Source: Alkalidesulfovibrio alkalitolerans DSM 16529
GTDB lineage: Bacteria > Desulfobacterota > Desulfovibrionia > Desulfovibrionales > Desulfovibrionaceae
Length of the DNA: 64,000 nt
Reading direction: 5' to 3'
Assembly: GCF_000422245.1 (NCBI RefSeq)
Contig: NZ_ATHI01000027.1
Location: forward strand, 62,001 to 126,000
A program made the translations under genes and the position numbers. Of the stretch, positions 1 through 64,000 are shown one piece after another; the first letter of the stretch is position 1; each line of letters opens with the position of its first letter. The notes below the pieces were generated by a model. The model was not told the DNA's origin. It was given only the letters and a program-made list of their open reading frames with translations, and did no database searches.

Positions 1-194
1 AGGAGGAGCAGCAGCGCGACCCCCGCGAGAGAGAAAAAGCTGTGGCCGACTCCCCGGTCCGTGAGGTCGAAGGCGATGGCCAGAGGCTTGTCGAGCAGAT
101 CCGGACCGAAGGAGGCGGCGAAGAGCAGCCACCACGGCGCGCCGGTGTTCAGGTCGCGGGCGAGGACGGCCAGCGCGCCGTGACCGAGGATCAT
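1..194 (-). CDS. DUF457-like membrane protein, N-terminal fragment
   Basis: The gene runs off the left edge; 64 codons are visible from an ATG at 194, preceded by a good GGAGG ribosome site. The visible protein begins MILGHGALAVLARDL, has a hydrophobic segment around residues 21-30, then FGPDLLDKPL, GVGHSFFS and a second hydrophobic stretch. An early His, a P-D-L-x-D motif and a G-x-x-H-S motif between membrane segments are typical of the inner-membrane metal-dependent hydrolase family DUF457 (YdjM/YbcI-like), whose substrate is generally unknown. Family assignment is by motif only; the C-terminal part is not visible. Confidence 0.55.
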   Translation of the reverse strand, partial: MILGHGALAVLARDLNTGAPWWLLFAASFGPDLLDKPLAIAFDLTDRGVGHSFFSLAGVALLLL

Positions 195-679
195 GCGCGG
201 CCTCCGGAGGGCACGGCCGTTTGGCGGACTTCGGCGGACCGCCATACGCGCGCCGCCCGTCGCTTCGCCGCCCGCCGCCCTGGCGCGGGGAGTATAGGCG
301 CGGCCTGCTGAAACGCGCGGCAGGAAGCATGGCGAAGGGCGTTCATCCTGCCCTTCTACGTCAACCCGCGAAGCGCGTAAAGCGACGCTGCGTTTATCAG
401 CAACCTGAAAGTTGAAAATTTGTCCTTTACAAACCCGGACGGATGGATAACTGTTCCCGTGCTCAGCGTGATGAGGATACGAGCCCTCGCCTCCGTCCGT
501 CTTTTCTCCATATGCGGACGCACGGCGCTCCACCCCCGCCGGATATCTCCGGTCGGCCGGACGCCAGCCAGACGCCGCGTTTCCACGAGCCCCGCCAGAT
601 ACGCCCGCCGGACATGACCGGCGACGCGGCCAGGCATCACGCCCTGCCGCGGACCTCTCCCCGAACACAAGGATTTTTT
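195..679. other. Intergenic region before the DEAD-box helicase
   Basis: This 485-base stretch separates two divergent genes. It is GC-rich except for about 400-435, which is AT-rich and the likeliest place for the helicase promoter. An open frame continues upstream of the helicase start to about 443, but that extension has no helicase-like sequence and I do not consider it coding. If transcription starts near 430 the helicase mRNA has a long leader of over 200 bases, as is common for cold-induced DEAD-box genes; that is inference. Confidence 0.4.
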
Positions 680-2149
680 GTGACTTTCGACTCTTTTGGT
701 TTCGACCAGCGCATTTCTGCCGGCATCAAGCAGGCCGGCTACACCACACCCACGCCCATCCAGACCAAGGCCATGCCCGACGTGCTCGCGGGCCGCGACG
801 TGCTCGGCCTGGCCCAGACCGGCACCGGCAAGACCGCGGCCTTCGCGCTGCCCATCCTGCAGCGCCTGCTGAAGGCCGAGGCCGCTCCGCGCGGCCCCGT
901 GCGCGTGCTCGTGCTGGCCCCGACCCGCGAACTGGCCCTGCAGATCCACGAGACCTTCGTGGAACTCGGCCGCCAGACCGGCATCCGCAACGCGGCCGTG
1001 TTCGGCGGCGTGGGGCTTCAGCCCCAGATCAAGGCCCTGCGCCAGGCGACCGTGTGCGTGGCCTGCCCCGGACGGCTGCTCGACCTGTTGAACCAGGGCC
1101 AGGCCGATCTTTCGCGCGTGGACACCCTGGTGCTCGACGAGGCCGACCGCATGCTGGACATGGGCTTTCTGCCCGACATGAAGAAGATCATGGCCAAGCT
1201 CCCCAGGGAGCGGCAGAACCTGCTCTTCTCGGCCACCATGCCCCAGGAGATCCGCGGCCTGTCCGCCGAGCTCCTGCGCGACCCGGTCGTGGTCCAGGTG
1301 GCCAACACCGCGCCCGCATCTGGCATCAGCCACGCGCTGTACCCGGTGCCCTCGCACCAGAAGGCCGACTTCCTGGAGGCGCTCTTGCGCGCCACCGAGC
1401 ACGAGTCCGTGCTCGTCTTCACGCGCACCAAGCACCGCGCCAAATCCCTGGCCCAGCGTCTGACGCGCCAGGGATTCTCCGCCACCTCGCTGCAGGGCAA
1501 CCTCTCGCAGAGCCGCCGCCAGGAGGCCCTGGACGGCTTTCGCTGCGGTAAATACACGGTCATGGTGGCCACGGACATCGCGGCGCGCGGCATCGACTGC
1601 GCCCGCATCAGCCACGTCGTCAACTACGATCTGCCGGACACGGCCGAGACCTACACCCACCGCATCGGCCGCACCGGCCGCGCGGAGCGCACCGGCGAGG
1701 CCATGACCCTGGTCACGGACGAGGATCTGAAGGACGTGCGCGCCATTGAGCACGCCCTGCGCACGACGCTTGAGCGCCGCACCCTGGAAGGCTTCCCCTA
1801 CGGCCAGGAGAAGCCCGCCGAGGCCGTGCGCGACGCGCGCGACCGCGACGACTTCGGCCGCAAGCCGCAGGCGCGCGGATTCGGACGTGGCAATGGCCGT
1901 GGCAACGGCCGCGGCAACGGGCAGGGCTCTGGCCGGAGCAACGGCCAGGGAGCCAAGCCCCAGGCCAAATCCCACGGCGGCGGCAAGCCCGCCCCGGCCA
2001 AGGCCGCGTCCGGCAACGGCGGATCGGCTGGCAAGCCCGCCTCGGGCCGCATCTTCATGGACGAGCCGAGCTTTCGCAATGAGCGTTCGGGCGAGGGCCG
2101 CGGAAGCGGCAATCGCGGCCGCCGTCCCGCTGGCGCTGGCGCCCGCTAG
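680..2149 (+). CDS. DEAD-box ATP-dependent RNA helicase (RhlE-like)
   Basis: Cytoplasmic ATP-dependent RNA unwinding enzyme of the RhlE/DeaD type, acting on structured RNA in ribosome assembly or mRNA decay. The GTG start at 680 is chosen because AAGGA lies just upstream and the protein then opens with a Q motif (YTTPTPIQ, residues 21-28). In order follow the Walker A AQTGTGKT (45-52), PTRELALQ, DEAD (153-156), SAT, TDIAARGID and HRIGRTGRA. Motif Ib reads CPGRLLD instead of the usual TPGRLLD. From about residue 375 to 489 the tail is low-complexity, rich in G, R, N and K with GRGNGRGN repeats, a probable RNA-binding arm. It is monocistronic and ends at a strong terminator. Confidence 0.93.
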   Translation: MTFDSFGFDQRISAGIKQAGYTTPTPIQTKAMPDVLAGRDVLGLAQTGTGKTAAFALPILQRLLKAEAAPRGPVRVLVLAPTRELALQIHETFVELGRQTGIRNAAVFGGVGLQPQIKALRQATVCVACPGRLLDLLNQGQADLSRVDTLVLDEADRMLDMGFLPDMKKIMAKLPRERQNLLFSATMPQEIRGLSAELLRDPVVVQVANTAPASGISHALYPVPSHQKADFLEALLRATEHESVLVFTRTKHRAKSLAQRLTRQGFSATSLQGNLSQSRRQEALDGFRCGKYTVMVATDIAARGIDCARISHVVNYDLPDTAETYTHRIGRTGRAERTGEAMTLVTDEDLKDVRAIEHALRTTLERRTLEGFPYGQEKPAEAVRDARDRDDFGRKPQARGFGRGNGRGNGRGNGQGSGRSNGQGAKPQAKSHGGGKPAPAKAASGNGGSAGKPASGRIFMDEPSFRNERSGEGRGSGNRGRRPAGAGAR

Positions 2150-2209
2150 CCCAAAGGCATCGCCATGCGCGCGCCCCTCGCGCCGCGTGTCTTGAACTGA
2201 TACATCCGC

Positions 2210-2242
2210 CCGGGCAGGCCTCGCGTCTGCCCGGTTTTTTTT
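2210..2242 (+). terminator. Rho-independent terminator of the DEAD-box gene
   Basis: An 8-bp perfect stem CCGGGCAG/CTGCCCGG with a 9-base loop is followed by eight T residues (2235-2242). It lies between the convergent helicase and DUF1641 genes; the T run makes it directional for the + strand. Confidence 0.9.
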
Positions 2243-2252
2243 CGAAAGCCAG

Positions 2253-2930
2253 CTACGGCGTCTTGGCCTCGCTTGCGGGCGCGGGCGCATCCGCGCCCAG
2301 GGCGCGCGTCAGCTCCAGCATCAGCCCAAGCCCCTTGCGCATGCCCGGATCGCTCATCGCGCCGAGCAAGGCCATGGGCCCGGCAGGCTTGACCGCACCA
2401 AGGTCCACCCGCGCGGGAGCCTCGGCCAGCCTAGCCACGAGCGCCTGGGCCTTGGGATCGGCGAAACTCCTGGCCAGCCCCATCATGTGCACCAGCCCGT
2501 CCCCGATTCTCTCCATGTCTTCCGGGCCGTAGGCTGCGGAGACCTTCTCCATGACGCCGATCAGGCTGTTCGCCACCGCGAAGACGCCGCGCTGCTCCAG
2601 TTCGTCCAGGCGCGCGATCCAGGCGGGCACGCTGTCGTGGATCAGCGGCTCCAAGTTTTCGGCAAAGGCGATCACGCTGCGCAACTGATCCAGGGCCTTG
2701 CTGAAGTTGCGCACGTTGCGCATGGACTTCTTGAGCAGGAAGAGGAGATCCTCCATCTGGAAGTCGCCCTCCACGTCGGCCAGTTCGATGATCAGGGCGC
2801 GCACCGCCTCCTCCACTCGCGGCGCCAGATCCTTCTTCAGGCTCTCCATGGAGCGCGCCGTGCCCACCAGGGGCGCAACCTCGGCGCGCAACGCCTCGAC
2901 CGCATCGAGAATCCTTTGTTCCTCGGTCAT
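2253..2930 (-). CDS. DUF1641 family protein
   Basis: A 225-residue, mostly helical, soluble protein without cysteines, membrane segments or catalytic motifs. Its composition and pattern (a central MEDLLFLLKKSMRNVRNF segment and a VANSLIGVMEKVS segment) fit the DUF1641 family, commonly encoded beside sulfide:quinone-oxidoreductase-like or formate-dehydrogenase genes and of unknown biochemical role. It starts 13 bases after the stop of the flavoprotein gene with a GGGAGGG ribosome site, so the two form an operon and it probably assists or regulates that flavoprotein. The C terminus (about residues 210-225) is Ala/Pro-rich. Confidence 0.75.
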   Translation of the reverse strand: MTEEQRILDAVEALRAEVAPLVGTARSMESLKKDLAPRVEEAVRALIIELADVEGDFQMEDLLFLLKKSMRNVRNFSKALDQLRSVIAFAENLEPLIHDSVPAWIARLDELEQRGVFAVANSLIGVMEKVSAAYGPEDMERIGDGLVHMMGLARSFADPKAQALVARLAEAPARVDLGAVKPAGPMALLGAMSDPGMRKGLGLMLELTRALGADAPAPASEAKTP

Positions 2931-2943
2931 CTCTCGGCCCTCC

Positions 2944-4188
<1,245 letters not shown>

Positions 4189-4461
4189 GTGCGCCTCCCG
4201 TGGCTTTTGAGCCCCAGGAGAGGAAAGGGTTCTGGGGCCTTAGCGTAGCGATAGCAGAACGGGAAACTTTGGCTACTCATTCGGTCGGTTAATTCGGCGA
4301 ACGGACCTCGTGGTCCGGTGAACGGCGGCGATCTGTCCGGGGCCATGAAACGATTGAATTCCTGCTGGTTACACCGTCAAAAGGCGTGCGGCGGAGCGCG
4401 TTCGCGGGGGGCCGCGCCATGCCCGTGACCATTGCGACGCAAAAATTTCACGGGATCGACA
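4189..4461. other. Divergent intergenic region between sqr-like gene and arsR
   Basis: No gene seen. On the sqr-like side an inverted repeat GCCCCAG (4211-4217) / CTGGGGC (4232-4238) lies within what would be that gene's leader, and an ATTCGG direct repeat occurs around 4279-4295. Neither can be assigned to a known regulator from sequence alone. Confidence 0.35.
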
Positions 4462-4489
4462 TTGACAAATCCGGATATGCGGATATGTT
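4462..4489 (+). promoter_or_regulatory. arsR promoter with ArsR-type operator
   Basis: A consensus -35 TTGACA (4462-4467) is followed after 16 bases by a -10 candidate TATGTT (4484-4489). The spacer holds the inverted repeat ATCCG-N6-CGGAT (4469-4484), an apt position for a repressor that blocks RNA polymerase until arsenite binds. The -10 ends six bases before the arsR ATG, so transcription would begin at or next to the start codon. No Shine-Dalgarno sequence is present. Confidence 0.75.
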
Positions 4490-4495
4490 GCCAGC

Positions 4496-4843
4496 ATGGA
4501 AAACGCCGCCACGCTCTTCAAGGCCCTGGCCGAGCCCATCCGCCTGCGCATCCTGGCCTTGCTGAAGGACGGGGAGCTGTGCGTCTGCGACTTGACCGAG
4601 ACCCTGGCGCTGCCGCAATCCACGGTCTCGCGCCACCTGGCCGTGCTCAGGACGGCGGGCTGGATACGGGGCCGCAAGGGCGGCTCCTGGACCTACTACA
4701 GCCTGGCCCGCGAGCCTGGGGCGGCCGGGGCGGCGCTCCTCGATCCGCTGCTCGGGCTTCTCGCCGCCACGCCCGAGGCGGCGCGCGACCGCGAGGCCCT
4801 GGCCGAACGGCTGCGAGCCAAGGAAGACGGGCGCTGCGCCTGA
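4496..4843 (+). CDS. arsR: ArsR family arsenite-responsive repressor
   Basis: A 115-residue winged-helix repressor that releases DNA when arsenite or antimonite binds its cysteines. The family metal-sensing motif ELCVCDL is at residues 27-33 (Cys29, Cys31), followed by the recognition helix region [15 protein letters not shown] and a wing with [11 protein letters not shown]. It is first in an operon with acr3 and two arsC genes, and its promoter carries an inverted repeat between -35 and -10, so autoregulation is expected. The start is the only plausible ATG and sits about where transcription should begin, implying a leaderless message. Confidence 0.93.
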
Positions 4844-4887
4844 CAAGCCGCCGAAAATCGAATTTCGCTGAACGCCAAGGAGATGCG

Positions 4888-5982
4888 ATGAACGCCGAAC
4901 CGGCAGCCAAACAGCTTTCGTTCCTGGACCGCTTCCTGACCCTGTGGATATTCCTGGCCATGGGCCTGGGCGTGGCCGCGGGATATTTCCACCCGGGAGT
5001 GAAGGATCTCATCAATTCCTTCAACGTGGGCACGACCAACGTGCCCATCGCCATCGGCCTGATCCTGATGATGTATCCGCCCTTGGCCAAGGTGCGCTAC
5101 GAGGAGCTTGGCCGCGTCTTTCGGAACTTCAGGGTGCTTTCGCTCTCCCTCGTGCAGAACTGGGTCATCGGCCCTGTGCTCATGTTCGGCCTGGCCATTA
5201 CCTTCCTCTCGGGCCATCACGAATACATGGTCGGGCTGATCCTCATCGGCCTTGCGCGCTGCATCGCCATGGTCATCGTCTGGAACGACCTGGCCGGGGG
5301 CGACTGCGAGTACTGCGCCGGGCTCGTGGCCTTCAACTCGGTCTTCCAGGTGCTCTTCTTCTCGCTCTACGCGTGGCTGTTCCTGGGAATCCTGCCGGGG
5401 GTCTTCGGGCTTCAGGGGCTGGAGTTGGACATCTCCATGGGCCAGATCGCGGAGTCGGTCTTCATCTACCTTGGCATCCCCTTCCTGGCGGGCATGGCCT
5501 CGCGCTTCATCGGCCTGCGCACCAGGGGCAGGGAATGGTACGAGAAGGTCTTCATCCCGGCCATCAGCCCCTTCACGCTCGTCTTCCTGCTCTTCACCAT
5601 CGTGGTCATGTTCTCCTTCAAGGGCGACCGCATCGTGACCCTGCCCTTCGACGTGCTGCTCATCGCAGTGCCGCTCCTGATCTACTTCGTGGCCATGTTC
5701 GTGGTCTCCTTCTTCCTCTCGCGCAAGGTGGGGGCCAACTACGAGCAGTCCACGACCCTTTCCTTCACTGCGGCTTCCAACAATTTCGAGCTGGCCATCG
5801 CCGTGGCCATCGCGGTCTTCGGCATCGACTCGGGAGTGGCCTTCGCCGCGGTCATCGGCCCGCTGGTGGAGGTGCCGGTGCTCATCGGCCTGGTGCACGT
5901 GGCCCTGTACTTCAGGCGGCGCTTCTTCCCCTTCGCGGTAGAGACGCCGGGCGGGGTCTGCCATGTCTCGTGCAAACCTTAG
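4888..5982 (+). CDS. acr3: ACR3 family arsenite efflux transporter
   Basis: A 364-residue integral membrane protein with about ten hydrophobic segments that exports arsenite across the inner membrane. ATG 4888 has an AAGGAG ribosome site and gives the normal family length; a longer frame starting at 4432 would run through arsR and is rejected. The ACR3 signature region [17 protein letters not shown] contains Cys140 and Cys143; a conserved Cys here is essential in characterised ACR3 proteins. Downstream helices include [15 protein letters not shown], another ACR3 landmark. It follows arsR by 44 bases and is followed by arsC. Confidence 0.93.
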
Positions 5983-5994
5983 CAGATGCGGGAT

Positions 5995-6019
5995 CCGCCC
6001 GCTTGCCGTCACCGGGCGG
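5995..6019 (+). other. Intercistronic hairpin between acr3 and arsC
   Basis: A 7-bp perfect inverted repeat, CCGCCCG (5995-6001) and CGGGCGG (6013-6019), with an 11-base loop lies in the 90-base gap. No T run follows, so it is more likely an mRNA-stability or processing element than a full terminator. Confidence 0.45.
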
Positions 6020-6072
6020 CAACATTGGCCAGCTAAAGTGGTCGGAATTTTCTCAAGGATGGAGGCCTTAAC

Positions 6073-6543
6073 ATGCAACGAGTCCTGTTCATCTGCACGC
6101 ACAACAGCGCCCGCAGCCAAATGGCCGAGGCGTTCCTGAACAAGCTCGGGGGCGGGAAGTTCGAGGCCGAGAGTGCGGGGCTCGCGCCGACCCAGGTCAA
6201 CCCCTACGTGGTCGAGGTCATGAAGGAAGAAGGCATCGACCTGTCGAACAAGGAGACGCACGCCGTGTTCGACAAGTTCCGCCAGGGCAAGTTATACCAT
6301 TATGTGATCACGGTCTGCGCCGAGGCCGAGTCGCAGTGCCCGATTTTTCCGGGCGTGACACACCGGTTGCATCTACCCTTCCCGGACCCGGCCTCGTTCA
6401 CCGGCAGCCGCGAGGAGATTCTGGCCCGCACGCGCGAGGTGCGCGACGCGGTGAAGAAGAAGGTGAGCGAGTTCGTCGCCTGGTGCAGGGACGACTGCGA
6501 AGGCCCCCTGGGCGACGCCTGGATAGGTTCGAAGCCTGCCTAG
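6073..6543 (+). CDS. arsC: Thiol-dependent arsenate reductase (LMW-PTPase fold), copy 1
   Basis: A 156-residue cytoplasmic enzyme reducing arsenate to arsenite for export by ACR3. It has the phosphatase-type loop CTHNSARS at residues 8-15 and the relay cysteines Cys82 (TVCAEAE) and Cys89 (QCPIFPG), the three-cysteine set of the thioredoxin-coupled family. The later FPDPASF segment supplies the general-acid loop. ATG 6073 has GGATGGAGG upstream. The second arsC follows after 36 bases; this copy lacks the second Cys in the P-loop (Ala13 where copy 2 has Cys15), so the two may differ in reductant or substrate. Confidence 0.92.
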
Positions 6544-6579
6544 GCGCCAGGAAAACATGAAAGGATACGGGACGGTATC

Positions 6580-7011
6580 GTGAGCAAATTGCGCATCTTG
6601 TTTCTGTGTACGGGCAATTCCTGCCGCAGCCAGATGGCCGAGGGTTTTGCGCGTGCGTTGAAGCCGGGCGTGGTGGAGGCGTATTCGGCGGGCGTGGTCA
6701 AGCACGGCCTGAACCCGCTGGCGGTGAAGGTCATGGCCGAGGCAGGAGTGGACATCTCGGGCCAGGCCTCCAAGACGCTGGATGAACTGCCGCTGCGCGA
6801 ATTTGACTGGATCGTGACCCTGTGCGGCCACGCGGCCGAGAACTGCCCCTATTTTCCGGGCCAGGCCAGACGTGCGCACCGGGGCTTCGACGACCCCCCT
6901 ACCCTGGCCAAGGGCGCGGCCAGCGAGGAGGAGGCCTTGGTCCACTACCGCCGCGTGCGCGACGAGATCAGGGCCTTTGTCGAGGCCCTGCCGGACAGCC
7001 TGGAGGACTGA
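6580..7011 (+). CDS. arsC: Thiol-dependent arsenate reductase (LMW-PTPase fold), copy 2
   Basis: A 143-residue arsenate reductase starting at GTG 6580. Its cysteines Cys10 and Cys15 (CTGNSCRSQMAEG), Cys82 and Cys89 match the arrangement of the thioredoxin-dependent ArsC of plasmid pI258. The acid loop is GFDDPP. It is the last gene of the ars operon. Together with copy 1 it gives two non-identical reductases in tandem; whether both are arsenate reductases or one is a phosphatase or antimonate enzyme cannot be told from sequence. Confidence 0.9.
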   Translation: MSKLRILFLCTGNSCRSQMAEGFARALKPGVVEAYSAGVVKHGLNPLAVKVMAEAGVDISGQASKTLDELPLREFDWIVTLCGHAAENCPYFPGQARRAHRGFDDPPTLAKGAASEEEALVHYRRVRDEIRAFVEALPDSLED

Positions 7012-7102
7012 GGCAGCTCCTAGGGGCCCTCCGCACTTCCTGGTTTTTGAATCGTTCGCCGACCCGGTGCAGGTCACCGGCCTTTCCAGACGGCGGGTGA
7101 GG

Positions 7103-7378
7103 CTACAGGAACGCCTTGTAGGGCATGTCCAGCGCCTTGGCGAGACGTTTGGCCATCTCCTTGCCGATGGGACGCAGTCCACGCTCCATCTCGGAAATGT
7201 TCGTCACATGAACGCCGATGGCGACGGCAAGCCGGGCCTGGGTCATGCCCCGAAGTCCTCTCGCCCCACGCAGCACGGTCCCAGGCGTGGAATCGGGAAA
7301 TACGTGGTGAGCGGGGATCCCGACCTTGACGACGGCAGCGGTGTTACTGCCTGACCTGAAAGTCAATTCGTTTTCCAA
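7103..7378 (-). CDS. XRE family helix-turn-helix regulator
   Basis: A small DNA-binding protein with a Cro/C1-type helix-turn-helix: MTQARLAVAIGVHVTNISEMERG is followed by KEMAKRLAKALDMPYKAFL, the usual fourth and fifth helices. The longest frame starts at TTG 7378, overlapping the last 35 bases of hicB; a GTG at 7276 would give a 57-residue protein holding the whole HTH, and the true start is uncertain. It is third in the hicA-hicB cluster, so it could be an additional repressor of that operon. Confidence 0.72.
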   Translation of the reverse strand: MENELTFRSGSNTAAVVKVGIPAHHVFPDSTPGTVLRGARGLRGMTQARLAVAIGVHVTNISEMERGLRPIGKEMAKRLAKALDMPYKAFL

Positions 7379-7763
7379 GGGCGCGGAAGGCGGCCTCGAT
7401 CTGGTCCAGGCGCGAGGCGTGCCGCAGATCGAGCAGCCTGTCCACCTGCGGCCCGTGGGCCGAGAGCCTGCGGGCGAGATCGGCCTTTCGCGTCCCGGAT
7501 TCCCGCATCGCCTGGTACAGCGCCGTCTTGAGGGCCGTGAGGGCCGGGAGAGCCGCCACGGGGCGGCCAGCAGGGGGCGAGGGCAGCGGGATTTCGTCCC
7601 TCATGGCGATCCTGGCCGCCAATGCCTCTTCGACGGCGGAAACGGCCCGCATCAACGCGTCCGCCTCGTCCTCGCCGAAGGTGACGACCTCGGGCAGGTC
7701 GGGGCAGGTGACGAGCAGCGTCCCGTTGTCGTCCGGGGTGAGTTCGATGGGGTAGGCCAACAT
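7344..7763 (-). CDS. hicB: HicB family antitoxin
   Basis: A 139-residue antitoxin. Residues 1-50 form the partially degraded RNase-H-like HicB fold (YPIELTPDDNGTLLVTCPDLPEV start, FGEDEADALMRA). After a Pro-rich linker the C-terminal half (about 75-139) carries a DNA-binding helical domain, ALYQAMRESGTRKADLARRL and HGPQVDRLLDL, typical of HicB proteins that repress their own operon. It neutralises HicA, encoded 8 bases upstream, and its 3' end overlaps the XRE gene. Confidence 0.87.
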   Translation of the reverse strand: MLAYPIELTPDDNGTLLVTCPDLPEVVTFGEDEADALMRAVSAVEEALAARIAMRDEIPLPSPPAGRPVAALPALTALKTALYQAMRESGTRKADLARRLSAHGPQVDRLLDLRHASRLDQIEAAFRALGKRIDFQVRQ

Positions 7764-7771
7764 GCGACCTC

Positions 7772-7960
7772 CTACTTCAAGCCAAGGTCTTTCTTGATCT
7801 TTTCGACAAGTCCCGTGCCCAACTCCTTGCCCTGCCCATGCATGGGCAACTGGGAACGGCGCTCGCCGAGCATGACGGTCAGGTGTCCGCTGCCGCCTTT
7901 GTGACTTTGAAAGGTGCAGCCCATCTTGCGCAGCCAGCGCTTGAACTCCTTGGCCGTCAT
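7772..7960 (-). CDS. hicA: HicA family mRNA interferase toxin
   Basis: A 62-residue dsRBD-fold toxin that cleaves mRNA and is held inactive by HicB. It shows the family pattern: TAKEFKRWLRKMG at the N terminus, then HKGGSGHLTVM containing the conserved Gly-Ser and the catalytic His (about residue 26), then QLPMHGQGKELGTGLVEKIKKDLG. The length is typical. Toxin precedes antitoxin. There is no ribosome-binding site; the -10 box lies six bases before the ATG. Confidence 0.88.
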   Translation of the reverse strand: MTAKEFKRWLRKMGCTFQSHKGGSGHLTVMLGERRSQLPMHGQGKELGTGLVEKIKKDLGLK

Positions 7961-7965
7961 GGATG

Positions 7966-7995
7966 CAACATAAGTGTTGTTCTGGCGGGCGTCAA
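7966..7995 (-). promoter_or_regulatory. hicAB promoter with operator palindrome
   Basis: On the minus strand TTGACG (7995-7990) and TATGTT (7972-7967) are separated by exactly 17 bases. The palindrome CAACA-TAAG-TGTTG (7966-7979) covers the -10 box and is a likely HicB operator. The -10 ends six bases before the hicA ATG, predicting a leaderless transcript. Confidence 0.7.
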
Positions 7996-8021
7996 TGGGC
8001 AGGCTTGCGCCTTTGGCCGCG

Positions 8022-8882
8022 TCACCAGCGCACTTCGCACTTCTTCACGAAGTCGACCGGGTTGTACGAGAGCTTGGCCTTGCGCAGCCCCGCATCGCCA
8101 AGATCCTGTTCGCGGTTGACCAGCGAGAAGCCCAGCCCCTCGTGGGCCAAAAAGGCCTGGTTGATGGCCTGGTACGCGCCCTTGTAATCGGGGTGGCCCT
8201 TTTCGAAGTGGATGACCAGCGTGTCCGCGTCCAGGGCGTCGGCCACGGTATAGGCCACCATTTTCCCCTTCACACGGATGGCCCCGCCCATCAGGCTCGG
8301 CAGCCCGTCCCAGTGCGTGAGCACCCGCACGATGGCCTCGTTCTCCTGCACGAGCGTGCCGTCGGACTCGCAGTCCCGCCACATGCACCATGACTCCTGC
8401 AGGTTCAGCGCCTCTTCGATGCAGTCGGCCGTGAGCGGCGCGTACTCGCCGCCATACAGCTTGTTGAACTGGTTGAGCAGGTTCTTCTTCTTGTGGAAAC
8501 GGTTGCCCGAAAGCTTGATCAGTTCGGGCACGGAATAGAGGTAATCCCAATGTTCGCGCGATTCGAGAACCTGTGCGTCCAGCGCGGGACCGAGTTCGCG
8601 GGCCAGGGCCTCGGGCACGCGGATGATGCGCGAAAGGGGGAACAGCTCGCGCGTCCAGGAGACGCCTTGCCACGGCCCCACCGGCGCCCACAGGGCGGGA
8701 AAGGGCGACTCCTGGCGGATCAGGCAGTGGCCGTGGGCGAAGGCCCAGCGCAGGCCGTAGACACCGGACCAGCCCCAGAGGTTGATGAAGCTGTAGTCTG
8801 CGGATTTCACGGGCGTGGCCGCGAGCAGGGCCTGGTATTCGTCCAGCCTGTCGCGGCGGATGGGCATGAATTCAAGGGCCAT
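8022..8882 (-). CDS. DUF2156 domain protein
   Basis: A 286-residue soluble protein of the DUF2156 family, a GNAT-like fold related to the C-terminal domain of phosphatidylglycerol lysyltransferases. The chosen start ATG 8882 (MALEFMPIRRDRLDEY) has AGGAAA upstream; an in-frame ATG at 8909 is possible. Visible landmarks: DYSFINLWGWSGVYGLRWA, the basic GNRFHKKKNLLNQF segment, and a C-terminal KAKLSYNPVDFVKKCEVRW. Its start overlaps the MATE gene's last 11 bases, so the two are co-transcribed. The acceptor and donor are unknown; no membrane flippase domain is attached. Confidence 0.75.
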   Translation of the reverse strand: MALEFMPIRRDRLDEYQALLAATPVKSADYSFINLWGWSGVYGLRWAFAHGHCLIRQESPFPALWAPVGPWQGVSWTRELFPLSRIIRVPEALARELGPALDAQVLESREHWDYLYSVPELIKLSGNRFHKKKNLLNQFNKLYGGEYAPLTADCIEEALNLQESWCMWRDCESDGTLVQENEAIVRVLTHWDGLPSLMGGAIRVKGKMVAYTVADALDADTLVIHFEKGHPDYKGAYQAINQAFLAHEGLGFSLVNREQDLGDAGLRKAKLSYNPVDFVKKCEVRW

Positions 8883-10296
8883 TTCGTTTCCTGCGTTTGA
8901 CGAGCGCAAATCGGCTCCAATCCTTGCACGTGAAGATATAGAGGACGATCAGCGCCTGCAATGCCTGCGAAAGCAGCATGGCCAGCCACACGCCCTCGGC
9001 CCGCTCCATGAGCACGTGGCCGAGCAGCCAGGCCAGGGGCAGGCGCACGCCCCAGGAGACCGCGCCGAAGACCAGCAGGTTGTACAGCGTGGCCCCGGCC
9101 CCGGTCATCGCGCCCGCGAGCGTCATGGTCGTCAGGGTGAAGGGGATGGCCAGCAGGTTGTAGGCCAGATAGTCGATGGTCTGAATTTGTACGGCCGCGT
9201 CCGGGGCCACCAGCGCGGCCACCGGCTCGACCACGGCCCAAAGCCCCACGGCCAGGAGCGAGATCACGGCCACGGCCAGCCCGAGCAGGCGCAGGACGTA
9301 GGACTTGGCCAAGTCCGGCCTGCCCTGCCCCAGGTATTGCCCCACGAGGATTGAGGCGGTCATGTTGAAGGCGAAGCCGGGCAGGAAGAGGATCGACTCC
9401 ACGCGAAGCCCGGCGCTCATGCCTGCCAGGGCGGCCACGCTCTCTTTGGGCAGGGAGGCCACGATGGCGAAGAGCACCAGATACGCGCCGTGCCACACGA
9501 CCTGCATGAGCCCGCCGGGCCAGGCCACCCTGACGATGTAAGGCAGTGCGCGCCGGGCCCAGCGCCAGGGGGGGAACGAGCCGAGGGCGAGCAGGCCGTC
9601 GCGACGGAGCATCCACAGGTTCAGGGCCGCGCCCGCCGTGATCGAGCCGAACGTGGCCCAGGCCAGACCTTTGTAGCCCAGATCGGGAAATCCCCACATG
9701 CCAAGGCCCAGGCCGAAGTCGCCCACGGTGTTGACGATCATGACCAGGATCATGGCGTACAGCGGCTGCATGACCTTCTTCTGGGCCCGGAACAGGGCGT
9801 TGACCAGAATGAAGATGTAGTAGACCGGCAGGAGCAGCACGAAGATGTCGTAGTAGGTCTCCATGACCGGACGCACGGCGGGCGGAACCTGGAGAATGTC
9901 CAGTACCGGCCCCTTGAAGGGCAGGCAGACGAGCAGGATCAGCGCGCCCGAAAAAACGCCCGTGAGCAGCACCAGTCCCACGTAGCGCCTGACGCGGTGC
10001 ATGAGCCCCGCGCCCATGGACTGCGCGACGGCGGCCACCGCGCCGTTGGCCACGGCCACGGCCACCACCAGGAAGAAGAAGAGCAGCGAGTTGACCATGC
10101 CCATGGCCGCCTGCACCTCGCTGCCGATGCGGCCCGCCACCAGCACGTCCACGAAGCCGATGCAGAAATGGAAGAGCATCATCAGCATCTGCGGCCAGGC
10201 CAGGCCCCAGATGTCGGCCAGCGCGCCTTTCGCGCCCGGCGCGGGCGCGGGCGTGGCCTGCGATGGGACGGTCTTTTTCCGGAGTGCTGCGGTCAT
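8872..10296 (-). CDS. MATE family multidrug/cation efflux transporter
   Basis: A 474-residue membrane protein with about twelve hydrophobic segments arranged as two homologous bundles, the MATE fold, exchanging Na+ or H+ for organic cations or metabolites. Typical landmarks are the early LAWPQMLMMLFHFCIGFVD helix, GRIGSEVQAAMGM, and in the second half the GLRVESILFLPGFAFNMT helix followed by VGQYLGQGRPDLA. The N-terminal 24 residues are polar with a PAPAPGAK stretch. The substrate is unknown. It is upstream of and overlaps the DUF2156 gene. Confidence 0.9.
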   Translation of the reverse strand: MTAALRKKTVPSQATPAPAPGAKGALADIWGLAWPQMLMMLFHFCIGFVDVLVAGRIGSEVQAAMGMVNSLLFFFLVVAVAVANGAVAAVAQSMGAGLMHRVRRYVGLVLLTGVFSGALILLVCLPFKGPVLDILQVPPAVRPVMETYYDIFVLLLPVYYIFILVNALFRAQKKVMQPLYAMILVMIVNTVGDFGLGLGMWGFPDLGYKGLAWATFGSITAGAALNLWMLRRDGLLALGSFPPWRWARRALPYIVRVAWPGGLMQVVWHGAYLVLFAIVASLPKESVAALAGMSAGLRVESILFLPGFAFNMTASILVGQYLGQGRPDLAKSYVLRLLGLAVAVISLLAVGLWAVVEPVAALVAPDAAVQIQTIDYLAYNLLAIPFTLTTMTLAGAMTGAGATLYNLLVFGAVSWGVRLPLAWLLGHVLMERAEGVWLAMLLSQALQALIVLYIFTCKDWSRFALVKRRKRNGP

Positions 10297-10713
10297 GTGC
10301 GTTGTGTCTCGAAAGGTGAAATCCGGTCGCGTGTCCGGTGCGGGGAATCGCGGCAGTCCGTCCTATCCCAGCGTCTGCGGAAAAGCAAACCAGGCTGCGC
10401 GAAAGCCCATTCGCGGCTTTTTGTGCAGCCCGGCGGAAAAGGGGACCACGTTCGAACGAAGGCCGCCGCCGGACGGCTTCGCGTTTTGTGCGGGGCGCAT
10501 GGGGACATGCCCGGTTTGGCGACGATTTTTCCCTTGCTGGTCTGGTCGTTCTGGGCTAAATCGTACCCAAATGGATATGCTAATTTTAGCAGATGTTAAG
10601 CGTAACAGATGTTATCTGAAACAGATGTTTGTTGAAACACAAGTCGCCCGTCAGGGCGGGGCGCGGCTTTGCGGAGGTCTCCCCTCCGCCCTCCGGCCGC
10701 GAGGGAGGTACGC
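10297..10713. other. Intergenic region between MATE and ModE-like genes
   Basis: This 417-base divergent region holds no convincing gene. The first 250 bases are GC-rich. From about 10555 to 10640 it becomes AT-rich and contains the palindromic arms GCTA-N4-TAGC (10580-10590 area) and three direct repeats described separately, so the regulatory region of the ModE-like operon is there. Confidence 0.5.
10590..10629 (+). repeat. Three direct repeats of CAGATGTT, 16-bp period
   Basis: CAGATGTT occurs at 10590-10597, 10606-10613 and 10622-10629, each start exactly 16 bases from the previous one, about 85-125 bases before the ModE-like start codon. The intervening octamers (AAGCGTAA, ATCTGAAA) differ but both end in AA. 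The arrangement suggests cooperative binding of a regulator, possibly the ModE-like protein itself. Confidence 0.7.
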
Positions 10714-11082
10714 ATGACGTCGATGAAGGCCAGGCTTCGCCTGCGCATGTGGCTGGAGATGGACGGCGAGCAGGCCCTGGGCCTTGGCCGGGCCATCCTG
10801 CTGAGTGAAATCGAGCGGCAAGGCTCGCTGAACAAGGCGGCCAAGGCCCTTGGCATGTCGTATCGGGCGGCCTGGGGACGGCTGAAGAAGACCGAGGAGG
10901 TCATGGGCGTGTCCCTGGTGGCCGAGCAGGAAAAAGGGCGCGGTTTCACCCTCACGCCGCAGGCGCGCGAGCTCGTGGACACGTTCCAGGCCTGGTACGA
11001 TGACGTGGAAACCTATGCCCTGAAGACGGCCACGGCCCGTTTTCCTTTCCCCGTAACCCCGTACGCGAGCGAGGAATCATGA
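10714..11082 (+). CDS. ModE-type winged-helix regulator (N-terminal domain only)
   Basis: A 122-residue DNA-binding protein matching the N-terminal domain of ModE: LGRAILLSEIERQGSLNKAAKALGMSYRAAWGRLKK and a wing LVAEQEKGRGFTLTPQA. It lacks the C-terminal molybdate-binding Mop domains. ATG 10714 has GGGAGG seven bases upstream. Its stop overlaps the start of the FmdE-like gene (ATGA), so translation is coupled and it probably controls the operon in response to molybdenum, tungsten or cofactor status; the effector is unknown. Confidence 0.85.
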   Translation: MTSMKARLRLRMWLEMDGEQALGLGRAILLSEIERQGSLNKAAKALGMSYRAAWGRLKKTEEVMGVSLVAEQEKGRGFTLTPQARELVDTFQAWYDDVETYALKTATARFPFPVTPYASEES

Positions 11083-12740
11083 CCGCGCCCGACACCGCAG
11101 TGACCTTCATCGGCCCCTGGTCCTTCGAGGACTACGTGGAGGAATGCCGCAAGTTCCACAGCTACCCCGCGCCCGGCCTGATCCTTGGCGGCATCATGGT
11201 CCAGGCCTGCAAGCGTCGCATCCCCGAGGGCGTGCTCTTCGAGGCACTGGCCGAGACGTCGTCCTGTCTGCCCGACGCGGTGCAGTTGCTCACGCCCTGC
11301 ACCGCGGGCAACGGCTGGCTTCGGGTTGTGGACCTGGGGCGCTACGCCGTGACGCTCTACAACAAGTACACGGGCGAGGGCGTGCGCGCCTCGGTTGACC
11401 CGGAAAAGCTCGACGCCTGGCCCGAGCTCAAGGGCTGGCTGATGAAGCTGAAGACCAAGAAAGAACAGGATTCCGACCGGCTGCGCGAGGAGATGCGGCT
11501 TGCGGGCGAATCCATCCTGGCCGTTGCCGAGGCGCAGGTGGAGCCCGCCTACGTGGGCAAGACCAGCAAGGGCGCCATCGCGGTCTGCCCCTTGTGCCGC
11601 GAGGCCTATCCCCGGCGGCACGGCGGCATCTGCCGGGGCTGCCAGGGTGAGGCTCCAACCAGGGCGGCCGGGGCGATCGCGAGAAACGAGGCCCAGGCAA
11701 AGCCGAACCTCACGGCCGTGCCCGTGGAAGAGGCCGTGGGCAAGACGGTTTTGCACGACATGACGCGCATCGAGCCGGGCGAGAGCAAGGGCGCGGAGTT
11801 CGTCAGCGGCCAGACCCTGACCGCGGGCGACGTCTGCCGCCTGCAGGCCATGGGCCGCATGCGCGTCTATCTCATGGAGGACAACGAGCCCGGCCACGAC
11901 TGGGTGCACGAGGACGAGGCGGCCAAGGCCTTCGCCCACGGCCTCTCGGCCGACGGTTCGCTCGCGGCCAAGGGCCCGCCACGCGAGGGCAAGATCACCC
12001 TCGCGGCCACCCAGGACGGGCTACTCGTGGTGGATGAGGAGGCGCTGGAGCGCTTCAACCTCGTGCCCGGCGTCATGGCCGCAAGCCTGCACGGTTTCTC
12101 GCGCGTCACCGAGGGCCAGGCCGTGGCCGCCACGCGCGCCATTCCGCTCTATCTGCCGCGCGAGGACTTCCGCAAGGCCTGCGCCCTGCTCGACGCCGCG
12201 CCGCCGCTTCGCGTCGTGGCCGTCAAGCCGCCGCGCGCTGGGCTGCTCATTACCGGCACAGAGGTCTTCACCGGGGCCATCAAGGACCGCTTCGAGCCCA
12301 TCCTGCGCGAGAAGATCGCGGGTTACGGTGGCAGCGTGGTCAAGACCGTGTTCGCGCCCGACGACGCGGCCCTGATCCGCGACGGCGCGCGCGCCCTGCT
12401 GGACGCGGGCGCGGACCTGGTCATCACCACGGCCGGGCTCTCCGTGGACCCCGACGACGTGACCCGCCAGGGGCTCATGGACGCCGGGGCCGAGGACATG
12501 CTTTACGGCATGCCGGTCATTCCCGGGGCCATGAGTCTCGTCGGCCGCATCGGTCCGGCCAGGCTTTTGGGCGTGCCCGCCTGCGCCCTGTACTTCAAGA
12601 CCACGGCCCTGGACCTGCTCCTGCCGCGCTTGCTCTCGGGCCTGCCCATCACCCGCCGCGATCTGGCGCGCATGGGCCACGGCGGGCTTTGCCGCGACTG
12701 CCCGGAGTGCGCCTTCCCGCACTGCCCGTTCGGGAAGTAG
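11079..12740 (+). CDS. FmdE domain/molybdopterin-binding (MoeA-like) fusion protein
   Basis: A 553-residue soluble fusion. Residues 1-120 are FmdE-like (KFHSYPAPGLILGGIM, a Cys at 63 and 74 within CLPDAVQLLTPCTAGNGW), as in the protein linked to tungsten formylmethanofuran dehydrogenase. A zinc-finger-like set Cys170, Cys173, Cys185, Cys188 follows. From about residue 210 it resembles MoeA/MoaB cofactor-binding proteins: AGLLITGTEVFTG, DLVITTAGLSVDPDD, and GMPVIPGAM. The extreme C terminus adds four more cysteines (GLCRDCPECAFPHC). It is translationally coupled to the ModE-like gene. A role in molybdopterin or tungstopterin handling for a formate dehydrogenase or related enzyme is likely; none is nearby. 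Confidence 0.82.
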   Translation: MTAPDTAVTFIGPWSFEDYVEECRKFHSYPAPGLILGGIMVQACKRRIPEGVLFEALAETSSCLPDAVQLLTPCTAGNGWLRVVDLGRYAVTLYNKYTGEGVRASVDPEKLDAWPELKGWLMKLKTKKEQDSDRLREEMRLAGESILAVAEAQVEPAYVGKTSKGAIAVCPLCREAYPRRHGGICRGCQGEAPTRAAGAIARNEAQAKPNLTAVPVEEAVGKTVLHDMTRIEPGESKGAEFVSGQTLTAGDVCRLQAMGRMRVYLMEDNEPGHDWVHEDEAAKAFAHGLSADGSLAAKGPPREGKITLAATQDGLLVVDEEALERFNLVPGVMAASLHGFSRVTEGQAVAATRAIPLYLPREDFRKACALLDAAPPLRVVAVKPPRAGLLITGTEVFTGAIKDRFEPILREKIAGYGGSVVKTVFAPDDAALIRDGARALLDAGADLVITTAGLSVDPDDVTRQGLMDAGAEDMLYGMPVIPGAMSLVGRIGPARLLGVPACALYFKTTALDLLLPRLLSGLPITRRDLARMGHGGLCRDCPECAFPHCPFGK

Positions 12741-12766
12741 GCGCACAGACCCTTCCTGCCACGAGA

Positions 12767-12803
12767 AAAGCCCGGCGCGGAGAATGATCCGCGCCGGGCT
12801 TTT
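12767..12803 (+). terminator. Terminator after the FmdE-like gene
   Basis: A near-perfect 15-bp stem, AAAAGCCCGGCGCGG paired with CCGCGCCGGGCTTTT, with an 8-base loop. T-rich on both strands, so it can end transcription in either direction. Confidence 0.88.
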
Positions 12804-12947
12804 CGGTTCGTCCCCAGAGCGCAAGATGCGCAATGCTCTCTTGCCCCGGAGAATCAGTACCTTTGGCGGCGAAGCCAAAGGAGCGCAGAGCTACATACGC
12901 TGTACTCCCGATCGATGGCTGCCCAAAGCTGCTGACAAACATCCCCC
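12804..12947. other. Intergenic region with a short hairpin
   Basis: Between the terminator and the palindromic repeat the only structure seen is CCTTTGGC-N6-GCCAAAGG (12860-12881), an 8-bp perfect hairpin. No gene is apparent. Confidence 0.5.
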
Positions 12948-13074
12948 GCAGGCCGCTGAAAAGGCGTTGGACGCAAGGCGCGAGAGCCGGTCAAGACCGA
13001 CGCGTATCAAAGAATACGCGAGGGTTTGACCGGCTCGAAGCAACGCCGCAGACGGCGCTTTTTCAGCGGCCTGC
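12948..13074. repeat. Full-length 127-bp palindromic repeat, copy A
   Basis: Outer arms GCAGGCCGCTGAAAA and TTTTCAGCGGCCTGC are exact reverse complements at the two ends. A central stem GAGCCGGTCAA / TTGACCGGCTC and an apical CGCGTAT-N6-ATACGCG hairpin complete the structure. It aligns without gaps, end to end, with the copy at 28781-28907. The right arm encodes the last codons and the TGA of katA on the minus strand. Confidence 0.88.
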
Positions 13075-14580
13075 CGCCGTGGCAGTCTCGCGCTCCTCCT
13101 GACTCATGGCCGCGAGCTTCGCCACCTCGGCCGGATCAAGACCCAGGCCCTGGGCCACGCGGGTTCCGTACTCCTTGTCGGCCTTATAGAACAGCGCGCA
13201 TTGGCGCAACTGGATGCGCTTTTGCGCGTTGCCCAAATGGTCAACGAGGTTGCCCACGAGGTTGTCGCGGTCCTTCTTGCTCATGACCTTGCGGTAGAGG
13301 TCGCCCGCCTGCACGAAATCGTCGTTGGGATGGGTGTAGGCGAAACGCCCGGCATGGTCGTGGACCGGGAATCCCGGCTCCTTGGCCGAGGCGTGGGGCG
13401 CGGGTCCGCCAAAGCTGTTGGGCCAGTAGTTGGGGCCGCTGCCCCCGCCGTCGTCCGTGCGCATGAAGCCGTCGCGCTGGTAGCTCATCTCGGGCGCGGC
13501 CTTGGGCTGGTTGACCGGGATGAGGTGGTAGTTGGGCCCCAGGCGGTGGATGTGCGTATCGTGGTAGGAGAAGACGCGCGCCTGCAGCATCTTGTCCGGC
13601 GAGATGGCGATGCCGGGCACCATGTTGCTGGGGCCGAACGCCGCCTGCTCGACCTCGGCGAAGTAGTTCACCGGATTCCGGTTCAGGACCAGCTTGCCCA
13701 CGGTGATGGGCGGCACGTCGGCGTGCGGCCAGACCTTGGTGATGTCGAAGATGTCGAAGCGGTAGTCCAGGCCCTGCTCATAGGGCATGATCTGCATCTC
13801 CAGCGTCCAGGACGGATTCTCGCCCCGGGCAATGGCCTCGAAGAGGTCGCGCGTGGCGTGGTCCGGGTCCGAGCCCTTGAGCTTCTCCGCCTCCTGGCGG
13901 GTCAGGTTCTTGATCTTCTGGTCGGTCTTGAAGTGGTACTTGACCCAGAACTGTTCGCCCTTGGCGTTGTACCACTTGTAGGTGTGGCTGCTGTAGCCGT
14001 TCATGTGGCGATAGGTGGCCGGGGTGCCTCGATCGGAGAAGAGGATCGTCACCTGATGGATGGATTCCGGCGTCAGGGAGAGGAAATCCCAGAACATGTC
14101 CGGGTCCTTCAGGTTGGTGGCCGGGTTGCGCTTCTGGGTGTGGATGAAGTCCGGGAACTTGAGGGGATCGCGGATGAAGAAGACGGGCGTGTTGTTGCCC
14201 ACGAAGTCGTAGTTGCCGTCCTCGGTGTAGAATTTGACCGCGAAGCCGCGCGGGTCGCGCTCGGCGTCGGCCGAGCCCTTCTCGCCGCCCACGGTGGAGA
14301 AGCGGGCGAAGACCTCGGTGCGCTTGCCGACCTTGGAGAGGAACTTGGCCTTGGTGTAGCGGGTCACGTCGGCCGTGACCTCGAAGTAGCCGCCCGCGCC
14401 CGCGCCCTTGGCGTGCACCACGCGTTCGGGGATGCGCTCGCGGTCGAAGTGGGCGAGCTTCTCCAGCAGGTGCGCGTCCTGCATCAGCACCGGGCCCCGA
14501 TTGCCCGCGGTCATGCTGTTCTGGTCGTCGCCCACGGGGATGCCGAAGGCCGTGGTCAGGGGCTTCATTTTCTTGGCCAT
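13063..14580 (-). CDS. katA: Haem catalase (small-subunit, clade 3 type)
   Basis: A 505-residue monofunctional catalase converting hydrogen peroxide to water and oxygen. Landmarks: [18 protein letters not shown] (distal His), [11 protein letters not shown] (Asn), and [17 protein letters not shown], carrying the proximal Tyr haem ligand. Length and sequence fit small-subunit catalases. The promoter holds a PerR-type box and perR lies immediately upstream on the same strand, so peroxide induction is expected. The last three codons and the TGA stop lie within the palindromic repeat at 12948-13074, so the present C terminus appears to derive from that element. Confidence 0.96.
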
Positions 14581-14698
14581 GGATTCCTCCTTGCTGTTTG
14601 CTGTTCCTTGGTCCGAACGTCCGGCGAAGCGCGCCGGGGTGCGCCGCGAGGCGCTCGATTTCCCCCGGATACCCCGGAGGGGATGGAGACTGTCTCAT

Positions 14699-14727
14699 TC
14701 TGTACGGAGAATGATTCTCCATGGCAA
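14699..14727 (-). promoter_or_regulatory. katA promoter with embedded PerR/Fur-type box
   Basis: On the minus strand TTGCCA (14727-14722) and TACAGA (14704-14699) are 17 bases apart. The intervening palindrome GGAGAAT-G-ATTCTCC (14706-14720) is a 7-1-7 inverted repeat, the architecture bound by Fur-family dimers, and it fills the spacer so a bound repressor would exclude RNA polymerase. The predicted start is about 110 bases before the katA ATG. Confidence 0.8.
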
Positions 14728-14861
14728 GGGAAAATTTCTTTCGCGGACCGCCTGCGACGATTCGCAGGAAGCTGCTGGACCGAGCGGATCGAACGGCGTT
14801 TACGGGTCTGGGGATCGAGTCCGGTGCGCCAGGGAACTAACCCTGGGCCGGGGCTGGGGCG

Positions 14862-15350
14862 TCAGGATTGCTTGGCGCGACAGACCGGGCACAGCCCGTA
14901 GAAATCGAGCCGGTGCGAGGAGACGGCGAAGCCGGTGCGGCGGGAAAGCTCCTCGGCGAGATTGTCCAGGCCGGGCAGGTCCGGATCGACGATCGCACCG
15001 CAGGCGGTGCAGATCAGGTGCGGATGGGGATCGGGCCTGTGGCCGTCGTAGCGGTTGTCGCGGTCGCTGAACTGCAGTTCCAGCACCTCGCCCGCCTGCT
15101 TGAGCAGGGCAATGGTCTTATAGACCGTGGCCAGGCTCATGGAAGGGTGCTCGGGTTGCAGGCGGGCGTGGACCTGCTCGGCCGACGGGTGCCCTTCGCT
15201 GGCCGCGAGCACTTTGAGGATGGCCAGTCGCTGCGGCGTGAGCTTGTGTCCGGCGGCCTTGAGGCGCGCCGCCATGTCCGCTTGACGTTCTTCGAACGAG
15301 GAAAGTTTAGGCACCGTGTATTTCCATGAAGAATTCGGGTAGCTTTGCAC
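14862..15350 (-). CDS. perR: PerR-like Fur family peroxide-responsive repressor
   Basis: A Fur-family metalloregulator of 162 residues from GTG 15350; a GTG 36 bases downstream would also give a full domain. The N-terminal winged helix (HKLTPQRLAILKVL, SLATVYKTIALLK) is followed by the dimerisation domain with DNRYDGH, PHPHLICTACG, IVDPDLPGLD and HRLDFYGLCPVC. Two C-x2-C pairs form the structural zinc site, and the Asp/His pattern resembles PerR rather than Fur, which usually has Glu in place of one Asp. It sits directly upstream of katA, whose promoter has a matching operator. Confidence 0.88.
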   Translation of the reverse strand: MQSYPNSSWKYTVPKLSSFEERQADMAARLKAAGHKLTPQRLAILKVLAASEGHPSAEQVHARLQPEHPSMSLATVYKTIALLKQAGEVLELQFSDRDNRYDGHRPDPHPHLICTACGAIVDPDLPGLDNLAEELSRRTGFAVSSHRLDFYGLCPVCRAKQS

Positions 15351-15518
15351 CTATGCCCTCGGACAGACGGTGTCAATGCCGGTGCGGTGCAACGGTTTGT
15401 TGCGCCGGAAAGGGGAGACAAGGGAAGAATCGGCGGGAATTGGCGGAAAGCAAGGGTTTTTGACGATTTCGGCCTTGACCGGCCTTGGCTTGGGGCTTAA
15501 AGCTACGGTGGTCGAAAG

Positions 15519-17387
15519 ATGTATTGTTCGACCCTGGCGACTGCAATGCGAATGCATGAACGACGCATAATCCCCCTGCTCTTGTGGCTCGCCCTGCTTT
15601 TTGCATGGGCTCCGGATGCTGTCGCCTCGAATCTGCAACGCCAATTCAACACCGCTTATTCCGAGTTCCACGCCCTGGCCAAAGACGCCAAGCGGGGGCA
15701 ATTCCGCTCCCACTGGCTGGACGTGGAAAAGCGGTTCCTCGACATCTACAAGGCCAATACCAACGGCTCCCTCGCCCCCAAGGCCCTTTACTACCTGGGT
15801 CGAGTGCATGAGGAACTGGGACAGCGCTCCTTTCTCGCGGCAGACTTCGAGACGTCCTGCGACTACTACCAGCGCATGGCCACGCGTTTTCCGAAGCACC
15901 CCTGGGCCGACGACTGTCTGTATCGCCGGGCCGTGATCCAGCTTGAACGCCTCAAGCGGCCCGATCGCGCCTACGTGGATCTTCTGAACATCGAGCACAA
16001 CCACAAGGACGGCGACATGTACGACAAGGCCGTGGCCTTGTTGCGCAAGATGGATGCCCAAAACGCCACCTCCGCGCCTGCCAGGGCCGCGCCAGCGCCT
16101 GCCGCCGTTGCTCCTTCGCCCTCCCTCGCTCCACCCGCCTCGTCCGCCCAGGCGCAGGCAGCCCAGTCGCAGACCCGCTCGCCCGGCCAACCCGCGCTGC
16201 TCAACCAAGTGCGCTACCACAGCACCGACGACTATACCCGCGTGGTCATCGACATGAGCGGCGAGGCCGGGTTCAAATGGCAGCTCCTGGAGGCGGACAA
16301 GAAGGGCGAACTGCCTACGCGCCTTTACGTGGACCTCATGAACACCGAACTGTCGAGCGAGGCCGCCCGGGACCAGACGGTCAAGGACGGTATCCTCAAG
16401 CAGATCCGCACCGGCCAGAACACACCCACCTCTGCGCGCGTGGTGCTCGATTTCAACGCCTTCAAGGACTACAAGGTCTTTCAGCTTCACGAGCCGTTCC
16501 GCGTGGTGGTGGACGTGTACGGTCCGGGCGCGCCCCAGGTCGTGGCGGCAAAACCCGCTCCCGCGCAACCGGCTCAGGCTGCGCCAAAGGCCGCACCCGT
16601 GCAAAAGAGCGCCGCACAAAAGAGCTCCACGGCCAAGAAGTCCGATTCCATGAAACCCGATGCGGCCCAGCGCCAACAGGCCAGCAGCCTCATCGAGCAA
16701 CTCGGGCTGACCGTGAAGACCATCATGATCGACCCCGGCCACGGCGGAAAGGACGTGGGCGCGGCTGCCAACGGCCTCTACGAGAAAGACATCGTGCTGC
16801 GCGCGGCCAAGATCATCGGTGCGAAGCTCGAAGCCCGCGGTTTTCGCGTCCTCTATACCCGGACCACCGACGTCTTCATCCCGCTGGAGGAGCGCACGGC
16901 CATGGCCAACGTGCGCAAGGCAGATCTTTTTCTCTCCATCCACTGCAACGCCGTGGAAGACCCCGCCGCCAACGGACTCGAAGTCTACAGCCTGAACCTT
17001 GCCCGCACCCAGGACGCCGTGCGCGTGGCCGCGCGCGAGAACGCGGTTTCGGCCAAGCGCATCAGCGATCTGCAGATCATCCTCACCGACCTGATGCTCA
17101 ACTCAAAGGTCAAGGAATCCAAGGATCTGGCCGGGCAGGTGCAAGGCAACATCCTCAAGAGCGTGCGCCCCAAGTACCCCCTGCGCGACCGCAAGCAGCG
17201 CGAGGCGCCGTTCTACGTCCTGATGGGCGCGAAAATGCCCGCCATCCTCATCGAGCTCGGCTATCTGACCAACCCCGAAGAGGCCAAGCGCCTGAGCAAC
17301 CAGGAATATCTGGCACGCATGGCTGACGGCATCGTGAACGGGGTGGTGGCTTACAAGACTACCATCGAACGCTACGCCAGCCGCTGA
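15519..17387 (+). CDS. N-acetylmuramoyl-L-alanine amidase with TPR and AMIN domains (AmiC-like)
   Basis: A 622-residue exported peptidoglycan amidase. A signal peptide (IIPLLLWLALLFAWAPDAVA) ends near residue 36; the true start may be ATG 15546 or 15552. Residues about 40-170 hold TPR-like helices (PKALYYLGRVHEELGQ, DDCLYRRAVIQLE). After an Ala/Pro linker, an AMIN-like domain spans about 226-335. A second Lys/Ala linker leads to the Amidase_3 domain (about 400-620) with zinc ligands in DPGHGG, YEKD, SIHCN and IELGYLTNP. It cleaves the glycan-peptide bond during cell separation. The stop codon is followed directly by a truncated palindromic repeat. Confidence 0.93.
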   Translation: MYCSTLATAMRMHERRIIPLLLWLALLFAWAPDAVASNLQRQFNTAYSEFHALAKDAKRGQFRSHWLDVEKRFLDIYKANTNGSLAPKALYYLGRVHEELGQRSFLAADFETSCDYYQRMATRFPKHPWADDCLYRRAVIQLERLKRPDRAYVDLLNIEHNHKDGDMYDKAVALLRKMDAQNATSAPARAAPAPAAVAPSPSLAPPASSAQAQAAQSQTRSPGQPALLNQVRYHSTDDYTRVVIDMSGEAGFKWQLLEADKKGELPTRLYVDLMNTELSSEAARDQTVKDGILKQIRTGQNTPTSARVVLDFNAFKDYKVFQLHEPFRVVVDVYGPGAPQVVAAKPAPAQPAQAAPKAAPVQKSAAQKSSTAKKSDSMKPDAAQRQQASSLIEQLGLTVKTIMIDPGHGGKDVGAAANGLYEKDIVLRAAKIIGAKLEARGFRVLYTRTTDVFIPLEERTAMANVRKADLFLSIHCNAVEDPAANGLEVYSLNLARTQDAVRVAARENAVSAKRISDLQIILTDLMLNSKVKESKDLAGQVQGNILKSVRPKYPLRDRKQREAPFYVLMGAKMPAILIELGYLTNPEEAKRLSNQEYLARMADGIVNGVVAYKTTIERYASR

Positions 17388-17434
17388 CAGGGCGCTGAAA
17401 AGGCGTCATCTGCGGCGTTGCCGCGAAAGCGCCT
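17388..17434 (+). repeat. Palindromic repeat, left-arm fragment after the amidase stop
   Basis: Immediately after TGA the sequence CAGGGCGCTGAAAAGGCG, then TCATCTGCGGCGTTGC, matches the left arm of the 127-bp element. The right half is missing. A hairpin GGCGTTGCCGCG region remains. Confidence 0.7.
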
Positions 17435-17451
17435 GCCCCGCGCTCCACACC

Positions 17452-18462
17452 CTAGAACACGATGCCAAAGTTGATCGAGCCGTAGCGCTGGCCCTTGCCC
17501 TGCCCTGCGAATTCCGGGGTGCGGTAGCACTGGCTGACGGACACGAAGACATTGTAGAGGTGCACGCCCACGCCCAACGCCACGTCCGCGACAAAGGCGT
17601 TCTTGGGCACGCGGCGGCTCTGGCGGAAGGTGTTGCCGTCGAGGAAGATGTTGCGTGCCACGGCCCGGCCGTCCATGTAGAGAAACGTGTACAGGGAGAA
17701 AGGCGGCGTTTTGTGATTGTCCGCGTCTGGAGTGGTGTCGGCGGTCACGCCGCCGGCCGGGCTGATGAGCGTGGTTCCGAAATTCTTGGGCAAATTCCAG
17801 CCCAGGCGCACCTCCAGGCCGGTGTTGGCGTAGGTGTGCACGTTGCCCACGGTAGCCCCCACGTGCGGCATGAAGTCCAGGCCGAAGCGGCCCGCAAAGG
17901 TCGTCTCATAGGCCCGCCAGGTGCCCAGATAGGTGAGCATGGCCCCGAACTCGTCGCGTAGCTGGGTGTTCCAGCCCTGAGGGCGGGGCGAGTCGATGAG
18001 CTTGTGCACCTCGGTCTGCGTGAATTCCGCCTGTGACGACGGCCCGACCATGCCCAGGGAGAGCACCACTGTGTCCAGCCACTCGTCGTCTTTCTGGTTC
18101 AGGATCAACGAGCCGTAGAGCCATCCCGCGTAGGGGTGGTCGCCCTCGGGCGGGTCTTTGACGGTGATGTCGTCGGGCGTGAACATGTCCTGGCCGATGG
18201 CCAGACCCACGTTGAATTTCTTGTCGGGACGGTTGATGTAGGGCAGCGAGGACAGCCAGTTGCGGAATCCTTGCGGCAGACGCGAGTCATCGGCGTAACT
18301 CTTGAGATCGTTGGAGAGCCAGACGAGCCGCACGGCATTGGTGTAGTGCTTGTCCGTCCCGGCCCAGATGTCGTTCTCCCACTGCGCCTGGAAGGTTCCG
18401 GCAGCGAGTGGGGTCGGCAGTAGGAGCGCAAGGCAGAGCGCGATGACGACGCGGACGCACAT
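17452..18462 (-). CDS. LpxR family lipid A 3'-O-deacylase (DUF2219)
   Basis: A 336-residue outer-membrane beta-barrel enzyme that removes the 3'-acyloxyacyl chain of lipid A. ATG 18462 is selected because GGAGGCGCGC precedes it and the protein then starts with a clean signal peptide ending PLAAG; a longer frame upstream has no such feature. The mature N terminus WENDIWAGTDKHYTNAVRL carries the Asn, Asp and Thr positions of the LpxR active site, and GDHPYAGWLYGSL supplies the His region. Alternating hydrophobic strands and a terminal aromatic (INFGIVF) are typical of outer-membrane barrels. Confidence 0.85.
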   Translation of the reverse strand: MCVRVVIALCLALLLPTPLAAGTFQAQWENDIWAGTDKHYTNAVRLVWLSNDLKSYADDSRLPQGFRNWLSSLPYINRPDKKFNVGLAIGQDMFTPDDITVKDPPEGDHPYAGWLYGSLILNQKDDEWLDTVVLSLGMVGPSSQAEFTQTEVHKLIDSPRPQGWNTQLRDEFGAMLTYLGTWRAYETTFAGRFGLDFMPHVGATVGNVHTYANTGLEVRLGWNLPKNFGTTLISPAGGVTADTTPDADNHKTPPFSLYTFLYMDGRAVARNIFLDGNTFRQSRRVPKNAFVADVALGVGVHLYNVFVSVSQCYRTPEFAGQGKGQRYGSINFGIVF

Positions 18463-18581
18463 GCGCGCCTCCATAGCCGTAAACGGCGTTCGCGGCAACG
18501 GTGTCGGCGGGGCTTTGAAAAATGCGGGACCAAGCCCCCACTTCGGCAACCAGAGTAAGGCGCCATAAACCGTGCGGGTAA

Positions 18582-18652
18582 AGCGCGAGAGCCGGGCAAA
18601 CCCTTTACGTACCCGTGATACGCGAGGGGGCTTGCCCGGCTCGAAGCAACGC
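18582..18652. repeat. Palindromic repeat, central part only
   Basis: GAGCCGGGCAA and TTGCCCGGCTC form an 11-bp perfect stem, flanked by GCGCGA and GAAGCAACGC as in copy A. Relative to copy A the stem differs by one base pair changed on both sides (T-A to G-C). Outer arms are missing. Confidence 0.72.
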
Positions 18653-18684
18653 GGCACCCGGGATATCCACTCCTCGCCCAGGCG

Positions 18685-18999
18685 TTACGCCGGGAACAGA
18701 AGCCGCCCCTCGGCCGGGGAGCCGTCTTCGAGGGCGTCGAGGATTTCGTCGATGGCCTCCTCGGAGTCCACTCCGCGGTACCACCAGTTGTTGGGGTGCA
18801 CCACCAGGATCGGCCCCTGCTCGCACTGCTTGAGGCAGCTCGTGGTGGTCAAAAGACAGTCCAGGCCACGGTCCAGGATTTCCTGCTCCAGGTATTGGGA
18901 CAGGCCGATGCTGCCCTTCTGGTGGCACATGCCCTTTGGTTCTCCCTTGGCCCGAAAGCTCGCGCAGACCAGGATGTGATAGGTGGGTTTGGTCGCCAT
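18685..18999 (-). CDS. Thioredoxin-like [2Fe-2S] ferredoxin
   Basis: A 104-residue ferredoxin of the Clostridium pasteurianum/Aquifex Fd4 type. Cys12, Cys25, Cys55 and Cys59 match the C-x12-C-x29-C-x3-C pattern, and VVHPNNWWYRGV is a conserved ending strand. Such ferredoxins are often encoded in nif clusters and can interact with nitrogenase components. ATG 18999 has AAAGGAGAG upstream. It follows the NifB-like gene by 68 bases and is the last gene of the nif operon. A longer frame extending to 19461 runs through the neighbour and is rejected. Confidence 0.88.
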   Translation of the reverse strand: MATKPTYHILVCASFRAKGEPKGMCHQKGSIGLSQYLEQEILDRGLDCLLTTTSCLKQCEQGPILVVHPNNWWYRGVDSEEAIDEILDALEDGSPAEGRLLFPA

Positions 19000-19067
19000 G
19001 GGTCGCTCTCCTTTGCGTTCGTGATTGGGCCTCCCGTGCGGGAGGGGGAAATTTGTGGTTCCGGCCG

Positions 19068-20174
19068 CTAGCGGCCGCGCACGATGCCCATGTTCGGGGC
19101 CACGCCGAAGACGCGCGCCACGGCTTCTTCCACCGTGGACGAGCCCGTGACCACGGGCAGGCCGTGTTCGAGCAACGCCTGGCGCGGACTTTCGCCCGCG
19201 CTGGCCGCGATCAGGGCGCGGCAGTCGGCCAGGGTTTCGGCCAGGGTCTGCCAGCGGGCCTCGCCGCCGCCCTTGGGCGGACAGGGGCGCGATCCGGCCA
19301 AGGCCACCTCGCCCTGCCTGATCTCGTAGACAAGCAGCCGTTCGGCCTTGCCAAGGTGCGCGTCCACGTTCACGCCGTCGCTCGTGGCCACGGCCACGAA
19401 GGGCTTGGTGGCGTCGTAGAGCGCGGAGTCGTCGAGGCCGCTCTCCTCCTGGGCCATGCACGAGCGGCCGTCCATGGCGGGCAGAAACTCCTGCGCCGTG
19501 GCCACGGCCGCGAGCATCTCGGCGTCGCCCGGCTCGCGCGGGTTGTCGGTGTGAGGCACGGCAGAGCTTCGCGCGGGCAGGATCGAGAGCCCCTGCGCGC
19601 CGAACCCGGCCGCCCAGGCGGCCACCTCGGCCACGTGCGCGCCGTTCACGTCCGGCACGAGCAGGAATTCGACCTCGGTCGCCATGTCGATGTCGCGCAG
19701 GGCTTCCATGGCCTCGCGCTGGCCCGCGAGCAACGCCCCGGCGGCCTCGGCCGCGCGCAGGGTGAGCACGCCTGGCCTGACCCAGGCGTAAAGCGCCTGG
19801 GCCATCTCTGCGTTCACGGCGTTGACCTGCACGGTGACGAGTTCAACACCCAGGTCGCGCAATTCGTCGATCACGGCCGCAAGCCCGAGTCCGGCCGTGA
19901 CGAGCCGCACGGGAATGCCCGGCGCGACGGCGCGCACGGCTTCGAGCAGATCCATGGTGCGCCGCGCCTCGGCCAGGGGGTCGCCCGGCCCGGAGACGAC
20001 GATCTCGGGCGGGGCCTTGCCTTCGGCCAGGGCCTTTTGCAGGGCGGCCACGCACTGGGCCGGGGAAAGGGCCTCGTCCGGCTGCCCGTTCTGGCTCGTG
20101 AAGCGGCACATGGCCAGATGCCTGGGCGCGGCCGCAAGACGCATGGGCGAGACGGGAGAGCAGGCGCTGGCCAT
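19068..20174 (-). CDS. NifB-like protein lacking radical-SAM cysteines, with NifX-like C-terminal domain
   Basis: A 368-residue protein whose residues 55-200 follow NifB closely (GPGDPL at 62-67, then LVTAGLGL, VQVNAVNAEMAQALYAWV and FLLVPDVNGAHVAEVAAW), with a NifX/NafY-like domain at about 258-368 (FVAVATSDGVNVDAHLG). The NifB N-terminal C-x3-C-x2-C motif that binds the SAM cluster is absent; only Cys5, Cys23 and Cys41 occur, none so spaced. The later HCRQCRAD region of NifB is reduced to MDGRSCMAQ. ATG 20174 has AGGAG upstream. It therefore cannot be a standard radical-SAM NifB; a cofactor-carrier or chaperone role downstream of nifK is inferred. Confidence 0.75.
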   Translation of the reverse strand: MASACSPVSPMRLAAAPRHLAMCRFTSQNGQPDEALSPAQCVAALQKALAEGKAPPEIVVSGPGDPLAEARRTMDLLEAVRAVAPGIPVRLVTAGLGLAAVIDELRDLGVELVTVQVNAVNAEMAQALYAWVRPGVLTLRAAEAAGALLAGQREAMEALRDIDMATEVEFLLVPDVNGAHVAEVAAWAAGFGAQGLSILPARSSAVPHTDNPREPGDAEMLAAVATAQEFLPAMDGRSCMAQEESGLDDSALYDATKPFVAVATSDGVNVDAHLGKAERLLVYEIRQGEVALAGSRPCPPKGGGEARWQTLAETLADCRALIAASAGESPRQALLEHGLPVVTGSSTVEEAVARVFGVAPNMGIVRGR

Positions 20175-20204
20175 GTGGACTCCTGGATTGCCGGTACGGG
20201 ATTG

Positions 20205-20233
20205 TCCCGGGGGCGGAAGGCCCGCCCCCGGGG
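20205..20233 (-). other. Strong GC hairpin between nifK and the NifB-like gene
   Basis: CCCGGGGGCG and its complement CGCCCCCGGG form a stem of about ten GC pairs with a short loop inside the 67-base gap. No T run follows. It probably stabilises the upstream nif mRNA or lowers downstream expression. Confidence 0.65.
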
Positions 20234-20241
20234 GATGTGGG

Positions 20242-21627
20242 CTAGTACACGAGTTCGAATGAAGCCTCGGGCTCGTCGCGGTCCTTGCGGGACAAGAAGG
20301 CGTCGAGGATCTTCTCCATCAGGCGCAGCGCGCCCCGGTAGCCGACCGTGGGGAAGTACTGGTGCCCCTGGCGGTCGAGGATGGGGAAGCCGTGCCGCAC
20401 GAGCGGGATGTCCTCGTCGCGGGCGATGTACTTGCCGTAGGTGTTGCCGATGAGCAGGTCCACGGGCTCGTTCTTGATCCACTGGTGCATGAGGAACATG
20501 TCGCCGCCGACCTTGACGTTGTAGGGCACGGGCATGGCCGTTTCCGTCATGATCTCCTCGATGCGCTTCTCGAACTTCTTGCCCGGCGTGCCGGTGACGA
20601 TGTGCACGGGCAGCATGTCCAGGTCGCGCAGGAATTCCACCAGCGGAATGAGCTGGTCGGGATCGCCCCACAGGGCCACCTTCTTGTGGTGGAAGTACTG
20701 GTGCATGTCCGAGAGCAGGTCCACGACCAGGCCGCGTTCCTTGTCGATCTCATAGGGCACGCTGGTTCCGGCGATCTTGCGCAGGGCGTCCACGTAGCGG
20801 TCCGTGGCGCGAAGGCCAAACGGCAGGTCGAGCACCATGCAGGGCACCTTGAATTCGGCGTCCATGAAGCGCGCGGCCTGGGCCGAGGCCCATTCACCAA
20901 GCGCGATGGTCCCCTTGGAGCCGCCGATCTGCACCAGATCCTCGATCCTGGCTCCGGCGTCGGGGAACATGTGGTACTCGCCCAGAAGCGGCGCGTTGAC
21001 CACGCCCGAGGTGTCCGGGAAGAGGATGTGCTTGATGCCCATCATCGTGGCCAGGCGCTTGGTCTCCTCCATGTCCGCTGGCTCCACGAAGCCGGGCAGG
21101 ATGTTCACCTTGCCGGTTTTCTTGGTGTCCTTGGAGCCGAAGCCCTTGGCGATGCCCATGCACATGTTGGAGAAGCCGGTGACGTGCGAGCCCACGTAGG
21201 ACGGCGTGGATGCGGTGAGGATGTACTTGCCTTCCGGAATCTTGCCTTCCTGGCGCGCCTTGTCCGCGATCTGGGGCAGGTCGTCGCCGATGGTCTCGGA
21301 GAGACAGGTGGTGTGCACGGCGATGACGTCGGGCTCGTAGATGGTGAAGATGTTCTGGATGGCCTGCAGCAGGTTGGCCTGGCCGCCGAACACGGACGCT
21401 CCCTCTGTGAACGAGGAGGTGCCCGCGCTGATGGGATCCTTGTAGTGGCGGGTCAGGGTGCTGCGGTGGTAGGCGCAGCAGCCCTGGGAGCCGTGGGAGT
21501 GCGGCATGCAGCCGCGCACGCCCAGGGCCGCGTACATGGCGCCGATGGGCTGACAGGTCTTGGCCGGGTTGATGGCGAGCGCGCTGCGCTCCTTGATCTC
21601 CGTGGGAGTGTGCCGAAGCAGGGTCAT
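20242..21627 (-). CDS. nifK: Nitrogenase molybdenum-iron protein beta chain
   Basis: A 461-residue beta subunit of dinitrogenase. P-cluster ligands are visible in KTCQPIGAMYAALG, SQGCCAYHRSTL and HTTCLSETIGDD. The N terminus is short, without the extension of Azotobacter-type NifK, as in the anaerobe (group II) nitrogenases of clostridia, methanogens and sulfate reducers. It pairs with NifD, encoded 12 bases upstream, and is transcribed in the nifH operon. The protein ends FELVY and is followed by a hairpin and the NifB-like gene rather than by nifE. Confidence 0.97.
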   Translation of the reverse strand: MTLLRHTPTEIKERSALAINPAKTCQPIGAMYAALGVRGCMPHSHGSQGCCAYHRSTLTRHYKDPISAGTSSFTEGASVFGGQANLLQAIQNIFTIYEPDVIAVHTTCLSETIGDDLPQIADKARQEGKIPEGKYILTASTPSYVGSHVTGFSNMCMGIAKGFGSKDTKKTGKVNILPGFVEPADMEETKRLATMMGIKHILFPDTSGVVNAPLLGEYHMFPDAGARIEDLVQIGGSKGTIALGEWASAQAARFMDAEFKVPCMVLDLPFGLRATDRYVDALRKIAGTSVPYEIDKERGLVVDLLSDMHQYFHHKKVALWGDPDQLIPLVEFLRDLDMLPVHIVTGTPGKKFEKRIEEIMTETAMPVPYNVKVGGDMFLMHQWIKNEPVDLLIGNTYGKYIARDEDIPLVRHGFPILDRQGHQYFPTVGYRGALRLMEKILDAFLSRKDRDEPEASFELVY

Positions 21628-21639
21628 GGTCGCTCTCCC

Positions 21640-23295
21640 TTATTCCCAGTTGTAGGTGGCCGTGAGTTCGGGATTCTTGTTCCAGGGAGCCTTCACGAAG
21701 CTCCAGACCTTGGAGTTCACCAGCCGGTCGATTTCCTTGTAGAAGTTGACCGCGCCCTTGAACCCGGCGTAGGGGCCGCCGGAGTCGTAGGAGTGCAGCT
21801 GCTTCATGGGCACGCCGCACTTCTGGATGCCGAACTTCTCCTTGATGCCCGCGCAGAAGATGTCGGGCTTGTAGAGTTCGATGAGCTTGTCGGCCTCGTG
21901 CTGGTTCAGGTCGTCGATGGACAGGGTGCCCTGCTCCATCTCTGGCATCATGCCTTTGTAGTCGGAGAACTCGTAGCCCTGGGCCTCAAGGGCCTTCTTC
22001 TTGGCTTCGAGTTCCTTGTCGTAGCGCGTGGGATCGGGACAGACCTCGAGTTCCTCGATGTTGCGCGAGTCCGCGTCCACCTGGATGGAGGGGATGACCC
22101 GGCGGCCTTCGTAGTCGTCGCGGTGGGCGAACTCGTAGCCCGCGGCCAGGGTCTTCATGCCCATCTCGGAGAAGAGATCCTGATAGTGGTGGGCGCGCGA
22201 TCCGCCCACGAAGAGCATGGCGGTCTTGCCTTCGGTGCGGGGCTTGATGGAGGCCAGAGCGGCCTCCACGGCGGGCATCTCCTCGGCGATGACCTGCTCC
22301 ACGCGGTCCATGAGCTCCTTGTCGCCGAAGTACTGGGCGATCTTGCGCAGCGACTTGGCGCTTTCCTTGGCGCCGATGAAGTTCACCTTGATCCAGGGGA
22401 TGCCGTATTTGATCTCCATCATTTCGGCTACGTAGTTGATGGACCGGTGGCACATGATGGTGTTCAGGTCGGCGGTGTGGGCGCGCTCGAAATCGTGGAT
22501 CGACGAGTTGCCCGAGAAGGTGGAGACCAGCGTGATGCCGCAGCGTTCGAGCAGATCGTCGATGACGAAGGCGTCGCCGCCGATGTTGTACTCGCCGAGC
22601 ATGTTGATCTTGTACTTGCCTTCCTTGGGCTTGTCGGTGAGGCCGATGACGTGCGTGAATATCTGGTTGTTGGCGATGTGGTGGCCCGCGCTTTGCGAGA
22701 CGCCCTTGTAGCCTTCGCAGGAGAAGCCGAAGATGTTGATGAAGTGGTCGGGGTTCTCCTTGTTCAGGGTCTCCTTCATCTCGCGCGCCACGGCGTGCAC
22801 GTCGTCGCCGATGAGCCCCACCGGACAGGTGGAGAAGATGGCGATGGCGCGCGGCTTGAAGAGGTCGTAGGCCTCGCGGATGGCCTGCTTGAGCTTGTTC
22901 TCGCCGCCGAACACGATGTCGTTCTCGTTCATGTCCGTGGAGAAGCAGTACGTCATGTAGTTTTCGGACTCGGGCGTGGGCGGCTCGGTCTGGTTGCGCC
23001 GCGTGAGCCAGGAGTAGAATCCGCAGCCGATGGGGCCGTGGGTGATGTTCACGATGTCGCGCGTGGGGCCGAGCACCACGCCCTTGCAGCCCGCGTAGGA
23101 GCAGCCGCGCATGGTCATGATGCCGGGAATGGTGCGCACGTTGGAGAGTATCTCGGGCGTGCTCGCCTCGTCCCCGGTGTTGGCCTGGATCTGCTTGGCC
23201 CGCTTGCGCGCGACCTTGGGCGGGTACTTCTTGATGAGTTCCTGCCGCACCTCGTCGGGGGTCAGGCTCTTTTGCTTTTTGCTCTTGGTCGCCAT
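21640..23295 (-). CDS. nifD: Nitrogenase molybdenum-iron protein alpha chain
   Basis: A 551-residue alpha subunit holding the FeMo cofactor. P-cluster cysteines occur in GCSYAGCKGVVLGP, HGPIGCGFYSW and STCPVGLIGDD. The cofactor Cys ligand is in LNTIMCHRSINY and the cofactor His in VPMKQLHSYDSGGPYAGF; the substrate-site Q-x3-GHH motif is in VSQSAGHHIANN. It contains the roughly 50-residue insertion (about residues 390-440, ending SDYKGMMPEMEQGTLSIDD) typical of group II enzymes. Vanadium- or iron-only types lack this combination, so a molybdenum enzyme is likely. Confidence 0.97.
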   Translation of the reverse strand: MATKSKKQKSLTPDEVRQELIKKYPPKVARKRAKQIQANTGDEASTPEILSNVRTIPGIMTMRGCSYAGCKGVVLGPTRDIVNITHGPIGCGFYSWLTRRNQTEPPTPESENYMTYCFSTDMNENDIVFGGENKLKQAIREAYDLFKPRAIAIFSTCPVGLIGDDVHAVAREMKETLNKENPDHFINIFGFSCEGYKGVSQSAGHHIANNQIFTHVIGLTDKPKEGKYKINMLGEYNIGGDAFVIDDLLERCGITLVSTFSGNSSIHDFERAHTADLNTIMCHRSINYVAEMMEIKYGIPWIKVNFIGAKESAKSLRKIAQYFGDKELMDRVEQVIAEEMPAVEAALASIKPRTEGKTAMLFVGGSRAHHYQDLFSEMGMKTLAAGYEFAHRDDYEGRRVIPSIQVDADSRNIEELEVCPDPTRYDKELEAKKKALEAQGYEFSDYKGMMPEMEQGTLSIDDLNQHEADKLIELYKPDIFCAGIKEKFGIQKCGVPMKQLHSYDSGGPYAGFKGAVNFYKEIDRLVNSKVWSFVKAPWNKNPELTATYNWE

Positions 23296-23347
23296 GGATG
23301 TCCCTCGTCTGCGTCTGAAAGATTGGTGTCTGGTCGTCCCGGCGGGC

Positions 23348-23722
23348 CTACTGGATGGCCTTTTCGCCCTTCTCGGCCGTGCGCACGCGCACGGCGTCGG
23401 CCATGGGCAGGACGAAGACCTTGCCGTCGCCGGGCTTGCCGGTCCTGTTCACGGCCATGATGGCCTGGACCACGTCCTCGACGTCCTCGTCGGGCACCAC
23501 CACGGTGACCACGCGCTTGGCGTAGAGGCGGCCCTTCTCGCCGAGCATCTCGGCGGCTTCCTCGTATCCCTGCTTGGCGCCCGTGAGCAGCGCGGAGTTG
23601 ATGAGTCCCTTGCCGCGTCCCTGGGCTTCCTGCGCGAAAAAGGCGTCCACGCCCGCCTCGGTCAGGGCCTGCTTGGTGACGTTCATCATGTTCATGCGGA
23701 TGACCGCGACGACTTCCTTCAT
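23348..23722 (-). CDS. nifI2: NifI2, PII-like nitrogenase regulator
   Basis: A 124-residue GlnB-family protein between nifH and nifD. ATG 23722 (MKEVVAVIRMNMMNVTKQAL) lies 4 bases after the nifI1 stop. The T-loop region LLTGAKQGYEEAAEMLG and the C-terminal TGKPGDGKVFVLPMADAVRVRT are typical of NifI2. With NifI1 it binds and inhibits dinitrogenase when nitrogen is sufficient, released by 2-oxoglutarate and ATP; this is known for methanogens and inferred here. Confidence 0.93.
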   Translation of the reverse strand: MKEVVAVIRMNMMNVTKQALTEAGVDAFFAQEAQGRGKGLINSALLTGAKQGYEEAAEMLGEKGRLYAKRVVTVVVPDEDVEDVVQAIMAVNRTGKPGDGKVFVLPMADAVRVRTAEKGEKAIQ

Positions 23723-23726
23723 GGCC

Positions 23727-24077
23727 TTACACTCCGACCTTGCTCGAAGCCGTCTCCATGAGGCCCGAGGACACGGTGTACATGGACTCCACGCCCGAGA
23801 CGAAGATCTTGCCGTCGCCAAACGCGCCCTTCTCGCCGGAGCGCGCCGTGCCCATGATGGTCTTGATGACGAACTCCTTGTCCGCGTCGTCCACCACGAT
23901 CATCAGCATGACCTTGGGGATCTCGTCGTAGGTCACTTCGCCGATCTTGATGCCGCGCTGCTTGCCGCGGCCCGCCACGGCATACTTGGTCACGGCCGGG
24001 AATCCCGCGTCCATGAGGGAGGCCAGGACATTGTCCACTTTCTCGGGGCGCACGATGGCGCGAATCATGCTCAACAT
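23727..24077 (-). CDS. nifI1: NifI1, PII-like nitrogenase regulator
   Basis: A 116-residue PII-family protein starting MLSMIRAIVRPEKVDNVL with GGAGAG upstream. The T-loop AVAGRGKQRGIKIGEVTYDEIPK lacks the uridylylated Tyr of GlnB, as in other NifI1 proteins, and the C-terminal half has GEKGAFGDGKIFVSGVES. It is the first PII gene after nifH, the order seen in anaerobes with post-translational NifI1/NifI2 switch-off. Confidence 0.93.
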   Translation of the reverse strand: MLSMIRAIVRPEKVDNVLASLMDAGFPAVTKYAVAGRGKQRGIKIGEVTYDEIPKVMLMIVVDDADKEFVIKTIMGTARSGEKGAFGDGKIFVSGVESMYTVSSGLMETASSKVGV

Positions 24078-24137
24078 CGCTTCTCTCCGTAGGTTCGTTG
24101 TCGTATGGTTGATCGCCGTTGCGTCCGCGCGCGGCCG

Positions 24138-24989
<852 letters not shown>

Positions 24990-25034
24990 TCAACCGTGAA
25001 AAGGTTTGTGTGGTTGCGTTCTGAAGGCCATAGG

Positions 25035-25049
25035 GCAATGGCCGTGCCA
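25035..25049 (-). promoter_or_regulatory. Sigma-54 promoter of the nifH operon
   Basis: On the minus strand TGGCAC-GGCCA-TTGC is a full match to the -24/-12 consensus TGGCAC-N5-TTGC. The start of transcription would be near 25023, giving a leader of about 60 bases before nifH. No TGT-N10-ACA NifA site was found in the region up to nifV. Confidence 0.9.
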
Positions 25050-25206
25050 AACCCTTCTCGGCGGAGCAAGGCAGCGAAACAAAAGGGATTTTCGTGCTGG
25101 CGGCAACGTGGCCACGACGTACGAGGCCTACAATTGTGAAGGGAAAAGTTTACAAAAGTGAAGAAGTGAAGTTTTTCGACACCCTGTTTTCGGCTATAAA
25201 TTGGCA

Positions 25207-25221
25207 GGAATGTATTTTGCA
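25207..25221 (+). promoter_or_regulatory. Candidate sigma-54 promoter of nifV
   Basis: AGGAATGTATTTTGCA keeps GG-N10-GC and the TTGCA -12 element, but the -24 element (AGGAAT) is weaker than consensus TGGCAC. Transcription would begin near 25232, 29 bases before nifV. Confidence 0.5.
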
Positions 25222-25260
25222 GCCGTTCGTCGTACGCGCATCCGCGCGCCAGGAGGACGC

Positions 25261-26406
25261 ATGCTCATCGACTCGACCCTGCGCGAGGGCGAACAGCGCT
25301 TCGGCGCGTATTTCAGCGCCCAGGCCAAGCACGCCGTGCTCGACCGCGTCGCGGCCGTGGGCGTGGAGGAGATCGAGGCGGGCTGCGCGGGGCGCTGTCC
25401 CGACACGCCCGCGCTCGTGGCGCGCGCCCGCGCCATGTTCGACGCCGAGGGGCGCGGCCGGGCCGTGTCCGTGTGGTGCGCCGCGCGAAAGCCAGACCTC
25501 GAACTCGCCCTGTCCATGCGGCCGCACCGGGTCTGCCTGGGGCTGCCCGTGTCCGACGCGCACATCGAAAAGCGCCTTAAAACCACGCGCGCCGACATCC
25601 TGAACCGACTGACCGGGCTCTTGCGCCATGCCCGCGCGCTCGGCGCGGCCTATATCTCCGTGGGCCTTGAGGACGCGAGCCGCGCCGATCCGGATTTCGC
25701 GCTCGACGTGGCCAGGCTGGCGCAGGACGAGGGCGCGGCGCGGGTGCGCCTGTCCGACACCGTGGGCATCCTCTCGCCGGGCGAGACGACCGCGCTCGTC
25801 GGGCGCTTCGTAAACGCGCTTTGCATCCCCGTGGCCGTGCACTGCCACGACGATTTCGGCCTGGCCACGGCCAACGCCCTGGCCGCGCTCGACGCGGGCG
25901 CGGCCTTTGCCGACTGCGCGGCGCTCGGCATCGGCGAGCGCGCGGGCATCGCGGCCACGGAGCGGCTCGCCGCCTACCTCTCGCTCAGGCGCGGCGCGGG
26001 CTACGACCTCGCCGCCCTCGCGCCGCTGTGCGCGACAGTGGCCGAAACGCTCGGCGAGCGCGTCCCGCCCCATGCGCCCGTGGTCGGCGAGCGCCTGTTC
26101 TGGGTGGAGTCCGGGCTGCACGCCGACGCCCAGTACAAATGCTCCTCGCTCTACGAGCCTTTTCCGCCCGAAACGCTCGGCCTGACCCGACGCATCGCCC
26201 TGGGCAAGAAGAGCGGCAACGCGGCCGTGCGCGCCAAGCTGGCCGAGCTTGGCGTCGCCGAGCCCGCCGACCTCGACCGCCTGACCCGGACCATCCGCGC
26301 CGCCGCCGGAACCAAGGGCGACGCCCTCGACGACGCCGAGATTCCCGAACTCGCCTCCGTTGACGCTGAAGCGGGGCTTAGCCCGCACCCCGCCGCACCG
26401 GCGTAG
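25261..26406 (+). CDS. nifV: Homocitrate synthase NifV-like
   Basis: A 381-residue enzyme of the isopropylmalate/homocitrate synthase family, condensing 2-oxoglutarate and acetyl-CoA to the homocitrate of FeMo cofactor. ATG 25261 has AGGAGG and opens MLIDSTLREGEQRFG with the catalytic metal-site motif DSTLREGEQ. Later landmarks are VEEIEAGCAG, RLSDTVGILSP, the metal-binding VAVHCHDDFGLATAN and GLHADAQYKCSSLYEPF with LGKKSGNAAV. The last 20 residues are Ala/Pro/His-rich. Divergence from nifH with its own sigma-54-like promoter supports NifV rather than leucine or lysine biosynthesis. Confidence 0.88.
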   Translation: MLIDSTLREGEQRFGAYFSAQAKHAVLDRVAAVGVEEIEAGCAGRCPDTPALVARARAMFDAEGRGRAVSVWCAARKPDLELALSMRPHRVCLGLPVSDAHIEKRLKTTRADILNRLTGLLRHARALGAAYISVGLEDASRADPDFALDVARLAQDEGAARVRLSDTVGILSPGETTALVGRFVNALCIPVAVHCHDDFGLATANALAALDAGAAFADCAALGIGERAGIAATERLAAYLSLRRGAGYDLAALAPLCATVAETLGERVPPHAPVVGERLFWVESGLHADAQYKCSSLYEPFPPETLGLTRRIALGKKSGNAAVRAKLAELGVAEPADLDRLTRTIRAAAGTKGDALDDAEIPELASVDAEAGLSPHPAAPA

Positions 26407-26442
26407 GCCCTGTCGACGATGGCTTTAAAGTGAATCGTGGAG

Positions 26443-26502
26443 GCCAGGGGGCTGAAGAGCCCCCTGGTGAAGGAGATCAGGAGGAGGCAGCGCCTCCTCC
26501 TG
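26443..26502. terminator. Two tandem hairpins between nifV and gpsA
   Basis: CCAGGGGGCT-N3-AGCCCCCTGG-like hairpin at 26444-26466 and CAGGAGGAGG-N5-CCTCCTCCTG at 26478-26502 lie between the convergent gene ends. Neither has a strong T run, so they may act as bidirectional terminators or 3' stabilisers. Confidence 0.6.
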
Positions 26503-26508
26503 GCGTTT

Positions 26509-27504
26509 CTACGCTTCTTCCTTGAGCGCCCGTGTCATGAGTTCACGCACGGCCTCGGAGGGATCCTTATTCTCGTTGAGCACCTTGTAGACCATGTCCG
26601 TGATGGGCAGTTCCACGTCGTGACGCTGGCCGAGTTGGTACACGGCCTCGGTGGTTTTCACGCCCTCGGCGACCATCTTCATGGAGTCGAGGATGTCCAG
26701 GAGCTTCTGGCCCTTACCCAGGCGCAGGCCCACCTGGCGGTTGCGCGAGAGCTCGCCGGTGCAGGTCAGCACCAGATCGCCCATGCCCGAGAGACCCATG
26801 AAAGTCTGGGGCTTGGCGCCCATGGCCAGGCCCAGGCGCGTCATCTCGGCCAGGCCGCGCGTGATGAGCGCGGCGCGGGCGTTGGAACCGAAGCCCAGGC
26901 CGTCCGAGATGCCCGCCGCGATGGCGATGACGTTTTTGATCGCGCCACCCAGTTCCACGCCCCGGTAATCCTCGTTCATGTAGACGCGGAAGGTGGGGCT
27001 GGAGAGCTCGGCCTGAAGCTCCTTGCCGAGCTTCTTGCTGCCGCAGCCAAGCGCCACGGCCGTGGGCATCTCACGCATGACCTCGAAGGCGAAGCTCGGC
27101 CCGGAGAGCATGGCGAAGCGGGGCTTGATGGAGGCGAGAGTCTCTTCCACGACCATGGACATGGTGGCCAGGGTGCCCAGCTCGATGCCCTTGGAGGCGC
27201 AGACGATGACGGGCTTTTTGGGCAACAGGGGCTTGATGTTCTGGAGCACGCCCCGGAAGAACTGGCTCGGCACGGCGAAGAGGAAGTGTTCGGCTCCCGA
27301 AGCGACCTGCGAGGCGTCCTGCGAGGCGTGGACGTTTTCGTTGAGTTTCACGCCCGGCATGTACCAGGTGTTTTCCCCGGTGGAGCGGATGGCGGCCAGA
27401 AGCTCTGCCTCGCGTACCCACAGCCGGACTTCGTGTCCGTTTTTGGCGAGATGATCGGCCAGGGTCGTGCCCCAGCTTCCGGCGCCGATGACGGCAAATC
27501 GCAT
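26509..27504 (-). CDS. gpsA: NAD(P)H-dependent glycerol-3-phosphate dehydrogenase
   Basis: A 331-residue cytoplasmic enzyme reducing dihydroxyacetone phosphate to sn-glycerol-3-phosphate for phospholipid synthesis. Motifs: GAGSWGTTLADHLAKNGHEV (dinucleotide fold, residues 7-26), SKGIE, LSGPSFAFEV, and the signature GAIKNVIAIAAGISDG with the catalytic Lys, followed by NARAALITRGLAEM. ATG 27504 has AAGGAG upstream. No partner gene is adjacent on this strand. Confidence 0.96.
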   Translation of the reverse strand: MRFAVIGAGSWGTTLADHLAKNGHEVRLWVREAELLAAIRSTGENTWYMPGVKLNENVHASQDASQVASGAEHFLFAVPSQFFRGVLQNIKPLLPKKPVIVCASKGIELGTLATMSMVVEETLASIKPRFAMLSGPSFAFEVMREMPTAVALGCGSKKLGKELQAELSSPTFRVYMNEDYRGVELGGAIKNVIAIAAGISDGLGFGSNARAALITRGLAEMTRLGLAMGAKPQTFMGLSGMGDLVLTCTGELSRNRQVGLRLGKGQKLLDILDSMKMVAEGVKTTEAVYQLGQRHDVELPITDMVYKVLNENKDPSEAVRELMTRALKEEA

Positions 27505-27637
27505 GGCAACTCCTTAGCGAGAAATAAGACATAAAGGATACGCGCCGTGCCAGCCCTTGGCAAGCGGCCACACCGCTGGCCGACGGAAGCGGAAGGCACG
27601 AAATCCGCGTCGCGCAGCGCCTCGTCAGAGCCCGGAC

Positions 27638-27877
27638 TCAGGCCTTGATTTTGCTCACCAGCCAGATCAGGACCACTGCTCCGGCTGTGGCCGTGACGAG
27701 GCTGCCGAGCAGACCGTAGGCTGTGATGCCGAGCAAGGAGAAGAGAAAACCACCCAAAAGCGCGCCCACCACGCCCACGGCGAGGTTACCGAAAAGCCCG
27801 AAACCGCCGCCGCGCATGATCTTGCCAGCCAGCCACCCGGCGCACAGGCCGATCAGCAAAAACCAGACGATGCCCAT
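27638..27877 (-). CDS. GlsB/YeaQ/YmgE family small membrane protein
   Basis: A 79-residue protein with three hydrophobic helices and Gly-rich turns: MGIVWFLLIGLCAGWLAGKIMRGGGFGLFGNLAVGVVGALLGG and a third helix ending VLIWLVSKIKA. This is the transglycosylase-associated (YeaQ/YmgE) family, often stress-induced and of unclear function. ATG 27877 follows TGGAGGACAATC; a longer frame upstream to 27961 overlaps a palindromic-repeat fragment and lacks a ribosome site. Confidence 0.85.
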   Translation of the reverse strand: MGIVWFLLIGLCAGWLAGKIMRGGGFGLFGNLAVGVVGALLGGFLFSLLGITAYGLLGSLVTATAGAVVLIWLVSKIKA

Positions 27878-27953
27878 GATTGTCCTCCACGGTTTTCGTC
27901 TTTGTAGCACGCCCGGCTGCAAAGGCAATGGAGAGAAGCGCGCACGGGAGAGA

Positions 27954-27991
27954 GGCTGCAACGCCGCAGATGGCGCTTTTGGGACCGTCTG
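27954..27991 (-). repeat. Palindromic repeat, left-arm fragment after mtnP
   Basis: On the minus strand, directly after the mtnP TAG, CAGACGGTCCCAAAAGCGCC then ATCTGCGGCGTTGC matches the left arm of the 127-bp repeat. The rest is missing. Confidence 0.72.
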
Positions 27992-28738
27992 CTAGAGGCC
28001 TCGGATGGCCTCCTGCAGCACCGAGGTCACGCGATCGGCGTTCTGGCGGAAGATGCGCAGGATCTCGTCCCAGGTCACGGGCTCCTCGTCGGTCTTCCAG
28101 CAGTCGTAATCCGTGGACATGGCCACGGCCGCGTAGGGAATGCCCGCCTCGTTGGCCAGGGCGCATTCCGGGGCGATGGACATGTTGATCACGTCCGCCC
28201 CCCACAGCCGGAAGACGTTTGACTCCGCGCGCGTGGAGAAGCGCGGTCCCTCGATGGTCACCACCGTGCCTTTCTCGTGGTAGGGATAGCCGAGCTTGCG
28301 GCAGGCCAGATTCAAGAGCCCACGCAGGCGCGCGTCGAAGGGGTCGGCCATGGGCGTGTGGATGGGCGCGTGCGGCTCGAAGCGGTCGTGGAAAGTCAAC
28401 TCGCGCCGTCGCGTGAAGTCGATGAACTGGTCCAGGATCACCAAGTGGCCGCGGTCGATCTCCTCGCGCAGCGAGCCCACGGCCGTGGTCGCCAGGATCG
28501 CTGTGCAACCGGCCTCCTTGAGAGCCCAGATGTTGGCGCGGTAGTTGACCTGGCTCGGCGGATGTGTGTGCGTGCGTCCGTGGCGGGCTAAAAGGATGAC
28601 CTCGCGGCCCTCGATCTCGCCCTTGCGCAGGGTGGAGTTGGGCTGGCCGTAGGGTGTGTGCGCCTCGATGTCGCGCGTGTTCTTCAGGATGTCCGGGTCG
28701 TCCAGGCCGCTGCCGCCGATGATGCCGATGATGGACAT
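27992..28738 (-). CDS. mtnP: S-methyl-5'-thioadenosine phosphorylase
   Basis: A 248-residue purine-nucleoside-phosphorylase-type enzyme splitting methylthioadenosine into adenine and methylthioribose-1-phosphate. ATG 28738 (MSIIGIIGGSGLDDPDIL) has GGGGAGAG upstream. Landmarks: IGGSGL, ARHGRTHTHPPSQVNYRANI, TTAVGSL, IEGPRFSTRAES and the NMSIAPECALANEAGIPYA region with the substrate-binding Met. apt, which recycles the adenine product, lies upstream on the same strand with the repeat element between them, so MTA salvage is grouped here. Confidence 0.94.
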   Translation of the reverse strand: MSIIGIIGGSGLDDPDILKNTRDIEAHTPYGQPNSTLRKGEIEGREVILLARHGRTHTHPPSQVNYRANIWALKEAGCTAILATTAVGSLREEIDRGHLVILDQFIDFTRRRELTFHDRFEPHAPIHTPMADPFDARLRGLLNLACRKLGYPYHEKGTVVTIEGPRFSTRAESNVFRLWGADVINMSIAPECALANEAGIPYAAVAMSTDYDCWKTDEEPVTWDEILRIFRQNADRVTSVLQEAIRGL

Positions 28739-28780
28739 GCCGTGTCTCTCCCCTGGAAGGTAGTTGATGGACTCCACTTC

Positions 28781-28907
28781 ACAGGCCGTTCAAAGAGCGC
28801 CAGATGCAAGGCGCAAGGAAAGTTCAAGGCCGACGCGTACTCCAAAGTACGCGAGGATTTGAACTTTCCGCGGCAACGCAGCAGATGGTGCTCTTGGGGC
28901 GGTCTGT
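28781..28907. repeat. Full-length 127-bp palindromic repeat, copy B
   Basis: Outer arms ACAGGCCGTTCAAAGAGCGC and GCTCTTGGGGCGGTCTGT pair imperfectly (several G-T). The central stem GGAAAGTTCAA / TTGAACTTTCC is perfect, and CGCGTACT-CCAA-AGTACGCG forms an 8-bp apical hairpin. It is the same length as copy A and aligns with it gap-free, yet the central stem has a different sequence. It begins at the apt stop codon. Confidence 0.9.
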
Positions 28908-29428
28908 TACGTAATGTTCAAAAGGCAGGTATGATCGAAACCCGCCTCGCGCAGGATCTGACCGCCGGGCAGAAAGCCGAGTTCGATGACGAAGCCCAGG
29001 CCCGCCACCGATGCTCCGGCCTGCTCCACGATTTTTATCATGCCGTTGACCGTGCCGCCGGTGGCGAGCAGGTCGTCGATGATCAGCACCTTGTCGTCGC
29101 GCTCGATGGCGTCCACGTGCATGCACAGCGTGTCGGTGCCGTATTCCAGGTCGTAGGTCACGGACATGGTGCGGTAAGGCAGCTTGCCAGGCTTGCGCAT
29201 GGGCACGAAGGGCAGGCCCATGGTGTAGGCCAGCGGCGCGGCGAAGATGAAGCCGCGCGCCTCGGCGGCCGCGATCTTGGTGGCGCCCCGGCTGCCGAAC
29301 TTCTCGGCGAGTTGGTCCACGGCGAAACGGAAGGCCTTGGGGCTGGAAAGCAGCGGCGTGATGTCGAAGAAGACGATGCCTTCCTTGGGGTAGTTGGGAA
29401 TGTCACGGATATGTTCGCGCAGGTTCAT
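28907..29428 (-). CDS. apt: Adenine phosphoribosyltransferase
   Basis: A 173-residue purine salvage enzyme converting adenine and PRPP to AMP. It has the type I phosphoribosyltransferase motif VLIIDDLLATGGT (about residues 115-127), the early PNYPKEGIVFFDITPLL and ARGFIFAAPLA. ATG 29428 has AGGAGGGA upstream. The TAA stop abuts a full palindromic repeat. With mtnP it recovers adenine from methylthioadenosine. Confidence 0.96.
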   Translation of the reverse strand: MNLREHIRDIPNYPKEGIVFFDITPLLSSPKAFRFAVDQLAEKFGSRGATKIAAAEARGFIFAAPLAYTMGLPFVPMRKPGKLPYRTMSVTYDLEYGTDTLCMHVDAIERDDKVLIIDDLLATGGTVNGMIKIVEQAGASVAGLGFVIELGFLPGGQILREAGFDHTCLLNIT

Positions 29429-29541
29429 CGCGTTCCCTCCTGAATTCTGCTTTGGGGTGTATAGCCGCGAATCGCGAGGAAGAAAAGCCGTTCAGCCCGC
29501 GTGCGAACGCGCCAGAAAGGCGGGTTGCAATAGTGGTCTCG

Positions 29542-29883
29542 TCAATCGTCCTCGAACAGCGAAACGATCTGTGCGCGTAGCTCGGGAAGTCTTTTTTCGA
29601 CGAGGTTCCAGACGAGCTCGAGGTCGACGGAATCGTAGTCGTGGATGATCAGATTCCGCATGGCCTTCATCCGCGCCCAGGGAATTTCGGGATGGCTTTC
29701 GGCATGTCCGTCGTGCATCAGGCGCCCCGTGGCCTCGCCGATGATTTCGATGCGGCGCAAGACCGCGTCCTGAGTTTTGGCGTCGGCCAGGAAGTCCGCG
29801 TGGGAGATACCGTTCGTGTAGTCGGCGATGGCGTCGATGCTGTCGAGGATGTCCTGGAGATGGACGTGCCGGTCGCGGATCAT
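29542..29883 (-). CDS. hepT: HepT-like RNase toxin (DUF86)
   Basis: A 113-residue HEPN-fold toxin with the catalytic R-x4-6-H motif as RNLIIHDYDSVD (about residues 75-86), including the Tyr that the MntA partner AMPylates in characterised systems. ATG 29883 overlaps the mntA stop (ATGA), so translation is coupled and this start is preferred over 29898. Typical family length. Confidence 0.9.
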   Translation of the reverse strand: MIRDRHVHLQDILDSIDAIADYTNGISHADFLADAKTQDAVLRRIEIIGEATGRLMHDGHAESHPEIPWARMKAMRNLIIHDYDSVDLELVWNLVEKRLPELRAQIVSLFEDD

Positions 29884-30167
29884 AGGATGGGCACGCAATC
29901 CGCCAGGATGTTTGGGGCAAGACGGGGCTTGAGCGAGCGGCGAGAGACGAGGTCCACGGGGCGACCCAGCCGTTCCTCCAACTCCAGCTTGAGGCCGGCC
30001 GCGTCGAGCAGATCAACATCCGGCGCGAACTCCACCAGCAGGTCGAGGTCGCTGTCCGGCCGCGCCTCGCCGCGCGCAACGGAGCCGAAGAGCGCAGCCG
30101 AAACCACGCGGTTGCGCTGCAAGATGGGCGTGATTGCGGCGATCAGACGACGGGTTTCGACGGACAT
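29880..30167 (-). CDS. mntA: MntA-like nucleotidyltransferase antitoxin
   Basis: A 95-residue minimal nucleotidyltransferase with the motif LFGSVARGEARPDSDLDLLV, matching GS-x10-D-x-D of MntA. It inactivates HepT by adding AMP to its active-site Tyr (known for the family). ATG 30167 (MSVETRRLIAAI) is chosen; the frame continues to 30233 without family similarity. It precedes hepT with a four-base overlap. Confidence 0.9.
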   Translation of the reverse strand: MSVETRRLIAAITPILQRNRVVSAALFGSVARGEARPDSDLDLLVEFAPDVDLLDAAGLKLELEERLGRPVDLVSRRSLKPRLAPNILADCVPIL

Positions 30168-30259
30168 GGCGGCTTCCTTCCCTGGTTCATTGGCATAAAA
30201 CGGGTCGAGGGGCAATCCGAGCGCACAAGGCAAGCGCTAAACGCCGGGTTCCATGCGCC

Positions 30260-31516
30260 TCAGCCCGCGTGCGAGCGCGCCAGGGCCGCCAGTTCCGCCG
30301 CCTCGGCGGCCAGGGCGGCATGATCGATGGTCGTGAAACGTCCGCGCTCGAAGAGCACGCGGCCCGCGCAGACCGTGAGCACGTTCTCGTGGCCCGTGGC
30401 CGCGTAGACGGCCTGCGAGACGGGATTGAGCAGCGGCATGAGGCCGGGCCGCGTCAGATCCAGGGCCATGAAGTCGGCGGGAGAGCCGGGCGCGAGGCGG
30501 CCAAGCCCCGGCCAACCGAGCGCGTCCGCGCCGCCGCGCGTGGCCATGTCCAGGGCCATGTCCGCGCGCACGGCCATGGGGTCGTGCAGGTGAGCCTTGT
30601 GCATGAGCGCGGCCGCGTTCATCTCGCCGAACATGTTCAGGTCGCCCGCATCGCGCGGGGAGCCCGTACCAAGCGCCAGCCGCGCTCCCGCTTCGAGCAT
30701 GCTCCTCACCGGAGCGAAGCCGACGGCGCGCCTGGCGTCGGCCCTGGGGCAGTGGACCACGGCCGCGCCGCTTGCGGCCAGGATTTCGATCTCCTCAGGC
30801 AAGATATCCGCACAGTGCGTGAGCAGCGTGTTCGCGGCCAGCATTCCCTGCCTACGCAAGAACTCCAGGGGCCGCACGCCGTGCCGGGCCGCGAAGGCGG
30901 TCGTTGCACGCGCGCTTACGGCCGTGCGGACGACGAAAAGACAACCGCATTCGCGCGAAAGGGCGAAGGCAGCCTCCAACTCGCCGGGCGCGGCCATCGC
31001 CATGTCCGGGGCCGTGACAAGACGGCGCAGGCGTGGGTGCTCCATTGCGCCTTCCATGTCGCCATTCGCGTCGGGATCGAGAAGTCCGCCCGCCACGCAG
31101 CGAAGCCCCGATTCGTCGGCCGCAACGAGCACGACCTCGGCTGGAGCAAAAACGTCGGCGAAGCAGGTCGTTCCGGTACGGATCATCTCGGCGCAGGCGA
31201 TGCGCGCGGCGATCGTCGCGGCCCTGGGATCGTGAAGAATGCTCGTCGCGGGGTTTTTTGCGTCGTTGCCGGGCAACCCCCGGAACACGGTCATACCCGC
31301 GTTCGTGCAGGCGTTGACGAGCCCAGGCATGACCAGGGCCGCGCCGAGGTCGATGCGCCGCGCGGGCGCAAAGGATTCTTCCAGGCGCTCGGCAGGGCCG
31401 AGTGCCGCCACGAGCCCGTCCCTGACGGCCAGGGCCGCGCCGGGCAGCACCGTGCGCTCGTCGTCCTGGGTCAGGACGAAATCGGCACGGACGAGAAGGT
31501 CGCAGGATTCGGCCAT
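30260..31516 (-). CDS. Amidohydrolase-superfamily protein with degenerate metal site
   Basis: A 418-residue homologue of the MTA/SAH deaminase-like amidohydrolases. ATG 31516 has GGAGG upstream. The fold is recognisable (LVMPGLVNACTNAGM, HCPRADARRAVGFAPVRSMLEAG, DLNMFGEMNAAALMHKA, ATRGGADALG, LAPGSPADFMALDL). However, the HxH metal motif is C70-T-N72, the usual His and Glu of the H-x2-E strand are absent in FVVRTAVSARA, and the LGTD Asp is replaced (LGTGS, 282-286). Only the His of LLTHCAD (H234) remains. It therefore should not be a normal metal-dependent deaminase. It lies 3 kb from mtnP and apt. Confidence 0.8.
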   Translation of the reverse strand: MAESCDLLVRADFVLTQDDERTVLPGAALAVRDGLVAALGPAERLEESFAPARRIDLGAALVMPGLVNACTNAGMTVFRGLPGNDAKNPATSILHDPRAATIAARIACAEMIRTGTTCFADVFAPAEVVLVAADESGLRCVAGGLLDPDANGDMEGAMEHPRLRRLVTAPDMAMAAPGELEAAFALSRECGCLFVVRTAVSARATTAFAARHGVRPLEFLRRQGMLAANTLLTHCADILPEEIEILAASGAAVVHCPRADARRAVGFAPVRSMLEAGARLALGTGSPRDAGDLNMFGEMNAAALMHKAHLHDPMAVRADMALDMATRGGADALGWPGLGRLAPGSPADFMALDLTRPGLMPLLNPVSQAVYAATGHENVLTVCAGRVLFERGRFTTIDHAALAAEAAELAALARSHAG

Positions 31517-32142
31517 CGCGGTTCCTCCATCGCGACAATAGCCGCCGCGACAGCGGGCCGCAAGGGCGCTGGTTACTCGCGGCGCAGGGGCAGGCACAGG
31601 GTGAAGATACAAATACTTTGTTGGTTGAACAATTCATGAACAAGCTCAAGGCTTCGTAAGCCGTGGGGACAAGGGGGCGAGACGGAACACCTTAAAGTCA
31701 AATGAACGTATCCGCGTGTCAGCCAAGCTCATTTCCAAGTTGGTTACAAAAAATTAATATAAACTTCAGTGTTTTTACAAAACGGCTCTGAACCGGTGGG
31801 ATTATCAGGGAAAACACATGAAAATCACCTTAAACGACAACGCCCCGAAATGACCGGAAATATTGGATACGACTTGGATTATGTAAACTATTAAAACGAG
31901 TTGGGGGCCTCTGCGGTCCGGCGGGGGCCGTTTCTGGGGTTGATTGCACAAACGCAACATTATGTGCATTAAATGACTTGATTTTTACATCTCATGTTCA
32001 TTTCGCAGCGCCGTGTTGCCGCGCAGGCAAGGCGGGCGGTGGAAAAAGCAGAGGAAATCTGCGCCGGGCGGAGTTGGGGGCTTCGCGTGGGGGGACGTCC
32101 TGCGGGAGAACGGAAAAACGTCATCACGACAGGGGGTTGAAC
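31517..32142. other. Long AT-rich intergenic region before the chemoreceptor
   Basis: A 626-base divergent region. From about 31640 to 31980 base composition drops well below the surrounding GC, with A/T runs such as CAAAAAATTAATATAAAC. I see no frame of gene quality. An inverted repeat TGCACA-N12-TGTGCA (31945-31968) precedes the chemoreceptor by about 175 bases and may be its operator. The AT-rich part may hold promoters or foreign DNA. Confidence 0.5.
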
Positions 32143-33906
32143 ATGAACATAGGCGATCTGCGATTCAGGACCAAGCTCGGCGTGGGGTTCGGCGTCATCT
32201 TCGTTCTGTTTTCGATCATCATGGTCGTCAGCTATCAGAGCCTCGATCGCCTGGGTAGGGCCACGGACATGAACATGCGTTCGGTCAGGGTGCTCAACCA
32301 GGCCGAGAACATCGTCACCGCCCTCCTGAGCAAGGAGTCTGGCGTCCGGGGGTTCGTCATCACCGGCAACGAGGCCTTCCTCGAACCCTACGTCGCGGGG
32401 CGGCGCGACTATCAGATAGCCCTGGCCGAGATCAAGCGGCTCACGGCGAACTACCCGGAGCACCAAGACCGGCTGGCTGTTCTGGAGCGCGACGCCGAGC
32501 AATGGATCGCCAACACCGCCGAGTCCCAGATCGCCATGCGCCGCCAGGTCAACGAGGGCTCCATGATGTTCGAGAGCCTGGCGTCCGTGGTTGCCCGGGC
32601 GACAGGCAAGCATCTCATGGACGAGATGCGTTCGCTCCTGGTGGACATCATCGCGGACGAAAACGCGAGGCTCGATTCACGTACGTCCGAGGTGCAGCGC
32701 CAGGAAAAGCTCGCCGAGTCGATCATCGCCTACGGCGGCGGCGCCACCGTGGGATTGGGACTGCTCGTGGCCTTCGCCATCGGCATCTCCATCGTGCGGC
32801 CCATGGCCAAGACCCTTGAGTTCTCGCAGCGCGTGCAGGATGGCGACTACGACGCGACGCTCGACATCCGCCAGAAGGACGAGATCGGCAAGCTGGCCGA
32901 TGGACTGCGCGCCATGGTCGATTCCCTCAAGGAGAAAATCCGCGAGGCGGACAGAAAAAGCCGCGAGGCAGCCGCCGAGGCGGAGCGCGCGGCCGCGGCC
33001 ATGCGCGAGGCCGAGGAGGCGTCGCAGCGGGCCGAGGAGGGCCGCGCGGCCATCCTGGAGGCCGCCGCGCGCCTTGAGGAAGTGGTCGAGATCGTGACCT
33101 CGTCCTCGGAGCAGCTTTCGGCGCAGGTGGAGCAATCCAGCCGGGGCGCGGAGATGCAGAAGGATCGCGCCGGGGAGACGGCCACGGCCATGGAGGAGAT
33201 GAACGCGACGGTTTTGGAGGTTGCCAAGAGCGCGGCCCAGGCGGCCGAAAGCGCCGATCAGGCGCGCGAGCAGGCCCAAAGCGGGTCCGAGGTGGTCACG
33301 CAGGTCGTGTCGGCCATCGGTCAGGTGGAGGAGCAAGCCGCCCGGCTCAAGGGAAACATGTCGGGACTTGGCAAACAGGCCGAGGGCATCGGCCAGATCA
33401 TGAACGTGATTTCGGACATCGCCGACCAGACCAACCTGTTGGCCCTGAATGCGGCCATCGAAGCCGCCCGCGCGGGAGATGCCGGGCGCGGTTTCGCCGT
33501 GGTCGCGGACGAGGTGCGCAAGCTCGCCGAGAAAACCATGGCCGCGACCAAGGAAGTGGGCGAGGCCATCAACGGCATCCAGCAGGGCACGAGGCAGAGC
33601 ATCTCCAGCGTGGAGCAGGCCGCGGACGCCATCGAGCAGGCCACGGCCCTGGCGCGCACTTCGGGCGAGGCGTTGGTCGAGATAGTGAGCCTGGTAGAGA
33701 CCTCGGCGGATCAGGTACGGGCCATCGCCACCGCCTCCGAGGAGCAATCCTCGGCCAGCGAGGAAATCAACCGCGCCGTGGAAGACATCAACCGCATCTC
33801 CATCGAGACGTCCGACGCCATGGGGCAGTCGGCCCAGGCCGTTTCGGACTTGGCGCGTCAGGCGTCGGAATTGCGCAAGCTGATCCGTGAAATGAAGCAG
33901 GCCTAG
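32143..33906 (+). CDS. Methyl-accepting chemotaxis protein with CHASE3-like sensor
   Basis: A 587-residue transmembrane chemoreceptor. ATG 32143 ([17 protein letters not shown]) follows an AGGGGG site; an upstream frame extension is not coding. TM1 spans about 16-36; the periplasmic part to about 190 resembles CHASE3 ([23 protein letters not shown]); TM2 about 200-225; HAMP follows, then long Ala/Glu-rich coiled coil. The signalling tip [19 protein letters not shown] is at about 435-455 and interacts with CheA/CheW. There is no C-terminal CheR tether. No chemotaxis genes are nearby, so it is an orphan receptor; ligand unknown. Confidence 0.93.
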
Positions 33907-33956
33907 TAGGCAGTCGAGAAAGGAGCTTGCCGAAAGCTCCAGGGGGCTTGAAACGA

Positions 33957-33998
33957 AAGCGCGCCGCGCGGCCAGGCAACCTGCCGCGCGGCGCGCTT
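33957..33998. terminator. Bidirectional hairpin after the chemoreceptor
   Basis: AAGCGCGCCGCGCGG and CCGCGCGGCGCGCTT form a 15-bp perfect stem with a 12-base loop between convergent gene ends. No long T tract, but the stem is very stable. Confidence 0.75.
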
Positions 33999-34016
33999 GC
34001 CGTGCAGCGCTGGACG

Positions 34017-35156
34017 CTACTCGCGACGCAGGGGCAGGCGCAGGGTGAAGACCGTGCCCTTGCCATGCTCGGAGAGGAAGGAAACCTCGCCGCCCAGATA
34101 ACGCTCGCCCAGAAGTTTCATGGAGTAGGTGCCAAGGCCCCGGCCCGTGCCCTTGGTGGAGAAAGAGCGCTTGAACACGTTCAGCCGCGTGGAGTCGTCC
34201 ATGATCTGCGCGTTCCTGACCCAGAAGGCCACCCGCTCGCCCTCGTCCGTGCAGCCGAGTTCCACCAGCCCGCCCGCATCCGTGGCCTCCAGCGCGTTCT
34301 TGACCATGTTGCCCATAACCCGCGAAAGAAGCGTGTAGTCGGTCTCCAGCCAGACCACGTCCGTGTCCGGCGAAAGCCCGAGCCGCTTGCCCCGGCCCGA
34401 GTCGTGCCGGGCGTAGACGCCCGCGAGCGACTGCAGCACGTCCGTGGACTTGAGCATCATAGAGCGGACCACCAGCTCGCCCGATTCCGCGGCCATCAGT
34501 TCGCGTTGGCTGGCGATCTCGTCGAGCATGCGCTCGAAGGAGACGTGCAAAACGCCCACGTCCTCGCGCAGGTGCGGCGGCACCTCGTCGCGCAGCATCT
34601 CCAAGAGCCCCTTCAGCCCCCCGGCCGTGTTCATGATGTCGTGGAAAAAGATGCGCTCCAGGGCGCGGCGGCGGTTCTGGTGGCTGATGTCGATGACCGA
34701 GAAGACCGTAAAGTTTTCGCCCGAGAGGGAGAATGGCACGGCCGTGACCAAAAGGTCGAGCGCCTCGAATATCCCCCTGTTCGTGCGCAGCATGCTGCAT
34801 TCCTGCGTCTCGCGCACGCCGTCCAGGCTCTTCAGGATGGCCCGCACGGCCCCGCACTCCTGGCAGAAGCTCGACGTGCCGCAGCCGCCATCCGTGTCTT
34901 TGGCGTGCACGCAGCCCAAAACCTCGCCCGGCCGTTGGCCGAGGATGTCCTTCACGTCGGTCGCGCCCACGAGGTCGAGCAGGCTCTTGTTGGCGAAGAC
35001 GATCTGGCGCGTGGCGTTCAGCACCACCACGAGCGAAGGCAAGGAGTTGACCATCTCCGTGCAGTGGTAGTCCTTGAATGCCTCGTACTGACGGAGCAGG
35101 TCGGTCGAGTCGGCGCGGCGGGCCGGTGCGAACAAGGTGGGGAAGGTGTCGTCCAT
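34017..35156 (-). CDS. Cytoplasmic PAS-domain sensor histidine kinase with Cys cluster
   Basis: A 379-residue soluble kinase. A PAS domain occupies about 35-155 and carries Cys82, His84, Cys92, Cys98 and Cys101 (GCVHAKDTDGGCGTSSFCQEC), with another Cys at 120; this spacing could hold a metal or Fe-S cluster. The phosphoacceptor region is RIFFHDIMNTAGG with His172, followed by a HATPase with NMVKNALEAT, KGTGRGLGTYSMK and a GGEVSF ending. No membrane segments. It is divergent from the alcohol dehydrogenase gene and has no response regulator next to it. The ligand is not known. Confidence 0.88.
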   Translation of the reverse strand: MDDTFPTLFAPARRADSTDLLRQYEAFKDYHCTEMVNSLPSLVVVLNATRQIVFANKSLLDLVGATDVKDILGQRPGEVLGCVHAKDTDGGCGTSSFCQECGAVRAILKSLDGVRETQECSMLRTNRGIFEALDLLVTAVPFSLSGENFTVFSVIDISHQNRRRALERIFFHDIMNTAGGLKGLLEMLRDEVPPHLREDVGVLHVSFERMLDEIASQRELMAAESGELVVRSMMLKSTDVLQSLAGVYARHDSGRGKRLGLSPDTDVVWLETDYTLLSRVMGNMVKNALEATDAGGLVELGCTDEGERVAFWVRNAQIMDDSTRLNVFKRSFSTKGTGRGLGTYSMKLLGERYLGGEVSFLSEHGKGTVFTLRLPLRRE

Positions 35157-35345
35157 GGGTGCCTGTCGTGAGAAACTGTCGTGAGAAACGCTGTTTTCCT
35201 GTACGCGATTTTGTTGTCAAGGCCAAGGCCGAAAGGCCGGGGGAGGCTGGGCAGTCTGGCAAAATTATTGATTTTGTCGCTGTGTGGAGCCATTATGTGA
35301 AAATACGGTCCGCGCGCGTCCCGAAAAAAGCCAAGGAGGTACGCC

Positions 35346-36518
35346 ATGTCACGAGACGAAGGGTTTCTCGAACTGCGCAAGTTCCTGGCCCCGGAATACG
35401 TTTTCGGTTCCGGCGCGGCCTGGCTCGCCGGGCGTTACGCCTCCAACCTGGGCGCGCGCCGGGTGATGCTGGTCAGCGACCCCGGCGTGGACGAGGCGGG
35501 CTGGACCACGCGCGTGGAGGAGACCCTGGCCGAATCGGGAATCGCGCCCGTGACGTTTCTCGGCGTGACGCCCAACCCCCGCGAAAGCGAGGTCATGCGC
35601 GGCGCGGCCATCTACGCGGACGAGGGCTGCGACGCCATCGTGGTGGTCGGCGGCGGAAGCCCCATGGACTGCGCCAAGGGCATCGGCATCGTGGCCGCCA
35701 CGGGCAGGCACATCCTGGAATTCGAGGGCGTGGACAAGGTGGACCGGCCCTGCCCGCCCCTGATCTGCATCCCCACCACGGCCGGAACTTCGGCCGACGT
35801 CTCGCAGTTCGCCATCATCAACGACACGGCCCGGCAGGTGAAGATAGCCATCGTTAGCAAATCCACGGTGCCTGACGTCTCCCTGGTGGATCCGGTGCTG
35901 ACGACCACCATGCCCCGCGACCTGAGCGTGGACACCGGCCTGGACGCCCTGACGCACGCCATCGAGGCCTACGTCTCCAACGCGGCCTCGCCCATGACCG
36001 ATCTGCATGCCATCGAGGCCGTGCGCCTGATCGCGAAATATCTGCCAAAGGTGACGGACGACCTCACGAACATCCCCCTGCGCGGCAAGATGATGCTCGG
36101 CAGCCTTTTCGCCGGTCTGGCCTTTTCCAACGCCATCCTGGGCGCGGTGCACGCCATGGCCCATTCCCTGGGCGGCTTTCTGGACCTGCCGCACGGCCGC
36201 TGCAACGCCATTTTGCTCGATCATGTCATGGCCTACAATTTCGAGGCCGCGCCGGATCGCTATACGGCCATCGGCCGGGCCATGGGGGCCGAAATCCCCG
36301 AGGGCGCGCTTCAGGACGAGGCCAGGGAACACATGGTCGCGGCCATACGCGCGCTCAAGAGCAAGGTGGGGGCGACGGAGACGCTCGGGTCGCTTGGCGT
36401 GCGCGCCGAGGATCTGCCCGCCCTGGCGGCCAAGGCCGCGGCCGACCCCTGCCTGCTCACCAACCCCCGCGCCATGGGCGAAAAGGAACTGGCGGAGATA
36501 TATGCCAAGGCTCTCTGA
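35346..36518 (+). CDS. Iron-containing alcohol dehydrogenase
   Basis: A 390-residue group III (Fe-dependent) NAD(P)-linked alcohol dehydrogenase. Landmarks: NAD-binding VVVGGGSPMDCAKGIG, PTTAGTSADVSQFA, and metal ligands in DTGLDALTHAIEAY (Asp, His) and HAMAHSLGGFLDLPHG (two His). ATG 35346 has CAAGGAGG upstream. Such enzymes serve ethanol oxidation in Desulfovibrio. Its last 17 bases overlap the start of a kinase gene, an unusual coupling. Confidence 0.94.
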   Translation: MSRDEGFLELRKFLAPEYVFGSGAAWLAGRYASNLGARRVMLVSDPGVDEAGWTTRVEETLAESGIAPVTFLGVTPNPRESEVMRGAAIYADEGCDAIVVVGGGSPMDCAKGIGIVAATGRHILEFEGVDKVDRPCPPLICIPTTAGTSADVSQFAIINDTARQVKIAIVSKSTVPDVSLVDPVLTTTMPRDLSVDTGLDALTHAIEAYVSNAASPMTDLHAIEAVRLIAKYLPKVTDDLTNIPLRGKMMLGSLFAGLAFSNAILGAVHAMAHSLGGFLDLPHGRCNAILLDHVMAYNFEAAPDRYTAIGRAMGAEIPEGALQDEAREHMVAAIRALKSKVGATETLGSLGVRAEDLPALAAKAAADPCLLTNPRAMGEKELAEIYAKAL

Positions 36519-37896
36519 CGAGGACGAAAGGGCCACTGCCCGGGCCAGGCTCATGGGCCTGGGCGAGACTTCGGGCCGCAAGAGCTACTATCCCGAGTTG
36601 CAAAGCAGGCTGGCCGAATTGGAGCGCTTCCGCGCCCTGCTCGACCAGAGCAGCGACACCATCCTGCTCGTGGACGGCAAGACCGGCCATGTGGTGGACG
36701 TCTCGGGTGCGGCGGACACGCTGGGCGCGCGGCGCGAGAGGCTCGTGGGCCGACTCGTGGATTCACTGCTGACGCCGAAAGGCGCCTCGCGGCTGCGTCG
36801 GGCCCTGGTCAAGGGCCGGGGGTTGGTCCCTCTGGACACTGAGGCTTCGCGCCTGGTCATCGATGGCCGCCCTGCGCCGCCGCTCGAAGCCAATGTGCGC
36901 GTGGTCAATTTCGGCGACCGCAAGTATGCCATCGTGGCCTGCCGCGACGTGACCGCCCAGGTGGAAGCGCGGCGCGAGGTGGAGAAAGCCAAGGCGGAGC
37001 TTGAACGCCGCGTACAGGAACGCACGATGGAACTGACCGCGGCCAACGCTCTCTTGCAGGAGGCCGTGCGCGAACACAAGGACGCCGAGCAGCGCTTCCG
37101 CGCGGCCAGGGATCTGGCCGAGGAGGCCAGCCGCGCCAAGACCGAATTCCTGTCCGTGGTCTCGCACGAGTTGCGCACTCCGCTCACGGCCGTGCGCGGC
37201 TTCGCCCAGATCATCGTCAAGCAGCTCGGGCGAAACGTCGCGCCCCTGGCCCAGGAAAACCAGGCGGCCGCGCGTTCCCTTGGGCAGATACTGGAGAACC
37301 TGGACATCATCATCCTGGAGAGCCATCGTCTTTCCGGGCTCATCGACGATCTGCTCGACTTCTCCAGGCTGGAGAGCGGCCGCGTGGATTTCGTCTGCGA
37401 AGCCGTGGACCTCGGGAACGTCCTGACCAGAGCGGTTCAGGCTACGGAGTCGCTCTTCCACGAGGCGGACGTGCCCCTCGACATCTTCGTGCCTTCCGAC
37501 CTGCCGCGGGTGGCGGGCGATGCGGACCGGCTCATGCAGGTCGTGGTCAACCTGCTCTCCAACGCCGTGAAGTTCACGGGCAAGGGGGGCAAGGTGAGCT
37601 GCGAGGCCTGGGCAGGCAGCGAACATGTGCTCATCAGCGTGAGCGATACGGGCGAGGGAATCCCCGAGGAATTTTTGGAACGGATATTCGACAAGTTCGT
37701 GCAGGCGGGCGACCCGCTCACCGGGCGTCCCAAGGGAACCGGCCTCGGCCTGGCCATCAGCCGCCAGATCGTGGAGCGGCACGGCGGGCACATCTGGGCC
37801 GAAAGTCGGGCTGGACAAGGGAGCACGTTTTATTTCAATATACCCACCATATCAGACCAAAGTAGTCTGAAATGCGACCACGGGAGAGAATCATGA
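36502..37896 (+). CDS. Cytoplasmic PAS sensor histidine kinase
   Basis: A 464-residue soluble kinase. ATG 36502 (MPRLSDEDERATARARL) has GGAG upstream and overlaps the adh end by 17 bases. A PAS domain spans about 40-155 (FRALLDQSSDTILLVDGKTG to YAIVACRDVTAQ), a coiled coil follows, then HisKA with SVVSHELRTPLTAV (His near 219) and a HATPase (NLLSNAVKFTGKG, DTGEGIPEEF, GTGLGLAIS). No receiver domain or response regulator is adjacent. Its own stop overlaps the metY start (ATGA), so adh-kinase-metY is one translationally coupled operon. Confidence 0.9.
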   Translation: MPRLSDEDERATARARLMGLGETSGRKSYYPELQSRLAELERFRALLDQSSDTILLVDGKTGHVVDVSGAADTLGARRERLVGRLVDSLLTPKGASRLRRALVKGRGLVPLDTEASRLVIDGRPAPPLEANVRVVNFGDRKYAIVACRDVTAQVEARREVEKAKAELERRVQERTMELTAANALLQEAVREHKDAEQRFRAARDLAEEASRAKTEFLSVVSHELRTPLTAVRGFAQIIVKQLGRNVAPLAQENQAAARSLGQILENLDIIILESHRLSGLIDDLLDFSRLESGRVDFVCEAVDLGNVLTRAVQATESLFHEADVPLDIFVPSDLPRVAGDADRLMQVVVNLLSNAVKFTGKGGKVSCEAWAGSEHVLISVSDTGEGIPEEFLERIFDKFVQAGDPLTGRPKGTGLGLAISRQIVERHGGHIWAESRAGQGSTFYFNIPTISDQSSLKCDHGRES

Positions 37897-39191
37897 AAAA
37901 CGCTCAAGCCCCGGAAACCCTGGCCCTGCACGCCGGGCACACGCCCGATTGCGCCACTCGTTCGCGCGCCGTGCCCATCTACCAGACGACGTCCTACACA
38001 TTCGACTCGGCGGCCCACGCGGCGGACCTGTTCGCCCTGAAGACGCCGGGATACATCTATACGCGGATCATGAACCCGACCACCGAGGTCTTGGAGAACC
38101 GGCTATCAGCCATGCACGGCGCGGCAGGAGCCTGCTGCGCCTCCTCGGGCATGGCCGCGATCTTCAACGCCGTGTGCACCATCGCCGCCTCGGGCCAGAA
38201 TTTCGTCACCGGCTCGAACCTCTACGGCGGCACGCACACTCTCTTCGCCAACACGCTCAGGCGTTTCGGCATCGAGGCCCGTTTCGTGGACTCCTCGGAC
38301 CCGGCGAATTTCGCCAAGGCCATCGACGACAAGACACGCTTCCTCTACACCGAATCCATCGGCAACCCGAGTTGCAACGTGGACGACCTCGCGGCCATCG
38401 CGGCCGTGGCCCACGACCACGGGCTGCCCTTCATGGTGGACAACACCGTGAGCCCGCCGCCGCTCTTCAATCCCTTCGAGCACGGCGCGGACATCGCGGT
38501 CTATTCGTTGACCAAGATGATCGGCGGCCACGGCACGGCGATCGGCGGCGTGGTCGTCGATTCGGGCCGCTTCGACTGGACCTCGGGCCGCTACCCGGAG
38601 TTGAGCGAACCCGATCCCGCCTACCACGGGCTGGTCTTCACCACGACCTTCTGCGATCTGCCCGACGGCTCAACGGGCTGCCCGGCCTTCATCCTCAAGC
38701 TGCGCACCAGCATGCTGCGCGACGTGGGCGCGTGCATCGCGCCCATGAACAGCTTCCTGGTGTTGCAAGGGGTGGAGACCCTGCCCATGCGTGCCCGCAC
38801 GCACACGGCAAACGCCCAGAAGGTCGCTGAATTTCTGGAGAAGCACCCGGCCGTGTCCTGGGTGCGCTACGCGGGGCTGCCCTCGCATCCGGATTTCGAG
38901 CGCGCCGGGCGGTATTTTCCGCTCGGTCCGGGCGCGGTCTTCGGCTTCGGGCTTTCGGGCGGCCGCGAGGCGGGCGTGCGCTTCATCGAGTCGGTCAAGC
39001 TCTGTTCGCACCTGGCCAACATCCTGGACGCCAAGACCCTGGTCATTCATCCGGCCAGCACCACGCACTCGCAACTCAACGAGGCCGAACTGGCCAAGGC
39101 GGGCGTGTCAGCGGACATGATCCGCATCTCCGTGGGGCTTGAGAGCGTGGACGACATCCTGGCTGATCTCGATCAGGCGCTGAAAGCCTGA
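37893..39191 (+). CDS. metY: O-acetylhomoserine sulfhydrylase-like PLP enzyme
   Basis: A 432-residue Cys/Met-metabolism PLP enzyme using sulfide and O-acetylhomoserine to make homocysteine. ATG 37893 overlaps the kinase stop. Landmarks: YQTTSYTFDSA, YTRIMNPTTEVLENRLS, CASSGMAAIF, YGGTHTLF, TESIGNPSCNVDD, VDNTVSPP and the PLP-lysine motif YSLTKMIGGHGTAIGG. The end HPASTTHSQLNEAEL supports the MetY/MetZ branch. Downstream at 39206 lies a composite palindromic repeat. Confidence 0.9.
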   Translation: MKNAQAPETLALHAGHTPDCATRSRAVPIYQTTSYTFDSAAHAADLFALKTPGYIYTRIMNPTTEVLENRLSAMHGAAGACCASSGMAAIFNAVCTIAASGQNFVTGSNLYGGTHTLFANTLRRFGIEARFVDSSDPANFAKAIDDKTRFLYTESIGNPSCNVDDLAAIAAVAHDHGLPFMVDNTVSPPPLFNPFEHGADIAVYSLTKMIGGHGTAIGGVVVDSGRFDWTSGRYPELSEPDPAYHGLVFTTTFCDLPDGSTGCPAFILKLRTSMLRDVGACIAPMNSFLVLQGVETLPMRARTHTANAQKVAEFLEKHPAVSWVRYAGLPSHPDFERAGRYFPLGPGAVFGFGLSGGREAGVRFIESVKLCSHLANILDAKTLVIHPASTTHSQLNEAELAKAGVSADMIRISVGLESVDDILADLDQALKA

Positions 39192-39205
39192 TTCGGGGGA
39201 CTTTG

Positions 39206-39325
39206 GACCGCTGAAAAGACGTCATCTGCCGCGTTACCGCGAAAGCGCCGGATCCTCGAGTATTTGAAATACGCGAGGATCTGGATTCTTCGCGGCAACG
39301 CCGCCATCGCGGAATTTTCACGCCG
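39206..39325. repeat. Palindromic repeat, diverged composite copy
   Basis: The left arm GACCGCTGAAAAGACG, TCATCTGCCGCGTT is conserved. The centre has CCGCGAA / TTCGCGG, GATCCTCG / CGAGGATC and a GTATTT-N2-AAATAC apex, so the hairpin is kept with different bases. The right end (GCAACGCCGCCATCG) is recognisable but the outer arm is lost. Confidence 0.75.
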
Positions 39326-39341
39326 CGCACGCCCAGTTTGG

Positions 39342-41120
39342 CTAGGCGCGCGGCAAGTCGAAGACGAAGGCCGTGCCCTTGCCGTCGGACAGGGGGCTCT
39401 CCGCGCGGATGGTTCCGCCAAGCGCCGCCAGGATGTTGCGGCAGATGGCCAGCCCCAGACCCGCGCCGCCATCCTTTTTCCCCGGCCCGTCGCCCACGCG
39501 GTAGAATCGTTCAAAAACCCTGTCCCTGGCATGGGCGGGGATGCCCGGCCCCTGGTCCTCGACACGGAAGACCACACGGTCCTCGGAGCCGCGCGCCGAG
39601 ATGCGGACCTCGCCGTCCCTGGGACTGTACTTGACCGCGTTGTCCAGGACGTTTCGCAGCACGTCGGCCAGCCCTGCCGCGTCGGCCAGCGGCCGGGGCA
39701 GGTCGGCGGGCACGTCGGCCAGCAGCCGCACGCCCTTCTTCTCGGCCTCGGGCCTGAGCATGGCCAACGCCTCGTCGATCAGGGTCCGCGCATCCACGGG
39801 CACAGCGCGCGCGCCGGGCTGGCTGTTTTCCCAGCGCGCCAGGGCCAGCAGGCTCTCCACCATGCGGCTCATGTGGTCCGCGTTCTTCTGGATGATGGAC
39901 AGAAAACGTCCGCGCTCGGCCTCCCGCTCGGGCGGGAGGTCCGCAAGGGTCTCGGCGTAGCCCCTGATCGAGGTCAGGGGAGTACGCAACTCGTGGCTGA
40001 CGTTGGCCACGAAGTCGCGGCGCATCTGCTCCAGGCGGCGCAGGCGGCTTTGGTCCTGGACCACGACCACGGCTCGGCGCTCGCCCCGTGCGTCGACGTA
40101 GGCCTCGATGCGCGCCTCCAGTTCGCGGCTGTTCACGTTCATGAGAAGACGCGCAGGCCTGCCGCCAGGCTCGCGGGCCAGGATATTGGTCACGGCACGG
40201 CCGAGTTCGGCCTGCAGCGTGACCTCGATCACGGCCTTGCCCTGGGCCTCCCGCGCCTCGGGAAACATCTGCAGGAAGGCCGGATTCACGGAAACCACCC
40301 GGCCCTTGGCGTCCACGGTCATCACGCCCTCGGAGAGGCCGTTGAAGAGCGCCTGCAACTGCGCGCCCTGCTCCTCCACAACCCCGACATGGCGCTCGAT
40401 GTCGGCTGCCATGGCGTTGACCGCCTCGACCAGGGGCGCGAACTCGCGGCCCGAGTAGACGCGCACACGACGATCATAGGCCCCGCGCCCGATGGCCGTG
40501 ACCATGTCCGAAAGCTCACGGATGGAGACCATGAGACCGCGCGTGGCCAGCAGCGCGAGCAGGGCCGAAATCACGAGCCCGCCAAAAAGGATGAGCAACA
40601 GGCGCTGTTTGAGCGCGGCCACGCGGTCCGAGAGTTCGGCCACGGGCAGGGCCACGCGCAGGGTGCCGCCCTCGGCCACGCCAGGCACGGCGCAGGCGCG
40701 GGCCACGTAGATCAGGTCGCGGGCTACTGTGGCGCTGCGGCGGGTGTCCTCGCCGGTTTCGCCGCGCGTCGCGGCCAGTATTTCGGGCCGGGAGCCGTGA
40801 TGCTCCAGGGACGGCAAATCGGAAAAGACCACTTCGCTGTCCGCGACCACGCGACCCTGCGCGACATAGGTCAGGCGGACGCCCAGTCGGCCGCCCAGGC
40901 CCGTCAGCCATTCGTCGAACCGGTCCTCGGAAGAAAAGGACGGCTGTGTCTCCACAAGCCAGCAGGAGGCGTCGAGCAGGAGCAGGGCGCGCTCGCGCGC
41001 GTTCTTGTGCAAGTCGGACTGGATGGCTCCGCCCATGGACAGATACAGCGGTGCCAGACCGGCCAGAAGGAGGCCCCAGAACCAGAGCAGGAGGCGAAGA
41101 CGCAAGGACATCGTGGGCAT
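39342..41120 (-). CDS. PhoR-like transmembrane sensor histidine kinase
   Basis: A 592-residue kinase. ATG 41120 with AGGTG upstream is preferred; a GTG at 41129 is possible. TM1 is about residues 6-26, a periplasmic domain follows to about 170, then TM2 (LLLILFGGLVISALLALLA), HAMP, a PAS domain (about 260-370) and HisKA with VANVSHELRTPLTSIRGY, then HATPase (LDNAVKYSPRDG, GGAGLGLAICRN). This order matches PhoR/VicK kinases. Divergence from a phosphate transporter suggests phosphate sensing. No phoB is adjacent. Confidence 0.88.
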   Translation of the reverse strand: MPTMSLRLRLLLWFWGLLLAGLAPLYLSMGGAIQSDLHKNARERALLLLDASCWLVETQPSFSSEDRFDEWLTGLGGRLGVRLTYVAQGRVVADSEVVFSDLPSLEHHGSRPEILAATRGETGEDTRRSATVARDLIYVARACAVPGVAEGGTLRVALPVAELSDRVAALKQRLLLILFGGLVISALLALLATRGLMVSIRELSDMVTAIGRGAYDRRVRVYSGREFAPLVEAVNAMAADIERHVGVVEEQGAQLQALFNGLSEGVMTVDAKGRVVSVNPAFLQMFPEAREAQGKAVIEVTLQAELGRAVTNILAREPGGRPARLLMNVNSRELEARIEAYVDARGERRAVVVVQDQSRLRRLEQMRRDFVANVSHELRTPLTSIRGYAETLADLPPEREAERGRFLSIIQKNADHMSRMVESLLALARWENSQPGARAVPVDARTLIDEALAMLRPEAEKKGVRLLADVPADLPRPLADAAGLADVLRNVLDNAVKYSPRDGEVRISARGSEDRVVFRVEDQGPGIPAHARDRVFERFYRVGDGPGKKDGGAGLGLAICRNILAALGGTIRAESPLSDGKGTAFVFDLPRA

Positions 41121-41143
41121 GGTTCGCACCTGGAACGGTTAAA

Positions 41144-41193
41144 GTAACGATGAGTACAAGTCATTTGTTACGATCAGGTTACGATTTTGACAG
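41144..41193. promoter_or_regulatory. Pho-box-like direct repeats between phoR-like and pit genes
   Basis: GTTACGAT occurs at 41167-41174 and 41178-41185, starts 11 bases apart, followed by TTTTGACAG; a related GTAACGAT is at 41144-41151. On the minus strand this reads as CTGTCAAAATC then GTAACCTGATC then GTAACAAATG, i.e. 11-base units starting with a CTGTCA-like half, as in PhoB boxes. Confidence 0.55.
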
Positions 41194-41279
41194 TCGCGTG
41201 AAAAGTCTCTAGAGAAGGCCGACCGCCGGGCTCGCCCGGCGGGAGGGCAACCCGGCAACCCTGTAACCCGGCACAATAC

Positions 41280-42515
41280 ATGGAACTTTCCACCCTTGTC
41301 CTGATTCTCGCCCTTGGCGGCGGGCTGCTCATGGCCTTCAATCTCGGGGCCAACGACGTGGCCAACTCCATGGCCTCGGCCGTGGGGTCGAAGGCCATCA
41401 CGGTCAAGCAGGCCGTCTTCATCGCGGCCGCGCTCAACTTCGTGGGCGCGGTTTTTCTCGGTTCCAACGTCACGGCCACCATATCGCGCGGGATCATCAA
41501 CCCGGACATGATCCACGACGAACGCGTGCTCATGCTCGGCATGCTTGCCGCCCTGATCTCGGCAGGGCTATGGATGCTCACGGCCACGCTCACGGCCTTG
41601 CCAGTCTCCTCCACCCACTCCATCGTGGGCAGCATCATGGGATTCGGCTTCGTGGCCGGAGGACCGGACGTGGTAAACTGGGTGAAGATGGTCGGCATCG
41701 TCATGTCCTGGATCATCTCGCCCTTCTTCGGCGGGCTGATCGCCTTCCTGATCTTCTCTCACATTCGCAAGTATATCCTGGGCCTGCCGCACTTCATAGC
41801 CCAGGCCCGCAAATGGGCTCCCATCTGGCTGGCCCTGACAGTGTCCCTGGTCGGGTTGTCGTTCCTCTACAAGACCCCCTTCGGCAAAAACCTGGGGTTG
41901 TCGCTGGCAAGCTCGCTCGGCCTGACCTTCACGGTCGCGCTCGGCGTGTGGGCCGTGGGGCGCTACGTGACGAGACGGCTCCTGCCCGACGTGGAGCGCG
42001 GCCCCGAGGCCGTGGAGGAATTGTTCCGCCGCATGCAGATCGGCACCTCGTGCTACGTGGCCCTGGCCCAGGGAGCCAACGACGTGGCCAACGCCATCGG
42101 CCCGGTGGCTGCCATCTGGATCATCGCGCAGGACCATTCCCTGATCTCCACGGCCGAGATGCCGCTGTGGATGCTCATCTTCGGCGGCCTGGGCATTGCG
42201 GCGGGCATCACCCTCCTCGGCCACAAGGTCATGGCCACGGTGGGCGAGAAGATCACCACGCTGACCAACACGCGCGGCTTCGCCGTGGACTTCGGCGCGG
42301 CCACGACCGTGCTCATGGCCTCGAACCTGGGCATGCCGGTCTCCACGACCCACGCGGCCGTGGGTTCGGTGGTCGGCGTCGGCTTGGCGCGCGGCTTCGC
42401 GGCCGTTGATTTTCGCGTGCTCGGCAAGATCGTGATGTACTGGGTGCTCACGGTGCCCATCGCGGCCTTCACTTGCATCGTCATTTTCCAACTGCTCCGG
42501 TGGACGCTGCTGTAG
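41280..42515 (+). CDS. pit: Pit family inorganic phosphate transporter
   Basis: A 411-residue inner-membrane cation-coupled phosphate permease (PHO4 family). The two inverted family repeats are visible as FNLGANDVANSMASAVG near the N terminus and AQGANDVANAIGPVAA near residue 265, each followed by a PVSSTHSIVGS or PVSTTHAAVGS motif. About ten to eleven membrane segments. It overlooks a DUF47 gene 28 bases downstream, the usual Pit accessory. Start ATG 41280 lacks a clear ribosome site. Confidence 0.95.
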   Translation: MELSTLVLILALGGGLLMAFNLGANDVANSMASAVGSKAITVKQAVFIAAALNFVGAVFLGSNVTATISRGIINPDMIHDERVLMLGMLAALISAGLWMLTATLTALPVSSTHSIVGSIMGFGFVAGGPDVVNWVKMVGIVMSWIISPFFGGLIAFLIFSHIRKYILGLPHFIAQARKWAPIWLALTVSLVGLSFLYKTPFGKNLGLSLASSLGLTFTVALGVWAVGRYVTRRLLPDVERGPEAVEELFRRMQIGTSCYVALAQGANDVANAIGPVAAIWIIAQDHSLISTAEMPLWMLIFGGLGIAAGITLLGHKVMATVGEKITTLTNTRGFAVDFGAATTVLMASNLGMPVSTTHAAVGSVVGVGLARGFAAVDFRVLGKIVMYWVLTVPIAAFTCIVIFQLLRWTLL

Positions 42516-42543
42516 CGGCCGGAGGCATCGGGAGGATACAGCC

Positions 42544-43221
42544 ATGCGCATGCGCATACCCTTTTTCGGACTCGTCGCGGAACGCTCGCCCATGGCGGGC
42601 CTGCTCGACCACTACGGACAGATCGAGGCGGCCATGTCGCTGATCCAGGAGTCGCTGCTGTGCTATATCGGCGGCGGCAGGGCCTGCAAGGACTTCCAGT
42701 CCCTCAAGGCCGAGGTGGACCAACTCGAGGAGGCGGCCGACAAGATCAAGCGCCGCATCCGCAACCACCTGCCGCGCGGGCTGTTCATGGCCGTGGACAA
42801 GACCTTGTTCCTGAACTACACGCGCGCTCAGGACAACATCCTGGACGAGGCGCAGGACGCTCTTGACTGGCTGAGCATGCGCACCGTGTCCGTGCCCGAG
42901 GAGTTTCGCGCCCAGACGCTGGACCTCGTGGACGAAGCCGTGAAGACCGTGGAAACGCTCAAGCCCGCGCTGGAGAGCACGGTCAGGCTCGTGCATTCGG
43001 ACATCTACGACCGCAAAGCCACCAAGGAAACCTACCAGGCTGTGCGCGACCAGCACAAAAAGGTCCGCCTCGCCAAGGCCGCCTTGTCGCGCGCCGTGTA
43101 CGAATCGGACCTCGAATTCAAGGCGATCTACCAGCTCCTGCATTTCTTCGACGGCATGCACTCCATGAGCCACAACGCGGAGAATTGCGCCGATATCCTC
43201 AGGGCCATGATCGCCCGCTAG
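42544..43221 (+). CDS. DUF47 family PhoU-like Pit accessory protein
   Basis: A 225-residue helical cytoplasmic protein of the DUF47/TIGR00153 family, resembling PhoU and probably gating Pit. It has an N-terminal RIPFFGLVAERSPMAGLLDHY and helices with conserved acidic E/D-x3-D patterns (EEAADKIKRRIRNHL, DNILDEAQDALD). ATG 42544 has GGGAGG upstream. The TAG stop is followed directly by a palindromic-repeat arm. Confidence 0.9.
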   Translation: MRMRIPFFGLVAERSPMAGLLDHYGQIEAAMSLIQESLLCYIGGGRACKDFQSLKAEVDQLEEAADKIKRRIRNHLPRGLFMAVDKTLFLNYTRAQDNILDEAQDALDWLSMRTVSVPEEFRAQTLDLVDEAVKTVETLKPALESTVRLVHSDIYDRKATKETYQAVRDQHKKVRLAKAALSRAVYESDLEFKAIYQLLHFFDGMHSMSHNAENCADILRAMIAR

Positions 43222-43256
43222 CAGGCCGCCCCAAAAGCATCGCTCGCGTCGTCGCC
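43219..43256 (+). repeat. Palindromic repeat, left-arm fragment after DUF47 stop
   Basis: TAG then CAGGCCGCCCCAAAAGC matches the left arm of the 127-bp repeat. The remainder (GTCGTCGCCGCAACGGC) is rearranged. Confidence 0.65.
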
Positions 43257-43261
43257 GCAAC

Positions 43262-43317
43262 GGCCCCGATCCCCTGCGCATTCCGCCGCGCAGAGGACCG
43301 GGGCCTTCTTTTCTTCC
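43262..43317 (+). terminator. Terminator of the pit-DUF47 operon
   Basis: GGCCCCG (43262-43268) pairs with CGGGGCC (43299-43305), with an inner TGCGC/GCGCA pairing, followed by TTCTTTTCTT. Confidence 0.75.
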
Positions 43318-43480
43318 GCGCTGGCGGCCTTCCGCCCCCCCCCGCCTTCACGTGCCTGCCCGGGCCGCCCGCGACCTGCGGTCGCAGGGTCGAACGCCGC
43401 CCAGCCTGGTCCGGTGGCAGCGCACGCATACCCCGCCCTGGTTTTCCTTACCAACTCATTGCCAACAGAAACTTACAAGT

Positions 43481-43497
43481 TGTTAATAAAAGTATGC
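43481..43497 (-). promoter_or_regulatory. Shared upstream motif, copy 1
   Basis: On the minus strand GCATACTTTTATTAACA; the corresponding site before the second gene is GCATACTTTTGTTTACA, 15 of 17 bases identical but in opposite orientation. It lies 64 bases upstream of the sigma-54 -24 element, a suitable position for an activator. Confidence 0.6.
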
Positions 43498-43561
43498 AGA
43501 AAGCCCGTAATGAATTATGTAAATAATATTTAAATTCAATCAATTAATGCGGAACAAACCC

Positions 43562-43577
43562 TGGCCTGAACTTTGCT
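43562..43577 (+). promoter_or_regulatory. Sigma-54 promoter of the first YeiH-like operon
   Basis: TGGCCTGAACTTTGCT keeps GG-N10-GC, TGGC at -24 and TTTGCT at -12. The start of transcription would be near 43589, about 62 bases before the ATG. Confidence 0.8.
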
Positions 43578-43650
43578 TAATCGTGGTGTCGGAATGCGTC
43601 AGGCATTCGAGGCGCAACACGTGAAAAACCATGTATCAGGAGGAGGCCCA

Positions 43651-45396
43651 ATGGCTACCGATTCGAACAAAGAGATCGTCGTCGATCGCGGGAAATGGGA
43701 ATGGTCCGAAATGTGGAAGAAGGAAGACTGGTGGGCCATCTGGCTTGGATTCATCATCCTTGCCGTGGGCTGCATGATCTTCCTGCCCCGTCCCCCGGCC
43801 GACATGGACGCCAAGCTCGCCAAGGCCGAGGCCACCATGGCCTCCGAGGCGAGCCGTGCGCCCTTCCAGACCGTGGCCTGGCACCAGGCCAACGACTCCA
43901 AGTCCGGCGTCCGCGCCACCAGCGAGCCGCACGGCCGGACCCTGAAGACGTGGCTCGACACCCCCAGCAAGTGGAAATCCAACATCGTTGAAGCGCTCTA
44001 CCTGAGCGAGGCCGATGCCGCCAAGCGTCGCGAGGCCGCCGAGCCCAAGCATGAGGCCGCCAAGGAAAAGACCAAGGCAACGCTGGCCGAGGCCAAGGCC
44101 GCCGAGGAAGCCGCCGCCGAGGCCAACTTCCAAAGCGCCGAACTGAACGACAAGGCCGAAGCCGCCATCGCCGCCTGGCGCAAGGCGCGCGGCGACGAAT
44201 CCAAGGCCCGCACCGCGGCCAGCGTCAAGGCCTACAACAAGATCCCCTACCTTCTCGGCCTGATGGTCATCCTGGGCCTGTTCTTCGCCATTGGCACCCT
44301 GTTCATGAACATCGACACCGGCAAGTTCCTGGTCGGCTTCGGCTTCGTTTTCGCCTTGGCCGTCGTCGCTGAGGTCATCGGCAGACAATCCACCCTGTCC
44401 GAATACGGCTTCGGCTCCATCATCTGGGCCATTTTCGGCGGCATGCTCATCTCCAACACCGTGGGCACGCCCAAGTTCATGATGCCCGCCCTGCAGACCG
44501 AGTATTTCATCAAGACCGGCCTGGTGTTGCTGGGCGCCGAGATCCTCTTCAGCAAGATCGTGGCCATCGGTATCCCGGGCGTCTTCGTGGCCTGGGTTGT
44601 CACCCCCACCGTGCTCGTCCTGACCTTCATGTTCGGCCAGCGCGTGCTGAAGATGGAGTCCAAGACCCTGAACATCACCGTCTCGGCCGACATGTCCGTG
44701 TGCGGCGTCTCCGCGGCCATCGCCACGGCCGCCGCCTGCCGCGCCACCAAGGAAGAACTGACCATCGCCATCGGCCTGTCCATGCTCTTCACGGCCGTGA
44801 TGATGATCGCCCTGCCCACCTTCATCGTCTCCGTGGGCATGCACCCGGTGCTCGGCGGCGCCTGGATCGGCGGCACCATCGACGCCACCGGCGCGGTCGT
44901 CGCGGCTGGCGCGTTCCTGGGCCAGACCGGCATGTTCGTGGCCGCGACCGTCAAGATGATCCAGAACATCATGATCGGCATGATCGCCTTCGGCGTGGCC
45001 GTGTACTGGTGCACCAAGGTCGATTGCGCCCCGGGCCAGCAGGTCTCCAAGATGGAGATCTGGTACCGCTTCCCCAAGTTCGTGCTCGGCTTCATCGCCG
45101 CCTCGATCATCTTCTCGCTGATGATCAACTCCATGGGCAGCGCGGGCGACGCCATGGTCGACCACGGCGTGCTGCGCGGCTTCAGCCGTCCGCTGCGCGA
45201 GTGGTTCTTCATCCTGGCCTTCGCCAGCATCGGCCTGTCCTCCAACTTCCGTGAGATGGCCCACCACTTCAAGGGCGGCAAGCCTGCCATCCTGTACGTC
45301 TGCGGCCAGACCCTGAACCTGATCCTGACCCTGGCCATGGCCTACGTGATGTTCTTCCTGGTCTTCCCGGAAATCACCGCCGGCCTGATGAACTAA
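43651..45396 (+). CDS. Long YeiH-type putative sulfate/sulfite exporter, copy 1
   Basis: A 581-residue membrane protein. ATG 43651 has AGGAGGAGG upstream. The C-terminal two thirds (about 200-581) match the YeiH/PF03601 putative sulfate exporter family (GGMLISNTVGTPKFMMPALQ, KTGLVLLGAEILFSKI, SVCGVSAAIATAAACRATKEE, AFASIGLSSNFREM). Ordinary YeiH proteins are about 330-350 residues; here an extra 190-residue N-terminal part has one TM (about 26-45) and an Ala/Glu/Lys coiled coil (about 125-195). It is driven by sigma-54 and followed by a one-TM companion gene. Substrate is inferred from family only. Confidence 0.85.
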   Translation: MATDSNKEIVVDRGKWEWSEMWKKEDWWAIWLGFIILAVGCMIFLPRPPADMDAKLAKAEATMASEASRAPFQTVAWHQANDSKSGVRATSEPHGRTLKTWLDTPSKWKSNIVEALYLSEADAAKRREAAEPKHEAAKEKTKATLAEAKAAEEAAAEANFQSAELNDKAEAAIAAWRKARGDESKARTAASVKAYNKIPYLLGLMVILGLFFAIGTLFMNIDTGKFLVGFGFVFALAVVAEVIGRQSTLSEYGFGSIIWAIFGGMLISNTVGTPKFMMPALQTEYFIKTGLVLLGAEILFSKIVAIGIPGVFVAWVVTPTVLVLTFMFGQRVLKMESKTLNITVSADMSVCGVSAAIATAAACRATKEELTIAIGLSMLFTAVMMIALPTFIVSVGMHPVLGGAWIGGTIDATGAVVAAGAFLGQTGMFVAATVKMIQNIMIGMIAFGVAVYWCTKVDCAPGQQVSKMEIWYRFPKFVLGFIAASIIFSLMINSMGSAGDAMVDHGVLRGFSRPLREWFFILAFASIGLSSNFREMAHHFKGGKPAILYVCGQTLNLILTLAMAYVMFFLVFPEITAGLMN

Positions 45397-45406
45397 GGAG
45401 CGAACG

Positions 45407-45679
45407 ATGCGCATCGACACCGCCTCCCGAATGCCCCAAGGCGCGCGCAGCAAGGCGCGCGGCCTGGCGGGACTTGGCCTGGGCATCCTGTGCCTGTGGA
45501 TACTGACCTACGTGATTCTGCCCGCCGGACAGAAGCTGCCCCTGGCCAAGCCTGTCATGGACGTGCTCATCGCGGAGCAGGTCAACTCCGCAGCCTACTG
45601 GTACACCCAGTCCGAAGAGACGGCTGTCGGCGCCATGTACGTCAAAAACACGCTGGCCAGCCTCGAAAAGCGTAACTAG
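45407..45679 (+). CDS. Small one-TM companion of YeiH-like exporter, copy 1
   Basis: A 90-residue protein starting 10 bases after the exporter stop with AAGGAGCG upstream. It has a short basic N terminus, one hydrophobic helix (about 20-42, GLAGLGLGILCLWILTYVIL) and a conserved polar tail with KPVMDVLIAE and AYWYTQSEETAVGAMYVKNTL. No known domain was recognised. A second copy accompanies the second exporter with the same spacing and length, which strongly suggests a subunit or assembly factor of the transporter. Confidence 0.85.
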   Translation: MRIDTASRMPQGARSKARGLAGLGLGILCLWILTYVILPAGQKLPLAKPVMDVLIAEQVNSAAYWYTQSEETAVGAMYVKNTLASLEKRN

Positions 45680-45702
45680 TCAGACGGCCAGCCACTCACC
45701 CA

Positions 45703-45741
45703 GAGCGCCGTCCGGATTCGTCCGGGCGGCGCTCACTTTTT
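45703..45741 (+). terminator. Terminator of first YeiH-like operon
   Basis: GAGCGCCGTCCGG pairs with CCGGGCGGCGCTC around the loop ATTCGT, followed by ACTTTTTG. The same hairpin, base for base in the stem core, ends the second copy at 48111. Confidence 0.85.
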
Positions 45742-45758
45742 GCATACTTTTGTTTACA
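45742..45758 (+). promoter_or_regulatory. Shared upstream motif, copy 2
   Basis: GCATACTTTTGTTTACA, 15 of 17 bases identical to the inverse of the site at 43481-43497. It starts right after the upstream terminator and is 86 bases before the -24 element. Confidence 0.6.
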
Positions 45759-45844
45759 TGCCGGCCAACACAGGTTTACATAACCTTCCACCCCCCTTCC
45801 CTGAAAAGTTACCATAATTCGGCGTGTTATAAAAATATCCAATC

Positions 45845-45860
45845 TGGAACGCATCTTGCC
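45845..45860 (+). promoter_or_regulatory. Sigma-54 promoter of the second YeiH-like operon
   Basis: TGGAACGCATCTTGCC matches TGGCAC-R-N4-TTGC except for A in place of the first C; GG-N10-GC is exact. Transcription would start near 45871, leaving a leader of about 185 bases. Confidence 0.8.
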
Positions 45861-46058
45861 CCATGCAGCCACACGCGCGACCGCGAAGTTCGGTTCGGAC
45901 CGCTACCTTGCAAGGCGCGAAACAGCGAAGTGAAATGTCGACCGGCCGCACGGCCAAAAGGTTCCCGGGCAGCGGCCCGGCGGCCCGCCGACATGGACGC
46001 TTCACCGGCACGGGATCAGGATTCGTCAACGTCTTAACAAACGTACAGGAGGGGCCTC

Positions 46059-47804
46059 ATGGCTGCCGATTCGAAAAGCGAAATTGTCGTCGATCGTGGG
46101 AAGTGGGAATGGTCTGAGATGTGGAAAAAGGAAGACTGGTGGGCCATCTGGCTTGGATTCGTCATCCTCGCCGTGGGCTGCATGATCTTCCTGCCCCGCC
46201 CCCCGGCCGACCTCGACGCCAGACTCACCAAAGCCGAGGCCACCATGTCCTCCGAAGCGGCCCGCGCGCCCTTCCAGACCATCGCCTGGCACCAGGCCAA
46301 CGACGCCAAGTCCGGCCTGCGCGGGCGTAGCGAACCTCATGGCAAAACTCTTGCCTCTTGGCTTGCCACTCCGGCCCGCTGGAAGGACAACCCGCTGACG
46401 GCCTTGTACTTGAGCGAATCGGTCGCTGCCGAACGTCGTGAAGCGGCCGCGCCCAAGTTTGCGGCCGCTCAGGAAAAGACCAAGGCGGCCTTCGCCCAAG
46501 CTCAGGCCGCCGAGGCCGCCGCGGCCGAGGCCAACTTCCAAAGCTCCACGCTGAACGAGCAGGCCGAAGCCTCCATCGCCGCCTGGCGCAAAGCGCGCGG
46601 CGACGAATCCAAGGCAAAGACGGCAGCTTCGGTCAAGGCCTACAACAAGATTCCCCAGCTGCTCGGCCTGATGGTCGTCCTGGGCCTGTTCTTCGCCATC
46701 GGCACCAAATTCATGAACATCAACACCGGCCAATTCCTGGTGGGCTTCGTCTTCGTCTTCGCCATGGCTATTGTCGCCGAAATCATCGGCGGCCAAAGCA
46801 CGCTGCGCAGCTACGGTTTCGGCCCCATCATTTGGGCAATCCTCGGCGGCATGCTCATCTCCAACACCGTGGGCACGCCTAAGTTCGTGATGCCCGCCCT
46901 GCAAACCGAGTATTTCATCAAGACCGGCCTCGTGCTGCTGGGCGCCGAGATCCTCTTCAGCAAAATCGTGGCCATCGGTATCCCGGGCATCTTTGTGGCC
47001 TGGGTGGTCACCCCCACAGTGCTTGTCCTGACCTACATGTTCGGTCAGAAGGTGCTGAAGATGGAGTCCAAGACCCTGAACATGACTGTCTCGGCCGACA
47101 TGTCCGTGTGCGGCGTCTCCGCGGCCATCGCCACGGCCGCCGCCTGCCGCGCCACCAAGGAAGAACTGACCATCGCCATCGGCCTGTCCATGCTCTTCAC
47201 GGCCGTGATGATGATCGCCCTGCCGACCTTCATCGTCTCCGTGGGCATGCACCCGGTGCTTGGCGGCGCCTGGATCGGCGGCACCATCGACGCCACCGGC
47301 GCGGTCGTCGCGGCTGGCGCGTTCCTGGGCCAGACCGGCATGTTCGTGGCCGCGACCATCAAGATGATCCAGAACGTGATGATCGGCATGATCGCCTTCG
47401 GCGTGGCCGTGTTCTGGTGCATGAAGGTGGATTGCGCCCCGGGCCAGCAGGTCTCCAAGATGGAGATCTGGTACCGCTTCCCCAAGTTCGTGCTCGGCTT
47501 CATCGCTGCCTCGATCATCTTCTCGCTGATTATCGCCTCCATGGGCAGCGCGGGCGACGTGATGATCGACCAGGGCGTGCTGCGCGGCTTCAGCCGTCCC
47601 CTGCGCGAGTGGTTCTTCATCCTGGCCTTCGCCAGCATCGGCCTGTCCTCCAACTTCCGTGAGATGGCCCACCACTTCAAGGGCGGCAAGCCTGCCATCC
47701 TGTACGTCTGCGGCCAGAGCTTGAACCTGATCCTGACGCTGACCATGGCCTACGTGATGTTCTTCCTGGTCTTCCCGGAAATCACCGCCGGCCTGATGGA
47801 GTAA
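46059..47804 (+). CDS. Long YeiH-type putative sulfate/sulfite exporter, copy 2
   Basis: A 581-residue paralogue of the gene at 43651, same length and architecture: N-terminal TM, Ala-rich coiled coil, then the YeiH-family transporter. Over roughly the last 250 residues I count 13 differences between the two; the coiled-coil part differs much more (for example PKFAAAQEKTKAAFAQAQ versus PKHEAAKEKTKATLAEAK). DNA in the 3' part is also almost identical. ATG 46059 has AGGAGG upstream. The conservation pattern fits tandem duplication plus gene conversion at the 3' end. Own sigma-54 promoter and terminator. Confidence 0.85.
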   Translation: MAADSKSEIVVDRGKWEWSEMWKKEDWWAIWLGFVILAVGCMIFLPRPPADLDARLTKAEATMSSEAARAPFQTIAWHQANDAKSGLRGRSEPHGKTLASWLATPARWKDNPLTALYLSESVAAERREAAAPKFAAAQEKTKAAFAQAQAAEAAAAEANFQSSTLNEQAEASIAAWRKARGDESKAKTAASVKAYNKIPQLLGLMVVLGLFFAIGTKFMNINTGQFLVGFVFVFAMAIVAEIIGGQSTLRSYGFGPIIWAILGGMLISNTVGTPKFVMPALQTEYFIKTGLVLLGAEILFSKIVAIGIPGIFVAWVVTPTVLVLTYMFGQKVLKMESKTLNMTVSADMSVCGVSAAIATAAACRATKEELTIAIGLSMLFTAVMMIALPTFIVSVGMHPVLGGAWIGGTIDATGAVVAAGAFLGQTGMFVAATIKMIQNVMIGMIAFGVAVFWCMKVDCAPGQQVSKMEIWYRFPKFVLGFIAASIIFSLIIASMGSAGDVMIDQGVLRGFSRPLREWFFILAFASIGLSSNFREMAHHFKGGKPAILYVCGQSLNLILTLTMAYVMFFLVFPEITAGLME

Positions 47805-47814
47805 GGAGCACACG

Positions 47815-48087
47815 ATGCATACCGGCACCATCTCCCAAGCGCCCAATGGCCCATCCAGCAAAGCGCGCGGCCTCATGGGTCTCGGCCTCGGCATCTTCGC
47901 CTTCTGGCTCCTGACCTACGTGGTTCTGCCAGCCGGGCAAAAGCTGCCCGTGGTCAAGCCGGTGATGGACGTGCTCATCGCCGAGGATGTGGACGCCGGG
48001 TCGTACTGGTACACCCAGTCCGAGGAGACGGCTGTCGGCGCCATGTACATCAAGAATACCCTGGTCGCCCTGGAACAGCGCAAGTAG
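47815..48087 (+). CDS. Small one-TM companion of YeiH-like exporter, copy 2
   Basis: A 90-residue paralogue of the protein at 45407, again 10 bases after the exporter stop. The TM (GLMGLGLGIFAFWLLTYVVL) and tail (KPVMDVLIAEDVDAGSYWYTQSEETAVGAMYIKNTL in pieces) are conserved; the first 15 residues are not. Function unknown; retained in both copies with conserved spacing. Confidence 0.85.
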   Translation: MHTGTISQAPNGPSSKARGLMGLGLGIFAFWLLTYVVLPAGQKLPVVKPVMDVLIAEDVDAGSYWYTQSEETAVGAMYIKNTLVALEQRK

Positions 48088-48110
48088 CCAGACGACCCAC
48101 ACTCACCCAA

Positions 48111-48145
48111 AAGCGCCGTCCGGATTCGTCCGGGCGGCGCTTTTT
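48111..48145 (+). terminator. Terminator of second YeiH-like operon
   Basis: AAGCGCCGTCCGG pairs with CCGGGCGGCGCTT around ATTCGT and is followed by TTTCTTT. It is nearly identical to the first copy's terminator, so the duplicated unit includes it. Confidence 0.9.
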
Positions 48146-48428
48146 CTTTACCGACCTTCCGCTTTGCAGGCCGTTCAGAAAGCCTCGGAAGCACGGCGCA
48201 ACAAGAGCCCAATACCGATGCGACGCTCGCTTGCGCGAGGGCTATGTACTCTTCGCCGCAATGCAGCAGAGGAGACTCGGGGGACGGGTCAGCGCAACGA
48301 AACCGCCAGTGAAGGCGGGCGCAAAGCCAAAATCGAAGGCGAAGGGGAAAGAAGATGCGGAGGCATGGGGACGGAACAAAAGGGCTGGAGCGACGCCCGT
48401 TCAGCCGGACGCCGCTCCGAAAAAAGGT
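48146..48428. other. Intergenic region with a diverged palindromic repeat
   Basis: 48166-48292 is a diverged full-length copy of the 127-bp repeat, beginning GCAGGCCGTTCAGAAAGCC and retaining the GCACGGCGCAA, GCGAGGGCT and GCCGCAATGCAGCAGA segments at the same offsets as copy B. The remaining stretch to 48428 contains a Lys-rich short frame (to 48458) that I do not accept as a gene. Confidence 0.6.
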
Positions 48429-49025
48429 TCAGGAAAAGATCGTGTCCATTTCCTGTAGGCGCATCTCCTCGGCCCGCTTCTCGATGGCCTTGGTGGTGGC
48501 CCGCGCCTCGGGCGTCGTCTGCAGGTGGGTGAGCACCGCCTCGTTCACGGCCTCCTCGGCCTTGTGCAGGCGGTTCAGGAAGGAGCGGTAGGCTCCGGCC
48601 GTGGTGTAGGCGGCGCGCACGAGATCGGCGTGAGTCTCGCCATCCTTGTCCATGAGCTTCAGATAGTGCCGCCTGAGGATGTCCACCTCCTCGCGCTGCA
48701 CGGCGCGAACGACCTCCCATATCTCCGGAGTGCCCACCTCCTTCGGGGGGTCGGCGAAGAATATCTCGGCGGGCTCGCCGGTGATCTTCTCCTCGCGCGC
48801 GGCGCCCAGCGCCAGCGTCTTGGTGAACTGGTAGCCCCTGGCGAAGTCCTGAATGTCCTTTTTGTACTTCTGAAGCTTCTGGGCGTAGAAGACGAAGAAG
48901 ATGGGCATGAAAATGATCCAGATGGAGGCCTTGGGCTTGATGATGACGCTCTTGCCCAGGTCGTAGGCGAAATGCTCCGCGTTCATGCGGAGAAGTTCGA
49001 ATTTCGTGTCCAGGTCGTTTTGCAC
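48429..49025 (-). CDS. Conserved hypothetical protein, one-TM helical
   Basis: A 198-residue protein from GTG 49025 (VQNDLDTKFELLRMNAEHF) with AGGAG eight bases upstream; a longer frame to 49127 is less likely. One hydrophobic segment (about 38-57, ASIWIIFMPIFFVFYA) is followed by a long charged, helical region with a central FFADPPKEVGTPEIWEV and many Arg/Glu residues. It resembles a family of uncharacterised proteins of sulfate reducers, but I cannot name it with certainty. It is convergent with the second exporter operon. Confidence 0.65.
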   Translation of the reverse strand: MQNDLDTKFELLRMNAEHFAYDLGKSVIIKPKASIWIIFMPIFFVFYAQKLQKYKKDIQDFARGYQFTKTLALGAAREEKITGEPAEIFFADPPKEVGTPEIWEVVRAVQREEVDILRRHYLKLMDKDGETHADLVRAAYTTAGAYRSFLNRLHKAEEAVNEAVLTHLQTTPEARATTKAIEKRAEEMRLQEMDTIFS

Positions 49026-49200
49026 GTATTGCGCTCCTTGTGCGTGAGATCGAACAAGCGAGGCGATTTCGCCGCCCGTTCGCGACAAGACTGATACCTC
49101 ATGCCGCCCTGGGGGTAAACACTCCAAAGCCCTCCTCGGGAGCTGATTTTCCCCGATATTTCGCGGGCCATGGCGTGCGCCGTTCCCTTGCGGGCCGACG

Positions 49201-49554
49201 TCATTTCCTGTCTGTCTTGAAGAGGGCGTCGATGCGCGCCGAGACGGTCTTGAAAAACGCCCACTGGCGGGGCAGGCAGCCGAGAAAATACGCCAGACAT
49301 TCCCCGGCCGTCGTCCCGATCCCGATCACGTCGAGGGCGACCCTGAAGGACAGGATGAGCACGCTCCCGTGCAGAAGCCCCCAGGCGAGATGGTCGTGCA
49401 TCCTGCTCCAGAACGGCAGGCCCATGAGCGCTCCTTTGGCGAGCAGGATGCAAGCGGCGATGATGCCGAGCACGCGCAGCCAGAACCGACCGAAGAGGTC
49501 CACCGATACCGCGCCGAGTGCCGCGGCAATGGCCAGAAACAAAAGCGCTTCCAT
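49201..49554 (-). CDS. Small hypothetical membrane protein
   Basis: A 117-residue protein with about three hydrophobic segments (ALLFLAIAAALGAVSVDLF, VLGIIAACILLAKGALMG, LAWGLLHGSVLILSFRVAL) and a short basic C terminus. Starts at ATG 49554 with GAGGA upstream. No family recognised and no cofactor motifs seen. It is 175 bases downstream of the preceding minus-strand gene and divergent from the haem-sensor kinase. Confidence 0.6.
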   Translation of the reverse strand: MEALLFLAIAAALGAVSVDLFGRFWLRVLGIIAACILLAKGALMGLPFWSRMHDHLAWGLLHGSVLILSFRVALDVIGIGTTAGECLAYFLGCLPRQWAFFKTVSARIDALFKTDRK

Positions 49555-49842
49555 GCGCCAGTCCTCGCTGCAAAGGATGGAGGATGGTACTCTGCATCAT
49601 GACATACCCAAGGCGGGTATTTTAGGCAAGCCGTGGGGTCGTTTCTCTTGCCAACGCGGGACGCGGGCCTATTATCCGGAACAGAAACCATGCTGTGCCT
49701 AGGTGCACCGGGCTATCAATACGGCCCCAAAAAGACGGACTTGAGCGGCGAAATCGCGGGAGCGTAAAGTTTTTTACTTTGCCCTCCCAGTGAGATATGC
49801 CAGCAGGGGGCCGGACGAACGCGGCCCGGCGACACGGAAACG

Positions 49843-52287
49843 ATGCGAATACCCCGTCCATATACTCTTCAAAGCCAGTTCCTGGCCGGTCTCACGGTGG
49901 CCGCCATCGTCATCGGCGCGCTCTTCGCCGCTGGCTTCTATTTCCAGATGCAGAGCGTCTTGGAAAAAGAGGTGCGCGAAAAGGCCGAACTCATCTTCTT
50001 CCAGGTGGAGTCGGTGCAAAACTACGTGCGCAAGACCCTTCGTCCGCGCATGTATCAGGAGATGCCCGACAAGTTCGTCATCGAGGCCATGTCCTCGTCC
50101 TTCATCTCGCGCTCCATCATGGAAGGCACGCCCGAGTCCGCAGGGCACCTGCTCTATCGCCGCGTGGCCGTGGACGCCCGAAACCCGGATTTCGAGGCCA
50201 GGGAGAAGGAACGCGAGCTCATGCAGTTCTTCACCGAGCATCCGAGCATCCAGGTCTGGCAGGGACGCCTTATGATCGGCGGCACGGACCACTTCGTCAT
50301 GGCCCGGCCGGTGCGCTTCGAATCGAGTTGCATGTATTGCCACGGCGACCCCGAGACCGCGCCGCCCGAACTCATCGCCAAATACGGATTTCGCGGCTTC
50401 GGCCGCGAAGAGGGCAGCGTGGGTGGCCTGGACTTCGTGGGGCTGCCCATCTCGGCCCAGACCGGAATGGTGCAGCAAAAGGTCATGACCTACCTGATCA
50501 TCTTCTCGCTCACCGCGATCCTCTTCTTCCTGGCCACCCACCTGATCTTCAAGCGCGTGGTGGTCAACAACGTGCGCGTGCTGACCCGCATGCTGCGCGG
50601 TCAGGTGCGCGACGACAAGGGGCACGAACTTCTGCGCGACGTGCAGTCACGCGACGAGTTGGGCGAAATGATCGACGGCGTGGAGATGCTTGGCCAGCAC
50701 ATCTCGGAATCACGGCACAAGCTCGAAGAGTACGCCGCGACCCTTGAAGACAAGGTGCGCGCGCGCACCGCCGAGCTGGCCCGCGAGACAGGCGAACGCA
50801 AGGCGGACGTGGACCTTTTCGTCAAGCTGTTGCGCAGCCTGCACCGCAGCCAGACCCGGCAGCAGCTCTGGCGACGGGCCCTGCCGCTCATCGCGGGACG
50901 CTTCGGCCTGGCCCGCTCGGCCTACGTTTGCACCTACTCCTCACAAAACTTCCACGTCTGGCCCCAGGGCGCACCACGGCCCGAAATGCCCGACAACTGG
51001 ATCAATCTGCTCACCGAATCGCGCCTGCTGGTCACCGGAAGCGAGGCCGTGATCCCCGTGGAATCCACCGAAGGCAACACCGAGGGCCTGCTCTTCCTGA
51101 CCCGGGCGCCCGGCGAAGTCTTCCGCGACGACGAGCACGAACTCTTGCGCGCCCTGGGCCGCCTCCTGGGCATCGCCGCCGAATACCTGGGAGCGCTGGA
51201 CAACATCGTGCGCCACTCCGAGAAACTGCAGTCCATCTTCGAGGGCATCTCCGACCCGCTGCTGCTCATGGACGACCAGGGCTCGGCCATCGTCACCAAC
51301 GAGGCGGCCAGAAAGCTGACCCGCGAGCTCTCCGAGGGGCTGCGCGACGACGGCAACGTCATCCCGCTGCTGTGCGCCAACCAGGGCGGCGACGGCTCGT
51401 GCGACATCCGGCTGACCGCCGCCAAGGGCGTCTTCGAGGCGCGCGAGGTGCGTCTTTCAGGCGGCCGGGTCTTCGTGCTCGGCCTGCACCCCGTGGCGGG
51501 CGGCGGCGGCAATCGCGTGGTCGTGCACGTGCGCGAGGTCACGGCCGAACGGCAGATGCTCGACCAAGTCACGCAGTCCGAGAAGATGGCCACCGTGGGC
51601 AAACTGGCCGCTGGTCTGGCCCATGAGATCAACAACCCCCTGGGCGTCATCCTCTGCTACTCCGAACTGCTCAAGAAGAGCGCCGATGACGGCCAGAAGG
51701 AGGACCTGGAGGTCATCAGCCGCCACACGCGCCAAGCCCGCGAGGTCCTGAAAAACCTCCTCAACTTCGCCCGGCCCAAGATCGCCACGGACAAGAATAC
51801 CGACATCGGCGCGACCATGGACGCCGTGGCCCGGGTCTTTTCCGTGCAGGCCGAAAAGCGCGGCGCGAGCATCATGGCCAGCGCCGCCGACGACGTGCCT
51901 ACGGTGCGCATCGACCCCCAGATGGTGGAGCACGTGGTCACCAACCTCATGCTCAACGCCCTGGACGCCTTGCCGCCCCAATATGGCCTGATCACCGCTC
52001 GCACGGATTACGACCCGGACGGCGACGACGTGGTGCTGACCGTGGAGGACAACGGCACGGGCATCCCCGAAGACCACCTGCCGCACATCTTCGAACCCTT
52101 CTTCACCACCAAGGAGGCGGGCAAGGGCACCGGTCTCGGCCTCACGGTGATCTACGGCTTTTTGCAGGACATGGGAGGCCGCGTCGAGGTCGCCAACCGC
52201 CCCGAGGGCGGAGCGCGCTTCGTGGTGCGCTTCCCCGTGACGCCCACTCCCCGCGCCGAACGAAACGAGGACCACGCGACATGCTGA
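49843..52287 (+). CDS. Transmembrane haem-c (CXXCH) sensor histidine kinase
   Basis: An 814-residue NtrB-type kinase. TM1 about 14-36; the periplasmic domain (about 37-215) has the DUF3365/Tll0287-like pattern ending [16 protein letters not shown], where Cys163, Cys166 and His167 form a c-type haem motif; TM2 about 218-238, HAMP, coiled coil, a GAF-like domain (about 325-445), a PAS domain (about 455-560), His[13 protein letters not shown] with His594, and HATPase ([22 protein letters not shown]). It probably senses redox state or a small ligand through haem. Its stop overlaps the sigma-54 activator gene, its partner. Confidence 0.92.
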
Positions 52288-53714
52288 ACACGGCCGCACT
52301 TTCCGAATCCTCCCAGGCCACTGGCCGCATCCTGGTCGTGGACGACGAGCCGGATTTCGCCCGCGGGCTGACGCGACTCATCGCCTCGGAGTTCCCCGAT
52401 ACCGAATGCGTGACCGCACACCGGGGCGAGGACGCCCTGGCCATCCTGGCCGGTCGCGGCGCGGACCTCATAATCACCGACCTGCGCATGCCCGGCATGG
52501 ACGGTCTGGCCCTGCTCGGTCATGCCCTGGAGATCGACCCAGGCCTGAGCGCCGTGGTCCTCACGGCGCACGGAGCCATCGAGACCGCCGTGGAGGCGGT
52601 CAAACTCGGGGCCTACGACTTTTTGACCAAACCCGTGGAGCCAGGCGATCTCTTCGGCGTGGTCCGACGCGGCCTGGAACGCAGCCGCCTGGCGCGCGAG
52701 AACGCCCGGCTGCGTGAACTGCTCTCGGGCGGCGCGCCAGTGCTCATCGGCGAGAGCCCGGCCATGCTGCGCCTGCGCTCGGCCGTGGCGGCCATCGCCC
52801 AGAGCGACTACCCCGTGCTGGTGCGCGGCGAGTCCGGCTCGGGCAAGGAACTCGTGGCCCGGCTGATCCACGCCCACTCGTCGCGGGCAGGCAAGCCCTT
52901 CCTGGCCGTGAACTGCCCGGCCATCCCCGAAACGCTTCTGGAGAGCGAACTCTTCGGCCACGAGAAGGGGGCCTTCACCGGCGCGGACAAGCACCGCCGG
53001 GGCCTGTTCGTGGAGGCCGGGCTGGGCACCATCCACCTCGACGAAATCGGCGACATCTCCCAGTCCGTGCAGACCAAGCTCTTGCGCGTCTTGCAGGAGC
53101 ACGAAGTCAGGCCCGTCGGCTCGAACAAAACCTCGCGCGTGGAGGCCAGGGTTGTGGCTTCCACCAACCAGGACCTGGAGGCCAAGATCGCCACCCGCGA
53201 TTTCCGCGAGGATCTCTACTACCGCCTGAACGTGCTCTCCGTGACCGTTCCGCCGCTGCGCGAGCGGCTCGACGACGTGCCGCTGCTGGCCCAGTACTTC
53301 CTGAAGACCGCCTGCGCGGAGATGCGCGTGCCCGAAAAGACGGCCTCGCCCGAGGTGCTGGCCTGGCTCGTGCGCCGCGAGTGGCCGGGCAACGTGCGCG
53401 AGTTGCAAAACATGATGCGCAGGCTGGCCGTGTTCTGCACGGGAGAGAGCGTGGACATGACAGCCGTGCGCCTGGCAGAGCCCGCCGGACACTCCTCCGC
53501 GCAGGGCCAGGGGGCCACGCGCGCGGGAATAGGCCCCTACAAGAACGCCAAGGCCCAGGTGGTCAACCAGTTCACGGACGCTTATCTGCGGGAGTTGCTT
53601 GCGGCCACGCAGGGCAACGTCTCCGAGGCGGCCCGTCAAAGCGGGCTTTCGCGGGTGGCCCTGCAGAAGATCATGGCCCGCCTGGAGATCACGGCCGAGC
53701 AGTTCCGCCGTTAG
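52281..53714 (+). CDS. NtrC-type sigma-54-dependent response regulator
   Basis: A 477-residue response regulator. Receiver domain about 17-130 with phosphoacceptor Asp in IITDLRMPGMDG and TKPVEPGDL; AAA+ domain about 155-385 with Walker A GESGSGKE, the sigma-54 contact motif EKGAFTGADK, Walker B region TIHLDEIGDI and REDLYYRLNVL; C-terminal Fis-type HTH (GNVSEAARQSGLSRVALQKIMARL). ATG 52281 overlaps the kinase stop by seven bases. It activates sigma-54 promoters; the two exporter operons 4-9 kb upstream carry such promoters and are obvious candidates. Confidence 0.95.
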   Translation: MLNTAALSESSQATGRILVVDDEPDFARGLTRLIASEFPDTECVTAHRGEDALAILAGRGADLIITDLRMPGMDGLALLGHALEIDPGLSAVVLTAHGAIETAVEAVKLGAYDFLTKPVEPGDLFGVVRRGLERSRLARENARLRELLSGGAPVLIGESPAMLRLRSAVAAIAQSDYPVLVRGESGSGKELVARLIHAHSSRAGKPFLAVNCPAIPETLLESELFGHEKGAFTGADKHRRGLFVEAGLGTIHLDEIGDISQSVQTKLLRVLQEHEVRPVGSNKTSRVEARVVASTNQDLEAKIATRDFREDLYYRLNVLSVTVPPLRERLDDVPLLAQYFLKTACAEMRVPEKTASPEVLAWLVRREWPGNVRELQNMMRRLAVFCTGESVDMTAVRLAEPAGHSSAQGQGATRAGIGPYKNAKAQVVNQFTDAYLRELLAATQGNVSEAARQSGLSRVALQKIMARLEITAEQFRR

Positions 53715-54204
53715 CAGGCCGTCCCAGAAGCACCGCATGCAGAAATGCGCGCGCCAGGGCGTGTATGCCCGGCCGCTTGGACTCGCTCGACCCGGCCACG
53801 TTGAGCGAGCGCGCCCCGATCCCGAGCAGCCAGGCCCGGACCACCTCGGGCAGGGGCGGCCGGGCGAGATCGACCACCAGATGCGGCCGGGCGAGCCTTT
53901 TTGCCAGCCGCCGCGTCAACGCGGTGCCGCGCGTCAATTCGCCCACCGTCAGGATCAGGGTGGCGTCGGCCTCGGCGATGTTGCGCTCGGTGCGCGCGCC
54001 GTAACCGCCGGAAAGCGTCTCGCGCAGATCGTAGCAGGCGGGAATCACGCCGTCCTCGGCCAGGCGGCCGCGCGGGCACCAGCCGCCGTGCGGCAGGCCA
54101 AGCGCCCTGGCCACGTCCAGCGCTGCCCTGTCCACGCCGGTCTGGCCCCCGGAGAGAATCCGCAAGCTCTGCCCCGACACGGGGCAGGACATGACGTCGT
54201 CCAT
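53689..54204 (-). CDS. SLOG/YpsA-like putative molybdenum carrier protein
   Basis: A 171-residue Rossmann-like protein. ILSGGQTGVDRAALDVA near the N terminus and GWCPRGRLAEDG fit the putative molybdenum carrier (MoCo-carrier-like, SLOG) family, which binds nucleotide-type ligands. NIAEADATLIL and TRRLAKRLARPHLVVDL follow. It is convergent with the response regulator and overlaps its last 26 bases; the C-terminal VLLGRPA codons lie in a palindromic-repeat fragment. The ligand is unknown. Confidence 0.78.
   Translation of the reverse strand: MDDVMSCPVSGQSLRILSGGQTGVDRAALDVARALGLPHGGWCPRGRLAEDGVIPACYDLRETLSGGYGARTERNIAEADATLILTVGELTRGTALTRRLAKRLARPHLVVDLARPPLPEVVRAWLLGIGARSLNVAGSSESKRPGIHALARAFLHAVLLGRPANGGTARP
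53713..53745 (+). repeat. Palindromic repeat, left-arm fragment at the ntrC-like stop
   Basis: TAG then CAGGCCGTCCCAGAAGCACC matches the left arm of the 127-bp repeat. On the other strand it is read through as coding sequence of the SLOG-like gene. Confidence 0.65.
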
Positions 54205-54432
54205 GGCGCTTCCTGTTTTCGGGTGACGGAAACCACTCTATAGACGCTTACGACATATAGATCAACGTGTATAAGAGATATTCCCTGGCCTCAATTCCGT
54301 CTTGCGCGCCACCGCTTTGCCCGCCCTTGCCCAGCGAAAGCCCACGCGGCGACCCTGGCAACACGCTGCCCGGACTTGACGCATCCCCCAGGGATGGCGA
54401 TAGGATTGGCATCCCGTGACGGAGAAGTACAT

Positions 54433-54999
54433 ATGGAAGCCCTCGTCGCCGCCCCAGCCCTCTTGGCCCAGAAGCACCTGCAAGCCCTGAAGGACATCCA
54501 CAAATTCTCGAGCATCCGGCGCTATCACGGCATGCTGCCGGAAAAACACGCCTTACTCTACGATCAGGACGTGCTTGGATTCCTCGAAGAGAGCAACCTC
54601 ATCGAGGAAGGCACTGTCATAGCCCGCTGCGGCTCCAAGATGACCGGCTTTCGCCTTACGGACAATGCGCGCCGCGATTTGAAAACGATGGGGGTCGAGT
54701 TGGACAGCTCGGAGCCCGAGCCGCAGGAATTGCCGACCGAAGACGAGGACGGCTGCCTGACCCGCGAGCAGATCGATATCCTGGCCGACCTCTACCACTT
54801 CTCGCGCATCAAGAAATTCAACGGTATCACGCCCAAGCAGGAGATCGAGGACTACGACAAGCGGGACATCAAACTGCTCTACGAACTCGGCTACATCCTC
54901 TACATCAAGCTCAAGGGCCGCGCAGTGCGTCATGCCAAAGGCTACATCCTGACAGAGCAGGCCATGCGCCTGCTCAGGCGGCTGGGCATCGCCTATTGA
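54433..54999 (+). CDS. Hypothetical protein with two tandem winged-helix-like repeats
   Basis: A 188-residue protein from ATG 54433 (GGAG upstream). Residues about 18-88 and 116-187 are homologous to each other: LKDIHKFSSIRRYHGMLP and LADLYHFSRIKKFNGITP, then YDQDVLGFLEESNLIEEG and YDKRDIKLLYELGYILY, then GFRLTDNARRDLKTMGV and GYILTEQAMRLLRRLGI. Each unit looks like a winged helix (helix, helix, hairpin, helix). An acidic linker joins them. Function not known; nucleic-acid binding is inferred from fold pattern only. Confidence 0.75.
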   Translation: MEALVAAPALLAQKHLQALKDIHKFSSIRRYHGMLPEKHALLYDQDVLGFLEESNLIEEGTVIARCGSKMTGFRLTDNARRDLKTMGVELDSSEPEPQELPTEDEDGCLTREQIDILADLYHFSRIKKFNGITPKQEIEDYDKRDIKLLYELGYILYIKLKGRAVRHAKGYILTEQAMRLLRRLGIAY

Positions 55000-55030
55000 C
55001 GTCTCCGGCCGCGAGACCCCTGGACCGCGC

Positions 55031-56365
55031 ATGATCCCTGATCGCTCCCGTCTGGCCATTCTGGGCCTGGACGGCCTCTCCCTGGATATGACCCGCACCC
55101 TGTGCGGCCTGACGAACCTTCCCGCGCTCGCAGGCATCGTCGACGACCCTCGCGCCCATGCCGTGCGCAGCGAACTGCCCGAGCTTTCGCCCGTGAACTG
55201 GACCTCCCTGGCCACGGGGCTTGGCCCGGAGGAGCACGGCGTGTTCGGCTTCACGGGCATCGGCTCCGACGACTATGCCGTGCGCGTGGGCGACGCGGAC
55301 GATATCCGCGCCCCACGCTTCTGGGAGAGACTGGGAGCGCGGGGCCTGACCTGCAAGGTCGTGAACTGGCCGAATGCCTACCCGGCCCGGCCCTTTCCCG
55401 GCATGCTCGTGGCCGGGTTCGTGGCCCCCGAGCTTTCCCGCGCCTGCCATCCGCCGGTCCTGGCCCGCATCCTGGGCGGCAAGGGCTACCGCCTGGAGGC
55501 CGACACCGCGCGCGGCAAGGACGATCCGGACCTTTTGCTGCGCGAGTTGCACGCCATGATCGCAAGCCGCCGCCTGGCCCTGGACCTTCTGTGGCCGGAC
55601 CTGGCCTTCGACTGCTTCGCCCTGGTGCTTACGGAGACGGACCGGCTCTTCCATTTCCTGCTGCACGCCGTGCTCGACCAGACCCATCCCCTGCACGGGG
55701 CCTGCATGGCCTGGCTTTCGGCCTTCGATGCGTTGGTGGGGGAATTCCTGGAGCGCTTCGCCACGCTGCCTGAGCCCAGACGGCTGATGGTCGTGGCGGA
55801 CCACGGCTTCGCACCGCTTATCACCGAGGTGGACGTGAACGCCTGGCTTGTACGCCACGGATTTTTGCGCCTCGCGGGCAGGCCGCGCCACGAACTGGAC
55901 GCGGCCGTAATCGCGCCTGGCTCGCGCGCCCTGGCCCTGGACCCCGGCCGCGTCTTCGTCCATGTCAGGGACCGTTTCGCACGCGGGAGCGTGCCCCCGG
56001 CCGAGAGGCGGGCCGTGGCCCGTGACGTCGCCGAGGGGCTCATGGCCCTGCGCTTTAAGGGCGAGCCAGTGATGGAGCGGATATTCACGGGCGAGGAGCT
56101 TTACCCCGGAGCGATCGAAAACGGATTCGCGGCCCAGGTGCCGGATCTGGTCTGCCAAGCCAGGCCGGGTTTCTCCCTGACCGCCAAATGGGATCGCGGC
56201 GAGATATTCGGCCGTTTCGGACGCAGCGGCTGCCACGCGGCCCAGGGCGCGCTGTGGTTCGACACACGAGGCTCGCGGCCGGAGCGCATGCGCGACGCTG
56301 GCCGGGAAATCACGAGGCATTTCGAGGGGCGCGACGGCCTGACGAGCGGCCTCGTCACGGCCTGA
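55031..56365 (+). CDS. Alkaline-phosphatase-superfamily phosphodiesterase/pyrophosphatase
   Basis: A 444-residue predicted hydrolase of the nucleotide pyrophosphatase/phosphodiesterase type. Metal-site patterns: LAILGLDGLSLDMTR (Asp), SPVNWTSLATGLGP with a Thr/Ser nucleophile position, TETDRLFHFLLH and VVADHGFAPL (Asp, His), and a late FGRSGCHAAQGALWF with His. No signal peptide, so cytoplasmic. It follows the tandem-repeat protein by 31 bases and may be cotranscribed. Substrate unknown. Confidence 0.82.
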   Translation: MIPDRSRLAILGLDGLSLDMTRTLCGLTNLPALAGIVDDPRAHAVRSELPELSPVNWTSLATGLGPEEHGVFGFTGIGSDDYAVRVGDADDIRAPRFWERLGARGLTCKVVNWPNAYPARPFPGMLVAGFVAPELSRACHPPVLARILGGKGYRLEADTARGKDDPDLLLRELHAMIASRRLALDLLWPDLAFDCFALVLTETDRLFHFLLHAVLDQTHPLHGACMAWLSAFDALVGEFLERFATLPEPRRLMVVADHGFAPLITEVDVNAWLVRHGFLRLAGRPRHELDAAVIAPGSRALALDPGRVFVHVRDRFARGSVPPAERRAVARDVAEGLMALRFKGEPVMERIFTGEELYPGAIENGFAAQVPDLVCQARPGFSLTAKWDRGEIFGRFGRSGCHAAQGALWFDTRGSRPERMRDAGREITRHFEGRDGLTSGLVTA

Positions 56366-56389
56366 CGCCCGCCGCCCTGACGGGAAAGA

Positions 56390-57814
56390 CTACCCAGCTT
56401 CAGGCGTTGCGCAATCGACGTTCTTGGGCAGCGGGCAGGACATGCGCACGCTCACGCCCTCTGGGCCGCTTTGCGTCTCCACAGAGCCTCCGATCTGGCG
56501 CGCCAGGGCCTGCACGATGTCCATGCCCGTGCCGTTGCCCGCGCCTTCGCCAAGGCCCCGGCCGTTGTCCGAGACCTCCAGGCGAAGCGTCTCGTGGTCG
56601 CAGGTCAACCTCACCCGAATCTCGCCGCCCTCGTCCCCAAAGGCATGCTTGAGGGAGTTGGTCACCAGTTCGTTCATGATCAGCCCAAGCGGCGTGGCCA
56701 ATTCGGCCCCCACGCGCGTGTCCGGGGCTTCGAGGATGATCGAGACCCCCTTCTGCTCGCCAAGGAGCGCCAAGGGCCTCACGACCGTCGCCGCGTACTC
56801 GTCGAGGGGCGCGGTGGTCTCGCCTCCTCGACCGCGCAACGCTCCGTGCGAGGCGGCGATGGTGCTCAGGCGGCTGTCCACGACCTGAAGGGCTTTTTGC
56901 GCGGTCGGCTCGTTGGTCGAAAAGGATTGCAGCCGGACAAGGCTCGAAAGCAATTGCAGGTTGTTGGCCACCCGGTGGTGCATCTCGCGCAGCAACAACT
57001 CCTTCTCCATGAGCAGTCGCGCGAGTTCGTCCTCCATCCGCCGTCGCTCGCTGATGTCGTGAACGAAGGAGAGCAGCCAGGGCTCTCCACCCAGGGTGAT
57101 GGGGCCGGAAAATATCTCCACCGCGCGCGTTTCGCCCGAGGCGAGGCGATGGTGGACCTCCAGGCGGCTTTGCTCCTTCTGCGCGGCCTCGCGCAGGCTC
57201 CTTTCGACCGAGTCGGGCGGCTCGGTGCACAGGTCCGCCACGTTCATGCGCCGCAGGATCTCGTACGGATAACCGTAGAACGCGGTCGCGGCCTCGTTGA
57301 CGTCCATGATCCGCCCGTTGCCGGGGTTGACGAGCACCGCCGCCATGTGGCTCTCCTTGAAGAGCCTCGAATACAGTTCGCGGCTCTCGCGCAGGGCGGC
57401 CTCGTCGCGCTTGCGCTGGGTGATGTCCTCGAAGGACACGGCCACCATGTCCGGCGCGAAACGATACGCGGAATAGTCGTAGGCTCCCGAGACGCGTCCG
57501 TCAGCATAGCTGATGCGCTCGAAGCGCAGGGACTCGCCGCCCCTGGCCACGGTCCGGAAGCGCGCAGGCACATCGGTCGCGGCCAGGCCGGGAAAGATGC
57601 TCTCGATGCGCTCGCCCAGGCGATTGGACAGGCTCAGGCCCAGGATGCGCTCGGCAGCCGGGTTGCCGCCCGCAAGCAACAGGTCGTCGCCTGCAAGGCG
57701 GTAGCAGAGCACGCCGAAGGGCGCGGCATCAAGCAGTCTCGACGCTGCATCGTCTGGAACGCGAAGTCCCGGAGCGTCGAGCGCCGCGCGATTCCCGTCG
57801 CCTGGTCCGTCCAT
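56390..57814 (-). CDS. PAS-PAS HisKA_2 sensor histidine kinase
   Basis: A 474-residue cytoplasmic kinase. Two PAS domains (about 27-135 and 145-265: LLDAAPFGVLCYRLAGDD and AVLVNPGNGRIMDVNEAATAF) precede a HisKA_2 dimerisation motif LLLREMHHRVANNLQLLSSL and a HATPase (LIMNELVTNSLKHAFGDEG, DNGRGLGEGAGNGTGMDIV). HisKA_2 kinases often act on single-domain receivers or in general stress pathways. ATG 57814 has GGAGGAGA upstream. No regulator adjacent; convergent with the phosphodiesterase-like gene. Confidence 0.9.
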   Translation of the reverse strand: MDGPGDGNRAALDAPGLRVPDDAASRLLDAAPFGVLCYRLAGDDLLLAGGNPAAERILGLSLSNRLGERIESIFPGLAATDVPARFRTVARGGESLRFERISYADGRVSGAYDYSAYRFAPDMVAVSFEDITQRKRDEAALRESRELYSRLFKESHMAAVLVNPGNGRIMDVNEAATAFYGYPYEILRRMNVADLCTEPPDSVERSLREAAQKEQSRLEVHHRLASGETRAVEIFSGPITLGGEPWLLSFVHDISERRRMEDELARLLMEKELLLREMHHRVANNLQLLSSLVRLQSFSTNEPTAQKALQVVDSRLSTIAASHGALRGRGGETTAPLDEYAATVVRPLALLGEQKGVSIILEAPDTRVGAELATPLGLIMNELVTNSLKHAFGDEGGEIRVRLTCDHETLRLEVSDNGRGLGEGAGNGTGMDIVQALARQIGGSVETQSGPEGVSVRMSCPLPKNVDCATPEAG

Positions 57815-57979
57815 TCTCCTCCACCTTCCCTTTCTTTATAATCCAAATATCTATGGACCAGCCATGACATGGCGTCAAGGCGAGATAAAACCCCAGATCG
57901 GGCAAGAATATCCGGAGGCACCGAAAGATGCCGCCACGCTTGACAGGACGGCTTAGCCCATCAATGATGCCCGCCACCT

Positions 57980-60133
57980 ATGCCCATCAACTACGACACC
58001 GACCTCAATCCGGCCCAGGCCGCCGCCGTACTCCACGAGTCCGGTCCCCTGCTGGTCATCGCGGGCGCGGGCTCGGGCAAGACCCGGACCATCGTCTACC
58101 GCCTAGCCCGCCTCGTGGAGCAGGGAACCCAGCCCGAGAACATCCTGCTTCTGACCTTCACCCGCAAGGCCTCGCAGGAGATGCTCGCCCGCGCGAGCCA
58201 CCTTCTGCACCGGGGCCTGTCCCAGGCCTCGGGCGGCACGTTCCATTCCTTCGCCTATTCGCAGCTTCGGCGCTTCGCCAATTTCGCGGGCTATGGAAAC
58301 GGCTTCACGATCATGGACCGCTCGGACGCCACCGGCCTGGTCAAGGAGGCCCGCGAGCGCCTGGCCCTGGGCAAGGGCGACAAGGCATTCCCAAAGCGCG
58401 ACACGCTGCTCGAAATCGTCTCCAAGGCGCGCAACAAGGAGCGCGACGTGGACCAGGTGGTGGCCGCCGAATACATCCACCTCCTGCCCTATGCCGAGGA
58501 TCTTTCGCGCATCGCCGGGGAATACGCGGCCCTGAAGAAGGCCCACGCCCTTTTGGACTACGACGACCTGCTCTTCGAGCTTGAGCGGCTGCTCGTGGCC
58601 GAGCCGCAAGTCCTGGCCCAGGTCACGGCCCGCTGGCGGCACGTGATGGTGGACGAATACCAGGACACGAACCTCGTTCAGGCCCGGCTGGTCAAGCTCC
58701 TGGCCGGGGAGGAGCGAAACGTCTGCGCCGTGGGCGACGACGCCCAGAGCATCTACGCCTTTCGCGGGGCCAACGTGGCCAACATCCTCGCCTTCGGCCA
58801 GACCTTTCCCGGCGCGGCCATCGTGCGCCTGGAGCAGAACTACCGCTCCACCCAGCCCATCCTGGACCTGACCAACCGCATTCTGGAGAACGCGCGCGAG
58901 AAGTACGACAAGCATCTCTTCACCGAGCGCGCCGACGGGGCGCTGCCCGAGGTCGTGCGCACCATCTCCGACGCCTCGCAGGCCCGCGCGGTGATGGAGA
59001 AGCTCTCCGAACTGCGCCGCGACCACGCCCTGCACGAGATCGCCGTGCTCTTCCGGGCGGGATTTCAGTCCTACCCGCTGGAGTTGGAACTGAACAAGCT
59101 CGGCGTCCCCTTCCAGAAGTTCGGCGGCATTCGCTTCACCGAGGCCGCGCACATCAAGGACGTGCTGGCCTTCCTGCGCCTGGCCGTGAACCCGGCCGAC
59201 CTCTCGGCCTGGCGCAGGGCCCTGGAGCTTGTGCGCGGCATCGGCCCAAAAACCGCCCTGGCCGTGGCCCAGGCGGCCATCACCGGCGACGGCGCGACCC
59301 TGGCCAAACACGCCAAGAAGCGCCCCGCGCTGGCCGAGATCCTGGCGCTTATCGAGCGGCTGCGCGCCGAGCGGCCCGAACCCAGGCGCGCCCTGGACCT
59401 GGCCATCGGCTTTTACACGCCCATCCTCATGGAGCTTCACCCCGACGACCACCCCCGCCGCCAGCAGGGGCTGGACGAACTCATGGGCCTGTCCGCGCCC
59501 TACCGCGACCTGGAGTCCTTCCTGGCCGACGTCTCCCTGGAGAACCCCGGCGAGGAGGAGCAGGCCGGACGCGAGGACGCGCTCGTCCTTTCCACCATCC
59601 ACTCGGCCAAGGGCCTGGAGTGGCCCGCGGTGATGATCATCGACCTCGTGGAGGACCGCTTCCCCTCGCGCCGGGCGCTGCAAAAACCCGAGGATCTCGA
59701 CGAGGAGCGCCGCCTGATGTACGTGGCCTGCACCAGGGCGCGCGACCGGCTGGTCCTCTTCGTGCCCGAGAGCATCTACATCCGCCACCTGGAGCGCCAC
59801 GAGCCGGTCAGGCCCTCGCCCTTCGTCCTGGAGTTGCCGCGCGAGTGCTACCAGGAAGTGCGCGAGGGCTTCGGCGGCCGCCTTTCGGCCGTGCCAGGAC
59901 CGGGCGAGCGGCCCGCGCGCCTGGACGCGTCCCTGGCCCCACGCCGCGACGAGCCAGGCCAAAGCGCGACGCCCGTGAACGGCGCGGCCGCGCGGATGGG
60001 CTTTTGCACCCACAAGATATACGGCCGGGGCAAGATCATCGAGCACATCGCGCCGGACAAGTACCGCGTCAACTTCCAGAATTTCGGGCTCAAGGTCATC
60101 GTGGCCCAGTACCTGGAGATGGAGGACGCATGA
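57980..60133 (+). CDS. UvrD/PcrA-like superfamily I DNA helicase
   Basis: A 717-residue ATP-dependent 3'-5' DNA helicase. Motifs in order: Q-motif region LNPAQAAAVLH, Walker A AGAGSGKT (28-35), TFTRKASQEM, HSFAYSQLRRFA, VDEYQDTN, GDDAQSIYAFRGA, QNYRSTQ, LVLSTIHSAKGLEW and YVACTRARDRLVL. The C terminus has a PcrA/UvrD-type Tudor-like module (FCTHKIYGRGKIIEH to VAQYLEMEDA), an RNA-polymerase-binding element in UvrD. Start ATG 57980 has no clear ribosome site. It leads a four-gene operon with ATGA overlaps. Confidence 0.93.
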   Translation: MPINYDTDLNPAQAAAVLHESGPLLVIAGAGSGKTRTIVYRLARLVEQGTQPENILLLTFTRKASQEMLARASHLLHRGLSQASGGTFHSFAYSQLRRFANFAGYGNGFTIMDRSDATGLVKEARERLALGKGDKAFPKRDTLLEIVSKARNKERDVDQVVAAEYIHLLPYAEDLSRIAGEYAALKKAHALLDYDDLLFELERLLVAEPQVLAQVTARWRHVMVDEYQDTNLVQARLVKLLAGEERNVCAVGDDAQSIYAFRGANVANILAFGQTFPGAAIVRLEQNYRSTQPILDLTNRILENAREKYDKHLFTERADGALPEVVRTISDASQARAVMEKLSELRRDHALHEIAVLFRAGFQSYPLELELNKLGVPFQKFGGIRFTEAAHIKDVLAFLRLAVNPADLSAWRRALELVRGIGPKTALAVAQAAITGDGATLAKHAKKRPALAEILALIERLRAERPEPRRALDLAIGFYTPILMELHPDDHPRRQQGLDELMGLSAPYRDLESFLADVSLENPGEEEQAGREDALVLSTIHSAKGLEWPAVMIIDLVEDRFPSRRALQKPEDLDEERRLMYVACTRARDRLVLFVPESIYIRHLERHEPVRPSPFVLELPRECYQEVREGFGGRLSAVPGPGERPARLDASLAPRRDEPGQSATPVNGAAARMGFCTHKIYGRGKIIEHIAPDKYRVNFQNFGLKVIVAQYLEMEDA

Positions 60134-61095
60134 GCCGCCTGCGCTCGGAAGAGGACTTCCTGGACCTCATCGCCCGGCACTTCCCGGAAAGCCATCCCCA
60201 CGTGATCCTGGGCCGGGGCGACGACTGCGCGCTGCTGCGCTGCCCGGCCGAGATATGCCTGACCACGGACCTTTTCCTGGAAGACCGCCACTTCCGGCGG
60301 GCCTATTTCGAGCCCGAGGACATCGGCCGCAAGTCCCTGGCCGTGAACGTCTCGGACGTGCTGGGCATGGGCGCGCGGCCGCTTGGCTTCTCGCTGTGCC
60401 TGACCGCGCCCACGGACATCGAGGCCGAGTGGTGGGAGCGGCTCTTCGCGGGCATGGGCGAGATCGCGGCCCTGCACGGCCTGCCGCTCGTGGGCGGCGA
60501 CCTCTCGGCCGGGGACGGCGTGGGGCTGGCCCTGACCGTGTGGGGCGAGCCGTGGCCCGGCGGTGAATTCAAACGGCGCGGGAAGACCAGGCCCGGCGAC
60601 GCGCTTTTCGTGGTCGGCCCCGTGGGCCTGGCCCGGGCCGGGCTGCTGGCGCTGGAGGAAAAGGGCCGCGCGGCCATGGCCGACTTCCCCTCGGCCACGG
60701 CCTGGCACCTGTGCCCCACGCTTTTCCCTTCGGCTTCCGAGCTTCTCGCGCGCGAGCCCGAGGTGCGCGGCCTGATGGACGTCTCCGACGGGCTGGCCCA
60801 GGACGTGCCGCGCTTTCTCGCGCCGGGCCAGGGCGCGGCGCTCGCCATCGCCGGATGCGACCTGCACCCCGAGACCGTGGCAAAGGCCCAGGCAGCCGGA
60901 CAGCCCCCCTCGCTCTTCGCGGCCCTGGGCGGCGAGGACTACGCGCTCCTCGGCGCCGCGCCAACACCGCTCGTCGCGGAGCTTTCCGCCCGGCTGCCCG
61001 GACTGTGCCGCATCGGCGCGGTCACGGACAAACCCGGCCTGACGCTCGACGGCACGCCGCTTGGCGGCGGATTCGACCATTTCCGGGAGGACTGA
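60130..61095 (+). CDS. thiL: Thiamine-monophosphate kinase
   Basis: A 321-residue enzyme phosphorylating thiamine monophosphate to thiamine pyrophosphate. ATG 60130 overlaps the helicase stop, with GGAGG upstream. Landmarks: ILGRGDDCALL (metal), TTDLFLEDRHFR, KSLAVNVSDVLGMGARPLG, LVGGDLSAGDGV, LMDVSDGLAQD and GGEDYALL. The AIR synthase-like fold is complete at this length. No other thiamine genes are present. Confidence 0.93.
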   Translation: MSRLRSEEDFLDLIARHFPESHPHVILGRGDDCALLRCPAEICLTTDLFLEDRHFRRAYFEPEDIGRKSLAVNVSDVLGMGARPLGFSLCLTAPTDIEAEWWERLFAGMGEIAALHGLPLVGGDLSAGDGVGLALTVWGEPWPGGEFKRRGKTRPGDALFVVGPVGLARAGLLALEEKGRAAMADFPSATAWHLCPTLFPSASELLAREPEVRGLMDVSDGLAQDVPRFLAPGQGAALAIAGCDLHPETVAKAQAAGQPPSLFAALGGEDYALLGAAPTPLVAELSARLPGLCRIGAVTDKPGLTLDGTPLGGGFDHFRED

Positions 61096-61096
61096 G

Positions 61097-62122
61097 ATGG
61101 ACGCGGTGTTTCATCCCATCGGGACGGCCAGGACGGCCTATGCCGCGCGCGGCGACTGCCCAAAGCAGGGGGCCGAGGGCGCGGCCGCGGGACGGGTGGT
61201 TCTCGATCCCGCCTTTGCCCGGGCAGCGGCCGAGCTTTCGCCGGGAAAGGAGATCTGGGTGCTGACCTGGCTCGACAAGGCAGATACCGGCGCCCTGGCC
61301 GTGCATCCGCGCGGCGACAGGAACCTTCCCCTGACCGGCGTCTTCTCCACCCGTTCGCCGGACCGTCCCTGCCCCATCGGGCTGCACCGCTGCCGCATCA
61401 CGGCCGTCTCGGGCCTGGAAATAGCGGTGGACGCCCTGGAGGCGGCGGACGGCACGCCCGTTCTGGACATCAAGCCGGTCATCGGCGGCGACGCTCCGCG
61501 CCCGCCCCTCGAGGGGGCCATGGACACGGCCCGAACGGACGAGGCCGTGGCCGCGATCATCCGCGCGGGCCGCCTGGGCTGGGAGCGCGGCGTGTTCTCG
61601 GGCCGCAACGGCAACATCTCCATGCGCCTGGGAGAGACGGTCCTGATCACGGCCTCGGGCGCGAGCAAGGGCCGCCTGACACCGGACGACATCCTGGCCG
61701 TGAACCTGGCCGGCGGCGCGCCGTGCGGCGGACCGAGGAGAACGGCCAAGCCTTCCTCGGAGATGCCCGCGCATCTGTGCATCTACCGCGCGCAGTCCGA
61801 GGCCATGGCCGTGGTCCACACCCACCCGCCGCACCTTTTGGCCCTGGATCAGGCGCTGCCCGAGGGCAAAGGGCTCTTCGACCTCACGCTCTACGAAACC
61901 GAGGTCTACAAAGAGAAGTACGCCACGGTCCCGCCCCTGCCGCCCGGCGGCGAGCGCCTGGGCGAGATCGTGGGCAAGACCGCCCGCCACAAGGAGGCCT
62001 TGCTCATGCGCCGCCATGGGCTTATATGCTGGGGGAAAAGCATCGAGGACGCCCTGGCCCTGACCGAGGAGATCGAGGGGCTGGCACGCGTCCGCTGGCT
62101 GATGCTCGCCGGAGAACGATGA
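61097..62122 (+). CDS. Fusion of TrmO-like tRNA methyltransferase and class II aldolase
   Basis: A 341-residue two-domain protein starting at ATG 61097 with GGGAGG upstream, one base after the thiL stop. Residues 1-135 match TrmO/TsaA (VFHPIGTARTAYA, FSTRSPDRPCPIGLHRCRI, LDIKPVIGG), which methylates N6-threonylcarbamoyladenosine in tRNA. Residues about 150-341 match class II aldolase/fuculose-phosphate aldolase (FSGRNGNISMRLG, ASGASKGRLTPDD, SSEMPAHLCIY, the zinc HTHPPH motif, RRHGLICWG). I do not know of a biological link between the two activities; the fusion may join them because of operon compression. Confidence 0.82.
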   Translation: MDAVFHPIGTARTAYAARGDCPKQGAEGAAAGRVVLDPAFARAAAELSPGKEIWVLTWLDKADTGALAVHPRGDRNLPLTGVFSTRSPDRPCPIGLHRCRITAVSGLEIAVDALEAADGTPVLDIKPVIGGDAPRPPLEGAMDTARTDEAVAAIIRAGRLGWERGVFSGRNGNISMRLGETVLITASGASKGRLTPDDILAVNLAGGAPCGGPRRTAKPSSEMPAHLCIYRAQSEAMAVVHTHPPHLLALDQALPEGKGLFDLTLYETEVYKEKYATVPPLPPGGERLGEIVGKTARHKEALLMRRHGLICWGKSIEDALALTEEIEGLARVRWLMLAGER

Positions 62123-63171
62123 AAAACGCACCACCCCCGAAAGCCGCGCCCGGCGGCGCTGCACGCAAAATTGCCCACCCCGGCGCGGTGGGCGGCGAGG
62201 TCACATCCGAGGACGGAACCAGATTCTTCGCGGTCTCGCCGCTCATGCTCTTTCCCGAGACCACGCCCGAATTCCGCGTCTACCTGAACCAGGGCGGACG
62301 CTTCGTGCTCTACACGCGCGAGAGCGAGAGCTTCGACGAGACCACGCGGCGCGCGCTCTTCAATCTGGGTATCGACAAGGTCTTCGTGCTCGCCGAGCAG
62401 AAGGACCGCTACAACGACTACCTGGAAGTGAACCTCGCCCGCATCCTCGACGACTCCTCGATCCCCGTGGAGGAGCGCGCCCAGACCTTCTACGGCGCGG
62501 CCGAGGCCATTCTGGAAGAGATATACTCCACGCGCCTGCCCGAGGGCCTCTCGAAGAAGCTGCACGACCGGGTGCTGAGCTTCGTGGAGGAGACCGTGCG
62601 TTTCCTCTCCCGCGACGACTCGCTGAAGAATCTGGCCAAGCTCATCTCGCACGACTTCTCGATCTTCTCCCACTCCGTGCACGTCTACGCCTTTGCCGTG
62701 GCCCTCATGAGCGCCTACGGCCTCTCGGACGAGGAGTGCGTGCGCGCGGGCCTGGGCGCGATCCTGCACGACATCGGCAAGGCTAAGATTCCGCGCTCCA
62801 TCCTCGAAAAGGCCCCGGCCGAACTAAGCGAGGAAGAGCAGGGCAAGCTCAGGCTGCATCCCATCCACGGCGTGTCCATGTGCTCCATGCTGCCCCTCAC
62901 CCAGGACAGCGTGAACGTCATCCTCTTCCACCACGAGCGGTACGACGGCAAGGGCTACCCCACGGGTACGGCCGGGACGAACATCCCCCTGGCCGTGCGC
63001 ATCGTCTCGGTCTGCGACGTCTACGACAACCTGACCACGGCCAAGCCGCGCCAAAAAGCGCTCACGCCCTTCGAGGCGCTCAAGCGCATGCGCGAGGACC
63101 GGGCCGGAGCCTTCGACCTCGACGTCTTCAAGCGTTTCGTGCTCGTTCTCTCCGGCGCGGAGATCGTCTAG
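62119..63171 (+). CDS. HD-GYP domain phosphodiesterase
   Basis: A 350-residue predicted cyclic-di-GMP phosphodiesterase. The HD-GYP domain carries HDIGKAKIPRSILEKA (HD near residue 217), HPIHGVSM, HHERYDGKGYPTG (near 270) and a DVYDNLTTAKPRQKAL region. The N-terminal 150 residues are of the type seen in DUF3391-like sensor parts, without TM segments. ATG 62119 overlaps the preceding stop. The stop codon is followed directly by a repeat fragment. It closes the operon helicase-thiL-fusion-HD-GYP. Confidence 0.88.
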   Translation: MKNAPPPKAAPGGAARKIAHPGAVGGEVTSEDGTRFFAVSPLMLFPETTPEFRVYLNQGGRFVLYTRESESFDETTRRALFNLGIDKVFVLAEQKDRYNDYLEVNLARILDDSSIPVEERAQTFYGAAEAILEEIYSTRLPEGLSKKLHDRVLSFVEETVRFLSRDDSLKNLAKLISHDFSIFSHSVHVYAFAVALMSAYGLSDEECVRAGLGAILHDIGKAKIPRSILEKAPAELSEEEQGKLRLHPIHGVSMCSMLPLTQDSVNVILFHHERYDGKGYPTGTAGTNIPLAVRIVSVCDVYDNLTTAKPRQKALTPFEALKRMREDRAGAFDLDVFKRFVLVLSGAEIV

Positions 63172-63190
63172 CAGGCCGGTCCTGTAGCTC
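63169..63190 (+). repeat. Palindromic repeat, short left-arm fragment
   Basis: TAG then CAGGCCGGTCC marks the start of the left arm at the HD-GYP stop codon; the remainder (TGTAGCTC) is diverged. Confidence 0.45.
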
Positions 63191-63193
63191 TTC

Positions 63194-64000
63194 TCAGACC
63201 CAGAGCGTGCGCAGCGTATTCCAAGGCAGGCGGCGTTTGAGGAAGGCCGTGAAGGCCGCATAGGTTTCGCGGCCTGAAAGGATGTCCACGTAGCGGGCCA
63301 GCGCCTTTTCGTCGGTCATGATGGCCTTTATCAGGCGACGGGGGGCGCGCTCCAGGGCGCGAACGAGCCTGAGCGCATGGCGCATCTCCTCGTCCAGGGG
63401 CCGCGTCAGGCGCTCGAAAATCGGCCCGGCGCGACCCGGATCGCCCGCGTCCAGGGCCTGATGCGCGGCCTGCGCGGCCCACTGCCCGGTCCGGATGGCG
63501 TGGGCGATGCCCTCGCCAAGCAGCGGGTCGGCGAAACCGCCCGCATCCCCGGCCAAGAGCACGCGGTCGCGGTGTATGGGGCGCGGCACCCCGCCCATGG
63601 GAATCTTGTGGCCCATGAGCGCGGGCGGGGCCAAAAGCCCCCAGTCGGCCAGAAAACGCCGCAGATCGGCCACGGCCTTGCGCCGGTTCACGCCCAACTC
63701 GCCCATGCCCACGGAGACGTCCTCGCGGCGGGGAAATATCCAGCCGTAGCTGACCTGACTGATGCCGAATTGCAGCACCAGCGGGTGGTCCGGCCGCGTG
63801 GGGTCCGGGAGGTCGCGCCCCGAGACTTTACGCGCGGCCTCGGCCGGGACGTCGGCACAGACGCAGTAGTTGTAGTCCTCGGGCCTGTCCGGCGGCCGCA
63901 CGGCCCGCTTGAGCCTGCCGCTCGCCCCCTCGCAGACCAAGGCCAGCCGCGCCCGGTACGTGGCCCGCCGCGTGTGCAGGCTCACGCCGTCGGCCTGCCG
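63194..64000 (-). CDS. FAD-dependent geranylgeranyl-reductase-like oxidoreductase, 3' part
   Basis: The gene continues past the right edge, so the N-terminal FAD-binding motif is not visible. The 268 visible codons read ...VSLHTRRATYRARLALVCEGASGRLKR, then YGWIFPRREDVSVGMGEL, DRVLLAGDAGGFADPLLGEGI (the second FAD motif) and HAIRTGQWAAQAA. This is the geranylgeranyl reductase/PHBH-like family that saturates isoprenoid or quinone side chains. It is convergent with the HD-GYP gene. The substrate cannot be deduced here. Confidence 0.8.
   Translation of the reverse strand, partial: RQADGVSLHTRRATYRARLALVCEGASGRLKRAVRPPDRPEDYNYCVCADVPAEAARKVSGRDLPDPTRPDHPLVLQFGISQVSYGWIFPRREDVSVGMGELGVNRRKAVADLRRFLADWGLLAPPALMGHKIPMGGVPRPIHRDRVLLAGDAGGFADPLLGEGIAHAIRTGQWAAQAAHQALDAGDPGRAGPIFERLTRPLDEEMRHALRLVRALERAPRRLIKAIMTDEKALARYVDILSGRETYAAFTAFLKRRLPWNTLRTLWV

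Follow-up and report, generated by a model that had tools for sequence, protein, structure and literature searches.

Two units, each pairing a long transporter gene with a gene for a small one-TM protein, stand in tandem in the 64,000-nucleotide stretch analysed here from the genome of the sulfate reducer Alkalidesulfovibrio alkalitolerans DSM 16529 (the window; contig NZ_ATHI01000027.1), raising the questions of whether the two proteins form one machine, how they are switched on, and what they carry. The initial annotation had read the locus as a tandem duplication, and this was borne out: the units are offset by 2,408 nt (start to start), and each runs, in the same order, from a palindrome-like site and a sigma-54-type promoter through the gene of a 581-aa PF03601 transporter and, after a gap of 10 nt, that of a 90-aa one-TM protein (the companion) to a terminator. 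The genes and terminators are as follows, numbered from the first letter of the window.

43651..45396, + strand: PSE-family transporter, copy 1, 581 aa (PF03601 E 5.9e-43)
45407..45679, + strand: one-TM companion, copy 1, 90 aa
45703..45734, + strand: intrinsic terminator, copy 1 (fold z -6.3; in the pattern-scan list)
46059..47804, + strand: PSE-family transporter, copy 2, 581 aa (PF03601 match)
47815..48087, + strand: one-TM companion, copy 2, 90 aa
48109..48144, + strand: intrinsic terminator, copy 2 (fold z -7.0; absent from the pattern-scan list)

The transporter copies are identical at 508 of 581 residues and the companion copies at 63 of 90; a chance repeat was rejected on the 87% protein identity of the copies and their constant offset. 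Transporter and companion are 10 bases apart in both window units, a spacing previously taken as a conserved feature; this did not hold elsewhere, where nominal gaps range from an overlap up to 239 nt (start codons as called).

Co-occurrence and adjacency speak strongly for the proposal that the long transporter and the companion belong together. Across 59 genomes (the organism's own and 58 relatives), the same 30 hold both, and of 36 companion matches 35 come immediately after a transporter; the phylum sample has 23 genomes with a long-transporter match, each of which also holds a companion. Transporters were then grouped by bit score against copy 2 into long group A (at least 550), short group A (330 to 550), and group B (200 to 330), which are score bands and not tree clades. 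Companions at many of these loci had gone into the companion model, on which detection was thus partly trained; with this model, a companion was found just downstream of 81/81 long group-A, 32/43 short group-A, and 0/36 group-B transporters, and a reverse-strand control gave 0/161. These counts exclude transporters without a C-terminus or followed by less than about 300 nt of sequence, as well as duplicate entries and matches below 60 bits; two loci with companion-like two-TM neighbors (L071, E 0.019; L222, E 0.75) were scored as misses. No companion was detected behind 11 of the 43 transporters in short group A or behind any of the 36 in group B, so PSE transport as such does not need one. 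What the companion follows within group A, sampled across phyla, is the extracytoplasmic N-terminal domain of the transporter: it stands behind 105/106 members with this domain versus 3/13 without it (Fisher P = 2.9e-11, computed ignoring relatedness; a further 5 of 124 group-A rows, with no TM1 region, were left out). A companion that was common without the transporter would have spoken against the pairing, and one convincing orphan (G094) was found in 390 sampled genomes. The transporter group is also present in records labeled Planctomycetota, Bacteroidota, and Clostridium, some phylum labels resting on metagenome bins; a Nitrospira record (L175) may be misbinned, its sequence differing very little from one of Desulfobacterota. 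No natural transporter-companion fusion was noticed, the 766-aa frame of L116 being an N-terminal run-on that by eye lacks the companion motif. Plasmid carriage was rejected, with one distant Hymenobacter match.

Both transporter copies match the Pfam PSE model PF03601 far above its gathering threshold (147.4 and 147.0 bits versus 24.5; residues 229-547), which places them in the CPA/AT clan (PMC8396727, PMC8562792). The earlier label "YeiH-type" proved too specific, as the TIGR00698 (YeiH subfamily) cut-off is missed widely (77.1 bits for copy 2 versus a curated 232.6) and one core motif is unlike that of YeiH. The second re-entrant motif reads GGTIDATGAVVAAG in the window transporter and GSTVHEVAQVVAAG in E. 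coli YeiH, the one YeiH compared; across groups A and B, GGT(I/V/L)D.. forms are the most frequent, and GGT(I/V)D(A/S)TG stands in place of GSTVHEVAQ of YeiH. The window transporter shares with the YeiH of E. coli and Salmonella the PF03601 core and the SxCGxxA motif (29% identity to the E. coli protein over 199 residues), whereas YeiH is 349 aa long, has no N-domain, and is under the LysR-type regulator YeiE; the annotated downstream neighbor of E. coli yeiH is nfo and not a companion.

An AlphaFold2 (AF2) model of the transporter (mean pLDDT 91.4, pTM 0.87) retains the TM helix and helical part previously assigned to the N-terminal extension and revises its form, predicted here as a TM helix, about 150 residues that include an antiparallel helical hairpin, and a second TM helix. 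Helices 25-44 and 198-218 thus precede the core, the hairpin region being predicted to face outward; this agrees with the two extra N-terminal TM helices of the PSE_2 topology, which are followed there by a nine-TM core (PMC8396727); the parts of that CPA/AT survey available to us mention neither a companion nor an extracytoplasmic domain for PSE_2. VIA-align matched the model to CPA/AT cores, with Z scores of 14.4 to PIN8 and MjNhaP1 and 12.4 to CitS over 254-294 residues, and of 13.5 to the beta chain of the oxaloacetate decarboxylase beta-gamma complex, to be read against the Z of about 13 that helical bundles reach through common arrangement alone. This whole-model search barely probes the fold of the N-domain, whose hairpin matches were generic long helices. 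Foldseek matches were weak (best E 0.032), and a sequence search for a solved relative returned none, only two antibody matches (E 0.16 and 0.94). From this prediction we picture the large subunit as a re-entrant-helix transporter of the PSE family (PF03601, CPA/AT clan) in which two additional TM helices at the N-terminus enclose a helical domain on the extracytoplasmic side.

Downstream of the units lie a two-component system and a membrane protein gene, and upstream of each transporter lie putative control elements.

43481..43498, + strand: putative enhancer of copy 1, palindrome-like, TGTTAATAAAAGTATGCA (differs from the relatives' palindrome consensus at four positions)
43561..43577, + strand: sigma-54-type -24/-12 element, copy 1, CTGGCCTGAACTTTGCT (equalled by 1/200 shuffles of its own upstream stretch)
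45741..45758, - strand: putative enhancer of copy 2, palindrome-like, TGTAAACAAAAGTATGCA as read on that strand (differs from the consensus at two positions)
45844..45860, + strand: sigma-54-type -24/-12 element, copy 2, CTGGAACGCATCTTGCC (equalled by 0/200 shuffles of its own upstream stretch)
48429..49127, - strand: NF038143 (HYxxLL) family membrane protein, an optional neighbor (E 2.5e-55, residues 42-231), its true start probably inside the called frame
49843..52287, + strand: histidine kinase with a Tll0287-like (sCache_heme) sensor domain and a CMYCH motif (PF11845 E 5.4e-32)
52281..53714, + strand: NtrC-type sigma-54 response regulator (GAFTGA in translation; top model NtrC, 408.6 bits)

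The kinase combines PF11845 with a CxxCH motif (CMYCH at residue 163), as in sCache_heme (DUF3365/Tll0287) sensors (PMC12889525). For that family, NO binding is described for one signaling-type protein, from P. azotoformans, and the available text of the same paper draws no link to PSE transporters (PMC12889525). The regulator has receiver, AAA+, and DNA-binding parts along with GAFTGA; its score lies below the NtrC equivalog cut-off of 558.6 bits, so it is not NtrC itself. Across the 19-20 kb stretches around long group-A members, the heme kinase occurs in 20/29 (absent from 9) and an NtrC-type regulator in 21/29; a heme-kinase search of the fetched flanks of eight further loci (L165, L168, L181, L187, L191, L208, L210, and L214) gave no match.

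The shuffle scoring of the -24/-12 elements used the sigma-54 consensus; a stricter scan of the whole window (at least 10/12 positions) listed no site, and good elements (P ≤ 0.02) were present in just 26/72 upstream stretches. The palindrome-like sites of the two copies are an inverted repeat of one another. TATGCA alone was rejected as the common site, being scattered through the upstream stretches; the wider palindrome, picked from a k-mer list topped by ribosome-binding-site words, was enriched. Overall this enrichment is mild, with 93 sites across the 59 genomes versus 52 for a reversed control compared by count alone. Among the 75 sites listed, 16 have a PSE match no more than 1.5 kb downstream, versus 0.04 expected at an assumed 3.3 Mb per genome. 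Seven of the 16 precede distant PSE genes not used for motif finding, and all seven of these independent loci carry the heme kinase and the regulator; at three, PSE and kinase genes diverge from the two sides of the palindrome, which could act on one or the other. A wider regulon was not seen in the organism's own genome, where a pattern derived from both sites in the window (their zero mismatches being by construction) matched those sites and one more with two mismatches, and the control matched two. The adjacent c-heme sensor kinase and NtrC-type regulator probably drive both transporter copies. We put the probability at about 0.6 that the locus holds, in tandem duplicate, a two-part membrane transporter under the control of the adjacent two-component system.

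Among the closest known systems are the PSE operons of D. vulgaris Hildenborough (DVU0542-0545, DVU0943-0946, and DVU2133-2132). There the PSE transporter DVU0543 is followed by DVU0544, a one-TM protein of 133 aa, under a sigma-54 response regulator, and the gene order of DVU0943-0946, judging from published descriptions, is probably that of the window. Two universal stress proteins flank DVU0543-0544 in D. vulgaris, DVU0539 targets lactate genes too, and the available accounts of these operons do not describe tandem copies. The DVU0543-0544 pair and the control of PSE operons by DVU0539/DVU0946 are thus already in print; what is added here is the family of companions, their association with the N-domain, and the link between sensor, palindrome, and PSE transporter.

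The companion itself matches no Pfam or NCBIfam model. It is predicted to start in the cytoplasm, cross the membrane once, and end outside in a short helical tail, which bears the motif (I/V/L)(D/N)xxAx(Y/F)YT(D/E). OadB and OadG likewise join a CPA/AT-type core to a small subunit, OadG having one TM helix; this is an analogy and not membership, as none of 58 companion members matches the OAD gamma models in Pfam (the sole Pfam match being one member to PF10161, 0.0072), and a distant kinship with OadG may exist. The companion is most likely an accessory subunit of a two-part PSE transporter. It might instead be a separate small membrane factor, such as an assembly helper, kinase regulator, or stress peptide, that shares the operon and is no subunit: the case for pairing consists of adjacency and co-occurrence, the sequence evolves fast with one nearly invariant residue (Y66), and a lone companion sequence as query found matches in just 9/247 phylum genomes. 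We consider this unlikely, since the companion tracks the N-domain and stays beside the transporter in other phyla, including the eight loci whose flanks gave no heme-kinase match.

As to the cargo, the earlier proposal of sulfite, sulfate, or sulfonate is still a conjecture; the divergence of the second re-entrant motif and a TIGR00698 score below the cut-off both make it weaker. We rejected YeiH function by name on the same two grounds: with GGT(I/V)D(A/S)TG in that position, sulfite cannot be transferred from YeiH, and sulfite export becomes a guess. Flanking genes at 12 loci outside sulfate reducers, judged by eye from first residues, showed no theme that would hint at cargo. In D. vulgaris, DVU0539 and DVU0946 regulate PSE operons and the lactate operon DVU3025-3033 is also a DVU0539 target (PMC3333781, PMC4641369), a co-regulation that indicates a cargo other than sulfite. 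The two-part transporter could accordingly carry a carboxylate (lactate, pyruvate, acetate, or a relative) and be tied to lactate oxidation and not to sulfur chemistry; 2-hydroxycarboxylate transporters are the nearest family to PSE (PMC8396727), and CitS heads the Foldseek list, weakly. This seems rather improbable to us, as the window-site pattern was not seen at any lactate operon of the own genome and the transporter group extends to the Planctomycetota, Bacteroidota, and Clostridium records. Import, and no export, of sulfate-like oxyanions, molybdate included, would fit the report that cluster genes except DVU0540, DVU0542, and DVU0539, hence DVU0543 and DVU0544, are detrimental at 0.1 mM molybdate (PMC10102598). 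Improved growth on disruption of these two genes is compatible with import and export alike, however: losing a wasteful exporter could help too, the authors leave the role open in the text available (PMC10102598), and Salmonella YeiH, a distant family member, guards against sulfite (PMC12880088), and we hold import to be improbable.

For the two-part transporter, we propose the following course. The periplasmic c-heme sensor, perhaps on binding NO, would activate the kinase; the response regulator would bind ahead of each -24/-12 element, at the site resembling TGYAAAC..GTTTRCA, and RNA polymerase with sigma-54 would then transcribe transporter and companion from both copies. The companion would most likely dock on the transporter near the extracytoplasmic domain and be needed for stability or gating of the N-domain transporter group. 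Nitrite and NO inhibit sulfite reductase. The cargo would be a small anion, our best single guess being sulfite, vented when NO or nitrite blocks that enzyme. The available text of a paper on D. desulfuricans 27774 makes no mention of an NO response of PSE genes. The full extension, an obligate two-subunit PSE form in several phyla that in sulfate reducers serves as an NO-triggered sulfite vent, with the companion gating or stabilizing from outside, is speculative and on balance improbable.

PSE transporters are widespread and hardly characterized. With a companion behind every long group-A member (81/81), studies of the transporter only may miss half of the machine, and the link to a heme sensor suggests NO or redox as a signal that might induce a PSE transporter.

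Two tandem units lie in register, as the initial annotation had proposed, with a start-to-start offset of 2,408 nt, and each holds a PSE (PF03601) transporter followed by a small companion protein with one transmembrane (TM) segment. The transporter copies share 508 of 581 residues and the companions 63 of 90; the claimed 10-nt gap between the two genes is present in both units, and a hairpin 3′ of each companion (fold z −6.3 in copy 1, −7.0 in copy 2) agrees with the proposal of separate terminators. The sigma-54 promoters also ascribed to the units held up in part: elements stand 90 and 215 nt upstream of the start codons, but a stricter scan listed none. The PF03601 match is confined to residues 229-547 of the transporters, and searches of the companions against Pfam, NCBIfam, and PHROGs gave no match at E ≤ 0.1.

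Features of the two units and their neighbors (window positions)
39342-43221, PhoR-like kinase, PiT phosphate transporter, and DUF47/PhoU-like protein, upstream of the units
43651-45396, PSE transporter copy 1, 581 residues
45407-45679, companion copy 1, 90 residues
46059-47804, PSE transporter copy 2, 581 residues
47815-48087, companion copy 2, 90 residues
48429-49127, membrane protein of the NF038143 (HYxxLL) family, neighboring the transporter
49201-49554, 117-residue hydrophobic ORF between the NF038143 gene and the heme kinase, no Pfam match

Transporter and companion probably form a two-part transporter (probability about 0.65). Counting the window's own genome and 58 relatives, 47 of 59 genomes have a PSE match of some kind and 30 have a long one (at least 340 bits, a band that we set); a search with a profile from 58 companions found the companion in exactly these 30 and nowhere else, as the suggested pairing predicts. 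Its places are no more than 240 nt downstream of a transporter in 35 of 36 cases, and the remaining match (E 6.7e-4, within a 995-residue frame) is taken as chance. Two overlapping phylum samples (395 and 390 genomes, the window's own included) hold 23 genomes with a transporter match of at least 450 bits, all with a companion. Companions without a transporter are not widespread: these samples add only genomes G094, where no transporter was found in the 9.7 kb around the match (E 1.2e-11; L227, 5593-5898), and G175, whose match (E 1.9e-4) is probably chance.

When transporters were sorted by bit score against copy 2, into bands that are not tree clades, a companion stood just 3′ of 81/81 in long group A (at least 550 bits; 31 from named records), 32/43 in short group A (330 to 550), 0/36 in group B (200 to 330), and 0/1 for the remaining match, with 0/161 in a reverse-strand control; this detection rate is not independent, because the profile was built partly from the scanned companions, whereas the whole-genome placement is independent of that. 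Among named records, the pair occurs for instance in Planctomycetota, Bacteroidota (Sinomicrobium, Marinoscillum), and Clostridium saudiense, and in metagenome-assembled genomes labeled gammaproteobacterium, Rhodospirillales, Zixibacteria, and Gemmatimonadota. The transporter of L175, labeled Nitrospira, is almost identical to that of Desulfobacterota genome G129, reflecting either recent transfer or a binning error. At five loci (L038, L092, L173, L071, and L222) the companion or companion-like protein has a second hydrophobic stretch, located at its C-terminus. Our searches of open-licence PMC papers turned up none that presents the small protein as a partner conserved with PSE transporters.

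The predicted extracytoplasmic stretch between TM1 and TM2 (N-domain) spans about 150 residues in long group A and, in short group A, roughly 38 to 92 in most and 21 to 31 in others. In counts that ignore kinship, a companion follows 105/106 group A transporters with a stretch of at least 35 residues and 3/13 with a shorter one. Group B has 70 to 120 residues in 31/36, yet no companion, so the N-domain is not sufficient for a companion. The AlphaFold2 transporter model is confident (pLDDT 91.4, pTM 0.87), with TM 25-44, helices, a hairpin (120-157/163-190), TM 198-218, and then the core; that of the companion (pLDDT 86.5, pTM 0.52) has helix 14-41 and then three helices. Basic residues are commoner just before the companion TM in 36/58 rows and just after it in 9/58, a bias which suggests that the tail bearing the conserved YYT motif lies outside, and the companion may dock near the N-domain.

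The best structural matches of the transporter core are all CPA/AT transporters: PIN8 and MjNhaP1 (each Z 14.4), oxaloacetate decarboxylase through the beta chain of its beta-gamma complex (Z 13.5), and CitS (Z 12.4). This is in agreement with PMC8396727, which places PSE in CPA/AT, close to 2-hydroxycarboxylate transporters; Foldseek alone was weak (best E 0.032, CitS). The original "YeiH-type" label is too specific, the TIGR00698 cut-off being missed by a wide margin. Escherichia coli YeiH shares 29% identity over 199 residues and SxCGxxA, but its GSTVHEVAQ stands as GGTIDATGA in the window transporter.

The duplication is local and patchy, the two transporter copies being mutual nearest relatives (support 100, quick tree). 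Silent divergence between them drops steeply toward the 3′ half: third codon positions differ at 19/30 in codons 91-120 and at only 1/30 in each of three bins spanning codons 361-450, and rise again in the companions (28/91). This dip probably reflects gene conversion that preserved the likeness of the transport core. G001, a genome of the same genus, has counterparts at this location that are 70 to 80% identical for PiT, DUF47, kinase, and regulator, 61% for the PhoR-like kinase, and 52% for the 117-residue ORF; the G001 transporter is 62% identical and far away in the tree, the window pair clustering with G035 (76%), Desulfatitalea, and family f5 (support 99). A cassette swap between conserved flanks is the likeliest history, although hidden paralogy may instead account for this pattern. 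G001 also keeps the order PhoR-like kinase, PiT, DUF47/PhoU-like protein, and some related genomes have relatives of the 117-residue ORF close to the transporter.

Downstream of the second unit stand a histidine kinase that carries a Tll0287-like domain and a CMYCH motif, and an NtrC-type regulator. Long group A stretches (19 to 20 kb) have this kinase type in 20/29 and a regulator of this type in 21/29; among 36 mostly shorter stretches that surround weaker matches (34 in group B, 2 in short group A), one has the kinase type. A 2026 preprint (PMC12889525) reports that 99% of Tll0287-like domains carry a CXXCH heme motif and that one signaling-fused member releases NO slowly, like known NO sensors. 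An NF038143 family protein lies near the transporter in 7/29 long group A stretches, and in G035 a palindrome match stands about 0.4 kb upstream of such a gene.

The window promoters carry 18-nt putative sites, alike at 16 positions and oppositely oriented, 62 and 85 nt upstream of the -24/-12 element. A search pattern built on both found no further match in the window at up to three mismatches, and in the genome a single extra match with two mismatches, against two control matches. The sites resemble a palindrome found before other long group A genes, the copy 1 site having no exact half-site; 17/34 long group A upstream stretches contain 25 half-sites (shuffles: mean 3.3, maximum 8). Over the 59 genomes enrichment is mild (93 sites, reversed control 52), but among the 75 sites listed, 16 precede a PSE match by no more than 1.5 kb (0.04 expected). 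Seven of these stand before distant PSE genes unused in motif discovery; the heme kinase and regulator are present at 7/7, and at 3/7 the PSE and kinase genes are divergent, with the palindrome between them. The sensor-regulator-palindrome slot therefore accompanies PSE transporters of more than one class, companion present or absent. Two proteins beside distant PSE genes under the same palindrome (L236 6432-6884 and L240 9265-9717) resemble universal stress proteins on visual inspection, an arrangement like that of Desulfovibrio vulgaris DVU0542-0545.

NO and nitrite block sulfite reductase. Together with the protection from sulfite by Salmonella YeiH described in PMC12880088, this would fit sulfite export, which we consider possible but doubtful. 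PMC3333781 (2011) and PMC4641369 (2015) report that DVU0539/DVU0946 target DVU0542-0545, DVU0943-0946, and DVU2133-2132, and that the cognate kinases of the two regulators are not paralogous; they tie these targets to lactate genes, and two transporters among them are PSE. DVU0543, a PSE transporter, adjoins DVU0544, a 133-residue protein with a TM helix, and disruption there gave a fitness gain with molybdate, according to PMC10102598 (2023). The motif difference, lactate link, and molybdate phenotype leave room for another cargo or transport direction. The adjacent heme kinase and NtrC-type regulator probably control the units, for which NO would be a tentative candidate signal.
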